In this document: positions 1 through 28,766 of the stretch, piece by piece
How positions within the stretch are numbered: the first letter of the stretch is position 1
How the letters are laid out: each line of letters starts with the position of its first letter
Source of the DNA: a virus
Reading direction: 5' to 3' (one strand)
DNA length: 28,766 bases
Virus record (IMG/VR): IMGVR_UViG_3300022542_000461
Location: 1-28,766 of that record
The notes under the pieces: model-generated
The model's database searches: none
The model's input: only the letters and a program-made list of their open reading frames with translations
What the model was told of the DNA's origin: nothing
Position numbers and translations under genes: made by a program

Positions 1-658
1 CCAACTTAGCCGTCGCATCCTCTTCCGGTGTGTCCACGAAGAGGCGGTGGAGCGTCGGGTCGCCGGTGAAGGAGCCCAGTACACGTAGGAACAGATCTTC
101 GTACTTGACCTGCCACCGCGGACCATCTACATCAGGCACATTCAGCGCCCGGTGCCGGGCTAAGGGTAGGCTGACGTTCGTGTAGTACAGCCCCAGGTCC
201 GTAGTAAGCTGCGGCTCGATCACAGCACAGTCCAGCGCATCATTCCAAGGGGAGGCGAACGCGGCCTGGGTGCACACGGCTTGGCCTGAGCAATACTCTA
301 GGAGCGTGAGGTCTCCAACGAAGTGCTCGGCCACTACCCGGCGCTTCTCCAGAGTCGTCTGGAGATTAAGGAGGTCGAGGAAGCGCGGCAGCACGTTCTC
401 AATGCTGCGCGTCACCAACAGTGGGCCTTGCCGGTCAGTCAGCAGGCGCTCTAGCACGTTGATGAGGATCAGCCAGTCGTCATCATCCTCTTCCAGCTCC
501 ACTTCCCAGGCCGCGTCCTTGTTAGCGAAGGCCATGCTACGTGTGCAGTGGGACTCGAGGGGACCCAGCCACAGAGCAAAGCCAACGCGCTCTTGAGTCC
601 TGAGCCAGTCGCCTAGGCCCAGGATAGTCTCCTGATCGAATACTCTAGTAGGCTCCAT
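1..658 (-). CDS. Unknown protein, 3' end cut by window edge
   Basis: An open frame starts at an ATG (658-656) and runs without a stop to the left edge, so about 219 N-terminal residues are visible and the C-terminus is missing. The start shares its A with the TAA stop of the KTSC gene (TAATG) and has GAGGTGGAG as ribosome-binding site. The visible part begins MEPTRVFDQE, has an acidic patch (ELEEDDDDW) near residues 54-62 and a Leu-rich stretch after it. I recognise no domain. It follows the small-terminase-like and KTSC genes, so it may belong to a packaging or late module, but no Walker motif of a large terminase is visible. Confidence 0.75.
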   Translation of the reverse strand, partial: MEPTRVFDQETILGLGDWLRTQERVGFALWLGPLESHCTRSMAFANKDAAWEVELEEDDDDWLILINVLERLLTDRQGPLLVTRSIENVLPRFLDLLNLQTTLEKRRVVAEHFVGDLTLLEYCSGQAVCTQAAFASPWNDALDCAVIEPQLTTDLGLYYTNVSLPLARHRALNVPDVDGPRWQVKYEDLFLRVLGSFTGDPTLHRLFVDTPEEDATAKL

Positions 659-876
659 TACTCCACCTCAGCGTAGGAGAACCCTCCGCCCTTGACCAGC
701 TCATTGAAGGCTTTCCCAGTAGAGTCGGCAAATAGGATCTCCGCCACGAGCCCCGGCGGGATCTCCTCGTAGGCGTAGACCTTACCGTTATTAAACTCCA
801 CCAGCAAGATGCGCTCGTCCTTGTGGTACTCGAACGAGTTAATCATGCTACTCTCAACCGCTAGTTTCTTCACCAT
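658..876 (-). CDS. KTSC-domain protein
   Basis: A 72-residue protein. It has the KTSC layout: a Ser-rich start (VESSMINSFEY), a strand with LLVEFNNGKVYAYEEIP, then a Ser/Gly turn and F-N before the C-terminal part (DSTGKAFNELVKGG). KTSC is a small domain common in phages and bacteria, found alone or fused to lysyl-tRNA-synthetase-like or nuclease proteins; its biochemical role is unclear, though nucleic-acid binding has been suggested. The ATG at 876 follows GAGGTAGTTAGCT. The gene overlaps the end of the small-terminase-like gene by 23 bases and its stop overlaps the next start, so the three are probably co-translated. Confidence 0.85.
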   Translation of the reverse strand: MVKKLAVESSMINSFEYHKDERILLVEFNNGKVYAYEEIPPGLVAEILFADSTGKAFNELVKGGGFSYAEVE

Positions 877-1474
877 AGCTAACTACCTCTCCTTCTATAA
901 TGTGCGAATCGTCTTCTCTTTGTGCCTCTAGAAGGCGCAGCCCCTGGAACTTACGGAGCATCGCTGGCGGAATCCTAGCACTCGGGTCGGCCTGGATCAT
1001 AGCCAGTGCGATCTTCTCCGCCAGGTTCAAATGCGTGACGTCAACTTCTACCTTCTTGCGGTCTACGATAAGGCCCCCAGCCTTCAGGAGGAGCTCGCCC
1101 ACCTTCAACCGAATGGCATGGTCGGGCACGGTACTCTCGTAGGTGAACTTCTCGCCGCAGCCTGGACATGTGATCTCCTCCTTGATGCCCTTCTCGGCCT
1201 TCGCAGCCTCGGTGATGAGGCCCGTGGCCTCCATAGCGGCGAACTCCAGGGCCTTCTTCGCCCCCTCAGTCATGCCGCCGAAGAGGTTATTGTAGGCGGC
1301 CCCGAACTTAGTGTCTGTCCGTATCCACCGAGACGCCCGCCGCGGGCTGACGCCTGTCTCGGCGCACGCCTCGTGCCAATCGCCACATTGCAACAGCGCC
1401 TCTAAGAAGGTACGCTGGGGTGCGGTTAGCTTGTCCGTACCACGAGTATGATCACCTGAGCGGGTGGGCGACAA
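854..1474 (-). CDS. Small-terminase-like DNA-binding protein
   Basis: A 206-residue protein read from a TTG start at 1474. AGGAGG lies seven bases upstream of that TTG, whereas the longer open frame to 1630 has no such site and overlaps the HNH gene, so the short form is chosen. Residues about 15-60 form a helix-turn-helix-like block (LTAPQRTFLEALLQCGDWHE, then ETGVSPRRASRWIR) of the kind seen in phage terminase small subunits. A single CPGCG pair lies mid-protein, and a Lys/Glu-rich helix follows. Small terminases recognise packaging sites and load the large subunit. The family call rests on layout, and a transcriptional regulator is possible. Its ribosome-binding site lies inside the upstream HNH gene. 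Confidence 0.5.
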   Translation of the reverse strand: MSPTRSGDHTRGTDKLTAPQRTFLEALLQCGDWHEACAETGVSPRRASRWIRTDTKFGAAYNNLFGGMTEGAKKALEFAAMEATGLITEAAKAEKGIKEEITCPGCGEKFTYESTVPDHAIRLKVGELLLKAGGLIVDRKKVEVDVTHLNLAEKIALAMIQADPSARIPPAMLRKFQGLRLLEAQREDDSHIIEGEVVSYGEETSG

Positions 1475-1904
1475 GGTATTTCCTCCTATAGCGCTCTTGT
1501 TCGCGGTGGCACGTTCGACAGTACCGCGCCCCGCGCCACCAGTAAGTATTCTCCTCGTTGTAAGGGTGCCCTTGTGGGCAGTGTGTCTTACGCTGTTGCT
1601 TTTCTGCCCATATACGCGGCCCATCCCCACGGAGGATATTCTCTTGATGTGTTACTAGCTCTAGATGTTTGGGATTTACACAAGCTGGATTTCGACAAAG
1701 ATGGTCAAGCTCTAACCAACTCGGGATAGGCCCCCGCAATATTCGCCAAGCTAAACGGTGGGCCGAAACTGTACAACGGGCGACGCCAAATTCGCCATAC
1801 CCGCCGACTCTTCGAGCCGCCGTCCACACCCAGCACCCAGTCGCCGGGTCCTCCTTGACCTTAGCCCAGAAGTCATCCCATAAGCTCCCACGTACACGCA
1901 CCAT
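1452..1904 (-). CDS. Free-standing HNH homing endonuclease (copy 1)
   Basis: A 150-residue phage HNH endonuclease. It opens with a W-D-F-W-A-K-V block and GCWVW, then has AHRL, the catalytic core WLELDHLCRN with ACVNPKHLELVT, and QEN. The C-terminal zinc ribbon reads C-P-Q-G-H-P-Y, NEENTYW, then C-R-T-C. Such enzymes nick or cut a site in a related genome and so spread themselves. The ATG at 1904 follows a G-rich run. It sits just past the DNA polymerase gene and is a clear paralogue of the HNH gene at 14947-15366. Its 3' end overlaps the small-terminase-like gene by 23 bases and carries that gene's ribosome-binding site. Confidence 0.9.
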   Translation of the reverse strand: MVRVRGSLWDDFWAKVKEDPATGCWVWTAARRVGGYGEFGVARCTVSAHRLAWRILRGPIPSWLELDHLCRNPACVNPKHLELVTHQENILRGDGPRIWAEKQQRKTHCPQGHPYNEENTYWWRGARYCRTCHREQERYRRKYLVAHPLR

Positions 1905-1907
1905 CTA

Positions 1908-2159
1908 TTACCCCCCGGCTAGACGCCAAGGCAAAAGTCTAAAGTCCCAACCAATGTATCGCCGGTAGTAGAGCCCGAGCGGCCCGAGCACGAACATGAA
2001 GCCGGGCTCGTCTCCACCAACATAGGAGAAGAACAGCCCGAACCCATAGGACCGTTCGCCGTAACCAACGATGACCCCGATAGACAGATCACCGGGGAAG
2101 AAGTCCTCCCCCTCAGGCTCAACGCCCTGAACCACTGCTGCCGGAGATAATCTGCGCAT
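1908..2159 (-). CDS. Hypothetical hydrophobic/aromatic protein
   Basis: An 83-residue protein with no family that I recognise. It is rich in Gly, Phe, Tyr and Val (for example FGLFFSYVGGDE and FMFVLGPLGLYYRRY), and could have a beta-rich core or be weakly membrane-associated. The ATG at 2159 shares one base with the TGA of the polymerase gene and is preceded by AAGGAGG, which supports translation coupled to the polymerase. The stop lies three bases before the HNH gene start. Confidence 0.6.
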   Translation of the reverse strand: MRRLSPAAVVQGVEPEGEDFFPGDLSIGVIVGYGERSYGFGLFFSYVGGDEPGFMFVLGPLGLYYRRYIGWDFRLLPWRLAGG

Positions 2160-4762
2160 CACTGCACCTCCTTCTCTAGTTTAACCAGGTTTCCGTTGCT
2201 CGTCAAGACCCAATGGGTCTCTCCTAAGGATGGCCCCCAGGAGATTTCAACCGGGCACTCCCAGCCCAGCTTCGTGCCGTCCTGTAACACAGTCTCCTTA
2301 GCCACCCGCTCCCAGAGGTTCTTGATAAGCCAGGCAGTCTCTACTACGTAGTCGTGGTCGGGGGCTTTAGCCTCAAAGACCAACGAGTCGTGGACCTCTA
2401 GGATGATGCGAGCACGGCCCCGCAACTCTGCGGCAGCCTCTGTTACCACGTGGGCACGGGAATGTAGGTCGTGGGCACCGCTCTGGATAGGAAAGTTATA
2501 ACCCTGCCGAATGATCGACTGTAGGTCGTGTCGGTAGTTTAGAACTTGGAGCACCGGCACCTCGGGGAAATGCCGCACGCGCCCGAACTTATTGGGGAGA
2601 CAGTGCTCGGTTAGGATCTGTTCCTCCACCTTGTCGAAGTAAGCGGGCAGGCTAGGGAGAATATCAGTCGTGTACGTCTTCAATAGGATACTCGCCTCGT
2701 GCGCGTCACACCCCAAGCGCGCTGCGGCCCCCTCATCGGTGAGCCCGTAGCTGATACCGAAGGTGAAGACCTTAGCTTTCCGGCGTAGCTCCTCATACTC
2801 CTGGCGCCACTCCTGGTCATCTAGGTCTACCCCCACATGAGGGAAGAGGGGGCTGACATCTAGCTCACCCATCTTGCGGGCCACGTAGGTATGCACATCC
2901 TCCCCACCCAGTAGCAGCTTCATCAAGGTCTCGTCGCCTGTCTGATAGGCTAGCACCCATACCTCCACCTGGGACCAGTCGGCATTCATCAGGACGTGCC
3001 CCGATGTGGCAATGAAGCACTGCCGGAGGGCATCCTTGAGCCCGAGTTCAGGTACTTCCACCGACTTCGGCATGTTCTGGAGGTTGGGCTCCTCGTAGGC
3101 GTGTCGGCCAGTGGCTGCGTGGCTCACCTTAACGTGGGCGTGGATGCGATTGTCCGACTGGATGTACCGCCCATAGCCGCCCTCGCCGCCACCTAGGTAG
3201 GTGCTGTAGAACTTGTTCATCTTCTTGAGGTCCAAGATAATTGGTATGGCGGGGTGCTTGTGCTCTGCGTAGAGCTGCTCCAACACCTTCTTCCCCGTGG
3301 CTACATGGGAGATGCAAGGATGTTCCTTGGCGCACTCCTTACAGCCCTTGGCCCCCTCTGTCCGCTCGTTGGGAATGGGCAACCCGAGCACATCGAACAA
3401 GAAGTGCTGGAGGGCAGCGGTGCCCTTGTACTTTAGCTCGTACCCAGCTACCTCGTAGAGCTGAGCCTCAGCCTTCTTGATGGCCTCCTCGTAGTGCGTG
3501 CAGAGCTTCGCAAAGAGCTCCGTGTCCACCAAGACGCCGCGGCGCTCCATCTCCCAGGCGGCCCGAACCATGGGCGTGGTGATATTGTCCAGCAACCAGG
3601 CGCTACCCTGCTCGGTGACTAGCTTCTGGAGTTGGGGGGTGATACGCCTAACGACATCTGCGTCGGCGCCCCCGTAGTGCCACAAGGTGTAGTCTGGCAC
3701 ATCAATCATCCGTCGCTTGCGCTTGGATAGGATCTGTACTTCCTCCTCATAGTAGGGAAGGTCAGTCCAGAAGGCAGTAAGGGCCGTTAGGCTGTGCGGT
3801 ACGCTCTCCTGGAGGGCACGGCTAAGGAACAAGGTATCCTGGTCGAGGTTCTCAACGTGCAGCCCGAAGGCAGTCACTGCCTTGACATGCTCCTCATCCG
3901 CCCGGCGCTCCAGGAACCGAATGTCGAAGTGGGCATTCTGGCCCTCCTTGGGTTTGTCTGAGGCGAAGATCTCTCGCAGCAGGCAGATCACTTCGGGCCA
4001 TTCCTTGTCGGCCCAGAAGGGCTTCCCGCCATCGTGGATGATAGGCACGACATAGCCGATGCCCACCTCTGGCGAGAAGCTGATGCACAGCAGCTCGTCC
4101 CGCATCCAGTCTAGGCCCGTAGTCTCAGTGTCGAAGGCGAACCGCTCGACCTGCGGTCCCGTCAGGTAATCCCGCAGATCTCTCAGGTCCGATAGAGATA
4201 GTATAGGAGCGTAGTCCCCCATGCTCCTATCGCCCAGGCCATGCTCGGCGAGCCGGGCGGCCTTCTGCATGTGGGAGATTACGACCGGCGTCATAGACCA
4301 CTGCCGCATCACGAAGGCCGGGTGGAAGGTCGGCACCAAGGGGATACCGGTATCCTCCTGGATAAGGGTCTGCCCGGCCACATCGCTGATGGGCATGTTT
4401 CGATATAGCGTATGCAACGCTGGCCCACCGAGCGATACTATGACCTTCGGTTGCACCCGCTCGATGCGGTCGATGACATTGGGGCGGCAGTTAAGGAGCT
4501 CATCTACCTTCGGCGTCCGGTTGCCCGGCGGGCGGCAGAAGCAGGAGTTAAGAAGGTACACCGAGCTCGGGTCGATGCCCGCCTCCTGTAGCAGGACCGC
4601 TAACACGTGCCCTGCCTTCCCAATGAACGCCTTATTGCGGGCGTCCTCCTCCCGGCCAGGGGCCTCACCCACAAAGAGGAGGTCCGCGTCGTGCGGCCCA
4701 CGGCCTTGGACAATGCTAGTCCGGCTCTTGACTAAGTTTGGACATTTCTGGCACTCGGTCAA
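2159..4762 (-). CDS. DNA polymerase I fused to N-terminal uracil-DNA glycosylase domain
   Basis: An 867-residue replicative polymerase. Residues 1-170 are a family-4-like uracil-DNA glycosylase: C4 and C7, the GEAPG motif at 32-36, CRPPGNR beginning at C76, C92 and an FHP motif (H147), so all four iron-sulphur cysteines appear to be present. The 3'-5' exonuclease follows (D211/E213, D280, Y363/D367). The polymerase has motif A D595-WSQVE, motif B K664/F668/Y672 and motif C with D792 in VHDSLVFE. The TTG at 4762 is chosen because GGGGAGGG lies five bases upstream; a TTG at 4777 falls before that site. It overlaps the deoxyribosyltransferase-like gene by 47 bases. From memory, the SPO1 polymerase has a similar UDG fusion. 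Confidence 0.93.
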   Translation of the reverse strand: MTECQKCPNLVKSRTSIVQGRGPHDADLLFVGEAPGREEDARNKAFIGKAGHVLAVLLQEAGIDPSSVYLLNSCFCRPPGNRTPKVDELLNCRPNVIDRIERVQPKVIVSLGGPALHTLYRNMPISDVAGQTLIQEDTGIPLVPTFHPAFVMRQWSMTPVVISHMQKAARLAEHGLGDRSMGDYAPILSLSDLRDLRDYLTGPQVERFAFDTETTGLDWMRDELLCISFSPEVGIGYVVPIIHDGGKPFWADKEWPEVICLLREIFASDKPKEGQNAHFDIRFLERRADEEHVKAVTAFGLHVENLDQDTLFLSRALQESVPHSLTALTAFWTDLPYYEEEVQILSKRKRRMIDVPDYTLWHYGGADADVVRRITPQLQKLVTEQGSAWLLDNITTPMVRAAWEMERRGVLVDTELFAKLCTHYEEAIKKAEAQLYEVAGYELKYKGTAALQHFLFDVLGLPIPNERTEGAKGCKECAKEHPCISHVATGKKVLEQLYAEHKHPAIPIILDLKKMNKFYSTYLGGGEGGYGRYIQSDNRIHAHVKVSHAATGRHAYEEPNLQNMPKSVEVPELGLKDALRQCFIATSGHVLMNADWSQVEVWVLAYQTGDETLMKLLLGGEDVHTYVARKMGELDVSPLFPHVGVDLDDQEWRQEYEELRRKAKVFTFGISYGLTDEGAAARLGCDAHEASILLKTYTTDILPSLPAYFDKVEEQILTEHCLPNKFGRVRHFPEVPVLQVLNYRHDLQSIIRQGYNFPIQSGAHDLHSRAHVVTEAAAELRGRARIILEVHDSLVFEAKAPDHDYVVETAWLIKNLWERVAKETVLQDGTKLGWECPVEISWGPSLGETHWVLTSNGNLVKLEKEVQ

Positions 4763-5213
4763 CGTATCCCTCCCCAAGGACCTCTAGGACCTCGAAGGCT
4801 TCCTCATCTGTCTCGACGATGAGCGAACACGCCCCTTCAAGGAAAGCGTGGCTATGGATGTTACCTCTTTTCTCCATAACTACTAGGATGTAACGTCCGT
4901 AGTCATGGGCACGCTGGATCTCCATTACCGTCCCGATAGAAACGATCTCCGCGCCGAGCAACCGAGCTACCGTAACCTCGCACGTGCGCACGTCGAAGCA
5001 GTCGCGGCTGTAGATACCTTTGGCCGAAGTGATCGGGTGCTCTGAGTTACCTTCGCTCCGCATCCTACGGACGCGGCTCTGGAATTCCTTCCCCCGCATC
5101 GGGGAGATGGGGGTGTGCCCCATCGCCGTGATACGCGCAGCGTATGCCTCCCGCCACTCCACGGTCTCTTGGTAACGTAGGTCAGTTATCGGCCCCGCGA
5201 GATAAACTCTCAT
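4716..5213 (-). CDS. Nucleoside 2-deoxyribosyltransferase-like protein
   Basis: A 165-residue protein. The N-terminus MRVYLAGPIT is the substrate-binding start of the nucleoside 2-deoxyribosyltransferase family. The RDCFDVRTCEV block, LLGAEIVSIGTVMEIQRA with the likely catalytic Glu98, and HSHAFLEGA also fit that fold. Members move a deoxyribose between bases or hydrolyse modified nucleotides, so a nucleotide-pool role is likely. The ATG at 5213 follows AGGAGGTGCCTC and overlaps the stop of the upstream 57-residue gene. Its 3' end overlaps the polymerase gene start, which puts base metabolism and synthesis in one operon. The substrate cannot be told from the sequence. Confidence 0.75.
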   Translation of the reverse strand: MRVYLAGPITDLRYQETVEWREAYAARITAMGHTPISPMRGKEFQSRVRRMRSEGNSEHPITSAKGIYSRDCFDVRTCEVTVARLLGAEIVSIGTVMEIQRAHDYGRYILVVMEKRGNIHSHAFLEGACSLIVETDEEAFEVLEVLGEGYVDRVPEMSKLSQEPD

Positions 5214-5383
5214 GAGGCACCTCCTGGTAGCTTTCGCCAGCGGTCAATCAAGTAGCGAACACAACGGTCAGTCCCGCAGAGCTTCGACGGCCGCTTGACG
5301 AGTAACCAGCCGCGCGCAGTCTTGTGCAGGTGGACCTCAATTGAGGTCGGCGCCCGGCGTAGATCCTCGGCTGTCAACATCAT
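5210..5383 (-). CDS. Hypothetical 57-residue protein
   Basis: A short gene with an ATG at 5383 preceded by AGGAGGTGCCAC, overlapping the RuvC-like gene's stop in an ATGA arrangement; its own TGA overlaps the ATG of the deoxyribosyltransferase-like gene. The product starts MMLTAEDLRR, has a Lys/Arg-rich middle (KTARGWLLVKRP) and two Cys in the segment CGTDRC, then YLIDRWRK. No family is recognised. Exact coupling on both sides and a strong ribosome-binding site make it likely to be real. Confidence 0.65.
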   Translation of the reverse strand: MMLTAEDLRRAPTSIEVHLHKTARGWLLVKRPSKLCGTDRCVRYLIDRWRKLPGGAS

Positions 5384-5856
5384 GTGGCACCTCCTGTCCT
5401 GGTCCCAAAGGCGGCGATGCAGGTTGCATCGTAAGTGTCCTGGGGGTGGTCATCCGCCAACCCAGCGAAGTGGGCCAGCGCCCACGCCTTGATCTCCTCT
5501 TTCGATGCGTGCCCGTTACCGAGCACAGCCTTCTTCCACGTGCCTGGGTCCACTAGTGAGTGCCCGGCATCGTGTGTCACGAACACCCAATGCAGCCCGC
5601 CGACGATGAACGACTGGTCGATAGTGGCCTTGTGGTTCGGGCCAGCCATCGGCTTCTCAACGTAGATCCAGTCCGGCCAGCTCTGCGTCTTGTCGAGCTC
5701 ACAGAGGTAGTCCATCGTCTGGGTGACGAGGCTCGCAAAGCGGTCCTCCGCCCGGCGGCCCTTAGCCTCGATGCGCTTGATGCTTTCGAGCCCCGTGCCG
5801 TCAAGGATGACGATGGTGATGCTCTTGGTGTCGGGGTCAATACCTGCTACTCGCAT
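5380..5856 (-). CDS. RuvC-like Holliday junction resolvase
   Basis: A 158-residue RNase-H-fold nuclease. D7 in MRVAGIDPDT, E67 in WIYVEKPMAG, and D140/D143 in PQDTYDATCIA match the four acidic residues of RuvC-type resolvases. These cut four-way junctions, here probably resolving recombination intermediates before packaging. The ATG at 5856 is preferred over a GTG at 5868 because the domain begins there and GGTGGTGAG precedes it. It starts just inside the end of the upstream DUF1599-like gene. The length is typical of phage RuvC proteins. Confidence 0.85.
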   Translation of the reverse strand: MRVAGIDPDTKSITIVILDGTGLESIKRIEAKGRRAEDRFASLVTQTMDYLCELDKTQSWPDWIYVEKPMAGPNHKATIDQSFIVGGLHWVFVTHDAGHSLVDPGTWKKAVLGNGHASKEEIKAWALAHFAGLADDHPQDTYDATCIAAFGTRTGGAT

Positions 5857-5861
5857 TGCGC

Positions 5862-6266
5862 TCACCACCCAGCCGGGAGGTCCTCCTCCGTAGGGTCCGG
5901 GGCATTCAAATGCAACTTGCTGATGGCGATGTCGGCGGCTCGTACCTCCTGCTCGGTCGCTAGGTAGCAGGCATAGAGCAGCGCAATGTAATTGCGCACG
6001 TCCTGGAAGCGGCTATCGAGGGACTCACTCTCCAGAGTCCGCTCACGGACGTAGCGGCAGAGTGAGATGACCTGCTTGAGGAGGTACACCGCGCAGACTG
6101 TGATCCGATCCATCGGTGCGCCCTGGAGCAACGCCGCCACGACCTCGAAGTTGTCGAGGCGGTTGTCGTTCTTGGTGTAATCCGCCCCCTTCTTGTCGAG
6201 GAGGGTCTGGCAGGCGGCGTCGAGCTCGGCGACGACCTTTGCGAATTCCTCGTTTGTCATAGGCAT
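5862..6266 (-). CDS. DUF1599/MazG-like phage protein
   Basis: A 134-residue protein from ATG 6266, preceded by GAGGAGG. It has the pattern of a widespread phage family: C-x3-L-x2-K-x-ADYT near the N-terminus, then D-x-R-L-D-N-F, a KQVISL helix in the place where relatives have KHxVSI, and R-x-Q-D-V-x-N-Y-I-x-L-L near the end. Such proteins resemble DUF1599 (nucleotide-modification-associated) and MazG-type all-alpha nucleotide hydrolases. The likely role is nucleotide-pool housekeeping, which fits its place close to the deoxyribosyltransferase-like gene and the polymerase. Activity is not shown. Confidence 0.55.
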   Translation of the reverse strand: MPMTNEEFAKVVAELDAACQTLLDKKGADYTKNDNRLDNFEVVAALLQGAPMDRITVCAVYLLKQVISLCRYVRERTLESESLDSRFQDVRNYIALLYACYLATEQEVRAADIAISKLHLNAPDPTEEDLPAGW

Positions 6267-6270
6267 GGCT

Positions 6271-6477
6271 TTAGTCCTCCTCTTCCTGCGGGACCACACG
6301 ATCTCTTTGCTTGTTCGTGTCTGTAGCAAGCTGGATTAAAAATACCCCGAGGTCCATGATCTCATCTACCGGGTGCCACCCCGGCGCCTCGCTTAAGGAT
6401 AGTCGTAAGCAGGTGTCGGCTAGCCCAGGAGGTAGCTTGTCTACGTACACCTCACCGAACCACTTGATTTCTGTCAT
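6271..6477 (-). CDS. Hypothetical 68-residue acidic protein
   Basis: An ATG at 6477 is preceded by AAGGGAG at a long spacing. The protein starts MTEIKWFGEVYVDKLPPGLA and ends in the acidic run PQEEED, the codons of which overlap the ribosome-binding site of the next gene. No family is recognised. It is probably a small phage protein expressed with its neighbours. Confidence 0.6.
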   Translation of the reverse strand: MTEIKWFGEVYVDKLPPGLADTCLRLSLSEAPGWHPVDEIMDLGVFLIQLATDTNKQRDRVVPQEEED

Positions 6478-6479
6478 GG

Positions 6480-7316
6480 CTAGAATGCTCCCTTCACTCT
6501 CTCGACGATCTGCTCTTTGGTGTAGGTCTTAGGACCAGCAGCCCCGATGTACTGGCCGCGCGTGGGGGCGTCCCGAATCCCCCAGTAGGCATTACCGTTG
6601 ATGTCGTGGGACACGTAGATACCCACGCCCTCGCAGCCCCACCTCCAGGCCAGGACGATCTGACCCAGCATGTCCTGATAGTCCATCCCATCATAGGCTT
6701 GGATGACAGGGTACTCCGGTAGCGCGGTTTGGAACTTACCCTGGAAGCAAGCATCGAATGTCTGCTGAATGTACCCCCGATGCCGGTTGGGGTAGAACGC
6801 CTGTGGGTACACCATGCGCATGTACCCGGCGATGCCTTGGTTGCGGAAGCCCTCCATATAGGGCATAGTCCAACGGCTACCCCGCGTGTCCGAGCACAGG
6901 TAGAGCTTAGGGCCGGGCTCTGGAATGTCGATGGCGTCATCGTAGAACGCATCCGCCAATCGTTGGGCTAGGAAGAAACCACCCTGGCCATGGTGTTCCC
7001 ACTCTACCTCAGCGTTGACTACGGCGAAGTCGGCGCCCTCATGGAGGGCTCTGGCCAAGACTGCACCTTCTTCTTCTGGCTTGTAGCCGTAGGCGTAGAT
7101 CTCCGCGCCGAGCTTCAAGCCGTTGGCCTTGACTGCGTAGGCCACATCCTTCCAAGGCGGGTGGCGGCTGGACCAGTAGTCATAGAAGGTCGCGCCGTTA
7201 CCGCACTTGGCGATGATGCAGTCACAGTGTAGGCCCTTGGCGAGGTTCACCAGTTGGTGAAGGTCATCGTGGCTGGGGTAGACGTATGCCCATAGGGCAC
7301 GCTTAAACTCGCTCAT
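6480..7316 (-). CDS. TIM-barrel glycoside-hydrolase-like protein
   Basis: A 278-residue protein from ATG 7316, preceded by GAGGAGGAAGAAG inside the end of the phosphoesterase gene. Regular alternation of strands and helices is visible (RALWAYVYP, CDCIIAKCGNG, LKLGAEIYAYGY, ADFAVVNAEVEWE, KLYLCSDTRG, YPVIQAYDGMD, GVGIYVSHD), as in TIM-barrel glycosidases and some endolysins. Glu residues in NAEVEWE and Asp in the later strands could be catalytic. I cannot place it in a numbered family. It may act in lysis or carbohydrate processing, although it lies inside the replication operon. Confidence 0.5.
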   Translation of the reverse strand: MSEFKRALWAYVYPSHDDLHQLVNLAKGLHCDCIIAKCGNGATFYDYWSSRHPPWKDVAYAVKANGLKLGAEIYAYGYKPEEEGAVLARALHEGADFAVVNAEVEWEHHGQGGFFLAQRLADAFYDDAIDIPEPGPKLYLCSDTRGSRWTMPYMEGFRNQGIAGYMRMVYPQAFYPNRHRGYIQQTFDACFQGKFQTALPEYPVIQAYDGMDYQDMLGQIVLAWRWGCEGVGIYVSHDINGNAYWGIRDAPTRGQYIGAAGPKTYTKEQIVERVKGAF

Positions 7317-8538
7317 CTTCTTCCTCCTCTTCGGTGCTGTACTCATAGGTAACCCCTTCCACCTGGAAGCGCCCACCAAACGGCTGTACCGAGGTCGGGT
7401 GTACAGCACCCTCGATGACTTGGCTGTAGGCAAAGCCGTACTGCCAGTCAGCAAAGGGGTCGTAGTCTGGGTCCAATCCACACAGACAGCCCATCACTGT
7501 CCAGCTCTGGGACTGTCCCTTATCGCCTCGCCAGGAGTAACCCTGGTTGCGATGGAAGTGGCAGCACAGCCCGCTAGACCGGACCTTCTCACCCATCCAC
7601 TTTGCGGCGTGCTTGATGTTGGCGTTCATGCGGAATGGCCCATGCGTCACGATGAACCCGGCGTAATCGATCCGGCCGGGGAAGGGCATGTACATGATCC
7701 CCCTCTTCCTGAGGCCCAGGATAGAGTCAATCGAGAGCATCTGGTTGCCGTCCTCGTTACGTAGGTTCACCAGCTCAGGACCTCGATTCCAGAGGTAACG
7801 CTGGAGTCGGAATTCATGGTTACCATCGAGCCAGATCTGCTCCGCATTAGGGACCGCCTGCCGGTGGTAGTCCAACATGTGCCGTGTCCCCGAGAACTCC
7901 TTCTCCATGTCGAAGAACCGCGTTGGGTTCTTGAGGAAGACAGAGATCGTGTAGGCGTCCAGCATATCCCCGCAGTAGAAGATCTTGTCGGGTTGGTAGT
8001 CGATGAGCGCCCGCTGTACGGCTAGCCATAGACCCTTCTCCTGGAAGGGGTAGTGCAGGTCACCGATATAGAAGGCACGCTCGCCTTCCTGTACATCAGT
8101 CAGGACCGCTACCAGAGGCGCCTCCTTGATGGCGAATAGCCCCTGCTCATAGCGGAGCTGGCGACGGGCGGCATTACTTGCAGCCTCCGCGCATCGGGGG
8201 TCGCAGTAGACATTGGTCTCCGACTTCGGTGGGAATATCTGCCCGCAGTACGCGCACTCCCGTTCAGCTAACGCAGGCTTGACCTCCCGTCCCTGTTGCA
8301 CCTGTTTCTTGCAGAGTGGCGAGCAATACTTCTGGTTCGCTGGTCGGACCTCCGGCAGCGTCCGCTTGCAGCCCTCTCGGGCACACGGCACGCGCTCCCG
8401 CTTCGTGGGGCCGGACTGCCGCTCGGCATATTCTACTGCACGGCGGCACTTCCCCGAGCAGTACCTCTTATTAGGTACGTCATCCTCGAGGATCTCGGTT
8501 GTGCAGCCCTTGCGGGCGCAGATTCTCTTCTTAGTCAT
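7303..8538 (-). CDS. Metallophosphoesterase with three N-terminal zinc fingers
   Basis: A 411-residue protein. Residues 1-120 hold three tandem fingers of the same layout: C7/C12 with C27/C31, C52/C57 with C72/C76, and C95/C98 with C112/C116. From about 155 the calcineurin-like phosphoesterase follows: GDLH (D160, H162), GDMLD (D191), GNHE (N240, H241), THG (H299) and CHFH (H327, H329), where Cys replaces the usual Gly of GHxH. The C-terminus is an acidic run. It may be a nuclease or phosphatase guided to nucleic acid by its fingers. The ATG at 8538 follows GAGGAGGG and overlaps the TGA of the Rad50 C-half gene. Confidence 0.85.
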   Translation of the reverse strand: MTKKRICARKGCTTEILEDDVPNKRYCSGKCRRAVEYAERQSGPTKRERVPCAREGCKRTLPEVRPANQKYCSPLCKKQVQQGREVKPALAERECAYCGQIFPPKSETNVYCDPRCAEAASNAARRQLRYEQGLFAIKEAPLVAVLTDVQEGERAFYIGDLHYPFQEKGLWLAVQRALIDYQPDKIFYCGDMLDAYTISVFLKNPTRFFDMEKEFSGTRHMLDYHRQAVPNAEQIWLDGNHEFRLQRYLWNRGPELVNLRNEDGNQMLSIDSILGLRKRGIMYMPFPGRIDYAGFIVTHGPFRMNANIKHAAKWMGEKVRSSGLCCHFHRNQGYSWRGDKGQSQSWTVMGCLCGLDPDYDPFADWQYGFAYSQVIEGAVHPTSVQPFGGRFQVEGVTYEYSTEEEEEDERV

Positions 8539-9218
8539 GGTGTACCCTCCTCTAGGCTACTGTTGGGTCCAGTTAGCCGCTTGACCTCAGCCTCATCACC
8601 CGGCTTCTCCACCAGGTATGTCACGACAGCAGCATCTGCGAGCTCTTCCTCGTGGCTGACCAAAACGATTTGGATCTCCAGCCGCTGAGCCATCTCACGC
8701 AGGAGCTGGCAAAGGGCCGGGCGGTATTCAGCAGAGACATGCGAGAACGGCTCGTCCAGTATCAGGAGCCGCCGGAGCGGTGGTCGGACGCTGATGGTGA
8801 GCAACACACGGAGTAGGAAGGACACCACGTTGACGACCGACCCGCCCTCGGCGCCCAGGATGGAAGTAGTCACATCCCCATCGGTCATGGTGATGTTCAC
8901 CGAGGCTACCCCACGCTTCAAGTCACTCTCGATACCGATGGTGATGGGCCTGCCGAAAACAGCGCTCAGACCTTCGCTCACCACAGTAGCTAGGGCCTGC
9001 TCGAAGGCGCCCCGCCACTTCTTCTCGAGGCTTTGGAGAATGACCAGCGCCTCCTTGTGGATCTCGGCGTCATGGGTAAGTACAGCGCGGGTCCGCTGGA
9101 CCTCCTCGGCCTGCCGGTCGAGTAGCTCAGCCTGGCCACGCCAGCGCTCCACCCGGCGGTGCAGATCCGCCAGCACCTGGATAGCGATACTGGTATTCTC
9201 AGCTAGTGCTGTCCTCAT
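8535..9218 (-). CDS. Rad50/SbcC-like ATPase, C-terminal half (split gene)
   Basis: A 227-residue protein with only the second half of a Rad50/SbcC ATPase. Residues 1-75 are a helical coiled coil; a signature-like motif is at 120-130 (GAEGGSVVNV), Walker B at 151-157 (LLILDEP), and the switch His at 189 (VSHEE). There is no Walker A, which is found instead in the gene at 10774-11700. The two products must presumably assemble to make a working ATPase with the Mre11-like nuclease. The ATG at 9218 follows GAGGATCTCC. It overlaps the 86-residue coiled-coil gene by 20 bases. A sequencing frameshift cannot explain the split, because three complete genes lie between the halves. Confidence 0.9.
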   Translation of the reverse strand: MRTALAENTSIAIQVLADLHRRVERWRGQAELLDRQAEEVQRTRAVLTHDAEIHKEALVILQSLEKKWRGAFEQALATVVSEGLSAVFGRPITIGIESDLKRGVASVNITMTDGDVTTSILGAEGGSVVNVVSFLLRVLLTISVRPPLRRLLILDEPFSHVSAEYRPALCQLLREMAQRLEIQIVLVSHEEELADAAVVTYLVEKPGDEAEVKRLTGPNSSLEEGTP

Positions 9219-9459
9219 GGAGATCCTCGTTTATCTTAGCTAGGTCCCCCCGGACTTCCTGGACCACCGCCGTGGCATCGTCTAGCATAGCCTGCGCCTG
9301 CTCCTGGAGGTCCTTCTTCACGTCAAACCCAAGGTCGGTGAGCTCCTCCGTAAGGGCGATGGCCTTCTTGTGGGCCTCCTCCTGCCGGGCCTGGAGCAGA
9401 GTGAAGTCCCGCTCCGACTCCCGCAGCTTGTCACGTAGGGCTACCAGCTCGGTGTTCAT
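9199..9459 (-). CDS. Small coiled-coil protein within the split Rad50 cluster
   Basis: An 86-residue, almost wholly helical protein with long heptad-like stretches (ELVALRDKLRESERDF, EEAHKKAIALTEELTDL). It carries no Walker, Cys-hook or membrane motif. It sits directly before the C-terminal Rad50 half, with a start (ATG 9459, GAGGAG upstream) that overlaps the stop of the 101-residue gene. Position and shape suggest that it supplies coiled coil missing from the split Rad50, but that is inference. It could also be an unrelated helical adaptor. Confidence 0.75.
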   Translation of the reverse strand: MNTELVALRDKLRESERDFTLLQARQEEAHKKAIALTEELTDLGFDVKKDLQEQAQAMLDDATAVVQEVRGDLAKINEDLHEDSTS

Positions 9460-9761
9460 GACTTCTCCTCGTGGTAGTAGTGCAAGAGTGCGATGTCGAG
9501 GATAAGAATTGCCTCATCGCGTGTCACAGAGAAGGCGCTCTCCGCCTCCTGGCTTGAGTCGTAGTACAGCGCGAGATAGTCAAGCTCTTCCCCCACAACC
9601 TCTACGGCCACGTTGTTGATTGCTTGGCTGCTGTACTCCGGGCAATCGAGGGAGCCCGCAGCCATCGTGCCAATCTCTACTCGGCTGGTGGGGTACAGCC
9701 GTAGCATTTCCTCCATCCCCTTTAGGACCTGTTCTCCGGTCATGCCTATTGCGTGTGTCAT
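9456..9761 (-). CDS. Hypothetical 101-residue protein in split Rad50 cluster
   Basis: The start overlaps the Mre11-like gene's TGA in an ATGA arrangement, and the stop overlaps the coiled-coil gene's start. The product (MTHAIGMTGEQVLKGMEEML at the N-terminus) is acidic and has an alpha/beta appearance, with a Tyr-rich patch (EELDYLALYYDSS) and a C-terminal helix ending HYYHEEKS. No family is recognised. Conserved placement with the nuclease complex would suggest an accessory factor. Confidence 0.65.
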   Translation of the reverse strand: MTHAIGMTGEQVLKGMEEMLRLYPTSRVEIGTMAAGSLDCPEYSSQAINNVAVEVVGEELDYLALYYDSSQEAESAFSVTRDEAILILDIALLHYYHEEKS

Positions 9762-10777
9762 AGTCCTACCTCCTCAAGATATTTCTTTGCAAGCTGCGCT
9801 GCCTCATCACTGAGGTTCCCGAGCTCAGCGAGCGCCTCGTCTAGGGTTAGTTCTTCTGCCTGAAGACCGGCCGATACCGTCCCGATGAAATGCTGGACCT
9901 CATCGCTGACGCCTTCCTCGTCTATCGGCCGGTCCTCAAAGACTTCTCCGGCGGGCAGGACCTTTGTAAGTCCATGTCGAGTCAGCTTAACTTGAGCCCC
10001 GTAGGAGTCCGCTTCATCGAGCTCGTTTGGCACCTCCAGCATGGTGACGAAGAGCCCCCGCGAGAGATTAGAGATAGTGCGGGAGATCCTAGAGATACTC
10101 CCGACGTTTGCGAAGTGCTTGTCCTTCTTCTTACCCAGAGAGTGGATGCCCAGGTCCTCATGTATGTGGCCACACATCACCACGTCGATGCCCTCTAGCG
10201 GTAGCTCGGTCACATTCACTGAGCTGTACATTCGCTGGGCGCCGGGTGGAAGGATGGGGCCGTGGGCTACCATGACGACGGCCGGGCGCTGCTTAAACTG
10301 CCCGGCGACATCCTTTTCTTCCTCTGTTAGGACGTAGTAGTCTGGGTCTGCGGCCTTCTCGTCGTCCCATGGGCGGCCTACTAGCAGCACATTGCCCAAG
10401 AGGTAAGGGCCGTTGAGAACCGTCAGAACCTCCGCCTTGCATAGTGTCCCAAGTGGCTGCTTGTCTAGGCTGCTGAGACCCTCGGGACCAAGGTCATGGT
10501 TACCTGGCACAACCAGGTGCGGGCGCCGGTCGGATGCCGGTAGCACCAAGTGGTCACCGAACAAATAGATGCGCTGGTTCACCAGCCGGTGGCTGACCCG
10601 GTTCGGGCGCTTCTGGTGGAAGACGTCACCTGTGCATACGGTAGCCGCGCATCCCAAGTCGGCCGACATGTCCCGCACCTCCATCAACTTCTCATAGATG
10701 CTGGTGCAGTAGTCGTCGATGCGCCCGAGTGGCGGCTTATCGGCGATGTGGGGGTCTGAGTAAAAGAGTATTCTCAT
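9758..10777 (-). CDS. sbcD: Mre11/SbcD-like nuclease
   Basis: A 339-residue calcineurin-like nuclease. It has all phosphoesterase motifs: D8 and H10 in YSDPH, D51 in GDVFH, N93/H94/D95 in GNHD, H172 in AHG and H204/H206 in GHIH. Mre11/SbcD trims and cuts DNA ends and hairpins under control of the Rad50/SbcC ATPase. The ATG at 10777 is preferred to a GTG at 10789: it overlaps the TGA of the Rad50 N-half gene, has GAGAGGTG upstream, and starts the domain exactly. The C-terminal part is helical and acidic, as expected for the Rad50-binding region. Confidence 0.92.
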   Translation of the reverse strand: MRILFYSDPHIADKPPLGRIDDYCTSIYEKLMEVRDMSADLGCAATVCTGDVFHQKRPNRVSHRLVNQRIYLFGDHLVLPASDRRPHLVVPGNHDLGPEGLSSLDKQPLGTLCKAEVLTVLNGPYLLGNVLLVGRPWDDEKAADPDYYVLTEEEKDVAGQFKQRPAVVMVAHGPILPPGAQRMYSSVNVTELPLEGIDVVMCGHIHEDLGIHSLGKKKDKHFANVGSISRISRTISNLSRGLFVTMLEVPNELDEADSYGAQVKLTRHGLTKVLPAGEVFEDRPIDEEGVSDEVQHFIGTVSAGLQAEELTLDEALAELGNLSDEAAQLAKKYLEEVGL

Positions 10778-11700
10778 TGGAACGGGCACCTCTCGCAGAC
10801 TTCAGCTTCCTCGCACGCACATGCGTAGTCCTTGCGCAGCTTCTCCACGAAAGGCGCGGCCTTCTCGACCAGGCCATCCGCGGCGTCGGCTTCCGCGCGC
10901 GCACGCGCGTAGCGTTCTATTATAGGTCTCACCTCCAGCAGGGTCTCGACCTTGCCGGTGGCTATGCCAAGGTCCAGCCCGATGGTCTCGAGGTCCACGT
11001 TCACCAGTTTCGCCAGCAGTGCTAGCTTTGCATGAATTTCCTGGACACGCTCCGCTGTTGACTGAGCCTTAGTGGCGATACGCAGGGCCTCCTCGAGCCC
11101 ATCGAGCTGGGCCTGTAGCTTCTCCACATCTGGGAGGGCTTCGCGTTGCTCCTTCAGCTCCTCTAGCTGGGTGGCCTTAGCCTCGGCCTCACGCCGGAGC
11201 CGGTCGCCCACCTTCTTACACTCCATCTGGGCAGTGACCACGGCATCCAGGCGCGTGACCTTACCGAAGATCTTGGCCTGCCGGGACCCGCTCTCGCTCA
11301 GCACAAACACCGGGTCGAACTGGTCCTGGAGCTGGGGTGTGAGGCGGGTGTCCTTGTCTACCTCTATCTCCCCTATCGCCAGGCGCTCTCGGATCTCCTC
11401 GGGTACGTCATGCCCAACCTTGAAGAACATCTTCCCGTCGATACCGTAGGTGGCGCTCTTGCCACGCTCCTTCTGCCAAGTCACGCAGCAGTCATCGAAC
11501 TCTAGGACGACAGTGCACTCCTTCTCGCCCTGCCGGATGAAGTCATCCCCTGTGGCGTTCAGCAGAGCACACCGAATGGCCCGGAGGATGGCGCTCTTAC
11601 CCGCACGGCCAGGGCCAACGAGCACAGTGAGCTGCCCGAGCTCGAGCTCGGCAGACTTGATGCTCTGGAAGTTGGTGACCCTAACTGTCTTCAGGCTCAT
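10774..11700 (-). CDS. Rad50/SbcC-like ATPase, N-terminal half ending at zinc hook
   Basis: A 308-residue protein. Residues 1-150 are the N-lobe of an SMC-like ATPase with Walker A GPGRAGKS at 29-36 and the Q-loop region. A coiled coil follows (about 155-290), and the protein stops at CxC (C294, C296) and CERC (C302, C305), which resembles the zinc hook that normally lies at the tip of the Rad50 coil. No signature or Walker B motif is present; they are in the gene at 8535-9218. The ATG at 11700 follows GGAGGGACGG. The 3' end overlaps the Mre11-like start, so the two are coupled. Confidence 0.9.
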   Translation of the reverse strand: MSLKTVRVTNFQSIKSAELELGQLTVLVGPGRAGKSAILRAIRCALLNATGDDFIRQGEKECTVVLEFDDCCVTWQKERGKSATYGIDGKMFFKVGHDVPEEIRERLAIGEIEVDKDTRLTPQLQDQFDPVFVLSESGSRQAKIFGKVTRLDAVVTAQMECKKVGDRLRREAEAKATQLEELKEQREALPDVEKLQAQLDGLEEALRIATKAQSTAERVQEIHAKLALLAKLVNVDLETIGLDLGIATGKVETLLEVRPIIERYARARAEADAADGLVEKAAPFVEKLRKDYACACEEAEVCERCPFQ

Positions 11701-11911
11701 CCGTCCCTCCGGTCTTGAGATAGCGCAGCGCCTCGCTTAGATTGACTAAGATTGTCAGGTGCCGCACGAGAGTCTGGAGATACCCCAGATCCATGCACTC
11801 TGGTTCTTTACCTTCCTCCACTAGGTAAACGCCACCACACTTACAGACGTAGATACTACCACTCGTTGGTAGCTCTACTTCAGCTACTCGGGTCGTTCCC
11901 TTCTCCTCCAC
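11681..11911 (-). CDS. Small Cys-containing protein
   Basis: A 76-residue protein read from a GTG at 11911 with AAAGGAG eight bases upstream; the frame extends further up but without a site. It has a zinc-binding look, with VCKCGGVYLVEEG and a third Cys in PECMDLG, followed by a Leu-rich helix (LVRHLTILVNLSEALRYL). It overlaps the recA-like gene by 32 bases and the Rad50 N-half gene by 20. No family is known to me. Confidence 0.6.
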   Translation of the reverse strand: MEEKGTTRVAEVELPTSGSIYVCKCGGVYLVEEGKEPECMDLGYLQTLVRHLTILVNLSEALRYLKTGGTDEPEDS

Positions 11912-12935
11912 GGTTCTTCTCCTTTGGTAGAGGGATCTGCCAATCGGTTGGCGCCTTAGCGATGCGCTCCTGTAGCTCAGCGTCACCCTCCAGAATGGGG
12001 CCGAAAGCATCCCGGCGGAACTTCTTCCCGCCATAGGCATACCAGCCCTTGTTGTCCTCGATGATACCCACCTCGACCGCACAGTCTAAGGCGGACCCTA
12101 CCTTGTCGATGCCAGTCTGGAAGTCGATGTCGAACATGCACTCACGATAGGGGTCACCTACCGTACTCTTCACGATGCGGGCCTTGACCTTGATACCCGT
12201 GGGCTTCGTTGGATCCCCTAACCGCTGGGCCTCCACAAGGTGGACCTTCAGGCTAGTCCAGTAGTTGAGAGTCTTCTCGCCCAGCATAGTCATCTCAGGC
12301 TTGCCCCATCGGGAGAACTCGATCTTATGCCGGAGCTGGTTGACAACCACTAGGGCAACACGCTCTCGTGCAATCATCGGGTGTAGCTTACGCAGCGCCC
12401 GGCTTAGCTCCCGTGCGTGGGCCGCTACCGTGGTATCCCCAAAGTCGGCCTCAATGTCGGCCTTGGATGGCGAGCCCGCAATGGAGTCGTAGACGATAGT
12501 CACAAGCCGGTCGGGAAACTTCTCCCGAGAGACCTTAACTACCGTCTGGATCTGCCGCAACACGTCCTCCAAAGTCTCTCCTTGAAGCTGAAGTAGCAAG
12601 TCATCGTCGATGCCCAGGCGTATAGCCCGGTCCTGCCAGTAGCGGCGCTCACTGTCCGCTAGTACGGCGATGCCCCCGCGCCTTTGCGTCTCAGCCAGGA
12701 GGTGAAGGCCAACGGTAGACTTACCGCTAGCCTCCGTGCCAATGATGGTGGTGAGACGGCCGGTCGGTACGCCGGGGTGCCCGAACGTGTAATCCAAGAT
12801 CGGGCATTGGGTCGAGACGTACTCCAGGACCTTAGAGTCAAGCTGCGCACCGGCGCCGACGATGATTCTCTCGTCACCCGTGGCCTCTTGTATCTCCCTA
12901 AGATCCTGGATCTCCCTCTCGTGCTTATTCGGCAT
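11880..12935 (-). CDS. recA: RecA/UvsX-like recombinase
   Basis: A 351-residue recombinase. Walker A GTEASGKST is at 66-74, the strand ending at D150 (RLVTIVYDSIAGS) is Walker B, and VVVNQLRHKI corresponds to the L2-region start. It forms filaments on single-stranded DNA and pairs it with a homologous duplex, driving recombination-dependent replication with the neighbouring SSB and Mre11/Rad50 genes. The ATG at 12935 overlaps the SSB gene by 11 bases; its ribosome-binding site is weak (GCGG). A 6-bp GC hairpin lies just upstream. Confidence 0.9.
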   Translation of the reverse strand: MPNKHEREIQDLREIQEATGDERIIVGAGAQLDSKVLEYVSTQCPILDYTFGHPGVPTGRLTTIIGTEASGKSTVGLHLLAETQRRGGIAVLADSERRYWQDRAIRLGIDDDLLLQLQGETLEDVLRQIQTVVKVSREKFPDRLVTIVYDSIAGSPSKADIEADFGDTTVAAHARELSRALRKLHPMIARERVALVVVNQLRHKIEFSRWGKPEMTMLGEKTLNYWTSLKVHLVEAQRLGDPTKPTGIKVKARIVKSTVGDPYRECMFDIDFQTGIDKVGSALDCAVEVGIIEDNKGWYAYGGKKFRRDAFGPILEGDAELQERIAKAPTDWQIPLPKEKNRGGEGNDPSS

Positions 12936-14016
12936 CCGCTATCGACTTCCGCAAGCGGCCTAAGGCCGCCCCGCCGACCTTACCTTCAGATGTCGGGGCG
13001 GGCTTAGGATCCGGCTCAGTGTCTGGCTTAGCTGCGGACTTCTTCGGCCGCCCACGCTTGGGCTTAGGCTTCTCGGCAGGCTCGGGCTCCGGGGTGGGGG
13101 TAGAGCCACCGGTATCGCTAGGCTCTTCCTCCTCTTCCTCCTCTTCGAGCTTCTCCCGCAGCTTCTCGCCGATCTTCGCTAGATCCTGTTCCAGCTCTTC
13201 ATCTTCTTCCCCCTCTTGCTCCCCCTCGACCTCGCGGAATTCACCCTCAACGGCCGCGGATTCCTCCGCGTCCATTGGGATGGCGCCCTTCTTTAGGCGA
13301 GGCGTCTCACTCGCGCCGCCACCCAGCTCCTCGAAGGGGTCATCCTGGCCCCCCTCGATCAACGCCTCGACCTCACCCTCGCTAAGGTAGGTCACGATCT
13401 GAGTCAGGTCGTACCTATTCTCAACGATCTCGGGATCGCCAGGGAAGGGGCACGGGTCGGTAAGCTGGAGCTTGTATTCAGAGTGCAGGTCCTCCCGCAG
13501 ACGGCGGATGACGATGTTGCGACCCTCCTCCATGTGTGTCAGGTCACCCAGGTTCTCAAACTCATCGTCGATGGCTCGACTGAGCTTGGGACGGATAGCC
13601 ATGACATAGATGTTGTTGTCCACTACATCACCGGCGTCGTCCAGCTTCACCACATTGGCGTAGCTGTTCCAGGTGGGGCGGAGGCGGTCAGCCTCCTTGT
13701 CCAAGCCCTGGTTCCGCAGGCGGAACGAAGTCTCACACACAGGGCAGCGCCCCAACTCCATCTTCTTTCGACAGGCGATGGTGCGGGCTGCGCCGGGAGG
13801 ACCCACGTTGTAGTGAACCGACACCGGCCAGAACCAGGTGTGCTTGCCGGTCTCGGGGTTCACCATGTTGTCATGCGGCGGAAGGATACGAAGGAAGTTG
13901 GGTAGGTACTTTGTCTCACCGCCACGGATCTTGAGGAACCGAGGGCCGGACTCCATCTTCGCCCGGAATTTCTCCGTGGTCTCCGGGTCTACTGTTGGGT
14001 AGCTGTAATCACCCAC
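12925..14016 (-). CDS. gp32-like single-stranded-DNA-binding protein
   Basis: A 363-residue protein with the core of T4 gp32-like phage SSBs: RFLKIRGGETKYLPNFLRIL, HTWFWPVSVHYNVG, then a putative zinc site made by H68, C82, C91 and C94 (CPVC). From about residue 230 the tail is long and Glu-rich, with a run of Glu, then Pro/Glu repeats, then a basic AT-hook-like PKRGRPKK at 319-326 and a short end ADAE. The GTG at 14016 is chosen because AGGAGG lies eight bases upstream; a GTG at 14025 would overlap that site. A possible promoter lies just upstream, inside the primase gene. Confidence 0.85.
   Translation of the reverse strand: MGDYSYPTVDPETTEKFRAKMESGPRFLKIRGGETKYLPNFLRILPPHDNMVNPETGKHTWFWPVSVHYNVGPPGAARTIACRKKMELGRCPVCETSFRLRNQGLDKEADRLRPTWNSYANVVKLDDAGDVVDNNIYVMAIRPKLSRAIDDEFENLGDLTHMEEGRNIVIRRLREDLHSEYKLQLTDPCPFPGDPEIVENRYDLTQIVTYLSEGEVEALIEGGQDDPFEELGGGASETPRLKKGAIPMDAEESAAVEGEFREVEGEQEGEEDEELEQDLAKIGEKLREKLEEEEEEEEPSDTGGSTPTPEPEPAEKPKPKRGRPKKSAAKPDTEPDPKPAPTSEGKVGGAALGRLRKSIADAE
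12955..12969. repeat. GC-rich 6-bp hairpin upstream of recA-like start
   Basis: GCGGCC (12955-12960), TAA, GGCCGC (12964-12969) is a perfect inverted repeat with a 3-base loop. It sits about 20 bases before the recA-like ATG, inside the SSB reading frame. It may be accidental. Confidence 0.45.
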
Positions 14017-14038
14017 TTGATGCACCTCCTAGTGAATC

Positions 14039-14950
14039 TCATGACTGTCCTAACTGTACCATAGGCGGGCTCATACTGTCAAGGGCCTCCGCCAACTGCC
14101 GTTCCGAAGCGGAACCAGGGTCAACACCATCCGGGAGCTGCGCAACACAGACCCGGAACCCCATCGCTACGAGTGCATCGGCGTCCTTCCGAGCGGCGGT
14201 GCGGCCAGCCTCATCGCCGTCCCGCATCACGACGATTCCACGGAAGCCCTTCGTCCGCAGTAGGTCTATCTGGTAGTCACTGAGCGTGGTGCCCAGCGAA
14301 GCTATAGCGTACTGCCTGAGGCGGAGGGCATCGAACACCCCCTCCACCACGATACATAGCGGCGGCGCCACGTTGTCGATGTTGAACAGCGCGTGACTGG
14401 CCCTACTCCCAGAAGGAATTAGGACTTTCTTTTCCAGCACCGACACTATGGCGCGGGCGATGAATGTCCGCAGCTTTCCCTCCGTGTACACCGGGACAAC
14501 AAGGCGATAGGCATAGCGCCCCCGCAAACAGTAGCCCATGTCATACTTCCTGGCCAGCGCAGGGCGGAAGCCCCGGTTCCGTAGGTAGCGGGAGGCCATA
14601 TCGTCTATCCCATTGGAGGGGATGAACTCCTCAGGTAGCTCGATCTCCTGGTCCTTCTGGTCCGGCGCTCGGCGGACGGGGACATAGTTAGTCGTCTCAA
14701 GGATCCGCCGTGCTAGGAGGAAGGCCGAGTACCCCCGCATCCCTACTACCTCTTCAAGGAGTGTGTAGATACTCCCGGACGCCTGGCAGTGGAAGCAGAT
14801 CCACGCACCGTGCTCCGCGCTGATGTAGAGATGCCCCCCACTGTCGCCGCACTCGTCATGCGTGACCAGAATCTCCTTGTCAGAAGATGTCAAGCGGGGG
14901 GCGAGCCCTATGCCCTCTAGGGTGTCCATCAAGAGCTCTACATCAATCAT
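14039..14950 (-). CDS. DnaG-like primase
   Basis: A 303-residue primase. The N-terminal zinc motif is C34, H40, C52, C55 (DECGDSGGH and ICFHC), and a TOPRIM catalytic domain follows, with its acidic motif in CIVVEGVFDALRL and a DxD in IVVMRDGDEAGR. It makes RNA primers at the fork with the DnaB-like helicase encoded two genes upstream. The ATG at 14950 has GAGGCAACG upstream and overlaps the HNH gene's TGA. It lacks a helicase-binding domain of the bacterial size, which is usual for small phage primases. Confidence 0.88.
   Translation of the reverse strand: MIDVELLMDTLEGIGLAPRLTSSDKEILVTHDECGDSGGHLYISAEHGAWICFHCQASGSIYTLLEEVVGMRGYSAFLLARRILETTNYVPVRRAPDQKDQEIELPEEFIPSNGIDDMASRYLRNRGFRPALARKYDMGYCLRGRYAYRLVVPVYTEGKLRTFIARAIVSVLEKKVLIPSGSRASHALFNIDNVAPPLCIVVEGVFDALRLRQYAIASLGTTLSDYQIDLLRTKGFRGIVVMRDGDEAGRTAARKDADALVAMGFRVCVAQLPDGVDPGSASERQLAEALDSMSPPMVQLGQS
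14053..14082 (-). promoter_or_regulatory. Possible promoter for the SSB gene
   Basis: Minus-strand TTGACA (14082-14077) is followed after 18 bases by TACAGT (14058-14053), with TG in the extended -10 position. It lies within the last codons of the primase gene, about 40-60 bases upstream of the SSB start at 14016. The -35 is perfect and the -10 is weak (4/6). It would give the SSB extra expression. Confidence 0.4.
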
Positions 14951-15366
14951 CGTTGCCTCGGTCCATGGCGTCGTACCCACTCACGACATTGGTCCCTACG
15001 ACATATCCGACATTCACGGCGGCCATCTGGTTTTCGGTAGGTGTTCTCCTCACTATAGGAGTGGCCGCGCACGCAGTAAGTCTTAGCATGATTGTGGATA
15101 GGGCTGCGCTGTACATTCTCTTTACGGGTAACCAGCTCCATGTGCGCCGGGTTCACACACGCTCGGTTGCGACAAAGGTGATCGATCTCTAACCAACTCG
15201 GGGTAGGGCCGACGAGCATTCGATAGGACAGGCGGTGTGCCCGCACAGGTCTTTTGTGCTGGAGATTAAACTGCCCATAACCGTTCTCGCGCCTACATGC
15301 CCGCCACACCCAACACCCGGTCTCTAGGTCCTCCTCGACCTTACGCCAGAAGCGGTCCCACCACAC
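14947..15366 (-). CDS. Free-standing HNH homing endonuclease (copy 2)
   Basis: A 139-residue paralogue of the HNH gene at 1452-1904. Shared motifs are GCWVW, AHRL, WLEIDHLCRNRACVNPAH, LVTRKEN, and a zinc ribbon with C-V-R-G-H-S-Y, SEENTY and C-R-I-C. It starts at GTG 15366 with GGAGGTGATTAATC upstream. It is inserted between the replicative helicase and primase genes, a favoured site for phage homing endonucleases. Identity to copy 1 looks around half by eye, so the two are not a recent duplicate. Both neighbouring genes look intact. Confidence 0.9.
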   Translation of the reverse strand: MWWDRFWRKVEEDLETGCWVWRACRRENGYGQFNLQHKRPVRAHRLSYRMLVGPTPSWLEIDHLCRNRACVNPAHMELVTRKENVQRSPIHNHAKTYCVRGHSYSEENTYRKPDGRRECRICRRDQCREWVRRHGPRQR

Positions 15367-15368
15367 GA

Positions 15369-16718
15369 TTAATCACCTCCCCCGAAGGGGTCGGCAGGCT
15401 TCAGGCGGAACCAAGGCCACCCCCCGCTTCCTTGGCCAAACCCAACATACATTTCGCAGCCCTTGCCTCGTGCACCGTGTAGGCTATCCTTGAGGACCCA
15501 CAGCTTCATGATAGGCTCCCGCACAATACTCGGGTCCTCCTCTATCAGCTCCTGCTTGGTCTGCGATAGGCCCAGGACAATGTGTGCCCGGCGCACCTTG
15601 TCGAAGCAGTCACCTACTTGCCGGAGGCTGACGAGCCCCTTGTCTACGGCGTCCCTCGTGGCCTGGGTGCTGGTCCAGATGGCCACCTCTAGCTTTCGTG
15701 CCACCTCCGCCCGCAGCGCCATGTAGACCTCACCCTGTGCCTCGTACCGGTTCTTTGTCTTACCCAGCGCACGTAGGTCATCGGCACTGTCGAGTATCAC
15801 CAGGTCGGGCTTGATGCCCGCCCGCTCCATGTCCCGGATGGCAGCGACCAGCTCGGGCACTGTCTCTACGTCCTGACGCACGTCGAAGAACGCTTTATCC
15901 AAGCCCTTGCGTTCCTGCACCGCCACGAGCTCCTCCATTAGGGCTTTGCCTCGGGGTAGCTTAGTGATAGGCCGCCGCATGATGGCAGCAGCGATACGCC
16001 TGGAGGTCTGCGTCGGGGTCAACTCGTATGTAAAGTAAAGCACCCGCTTGTTGGCGAGCCATGCCTTCGCTGCCAGGTACGCTAGGCACATGCTCTTCCC
16101 CACGTTGGTGGAGGCAAGCACAATCCCGAAGTCATTAGGGTGGAGACCTCCGTCTATGTAGTCATCGAGGTCTCCCTTACCCGAGGGTAGCCCGGTCGGG
16201 ATAGCGGTCGGCGCCCGGCTCACCCAGTCCATCCGCTCACCCATCTCCGGGAGGCCACCCAACGTGGTGATGCGCTCGTCCTCATCCTCCTTGAGCTGGC
16301 GCACAGTGAGCAGTTTCTCCGCTGCATCCTCGACCCGGCCATGCTCCAGCAGAGTGATGGCGTCCTCCGCAGCCCTGAACGCCCACCTACCTCTCAACCA
16401 CTCGGCTGCCATATCCCGGATGGATGCCCGAGCCTCACGAGTAGCCCGGTAGTCCTGCATGAGCTGCTCATACAAAGACCACATCGCTAGAGCCTGCTCT
16501 TGGGGGAGCGCACCGAGGAGGGCAGCCACAGCCTGAGGGCCGAGCAGCCGGTGGTGCTGGTTCCATTCCTCTAGTGCCAGGGCCACCAGGTCCTTCAGTC
16601 GCCCCCGGTCCCCGAAGTCACGGGGCTCAATCTGCTGGGCGTGCTGCTGCATGAACTCCTTATCGGAGAACATCAGCCCTACAGCCCAGAGGAATGGCTG
16701 CTTCAGTCGCCCGGCCAT
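15369..16718 (-). CDS. dnaB: DnaB-like replicative helicase
   Basis: A 449-residue helicase. Residues 1-150 are the all-helical N-terminal domain; the RecA-fold motor has Walker A ASTNVGKS at 202-209, with Ala in the first position as in many phage DnaB proteins, a YFTYEL motif IA-like strand, and Walker B LVILDSADDL with D310. It unwinds the fork as a hexamer. The ATG at 16718 lies within the leader cassette GAGCTAGGGTCATG, a variant of the one described in the findings. It overlaps the 123-residue upstream gene by 16 bases. Confidence 0.88.
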   Translation of the reverse strand: MAGRLKQPFLWAVGLMFSDKEFMQQHAQQIEPRDFGDRGRLKDLVALALEEWNQHHRLLGPQAVAALLGALPQEQALAMWSLYEQLMQDYRATREARASIRDMAAEWLRGRWAFRAAEDAITLLEHGRVEDAAEKLLTVRQLKEDEDERITTLGGLPEMGERMDWVSRAPTAIPTGLPSGKGDLDDYIDGGLHPNDFGIVLASTNVGKSMCLAYLAAKAWLANKRVLYFTYELTPTQTSRRIAAAIMRRPITKLPRGKALMEELVAVQERKGLDKAFFDVRQDVETVPELVAAIRDMERAGIKPDLVILDSADDLRALGKTKNRYEAQGEVYMALRAEVARKLEVAIWTSTQATRDAVDKGLVSLRQVGDCFDKVRRAHIVLGLSQTKQELIEEDPSIVREPIMKLWVLKDSLHGARGKGCEMYVGFGQGSGGWPWFRLKPADPFGGGD

Positions 16719-17074
16719 GACCCTAGCTCTTTCATCTGCTTCTCAATGCGAGAGTGTAACGTCCAGAACAAGAGGAACGGCTCTTCCGTCTTCTCTATGT
16801 CTTCCGAGAAATTGCGGAAGAAAAAATTGACCATCTCTTTGAGAGTGTGCACGTGATAGGTCGCACCCGCCTTGTTCACTAGCCGATAGACAATACCCGG
16901 CGTACCGGGGTGAGAGTAACCACGGACCCTGCACGCGCGCCACCACCAACCCGCGAACTCCTTCACGGGCTTAGCCTTTGGGTAGGCGGAGGCCATGTCC
17001 TCCGGGCAGGGTTCGAACTCGTGGACATACAGCGTAGCACTGCTGTACTTGTCGATGAGTCTAACGGTACGCAT
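16703..17074 (-). CDS. Hypothetical 123-residue protein upstream of helicase
   Basis: An alpha/beta protein (starts MRTVRLIDKYSS) with a Trp-rich segment (EFAGWWWRACRVRGY) and a Phe-rich C-terminal helix (MVNFFFRNFSEDI). No known motif. The ATG at 17074 shares a base with the TGA of the upstream gene and follows GAGGTGCCCTG. Its end overlaps the DnaB-like gene, so it could be a helicase partner or loader, but nothing in the sequence proves that. Confidence 0.65.
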   Translation of the reverse strand: MRTVRLIDKYSSATLYVHEFEPCPEDMASAYPKAKPVKEFAGWWWRACRVRGYSHPGTPGIVYRLVNKAGATYHVHTLKEMVNFFFRNFSEDIEKTEEPFLLFWTLHSRIEKQMKELGSWPGD

Positions 17075-18183
17075 CAGGGCACCTCGGGCGCCTGCTCATC
17101 TTCGTCATCATCATCGTCTGGAAGACCCACCACAAAGGTCACAGTCGGACCCGGCGCAGGCGCAGCCCCAAAGAACAACCGCGCCATCTGGAACCATGGT
17201 GTTCGAGTCATTACGGGCGTTGCACCCTGCCAGTGGTCGTACCCACAATCCTCGCAATGTAGGTGAAAGGTCGGCGAGGTAGTCGAAGGCTGCGCACTGA
17301 TAGCAGTGCTACCACAGTTCGGGCAGACAAGTACCTCAGGCTCCGCCGGGGCTGTCGTACCATCCGGCGAACCGTGCGTCACCGGCACCTTGAACTTACG
17401 CTGTAACCAATCGGCTAGGCCATCCCCCTCCTCTTTCAGGTGGTATGGGAAGGAACAGAACAGGTGCTCGATCTCCATGTGCTGGCAGCGAAAGCCATCC
17501 TCTGCGAGGACGGTGTGCCCCCAGCCCACCACCGCAGCAAGGACCAGCGGGCCGTGCATGTGCAGATCTGCCCAAGTCGTAGCCTTCCAGTCCCAATGAG
17601 CGTACAGCCCGCACATGCAGTCGTTCGTCTTCAGGTGCTCTCGAGCAGCCGCCCGACGTGCCTTCCGCACGTCCTTGCTGGTGTGTTCGTCACACCACCC
17701 GTAAGGCCGACACTCCGCAGTCTGGTACCGCCCGTTCCAGTCGTGCCCAAACTGCCCCTGGAGTAAGTGCTCCTCGCGGCGCCCTCTAGGGGTGACTACA
17801 GTGCCGGTCCTAAGGATGAAGACCCGCCACCCACGTAGTGGCTGACCTTCTTTCCAGGCCCCCGCAGGTAGCTCCGCCCCTTTCTCTGTGTAGGTGACAA
17901 GGACATACACCCCATCTGGGCGTACATCTGTCGCCCAGTCGAGAATCGTGGAACCTAGCGGGAGAAAGCATTGCGTAAAGTCCGCCTGGGTAAGGATCCT
18001 CTGCTCTTCGGGAAGTCCCGGAATCCTAAGGGCGAGCGTAGTCACCTCGTAACTCGGTCCCCCAGGACGCTCAAACCTTGTCTCCTGCGAGATGTCGAGG
18101 ATCATAAAAGGCGGTAGCGTTAGATCGCTGGGACGGACATACTGAGGGTAGACCTGGACTCCTAAGAAAAAGCCTATCGTCAT
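17074..18183 (-). CDS. Hypothetical zinc-ribbon protein
   Basis: A 369-residue protein with at least two Cys clusters. The middle has CRPYGWCDEH and later NDCMCGLYAHW, resembling the C-x-CGLYA motif of uncharacterised actinobacterial and phage proteins. The C-terminal part has CPNCGS about 20 residues before CEDCGY, a clear zinc ribbon. It ends in an acidic run (DDDDDEDE). The N-terminus has no signal peptide. The ATG at 18183 follows GAGGTGAGAGTACG. The function is unknown; it is likely to bind nucleic acid or protein through zinc. Confidence 0.7.
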   Translation of the reverse strand: MTIGFFLGVQVYPQYVRPSDLTLPPFMILDISQETRFERPGGPSYEVTTLALRIPGLPEEQRILTQADFTQCFLPLGSTILDWATDVRPDGVYVLVTYTEKGAELPAGAWKEGQPLRGWRVFILRTGTVVTPRGRREEHLLQGQFGHDWNGRYQTAECRPYGWCDEHTSKDVRKARRAAAREHLKTNDCMCGLYAHWDWKATTWADLHMHGPLVLAAVVGWGHTVLAEDGFRCQHMEIEHLFCSFPYHLKEEGDGLADWLQRKFKVPVTHGSPDGTTAPAEPEVLVCPNCGSTAISAQPSTTSPTFHLHCEDCGYDHWQGATPVMTRTPWFQMARLFFGAAPAPGPTVTFVVGLPDDDDDEDEQAPEVP

Positions 18184-18311
18184 CGTACTCTCACCTCAAC
18201 CTTCTCAGGTTCCTTCACTGGTGTCGGCACCACTATAGGTGTAGCAACAAGCGGCGCCTTCATCGGCTTCGGGATCCGCACTGTCTTCACGGTTCTTCCT
18301 ATCTGTGTCAT
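18180..18311 (-). CDS. Hypothetical 43-residue Pro/Val/Lys-rich peptide
   Basis: The ATG at 18311 follows AAAGGAGCTAAGGTC, a very strong site. The product starts MTQIGRTVKTVRIPKPMKAP and ends VEVRVR; it is basic and rich in Pro and Val, so probably unfolded. Its TGA overlaps the next gene's ATG. No family is recognised. The coupling and site make translation likely despite the small size. Confidence 0.6.
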   Translation of the reverse strand: MTQIGRTVKTVRIPKPMKAPLVATPIVVPTPVKEPEKVEVRVR

Positions 18312-18315
18312 GACC

Positions 18316-19014
18316 TTAGCTCCTTTCGAAGTCCTTGGTCTTGAGCTTCCACACCACCCGCTTGCCCTGGTTGGTGTGCAGGTACGGGTCAGTGCGAGCG
18401 ACGATGCCCTCTCGCTGGGTCATCCCTCCCTCGTCCTGGGCCACGTGAGAGGGGCCAGAATAAAGCTGGGCCGCAGTCTCTAAGCCTACGTCAGTCGATA
18501 CAATCGGCACAGTCTTGATGCCCAGCTTGTCGGCGATGTCCTCCACGTCGGCCCACCTCAGCCACCACTCCTTGCCATCGTCACCCTCAACCACTACATC
18601 GAACAGGCGGAAGCTGACACCCTCCCGGTAGTTACCCCCACCCTTCTGGATGCGCTCCCCGTAGCCCTCCCCGAGGAGCCACAGCCTCTCGATGTCGGTG
18701 TGGAACTCAAAGACCGCCTCGAATGCCTCGGGCGGGAACATGGCCTTGAGCTGGGCCAGTAAGAACGGCGGTATCTGCGCCTTGTCGGTCTTGCCGAAGA
18801 ATTCCACATGCGTGGGTACGTACTCACCGGCCGCAACCATCCCCGTGATAATCCCGCCGGGCTCCACACACACCCTGATGTTGGTGCCGTCTATCTTCTC
18901 GGTGATGAGCCACCGGTCGATGAGCCCAAACTCAGGGCGCCGCAGTTGGCCGGGGATAACCTTGTGCGTGTGCTCATCCCGGTCGTATAGGGTCTCTATC
19001 TTTGGGTACAGCAT
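18316..19014 (-). CDS. RNA ligase (nucleotidyltransferase family)
   Basis: A 232-residue ligase. Motif I is EKIDGTNIRV with K40 as the likely AMP-accepting lysine; EFFGKTDKAQI may be motif Ia, QREGIVAR motif IV and VVWKLKTKDF motif V. It joins RNA ends through an adenylated intermediate, repairing host-cleaved RNA or tRNA in known phages. There is no C-terminal extension, so it is a minimal form. No polynucleotide kinase is in the window. The ATG at 19014 follows GGGAGGTAAGGTC. The last codons (ERS) contain the next gene's ribosome-binding site. Confidence 0.88.
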   Translation of the reverse strand: MLYPKIETLYDRDEHTHKVIPGQLRRPEFGLIDRWLITEKIDGTNIRVCVEPGGIITGMVAAGEYVPTHVEFFGKTDKAQIPPFLLAQLKAMFPPEAFEAVFEFHTDIERLWLLGEGYGERIQKGGGNYREGVSFRLFDVVVEGDDGKEWWLRWADVEDIADKLGIKTVPIVSTDVGLETAAQLYSGPSHVAQDEGGMTQREGIVARTDPYLHTNQGKRVVWKLKTKDFERS

Positions 19015-19018
19015 GACC

Positions 19019-19159
19019 TTACCTCCCGTTCGTGATAGCCGCTTGAAGCATCAGTGCGCAGCCCACGATCACTAGGGCTAGGGCTTCGAACTCCCCGCTG
19101 AAGTAGAACACCTTAATGACACCGGCTAAGGCAACCGCAAAACCAAACAATCTCACCAT
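19019..19159 (-). CDS. Small membrane protein, 46 residues
   Basis: Starts at ATG 19159 after GAGAGGAGCTAAGGTC. The product starts MVRLFGFAVALAGVIKVFYF and continues with a second hydrophobic stretch (EALALVIVGCALMLQAA), so it could cross the membrane twice. It could be holin-like, but it is very short and no lysin sits beside it. It lies in tandem with another small membrane protein at 19164-19334. Confidence 0.6.
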   Translation of the reverse strand: MVRLFGFAVALAGVIKVFYFSGEFEALALVIVGCALMLQAAITNGR

Positions 19160-19163
19160 GACC

Positions 19164-19334
19164 TTAGCTCCTCTCGTTGAAGCGGACTACCGCTATGAGC
19201 GTAATCCACACTGCCAGGGCAACGCCAGCCGCTAGTACCCCGAGCATCCCGGTCCACAGCCCCACGCCTATCAGCGTCGAAGCGATGGTCGGTAAGGTAG
19301 CTACTCGGTATACGTCTTCTAAGTCTTCCCGCAT
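19164..19334 (-). CDS. Small membrane protein, 56 residues
   Basis: Starts at ATG 19334 after AGGAGGGAGTAAGGTC. Acidic N-terminus (MREDLEDVYR) followed by two hydrophobic segments (IASTLIGVGLW and LAAGVALAVWITLIAVV) and RFNERS. The final codons ERS contain the next gene's GGAG site. It could be membrane-anchored with a charged cytoplasmic end. No family is recognised. Confidence 0.6.
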   Translation of the reverse strand: MREDLEDVYRVATLPTIASTLIGVGLWTGMLGVLAAGVALAVWITLIAVVRFNERS

Positions 19335-19348
19335 GACCTTACTCCCTC

Positions 19349-19681
19349 CTAAGCACGCAGCCTATGAACAAGCTGCATGAATACCCACAACCTCTCCCTC
19401 GAAGAGAAGTGCCCGACAACTACATCCACCCTGTACATCAGCCTGCGGGTATCAGGGTCAATGTAGAAGCCTCGAGCTCTCCCCTTCGTAGCATTGCAAG
19501 TACGGCAGGCTAGCACCACGTTCCCGGCCATGCTCTTGAGAGGTGGCGCCAGCGTGGGGTCCACGTGGTCGTACTCCAGCGTCTTGAGAGTCAACCGCCT
19601 GTCGCAGTAGCGGCAGTGCATGTGGTCCCGACGTCGCACCAGGGCTTTCGTAGCCTGCTTGATGTAGAACCCAGACTTCAT
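19349..19681 (-). CDS. HNH nuclease, McrA-like type
   Basis: A 110-residue protein with CRYC, then LEYDHV, N in GNVVLACRTCN, and TCNATKG: the Cys-rich HNH layout of McrA-type nucleases, unlike the WLExDHLCRN type elsewhere here. It probably cuts DNA and may be a homing or packaging-linked nuclease; HNH proteins near terminases stimulate cleavage, but the terminase-like gene here is distant. The ATG at 19681 has a GGGGG run at a long distance (about 14 bases), so its translation may be weak. Confidence 0.8.
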   Translation of the reverse strand: MKSGFYIKQATKALVRRRDHMHCRYCDRRLTLKTLEYDHVDPTLAPPLKSMAGNVVLACRTCNATKGRARGFYIDPDTRRLMYRVDVVVGHFSSRERLWVFMQLVHRLRA

Positions 19682-19701
19682 TATTAATTGAAGTACCCCC
19701 G

Positions 19702-19730
19702 TGATGTGCTTGATGTGCTCTCTCTAGAGA
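19702..19730 (+). repeat. Tandem 9-bp repeat and 10-bp palindrome
   Basis: TGATGTGCT occurs twice in tandem (19702-19710 and 19711-19719), followed two bases later by the perfect palindrome TCTCTAGAGA (19721-19730). They lie in a gap of 86 bases upstream of the HNH gene at 19349-19681. I see no clear promoter here. Confidence 0.7.
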
Positions 19731-19767
19731 TTCCCTTTTGACCCTTAATACCCTGAAAGTGGGGGTC

Positions 19768-19947
19768 TCAGGCCAACCTCCTGGCTCTATTTTCTCTGGT
19801 TGTTGGTAGTACCTTATCTATACCACCTCGAAATCTGCCTGTTTTACCCCCAGATACGGTACTTTGCCCCTTATTCTTAGGGCGACTTTGCCCCTTACCC
19901 CCAGGGCGAACGTCGAACCGACCCTTTTTCGGGGTATTTACGGACAT
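19768..19947 (-). CDS. Possible basic Gly-rich protein overlapping direct repeats
   Basis: An open frame of 59 residues from ATG 19947 (or 70 from ATG 19980) encodes a basic, Gly/Arg/Lys-rich protein (GRFDVRPGGKGQSRPKNKGQ). Two copies of a 24-base repeat make a tandem octapeptide RPxxKGQS. The third copy, upstream, would be read in a different frame if 19980 were used, which favours the 19947 start and a DNA-level role for the repeats. AAGGGG precedes 19947. It may be a nucleic-acid-binding peptide or an accidental frame in a regulatory stretch. Confidence 0.4.
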   Translation of the reverse strand: MSVNTPKKGRFDVRPGGKGQSRPKNKGQSTVSGGKTGRFRGGIDKVLPTTRENRARRLA

Positions 19948-19975
19948 GAAAACTTTGCCCCTTATTCTGAGGGCG
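19861..19975 (+). repeat. Three 24-bp direct repeats
   Basis: Near-identical 24-base units lie at 19861-19884, 19885-19908 and 19952-19975. Each runs ACTTTGCCCCTTA, then a variable 6-base middle, then AGGGCG. The first two abut, and 43 bases separate the second from the third. A weaker partial copy (TTACCCCCAG) lies near 19845. Seen directly; the role is unknown (protein-binding sites, origin iterons or a leader). Confidence 0.8.
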
Positions 19976-19980
19976 TCCAT

Positions 19981-20226
19981 TTAATAAGCACCCCCGCTAT
20001 TGCCCCGACGTTCTCCACCGAATATCGCCATGACCTTTTCTTGCCGGTATTTCTTCGGTGCGTATTTCCACCGGCGCACGGCCCCCAACACGTCCTTGGG
20101 GTGGAGGTCGGCGGCGTCACACCACATCAGGAACCGGTGATTGTCGGGGCGGAAGAACGGCCAGTCCTCATTGCAGATGCCTGTCCAGATGACGGCGAGG
20201 GCTAGGACCTGGTGTGCATCCCTCAT
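19981..20226 (-). CDS. Hypothetical 81-residue phage protein
   Basis: The ATG at 20226 overlaps the TGA of the 61-residue gene. The product has WPFFRPDNHRFLMWCDAADL, then LHPKDVLGAVRRWKY and a basic end, a pattern that I associate with small uncharacterised phage proteins. It is helical, with one Trp-Cys core segment. A regulatory or helicase-accessory role is possible, since it is coupled to the UvsW-like helicase genes. Confidence 0.6.
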   Translation of the reverse strand: MRDAHQVLALAVIWTGICNEDWPFFRPDNHRFLMWCDAADLHPKDVLGAVRRWKYAPKKYRQEKVMAIFGGERRGNSGGAY

Positions 20227-20408
20227 GAGACCACCAGCCGCTTGATGGCGGTGTTGATGGCGCCTGTTAGCCTTTGCCACCGGGCAATAGCGCGCTGCGC
20301 ACCAGCCATGTCGCCCGCGCTTAGCGTTCTGTGAATTTGCGCGCCATAACTTTCTAGGATTGCCTCGCGCCGTTTCTCTAGTAGTCGCACAGTCTCCTTT
20401 GGAGTCAT
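20223..20408 (-). CDS. Hypothetical 61-residue helical protein
   Basis: Starts at ATG 20408 with GGAGGAGATCTTCTC upstream, overlapping the UvsW-like gene's TGA, and its own stop overlaps the next gene's start. The product (MTPKETVRLLEKRREAILES at the N-terminus) is basic and wholly helical, and may be a coiled coil. No family is recognised. Confidence 0.65.
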   Translation of the reverse strand: MTPKETVRLLEKRREAILESYGAQIHRTLSAGDMAGAQRAIARWQRLTGAINTAIKRLVVS

Positions 20409-21817
20409 GAGAAGATCTCCTCCACTGTAGTTTGTATCACGCTGTACGCCTCACCCTTCTGGTAGGTCCGGCGCCTAGCAAGCGAGTGCCTGCCCACGTA
20501 CTTGCCCGCATCCATGAAGTCGATCACGGTGAGCCTGTCCTTGCCGGGGATCCGGCGCATCCCTCGCCCCACCCGCTGGATGAGTAGGTGCCCGGCCTTC
20601 CCGCCCCCGGCGATGAACAGGTGCCGGATGTTCGGGATGTCCAGGCCCTCGTCGGCTATACGGCTGGCCACAAGGCACGGTAGTTTGTCCTGCCGCATGG
20701 CCTCCCATGTCTTGTTACGTAGGTCGCTGGCGTCCTGTCCACTGAGGAACGGGCAGCGCAGGGCCTCGCTCAGTATCTTGCCGTGGGCCAGGCGCTCGAC
20801 CAGGATAAGGGTCGGCCCTACCTTCTGAAGGACATGGGCTAGCCTTACGATGGTCATGTTGCGCACCTCGTTGTACGTGATGCCCGAGGCGTAGGCACGC
20901 GGCCAGTTGTCGTCGTCTGGTGGTGGCCCACCGGCTGGCAGCAGGAAGATGTCCGCGGGCACTAACCGCCCGAATTCCACCCCCTCCTTCGGGGGTAGGG
21001 CGTGGATGACTGGGCCTGTCCAACCTACCACCCGGATGTACGCCTCGTTGTCGCCCTCCGACTTGAAGGGTGTCGCCGAGTAGCCGAACCGGTGGCGGGC
21101 GTTGGGGATGCGGGCCATCACCTTGCCGAAGGTGTCGGCCGGTAGGTGTTGCACCTCATCCACGTGCACTTGACCTATCTCTTGCAGCCACGGCTCCACC
21201 TCCTTGGGGTAGTCATGGAGCTTACGATAGATGGTCTGGAAGGTAGCCACGGTCACGGCATGGGGCGCCCACCTACCGTCGCCGCACATGCCGATGATAC
21301 CATTGGCCCCCGGCCAGGTCTCCTTGAACCGGCGGTATGTCTGGTGCAGTAGGTCCTTCCGGTGCACCAGCACCAGGGCCTTGTACCCTACCCGCCGGAC
21401 TAGCTCAATCAAGACAACAGTTTTTCCTGAGCCGACTGGGTGGTGGATGACCCCTCTCTCGGCCTTGAGAGCCTTCTCGATGGCCTCGGCCTGGTAGGGT
21501 AGGAGCTCCACGTTGGTCGTTATCTTACTCGGGTCCACTAGGTAGTCGTGGTCTAGGGTGTCTCGCACGTCGGCTATCGGCAGCCGGGTGCCCTCCGCTC
21601 CGAGCTTGGCCACCACGTGTGGCACTAGCCCGGCAGGGAATCGGCCGGTGCTCATGTTGACGACGTGAATCCAGCCATCCCATCTCCCTTGCTTGTATGG
21701 TGTTGTAAACTGGAAGCCTGGCTTCCGGTATGTGAGCATCTGAGCAACCTTCGCCCTCAGTGGCCCGTTGATGGTGGCCCACACGTTGCCGACGTTGATG
21801 AAACTCTCGTCGCTCAT
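20405..21817 (-). CDS. UvsW-like SF2 helicase
   Basis: A 470-residue superfamily 2 helicase. An N-terminal region of about 100 residues precedes the motor. Motif I is PVGSGKT (G129-T133), motif II VDEVQH (D220 to H224), motif III SATP from S247, and motif VI QRVGRGMRR. This arrangement matches UvsW/RadD/XPB-type helicases, which reverse forks and move Holliday junctions in recombination-dependent phage replication. The ATG at 21817 is preceded by GGGGG and lies seven bases after the upstream stop, so it is preferred to an earlier in-frame start within that gene. Confidence 0.9.
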   Translation of the reverse strand: MSDESFINVGNVWATINGPLRAKVAQMLTYRKPGFQFTTPYKQGRWDGWIHVVNMSTGRFPAGLVPHVVAKLGAEGTRLPIADVRDTLDHDYLVDPSKITTNVELLPYQAEAIEKALKAERGVIHHPVGSGKTVVLIELVRRVGYKALVLVHRKDLLHQTYRRFKETWPGANGIIGMCGDGRWAPHAVTVATFQTIYRKLHDYPKEVEPWLQEIGQVHVDEVQHLPADTFGKVMARIPNARHRFGYSATPFKSEGDNEAYIRVVGWTGPVIHALPPKEGVEFGRLVPADIFLLPAGGPPPDDDNWPRAYASGITYNEVRNMTIVRLAHVLQKVGPTLILVERLAHGKILSEALRCPFLSGQDASDLRNKTWEAMRQDKLPCLVASRIADEGLDIPNIRHLFIAGGGKAGHLLIQRVGRGMRRIPGKDRLTVIDFMDAGKYVGRHSLARRRTYQKGEAYSVIQTTVEEIFS

Positions 21818-21824
21818 TGGCCCC

Positions 21825-22067
21825 CTAGTCTCCACAGTACGGACTACGTTCCTGCGTGGCCTCATCACCCGCCGCTACTTCTAAACATTCCTCGCAGTCT
21901 TCCCCTTGGTTGACGATGAGGATGTGCAGCCCACGGTGGATGCGGGTGTGCAGCTCTACCTGCCAGCACCGCCGACATACCATGAGGTAGGCTGGCCACG
22001 GGTAGTGGTTGATAAACCTTTGAAGTGGTGGGGGTGGCGTTAAGCAGTGCATGAGTTGATGTGCCAT
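21825..22067 (-). CDS. Small Cys/His protein
   Basis: An 80-residue protein starting at ATG 22067 (GTGGAGGATTAAC upstream). It has CRRC followed by a His-rich stretch (HTRIHRGLH) and CEEC, enough for a zinc site, and ends SPYCGD. It lies between the winged-helix gene and the helicase, one base from the former. Unknown family. Confidence 0.6.
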   Translation of the reverse strand: MAHQLMHCLTPPPPLQRFINHYPWPAYLMVCRRCWQVELHTRIHRGLHILIVNQGEDCEECLEVAAGDEATQERSPYCGD

Positions 22068-22068
22068 G

Positions 22069-22272
22069 TTAATCCTCCACTAGAGATACGAGGCCATGCT
22101 CTTCCAATTCCTGGATAGCACGGCCTACCCCTGCTTTGCTCGTGCCTGCTAGCTCCTGTAGCTCCTCGATGGTAGCTTCGGAGATGGGCAGGCGCAGCAA
22201 TTCACGGTACAGCCTGTACGCTGTTGGGCTAAGGATGTCTTTCCACGTTGGGTTCTGGACCGGTTGGTCCAT
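22069..22272 (-). CDS. Winged-helix transcription regulator
   Basis: A 67-residue DNA-binding protein. Helix 1 is SPTAYRLYRELLRLP, helix 2 is TIEELQELAG, and the recognition helix is SKAGVGRAIQELEEHGLV followed by the wing. This is the layout of small MarR/GntR-like winged helices. The ATG at 22272 is chosen because GGGAGG lies upstream at proper spacing; a GTG at 22281 overlaps that site. It is the first gene behind a strong promoter whose -10 element lies within a 15-bp inverted repeat, so self-regulation is likely. Confidence 0.8.
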   Translation of the reverse strand: MDQPVQNPTWKDILSPTAYRLYRELLRLPISEATIEELQELAGTSKAGVGRAIQELEEHGLVSLVED

Positions 22273-22291
22273 GGGATGCACCTCCCACTAC

Positions 22292-22306
22292 CCCTATTCT
22301 ATAGGG
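22292..22306 (-). promoter_or_regulatory. Operator-like 15-bp inverted repeat over the -10 element
   Basis: Minus-strand CCCTAT-AGA-ATAGGG is a perfect 6+6 inverted repeat with a 3-base centre. Its centre coincides with the -10 element of the promoter, and the winged-helix gene is the first downstream. A dimer bound here would block RNA polymerase. No other copy was noticed in the window by eye. Confidence 0.6.
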
Positions 22307-22324
22307 TTTTCCTTATCCTGTCAA
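22296..22324 (-). promoter_or_regulatory. Strong sigma-70-type promoter for the replication operon
   Basis: On the minus strand, TTGACA (22324-22319) is followed after 17 bases by TAGAAT (22301-22296), a perfect -35 and a 5/6 -10 at ideal spacing. Transcription would start near 22289, with a leader of about 17 bases carrying GGGAGG before ATG 22272. The -35 overlaps the end of the upstream zinc-protein gene. Confidence 0.8.
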
Positions 22325-22631
22325 CCACCTTTTCCAGCTTCGTAATGCCCTCGTCGCACACTGGGCAGGGGACTAACCTACCCGGCAGCGCCCGCCTGTT
22401 AAGGTTGGCGGCGTGCGGGCACAGGTGTGTGTCCGTGGCCGGGCACCCCTTCTCTCGGCAGCGCCACACGTGGTACTCGGGGGCCTTCGGACTGAAGCCC
22501 CGGTACACCATGTGGAAGGGCCGGTCATGGTTATGGATGACCTTGTTAATGCCGCTACCGGCGAACCGGGGTGGCCCATGTTGGGACCTCGGTACTCTAG
22601 CGGGTGCTGACTTGTCATCAGGGATAGACAT
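22299..22631 (-). CDS. Zinc-binding hypothetical protein
   Basis: A 110-residue protein from ATG 22631 (AAGGAGGCGAACGGCG upstream). It has CREKGCPATDTHLCPH in the middle and CPVCD near the end, so a two-site zinc ribbon is likely. The N-terminal 25 residues are Pro/Ser-rich. It overlaps the DUF6899-like gene by 14 bases. The 3' end carries the promoter for the next gene. Confidence 0.7.
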   Translation of the reverse strand: MSIPDDKSAPARVPRSQHGPPRFAGSGINKVIHNHDRPFHMVYRGFSPKAPEYHVWRCREKGCPATDTHLCPHAANLNRRALPGRLVPCPVCDEGITKLEKVVDRIRKTL

Positions 22632-22893
22632 CGCCGTTCGCCTCCTTTTTCTCTTCCTCGTAGGGCACCACTACCCGGCGGTAGAGCTCTTGCTTCACGC
22701 ACTCTAGCACCCCCACTACCTCATTGAGGGCGTGGTAGCTGATGTGGCCAGCAGCGGCGCGGCGCTCCAGGAAGCCCAGCACCACCTTGGTGATGGCGAA
22801 GTTGAGCTCGCCTGCTGTCTCTACACACCTGTTGCCTAGGCCATACGCCTTGCCCTCTATCTCGGGCCGTCTACTTGGGTCAATGTATGGCAT
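22618..22893 (-). CDS. DUF6899-like phage protein
   Basis: A 91-residue protein that starts MPYIDPSRRPEIEGKAY at ATG 22893 after AGGAGGAGTAAC. It has GELNFAITK, ALNEVVGVLECVKQELYRR, PYEEEKK and a C-terminus of NGDVYP. This pattern (MPYI, GELNY, GVLE, YRR, PYED, NGDVY) marks a widespread small phage/bacterial family that I recall as DUF6899. Its function is not known to me. The frame extends further upstream with no supporting start. Confidence 0.75.
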   Translation of the reverse strand: MPYIDPSRRPEIEGKAYGLGNRCVETAGELNFAITKVVLGFLERRAAAGHISYHALNEVVGVLECVKQELYRRVVVPYEEEKKEANGDVYP

Positions 22894-22894
22894 G

Positions 22895-23131
22895 TTACTC
22901 CTCCTCTTGCCCACCCTCTGGGCCGTAGTCGATGTGGAAGCCCTCGAACACGGCGATGACCAGGCATTCGGCTCGCCATTCGGGGTCAAGGGCGCAAGCG
23001 TTGGCGGTAGCCCCCGCTGGGTCATCGGCCTCGACTAGCTCGACATAGGTCCGGCCTAGGTCGTCGTCGCAGCCGCCTATAACCTGTGGGTCGTAGTCTA
23101 TGGTCAACCCGACAACTGTGTACTTCTTCAT
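22895..23131 (-). CDS. Hypothetical 78-residue protein, acidic
   Basis: Starts at ATG 23131 after GAGGAGGCATAGCC. Product MKKYTVVGLTIDYDPQ, then YVELVEADDPAGATANACA, then EWRAECLVIAVFEGF. This is a small alpha/beta fold with alternating strands like the neighbouring 59-residue gene, possibly a divergent tandem duplicate. The C-terminus GGQEEE is encoded by the next gene's AGGAGG site. Confidence 0.6.
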   Translation of the reverse strand: MKKYTVVGLTIDYDPQVIGGCDDDLGRTYVELVEADDPAGATANACALDPEWRAECLVIAVFEGFHIDYGPEGGQEEE

Positions 23132-23133
23132 GG

Positions 23134-23313
23134 CTATGCCTCCTCGACTTCTTCAAGGCTATCCGCGTGCGCGGTGAGGATGTGGAGGTCCTTGTGGTGC
23201 ACGCCCTCTTCGGCCTGACTAGCAGCCTCGAACGCTGCATTTTCTTCGCTGTCGGCCTCTACGGTGATGCAGGTAGAGGCTAGCACTAGAACCCGAACGT
23301 CGTAGAGTTTCAT
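23134..23313 (-). CDS. Hypothetical 59-residue protein
   Basis: ATG 23313 after GAGGAGCCAGCG. The product starts MKLYDVRVLVLASTCITVEA, then DSEENAAFEAASQA, then DLHILTAHADSLEEVEEA. This strand-helix-strand layout (V-x-V-x-A-T, V-E-A-D-S, E-x-A) is common in small phage proteins. It is too short for a firm family. The stop is two bases before the next gene's start. Confidence 0.6.
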   Translation of the reverse strand: MKLYDVRVLVLASTCITVEADSEENAAFEAASQAEEGVHHKDLHILTAHADSLEEVEEA

Positions 23314-23323
23314 CGCTGGCTCC

Positions 23324-23701
23324 TCATACTTTCACGGCGCCGTGGCCGTAGCTATCGCCGGACTTTGACCGGCGCTTCTGCTTCCTGTCCTTCTCCAGTG
23401 CCCGCTCGACGGCCTCCGGGGAGACCCTCGGCTTGGGCAAGCTCTCCTCATGGGCTGCCTTCGCTGCCGCACACTCCTTCGAGCAGAACATTGGCTCCGC
23501 CCTTGGGTGTGCGGGATGGCTCACGAGTAGGTCCACGTCCATCCTGGCACACCAGCCGCATGACCATATTCTGTTGTCGTAGCTCCGGCACGCTGTAACA
23601 CACAGCCACCTGGTGTAGTGCTCCCGCAGTGTCTTAGTGTCGGCGTTGGCCCCAGGCACATCATCCATCGGTCCCGGTATTTCCGGTAGCTTACTTCGCA
23701 T
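23324..23701 (-). CDS. Zinc-binding hypothetical protein, basic C-terminus
   Basis: A 125-residue protein with CVTAC and SCGWC, then MFCSKEC, giving a likely treble-clef or FCS-type finger that resembles those on the metallophosphoesterase. The C-terminal third is basic (EKDRKQKRRSK). The ATG at 23701 overlaps the upstream gene by 11 bases. It could bind nucleic acid, but the role is unknown. Confidence 0.65.
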   Translation of the reverse strand: MRSKLPEIPGPMDDVPGANADTKTLREHYTRWLCVTACRSYDNRIWSCGWCARMDVDLLVSHPAHPRAEPMFCSKECAAAKAAHEESLPKPRVSPEAVERALEKDRKQKRRSKSGDSYGHGAVKV

Positions 23702-24032
23702 CCTCTCCTCCTAAGCCCTCTAGTCCACTTAGGTCTACGTCACCGAGCAACTTGTCCAGCTTCGTATCTTCGACCTCCCTCTCCTCCTGCGCGCCCTCGA
23801 CCTCCACCTTGAGGTTAACCGCGGCGTGCATCAAGAGGGCGCCGAATATCTGGGCGAACATCAGTACATTCGGGCGCAGTGCGGGCGGGAAGCTCTCCAA
23901 GAATAGCCCTAACCCCCGCTGCATGAGGATGTCCCTCTCGATGAGCTTCTGCACCGTGGGTGTGAACCGCTCGGCTATCTCCATCACGGTGCGTCCTAGC
24001 TCCTCTTCGTCGTGCTTCTCTTCGTCGGCCAT
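23691..24032 (-). CDS. Hypothetical helical acidic protein
   Basis: A 113-residue protein from ATG 24032 with AAGGAGGTCTAGC upstream. The N-terminus is acidic (MADEEKHDEEELG), the middle is a helix-rich core (FLESFPPALRPNVLMFAQIF, then GALLMHAAVNLKVEVEGA), and the tail is acidic with DVDLSGLEGLGG. No family is recognised. The charge and length resemble small phage scaffold or inhibitor proteins, but this is not evidence. Confidence 0.6.
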   Translation of the reverse strand: MADEEKHDEEELGRTVMEIAERFTPTVQKLIERDILMQRGLGLFLESFPPALRPNVLMFAQIFGALLMHAAVNLKVEVEGAQEEREVEDTKLDKLLGDVDLSGLEGLGGEDAK

Positions 24033-24033
24033 G

Positions 24034-24228
24034 CTAGACCTCCTTCTTTCGCGCGCGGTGGGCCTCCGCCCAACAGTCGTCGCACACCTCTGGCATGTCG
24101 TCGGCGCACCCCTCGTTGAGGCACGCCACCTTGCCGCACCTGGCGCAGGTCCACAGGTCCCCCGCCTGGCAGTTGACGTGGTTCGTGGACTGGCACTCCG
24201 GTCGATGGTAGTCCAGTAGCTCAGGCAT
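24034..24228 (-). CDS. Zinc-ribbon small protein
   Basis: A 64-residue protein with C in RPECQSTNHVNC, CARCGKVACLNEGC and CDDCW: many Cys pairs forming one or two zinc sites. The ATG at 24228 overlaps the upstream stop (TGATG) within the same 17-base junction that occurs again at 24603. It ends in a basic helix (HRARKKEV). Unknown function. Confidence 0.65.
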   Translation of the reverse strand: MPELLDYHRPECQSTNHVNCQAGDLWTCARCGKVACLNEGCADDMPEVCDDCWAEAHRARKKEV

Positions 24229-24605
24229 CACTCATCCTCCTCTAGCTGCTTGATGATGGTGTCTAACGCCTCCAGCATGGGCTCCGGCCCATCGGTTGCG
24301 CCCCAGTCTTCCGTCAGGAAGTTATCGTCCACCATCCGGTCCCGCCACCCCTTTAGCCGTGCTAGCCCCACCCCTTCCCGTGGGACGCCGCAGGCGACTT
24401 GCCATAGGTGCTCGAAGGATTTCTGTTCGACACGCTCGGCGCCGCGCGCAATATTGGCCCGCCTATTACCGATGATGACTGTCTCCTCGTCTGGGTCGTG
24501 CGCTGTGTCGTAGTCGACGACCACAATCTCAACCTGGCCGTAGTCCGCCGCTGAGATTAGTGCCTCGGCTATCCCACTGGTCACTTCAACTATGACTCGT
24601 ATCAT
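24228..24605 (-). CDS. Hypothetical 125-residue protein
   Basis: A protein starting MIRVIVEVTSGIAEALISAA, with strands then a helix-rich C-terminus (WGATDGPEPMLEALDTII) and an acidic end EEDE that is written in the next gene's ribosome-binding site. The ATG at 24605 shares a base with the upstream TGA. No family is recognised. Alternating hydrophobic strands in the first 40 residues suggest an alpha/beta fold. Confidence 0.6.
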   Translation of the reverse strand: MIRVIVEVTSGIAEALISAADYGQVEIVVVDYDTAHDPDEETVIIGNRRANIARGAERVEQKSFEHLWQVACGVPREGVGLARLKGWRDRMVDDNFLTEDWGATDGPEPMLEALDTIIKQLEEDE

Positions 24606-24910
24606 CACTCATCCTCCTCCGGCCAGACACCTATGCGGTGCGTCTGACCTGACTTTCCCGTGACTTCCTCGACTCTGCCCCCTGGTACTCCGGTCACGGG
24701 GTCGCAGTATGGGCAGTCGGGGCAGCAGCATTGCTCGGTGCGTCCGCAGGTGGGGCACCGTAGCTCCTCTACCACCTCCTCTAAGTCCGGGGCGATGCCG
24801 GTCTTAGACCAGAGCTCCATTGCCGCTGGGCTAGCGTAGTGCCGGGCATCATCGCTTCGCCGGATGCGTGTCATCCCTATCGTGGTGTCGAAGTAGAATC
24901 TGTTGCTCAT
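24605..24910 (-). CDS. Zinc-ribbon protein
   Basis: A 101-residue protein with a dense Cys cluster, CPTCGRTEQCCCPDCPYCD, that could bind two zinc ions. N-terminus MSNRFYFDTTIGMTRIRRS. The ATG at 24910 is preceded by GAGGACTAGC at a longish spacing. It ends EEDE like its neighbour. Unknown family. Confidence 0.65.
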   Translation of the reverse strand: MSNRFYFDTTIGMTRIRRSDDARHYASPAAMELWSKTGIAPDLEEVVEELRCPTCGRTEQCCCPDCPYCDPVTGVPGGRVEEVTGKSGQTHRIGVWPEEDE

Positions 24911-24916
24911 CGCACG

Positions 24917-25222
24917 CTAGTCCTCGCTTTCTGTTGGCGGGGTCAAGTTGTAAGTTCCAGCCTTTGGCCCCTCGTCACGTGGTTTCATGCCGACCCTGGC
25001 CCGCCCGTCATCTGTCAGGCGGAAGGGGCGCACTGGTGTGAACCGCTTGCTGCCTTCGATTAGCTTGTCCCGTACTAGGGCCACGACTACCGGGGTCGGC
25101 ACCACACGGTTGGCGCCATGCCCGTGGATTCGGTAGGGCTCCTGACCCTGGTTGCGGGCCGGTGCTTGGAGGCTCAACTCCCAGCCCTGGCGAAGTAGGT
25201 CTAGCCCCTCTGCTCGTCTCAT
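24917..25222 (-). CDS. Hypothetical 101-residue protein
   Basis: Starts MRRAEGLDLLRQGWELSLQ at ATG 25222 with GAGGAGGAGGAATAAC upstream. The frame is open further upstream but without a site. The product has basic and Pro-rich stretches, VVVALVRDKLIEG, and RPFRLTDDGRARVGMK. It may contain a winged-helix-like domain (helix, LVRDKLIEG, strand pair), but this is weak. Confidence 0.55.
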   Translation of the reverse strand: MRRAEGLDLLRQGWELSLQAPARNQGQEPYRIHGHGANRVVPTPVVVALVRDKLIEGSKRFTPVRPFRLTDDGRARVGMKPRDEGPKAGTYNLTPPTESED

Positions 25223-25223
25223 G

Positions 25224-25436
25224 TTATTCCTCCTCCTCTGGCCCGAAGTCGAAGAAGTGAAGCTCCTTGCCATTCCGCACGACCCGGACGTAGCCGGTGC
25301 CATCCTTGCCCACACAGACCGTGCAGAAGGTCCGCCAGGTGTTAGCCTGGGCCTCGGCCATCTCGCTACCTAGTCGGTGCTCCCTCTTGATGCGTGTCCG
25401 GTCATAACCGGCGCAGTGTGCGATTGTTGCGGCCAT
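25224..25436 (-). CDS. Hypothetical 70-residue protein
   Basis: ATG 25436 after AAAGGAGCATAGC. The product starts MAATIAHCAGYDRTRIKREH, has FCTVCVGKD and ends FGPEEEE. Only two Cys are paired (CTVC). It is probably a small nucleic-acid-related protein. Its C-terminal Glu run is part of the next gene's ribosome-binding site. Confidence 0.55.
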   Translation of the reverse strand: MAATIAHCAGYDRTRIKREHRLGSEMAEAQANTWRTFCTVCVGKDGTGYVRVVRNGKELHFFDFGPEEEE

Positions 25437-25437
25437 G

Positions 25438-26124
25438 CTATGCTCCTTTCGAAAAGAGGGTCACGTACCCCTCGTCCCCCATTATGCTCAGCCGCTCGTA
25501 CCCGATGATGATGCGGCGCCCGGCCTCGTGTAGCTCCTGCGCCTTGTGCGCAATGACCATAGCTTCCGCCGGGGAGCCCACCTTCACATCGTAGAGCTCA
25601 CGTGTCCAGCCATCAGCCTCTAGCTCGCCCACGTTGAAGAACATACCAAAGAGCTTGCCTTCTGTGAATAGCTCATCCAGTGTGTCCGGGAACCCGGCGA
25701 TGCCTTCGGCCCGAAGCACGTCCTCAGTACACCGCAAGCACGTCATCTCACCATCGACTATGCGGTAGTACGTCATGTGCCCCCGGTCCTCTGCTATCTC
25801 GCGCTCGCACCTGTCACAGTAGAACGTGCCCTCGTCCAGGCTCTCGCCCCGGTCCCAGCAGTGCGGGCAATAGCTGAGCCCGGTCCCCGACTCCTCGTCA
25901 TCGAATGGCGACATGTAGAAGAATTGCTCTCGCAAGTCCTCCTCTAGGGTCTGCTCCCGGCAGCCGTCGCACTCCTCCATGACTTCACCGGCGAGGGTCC
26001 GGCACCCCGAGCACCGCTCGTTGAGTACGTTCGTCCACTCAGGCGTCGCCCGGTCTGGGCGTGGTAGGCCACAGCCCACGCACATCGCTTGCTTCTCCCC
26101 GTCTAGTGTTAGCTGTTCGTTCAT
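25438..26124 (-). CDS. Multi-zinc-finger hypothetical protein
   Basis: A 228-residue protein from ATG 26124 (GAGGAGGAATAAGGT upstream) with many Cys pairs: CVGCG, CSGCR, CDGCRE, CPHCW, CDRCE and CLRC in the first 140 residues, so three or more zinc sites. The last third is non-Cys alpha/beta (ELYDVKVGSPAEAMVIAHKA, then RRIIIGYERLS). The C-terminus KGA is encoded by AAAGGAGCA, the next gene's site. It may be an RNA- or DNA-binding protein or a chaperone-like scaffold; unknown. Confidence 0.7.
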   Translation of the reverse strand: MNEQLTLDGEKQAMCVGCGLPRPDRATPEWTNVLNERCSGCRTLAGEVMEECDGCREQTLEEDLREQFFYMSPFDDEESGTGLSYCPHCWDRGESLDEGTFYCDRCEREIAEDRGHMTYYRIVDGEMTCLRCTEDVLRAEGIAGFPDTLDELFTEGKLFGMFFNVGELEADGWTRELYDVKVGSPAEAMVIAHKAQELHEAGRRIIIGYERLSIMGDEGYVTLFSKGA

Positions 26125-26127
26125 ACC

Positions 26128-26394
26128 TTATTCCTCCTCCAGTCCAATGAATGCGTCTAAGTGGAGGCCCTCGATAAGCCGGAACGCTGTTACCTTTGGC
26201 CCCCAAGGTACGTCGACGGGGCGGTTGAAGTCACCCTCGTTAGCCGCTGCGATAGCGGCCATGCACGGCGCCACCCACACCTCGCTCACTGGCGGGTAGT
26301 GATTGGCCGTGAGGTGGTATCGCAACGCTGCGACGAGTGATACTTGCCCCTCCGCCACTAGCTCGGCGAACCCTGCTGCTGTCATGTGGCCCAT
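26128..26394 (-). CDS. Hypothetical small phage protein
   Basis: An 88-residue protein from ATG 26394, eight bases after AGGAGG. The product has AALRYHLTANHYPPV, CMAAIAAANEGDFN, PWGPKVTAF and LHLDAFIGLEEE, a layout that I associate with an uncharacterised phage family. A possible alternative start at 26385. It follows a 136-base stretch with a hairpin and direct repeats. Confidence 0.65.
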   Translation of the reverse strand: MGHMTAAGFAELVAEGQVSLVAALRYHLTANHYPPVSEVWVAPCMAAIAAANEGDFNRPVDVPWGPKVTAFRLIEGLHLDAFIGLEEE

Positions 26395-26444
26395 ATCTCG
26401 TACCTCCTCTATTCTCGAATGCTCTCTCGATTCGGCGTCCGCTC

Positions 26445-26482
26445 AAGGGTAGCCGCAGCACCCATGCTCACCGGCTACCCTT
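26445..26482. repeat. 11-bp inverted repeat with 16-base loop
   Basis: AAGGGTAGCCG (26445-26455) and CGGCTACCCTT (26472-26482) are a perfect 11-base inverted repeat. It lies in the 136-base gap (26395-26530) that otherwise shows no supportable gene. No U-run follows it in either direction, so it is not a typical terminator. It may be an operator, an RNA structure or a processing site. Confidence 0.7.
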
Positions 26483-26530
26483 ATGCTGATGTCGAATTCT
26501 CCGGCCTTATCTGGTCTATGCTCGCTTGCC

Positions 26531-26560
26531 TTATGGCTCGTTATGGTCCGTTATGGTAGC
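26531..26560. repeat. Three 10-bp phased direct repeats
   Basis: Plus-strand TTATGG starts at 26531, 26541 and 26551, each in a 10-base unit with the pattern TTATGGxxxx, so the motif recurs once per helical turn. The units overlap the end of the 68-residue gene (ATITDHNEP), and the 10-base period is not a codon multiple, so a protein repeat cannot explain it. Confidence 0.65.
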
Positions 26561-26737
26561 CTCTAGCCTCAGGCAACGGGCTATCTGGCGGGCTGCCCAC
26601 TCGTCCAGTAGGGTCATCTGCCGGTCATACCACACCCGCCAGCAGTGCACGCAATCGGCGTTCGATGGCTGCCCACTATCCCAGTGTGTGCTTGGCTCCT
26701 GGTCGCCTCGATACCACGGATGCACTGGGCACCGCAT
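26531..26737 (-). CDS. Zinc-finger-like 68-residue protein
   Basis: Starts MRCPVHPWYRGDQEPSTHW at ATG 26737 with GAGGAGGAATAAGGTC upstream. Cys and His in CPVHPW and CVHCW could make one zinc site. A helix (LLDEWAARQIARCLRLEA) follows. The TAA overlaps 10-bp phased repeats at 26531-26560. Unknown family. Confidence 0.6.
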   Translation of the reverse strand: MRCPVHPWYRGDQEPSTHWDSGQPSNADCVHCWRVWYDRQMTLLDEWAARQIARCLRLEATITDHNEP

Positions 26738-26741
26738 GACC

Positions 26742-26885
26742 TTATTCCTCCTCCTCATCCTTGATGTAGTCCCGCTGGCATAGTGCGCACCAGGGAACCG
26801 GGCGCTTCGGGTCGTGGCCCTGGTGATTCGCCTCGACTCCGCCCCTTCTCTTGAGTCCGTAGGTGGATGATGGCTTGTCACTCAC
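26742..26885 (-). CDS. Hypothetical 47-residue protein with one Cys pair
   Basis: A GTG at 26885 follows AAGGAGCCAACATC and overlaps the TGA of the upstream gene (GTGA). The product starts MSDKPSSTYGLKRRGGVEAN and has PWCALCQRDY then KDEEEE. CALC could bind zinc with a partner or as half a site. The final Glu run is the next gene's GAGGAGGAGGAA site. Confidence 0.6.
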   Translation of the reverse strand: MSDKPSSTYGLKRRGGVEANHQGHDPKRPVPWCALCQRDYIKDEEEE

Positions 26886-27091
26886 GATGTTGGCTCCTTG
26901 TAGACGCCCGCGATGCCGGTTTCCCTGAGTAAGCGCGCCGCGTCGTAGGCGTAGTCGGCGGCTGTTTCGGCGTACGATTCGTATGCGGCCTGCGGTACGT
27001 CACCCCCCGCGATGACCCAATACAGGCCAGCGGCATTGAGGGCCTTGACGCCTGCTTCGTTCAGCTTTTCCGCGATGGTATTAGGTAGCAT
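26882..27091 (-). CDS. Hypothetical Ala-rich helical protein
   Basis: A 69-residue protein from ATG 27091 after AGTGGAGGTGAACAC. The sequence is helical and Ala-rich (ALNAAGLYWVIAGG, AAYESYAETAADYAYDAA), similar to small phage proteins of unknown role. It ends KEPTS. No motif is recognised. Confidence 0.6.
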   Translation of the reverse strand: MLPNTIAEKLNEAGVKALNAAGLYWVIAGGDVPQAAYESYAETAADYAYDAARLLRETGIAGVYKEPTS

Positions 27092-27139
27092 GTGTTCACC
27101 TCCACTATTATCATCGGCACCTTGCCGAGATTCTGAACC

Positions 27140-27439
27140 CTACCGTATCGGGTCGCATTCCAGGCGGGTCACTGCGACATACACCGCCTCCTCTAGCGGC
27201 CATGTCTCCTTGACCTTAGATGCGCTGGTATCGACAACGTAGGTTAGGGCGCCAGAGACAAAGCTGATGCAATAGGCCCGCATTCTCTCGGCCCCCCATC
27301 CCGTTGATGCCCCGTCCACTTCGAAGGTATGGTAGCCGCTGAACATACCATCCAGCCACACCTCGAATAGTGCTTGGAGGGGGGCGTCGCCGAAGTTACC
27401 GTTCGGCACTAGCACTTTCACTTCATATCGAATCTGCAC
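27140..27439 (-). CDS. Hypothetical 99-residue protein
   Basis: A GTG at 27439 follows AGGAGGTGTACAC. The product is strand-rich (MQIRYEVKVLVPNG, ALFEVWLDGMF, TYVVDTSASKVKE), aromatic and without Cys pairs. No family is recognised. The leader upstream (GGGAGCTAAGG) resembles the recurring cassette. Confidence 0.6.
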   Translation of the reverse strand: MQIRYEVKVLVPNGNFGDAPLQALFEVWLDGMFSGYHTFEVDGASTGWGAERMRAYCISFVSGALTYVVDTSASKVKETWPLEEAVYVAVTRLECDPIR

Positions 27440-27456
27440 GTGTACACCTCCTGGCC

Positions 27457-27846
27457 TTAGCTCCCTTCACTCAATAGGCCCGCCACGTCCGCCCGCCGGA
27501 TGATGTCTAGGCGACGGTCAAGCTCGGGGTAGTGCTTGGGCGTAAAGCGTACCCATACATCGTCGGTGTAGTTGTACGGTGTGACTTGCCCGAGTATCCG
27601 CCCCCCTTCCTCCACTATCGTCATGGTGAACGCCCCCAAGCCAGCGCCATCCTCGCCCTCGTAGTCCGTCGCGTCCTCTAACATGAGCGACACGTCGATG
27701 CGGTTGGGGCGCTCGCCGGTAGTCAACACCCACCCATACTCATCATCGCGCCGTTCCCATAGCTCGCCGCCGGTGCTGGCCTGTATGTCGGCCAATATCT
27801 CCCTGAGAGCCTTCCGATAGTGTCCGTATGTCCTTTCGTATGTCAT
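27457..27846 (-). CDS. Hypothetical 129-residue protein
   Basis: ATG 27846 after AAGAGAGGAAGGTCAAGC. The N-terminus is helical (TYERTYGHYRKALREILADI); a beta-rich domain follows (WVLTTGERPNRIDVSLMLED, FTMTIVEEGG, VWVRFTPKHYP). No family is recognised. A pair of hairpins at 27883-27934 lies just upstream. Confidence 0.6.
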   Translation of the reverse strand: MTYERTYGHYRKALREILADIQASTGGELWERRDDEYGWVLTTGERPNRIDVSLMLEDATDYEGEDGAGLGAFTMTIVEEGGRILGQVTPYNYTDDVWVRFTPKHYPELDRRLDIIRRADVAGLLSEGS

Positions 27847-27882
27847 GCTTGACCTTCCTCTCTTGATTCCTCGTCCAGTGTC

Positions 27883-27934
27883 GGCGCCCTAGGTGGTGGT
27901 ATCCTAGGGCGCCACCATCGGTGGAGGACCGATG
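27883..27934. repeat. Two adjacent perfect hairpins
   Basis: Hairpin 1: GGCGCCCTAGG (27883-27893), a 9-base loop, CCTAGGGCGCC (27903-27913). Hairpin 2: CATCGGT (27916-27922), loop GGAGG, ACCGATG (27928-27934). The two are two bases apart and fill much of the 95-base gap between genes. In minus-strand RNA the second loop is CCUCC. No U-run follows, so a classic terminator is unlikely. Confidence 0.75.
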
Positions 27935-27941
27935 CGGTTAG

Positions 27942-28133
27942 CTACTTGACGTGTATGTCTCCCGCCCCAGAGAGGGGACCGCGTACTAGCGCGGGTGCCT
28001 CTGGCGGTAACGCCGCCCCACAGTGCCGACATACCAGCCGCCCCTCTGCTAGCAGCGGTAAGTATTCGGCGCCGAATCGGAGCGCCCGGTCACACCCTAC
28101 ACAGATTCGTTCGACTCGTCCATCATTACTCAC
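27942..28133 (-). CDS. Zinc-ribbon 63-residue protein
   Basis: A GTG at 28133 follows AAAGGACGGTGCAAC and is preferred to an upstream GTG. CVGC and CRHC are 24 residues apart and make a clear zinc-ribbon layout (ICVGCDRALRFGAE, then RLVCRHCGAALPP). The product ends in SGAGDIHVK. Unknown function; it is one of several small Cys-pair proteins in this region. Confidence 0.65.
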   Translation of the reverse strand: MSNDGRVERICVGCDRALRFGAEYLPLLAEGRLVCRHCGAALPPEAPALVRGPLSGAGDIHVK

Positions 28134-28203
28134 GTTGCACCGTCCTTTCACTGCTAGTATCGACCGATTGTCTGAAACCTGAAGCCTCTGACCTTAGCTT
28201 CCC

Positions 28204-28458
28204 TCAGTCGTACCCGATAGCGTCCAGCCACTCTTTAGGTACGTTGCGCTTGGCAACGCGGCTGCACGGTGGGGTCAGCCGCTCGCCCCGCAGGAAGGCA
28301 CGGCCAATCGCCGTGGTACATACCGACTCGACCTCCCCGGCAATGGCGGTTGCTCGTCCCTCCATTTGCTCTACTCCGAGATGTTGGCGGTAGTAATCCG
28401 CCGTGTCGGTGTTGACGGCCAGGTAGTCGCCGTTGGGCTCTCGGTAGTACTGAATCAT
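28204..28458 (-). CDS. Hypothetical 84-residue protein
   Basis: The ATG at 28458 lies after AAAGGTAGGTCAAGGTG. The product starts MIQYYREPNGDYLAVNTDTA and has EGRATAIAGEVESVCTTAIG and KRNVPKEWLDAIGYD. It has an alpha/beta appearance and no known motif. Downstream of its stop is GGGAAGCTAAGGTC, which looks like the recurring leader without a start codon. Confidence 0.6.
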   Translation of the reverse strand: MIQYYREPNGDYLAVNTDTADYYRQHLGVEQMEGRATAIAGEVESVCTTAIGRAFLRGERLTPPCSRVAKRNVPKEWLDAIGYD

Positions 28459-28467
28459 CACCTTGAC

Positions 28468-28584
28468 CTACCTTTCCCTATGCCAGATTCCATGTAGGCC
28501 GTCCCACCGCCCTAGGCGGGAGTCCCATTCTTGAACGTCTCGGAGCATGGCCGTTGCCAGGCGGGAGCCGTACCATCCGAACAT
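28468..28584 (-). CDS. Possible 38-residue peptide
   Basis: ATG 28584 follows AAGGGAGCAAGGTCAAGGC. The product is MFGWYGSRLATAMLRDVQEW followed by DSRLGRWDGLHGIWHRER. It is Trp- and Arg-rich. An in-frame GTG at 28677 would add a very basic, low-complexity extension but has no ribosome-binding site. The rest of the window to 28766 (182 bases) shows no gene that I can support. Confidence 0.4.
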   Translation of the reverse strand: MFGWYGSRLATAMLRDVQEWDSRLGRWDGLHGIWHRER

Positions 28585-28766
28585 GCCTTGACCTTGCTCC
28601 CTTGCCCGTACCCTCTGGCCTAGGCGCCTGTATCGCCGCGATAGCCTCCGAGCGTATCGCCGCCTGGCGCCTGGCACTAGGCGTCCGGGTTGGGGGTGTC
28701 CATGCCCTAGCCTTAGGCGCTGGCGCTGGCCGTGTGTCTACCATCGGATAGCGTGTCGGGCGCCCG

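Follow-up and report, generated by a model that had tools for sequence, protein, structure and literature searches.

The window analysed here, a 28,766-base fragment of a virus genome (IMG/VR virus record IMGVR_UViG_3300022542_000461), carries on its minus strand, in this order, the genes for a UvsX/RecA-type recombinase, the N-terminal half of a Rad50 (N), an Mre11/SbcD-type nuclease, a 101-aa protein, an 86-aa helical protein (S), the C-terminal half of the Rad50 (C) and a phosphoesterase (Table 1). From N onward, each gene shares a few bases with the next and is preceded by a Shine-Dalgarno-like sequence, which excludes a frameshift artefact. The ATG at 10777 overlaps the stop of N as ATGA and is more likely the start of Mre11 than the GTG at 10789. 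The last gene (7303-8538, minus strand), which overlaps that of C, encodes a protein of 411 aa in which several N-terminal CxxC motifs, resembling zinc fingers, are joined to a second metallophosphoesterase domain (phrog_221, 1.5e-30).

A sequence-only reading of the window had proposed a Rad50 divided into at least two genes around an Mre11-like nuclease. An open reading frame with a Walker A and an end at CERCPFQ is indeed present where it placed the N-half. The three genes that it saw between the halves (Mre11, the 101-aa and the 86-aa ORF) are present as well, the 101-aa ORF falling outside the conserved set because it is missing from the closest relative, L009, in which Mre11 overlaps S directly. 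Compared with L009, dN/dS was 0.20 for N, 0.28 for Mre11, 0.35 for S and 0.31 for C, which indicates that all four genes are under purifying selection.

Table 1. Genes and motifs of the split Rad50 operon and its neighbourhood in the window.
Feature	Position	Strand	Description or basis
UvsX/RecA-type recombinase upstream of N	11880..12935	-	Pfam RecA 4e-45, phrog_97 6e-52; recombination-cluster context
Rad50 N-half, 308 aa	10774..11700	-	N-lobe of ABC ATPase, ascending helical arm, putative free C-terminal hook half; Pfam AAA_23 2e-8, phrog_16465 2e-29
Walker A GPGRAGKS, N residues 29-36	11593..11616	-	sequence
CxxC (CERC), putative half of zinc hook, N residues 302-305	10786..10797	-	
Mre11/SbcD-type nuclease, 339 aa from ATG	9758..10777	-	Pfam Metallophos 4.2e-13
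101-aa ORF in operon	9456..9761	-	no family match (Pfam, PHROG)
S, 86-aa helical protein, proposed distal returning arm of Rad50	9199..9459	-	
Rad50 C-half, 227 aa	8535..9218	-	proximal returning helix (residues 2-88) and C-lobe; phrog_15167 2e-21; no Walker A
Degenerate ABC signature GAEGGS, C residues 122-127	8838..8855	-	alignment to Pf Rad50 LSGGE
Walker B and catalytic Glu, LLILDE, C residues 151-156	8751..8768	-	
Switch histidine H189 of C	8652..8654	-	

Both halves were predicted to fold as lobes of Rad50. The AlphaFold2 model of N (36 sequences) had a pLDDT of 84.7 and its best Foldseek match was the P. furiosus Rad50 N-half 9a9j_A (1.8e-7), while the N profile matched Rad50 5f3w (5e-10). 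The model of C (54 sequences, pLDDT 93.4) matched 1f2u_B (2.5e-7), and the best matches of the C profile were the Rad50 C-half chains 3qkr_B (4e-11) and 1ii8_B (2e-10). The top structural matches of N and C are thus themselves separate half-chains. Rad50 is normally one chain that folds back at the hook, which joins the ascending and the returning arms; here the halves were separate genes in every case.

The motifs of the ATPase are distributed between the halves. G29, G34 and K35 of the Walker A and Q127 of the Q-loop are invariant in 36 N-halves; D155 and E156 are invariant in 54 C-halves, and the switch position is His in 50 of them. For C, the Walker B, the switch His and the lack of a Walker A were as first described, but the signature attributed to it is present only in a degenerate form (AEGGS in the window, xGGG in the family): the GG is kept and the serine position is variable (R in 23, F in 11 and Y in 5 of 54). 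R137 of C, which aligns with an Arg of the P. furiosus signature helix, is found in 51/54 C-halves. The D-loop Asp is absent as a family feature, the position being Ser in 44/54 and Asp in 5, and with the loss of both the signature Ser and this Asp the ATP-driven engagement of the heads may differ from that of the usual Rad50. The D-H, GD.FH, GNHD, AH and GH.H motifs of Mre11 are present in the window, and across 45 relatives its metal-ligand motifs vary little or not at all; a single-sequence search of the PDB with the window Mre11 gave no match. The split protein is a Rad50 homologue that very likely functions in the same way, but it departs from the usual Rad50 in not being a single chain and in its unconserved signature Ser and D-loop Asp.

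The N-half of the window ends in ...VCERCPFQ, with the CxxC three residues ahead of the stop, and this position is general. The CxxC lies at most 25 residues from the C-terminus in 40/41 distinct N-halves, against 26/606 other ORFs of similar size from the same loci, so that the split falls at the hook, as the sequence-only reading had it. The tail after the CxxC measures 3-21 residues (median 6.5 among the aligned N-halves), the consensus is LGxCPTCG, and C302 and C305 are invariant in the N-half alignment (A8). The N profile also matched the N-side of the solved Rad50 zinc hooks 1l8d and 6zff. The CxxC of N is therefore a likely zinc hook half, which would bind zinc. A naturally hookless variant was seen in Microbacterium phage Magritte, whose N-half (L005:4998-6050) is without any CxxC, although in the C-half it shares about 50% identity with a relative that has the hook. 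Other genes are found within the operon: an AP2-domain gene lies between N and S in vB_BboS-125 (L002:7113-7685), and an ORF that looks HNH-like by eye lies between N and Mre11 in a 485-kb phage (L004:7287-8018). These are possible homing endonucleases, and such genes might have caused the original split.

The same separation was found in phages very divergent from one another. A tblastn search of 50,697 phage records for N- and C-halves found separate N and C genes in Bacillus phage vB_BboS-125, Microbacterium phage Magritte, Tunturiibacter phage Tunturi_5, Microcystis phage Mvi-JY20 and the 485-kb metagenomic phage; in Mvi-JY20 and vB_BboS-125, N was spotted by gene position and alignment and then confirmed by profile search. 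Single-protein scans of IMG/VR with the window halves gave no matches and the six-sequence alignments for the IMG/VR scan had no conserved stretch; two scans with small alignments of three and two sequences returned 58 and 22 loci. ORF calling and HMM search in IMG/VR and isolate phages gave 59 distinct C-halves and 40 N-halves. The N matches numbered 47, all of 295-485 aa, and the C-halves were mostly of 189-264 aa, the longer C ORFs being extended upstream in frame by sequence without a match to any other HMM. We also looked among the ORFs for naturally fused N, S or C as Rosetta-stone evidence and found none. Two unnamed families, phrog_1499 and phrog_4747 (427 and 610 positions), also match most N-halves and may hold further relatives.

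When 50 virus records were searched over their whole length, C was present in 50/50 and N in 45/50, always in separate frames, and the five records without N are contigs that are possibly incomplete. Several records have N and C separated by more than 100 kb or encoded on different strands. A full-length SbcC, beside which the halves would be remnants, was sought with the phrog_77 profile in 51 records (relatives, the window itself being a fragment) and only halves were found. A scan of genome contigs gave one real N-Mre11-S-C locus, L089, on a 7-kb MAG contig that is probably phage, and four further weak matches that are apparently other ATPases. The split Rad50 is thus an old phage family that many uncultured phages carry and not an oddity of one record, and with the halves kept separate across such divergent phages and predicted to fold as Rad50 lobes, the claim of a Rad50 encoded by at least two genes around Mre11 is strongly supported.

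The gene order proved to be conserved as well. The order N-Mre11-S-C on one strand, sought in other phages as the initial reading had suggested, was found in 31/33 distinct loci with both halves; of the other two, one is N-S-C-Mre11 and one is without a detected S. An Mre11 gene is present in 33/33 of these loci and S, as an HMM family, in 32/33. In a divergent group, including records missed by the S profile search, S directly follows the hook-ending N gene, so that N-S-C is collinear with the Rad50 chain. Many loci carry extra genes between Mre11 and C, among them a 336-aa ORF between Mre11 and S (L004:9810-10820) that by eye resembles a PD-(D/E)XK (Cas4/RecB-type) nuclease with C-terminal cysteines. 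In vB_BboS-125 an intact 326-aa Mre11-type ORF, unannotated in RefSeq (L002:8953-9933 = NC_048735.1 22423-23403), adjoins the C-half operon just after it.

To compare the arms we measured the ascending arm from the Q-loop to the CxxC and the returning arm from the CxxC to the signature Gly, with two single-chain proteins only as yardsticks for their balance. T4 gp46 has 148 residues up and 184 down, a difference of -36, and phiLo has 133 up and 172 down, a difference of -39. The window has 175 up in N and 86+125=211 down in S and C together, again a difference of -36. In the short-arm class, up minus down ranges from -23 to -52, except for L048 at -85, in which the start of the C ORF was probably called too far upstream, whereas in the long-arm members it ranges from +5 to +97. 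The N arm varies from 139 to 283 aa in steps of about 144, 192, 230 and 275, with S and C nearly constant. In the N arm of part of the long-arm members we observed one to four contiguous tandem helical units of about 41 aa (LxGFDPxVVPD...), for example in residues 242-408 of the N-half of L083 (locus 7989-9341) and in L076, L082, L071 and L068. Since the repeats sit there, the N arm appears to lengthen by repeat duplication in N alone, and since S and C are nearly constant, the extra N units must find their pairing partners among themselves or in additional S.

The suggestion that the 86-aa coil replaces the missing returning arm was therefore borne out in part. In the short-arm class, co-occurrence, order and arm length agree with it; the long-arm members and the sequence comparison do not, as the S profile scored no better against the returning arms of T4 and phiLo Rad50 than against the reversed arms. 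A likeness of S to the returning arm of T4 gp46 noticed by eye was rejected, being no more than coiled-coil background. Because of the long-arm excess and the lack of similarity to canonical arms, we give only an even chance to S being the distal part of the returning arm, paired with the distal N arm in a three-part Rad50 of N, S and C.

The other way to build the arm is a two-part Rad50 in which the N arm would be self-supporting, through helical hairpins and tandem repeats, and would alone carry the hook, with S as an accessory. AlphaFold2 models N alone as three helices and breaks the chain, with fair confidence, at residues 189-191; such helix breaks could be hairpins, and the stepwise N-arm lengths with one to four 41-aa units, at S and C lengths that barely change, point the same way. 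However, AlphaFold2 tends to fold lone helices of a single chain back on themselves, the short-arm class, including the window, has S and C together at the length of a canonical returning arm, and S is co-inherited with the halves, between or beside them in 32/33 loci. We regard this form of two-part Rad50 as a real alternative, somewhat less likely than not.

The remaining explanations dispense with a Rad50 assembled from separate chains. If C partnered another ATPase and N acted alone with Mre11, there would be no joint ATPase, and the degenerate signature Ser and D-loop Asp, as well as halves that are sometimes far apart in the genome, would fit; the complementary ABC motifs, the Rad50 fold of both halves, their co-occurrence in 45/50 records, the conserved order and the absence of a full-length SbcC in the same records make this improbable. 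That the halves are rejoined into an ordinary Rad50 by a split intein, trans-splicing or frameshifting is very improbable: phage split genes are sometimes joined so, but we found no support for it in the data, Mre11 and S lie between the halves, no Rfam intron occurs in the window and the halves can be on opposite strands and more than 100 kb apart. There is also no room for an intein, because only 3-21 residues follow the CxxC and the C-halves begin directly in coil. Finally, apart from the unusual split itself, nothing suggests that these genes are what is left of a decaying Rad50 or that the assembly is wrong, readings to which we attach practically no probability; the same split recurs in dozens of independent contigs and four isolate genomes, dN/dS is 0.20-0.35 and the catalytic motifs are intact, and the conservation of the split refutes such a reading.

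From the split genes, the conserved motifs, the co-occurrence and the predicted folds we infer a phage Mre11-Rad50 recombination complex of the gp47/gp46 type in which Rad50 is split at the hook apex and assembles in trans (probability about 0.85). Since neither half is a complete ATPase, assembly of N and C in trans is itself highly probable in our analysis. In established Rad50 biology, ATP joins two Rad50 heads, the heads gate Mre11 and the CxxC tips bridge through zinc. In the split complex, N would supply the Walker A, the Q-loop and the ascending arm, ending as a free hook half, and C would supply the returning helix, the Walker B, the catalytic Glu and the switch His. The two lobes would pack into one ABC head, like the separate P. 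furiosus Rad50 chains in 1f2u and 1ii8, and ATP would join two such heads as a dimer. Mre11 would bind at the base of the arms and be gated by the heads, the CxxC tips of two N-halves would share a zinc ion as a bridge between two arms, and S may pair with the distal N arm as the missing distal returning arm. The complex would process DNA ends for UvsX-type recombination, as T4 gp46/47 does.

T4 gp46/gp47 resembles this complex in its ABC N- and C-lobes, its CxxC hook, its Mre11 partner, its UvsX-type neighbourhood and its arm balance of -36. It differs in that gp46 is one chain of 560 aa, whereas the phage split family is cut after the CxxC and has a separate S gene, and in its signature Ser and D-loop Asp, which are not conserved in the split family. 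The P. furiosus Rad50 half-chains (1f2u, 1ii8, 3qkr, 9a9j), the best matches here, likewise form one ABC head from separate N and C chains; these chains were engineered from a single-chain protein and lack the hook and most of the arm. Unlike them, the phage split is natural and its N chain retains the hook. The N- and C-halves already have PHROG families of their own, 16465 ('exonuclease') and 15167 ('ATPase'), which are not described as halves of one Rad50; the S proteins have no PHROG family in common.

Rearranged architectures of the same complex have been described, namely the Mre11/Rad50 fusion proteins of PMC3175470. Thermus phage phiLo likewise has an Mre11/Rad50 fusion, which is the opposite of the phage Rad50 split. 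The survey PMC7824862 describes jumbo phages in which DNA polymerase III alpha and RNA polymerase subunits are split, which are alike in that a large enzyme is encoded as separate subdomain genes that need reassembly, although the enzyme is different; in the passages covered, SbcC/SbcD is nearly universal in jumbo phages and no split SbcC is reported. Our search of the open-access literature, with subscription papers outside its scope, found no report of a split Rad50/SbcC.

Rad50 is generally regarded as a chain that must fold back. The natural cut at the hook suggests that covalent continuity at the Rad50 apex is dispensable, and the family supplies separable pieces for testing the roles of the hook, of the arms and of head coupling. 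It also gives a likely function to phage proteins that now carry the labels 'exonuclease', 'ATPase' or 'hypothetical', and a small subunit that is new is predicted. More speculatively, Rad50 here may consist of three separable chains, N, S and C, whose arm could open, exchange or, by the 41-aa repeats in N, be lengthened without involving the head; the hook would be a free C-terminus, and the signature and D-loop would have been re-engineered. If so, the three-chain Rad50 would make the Mre11-Rad50 ring of a large group of uncultured phages modular and openable.
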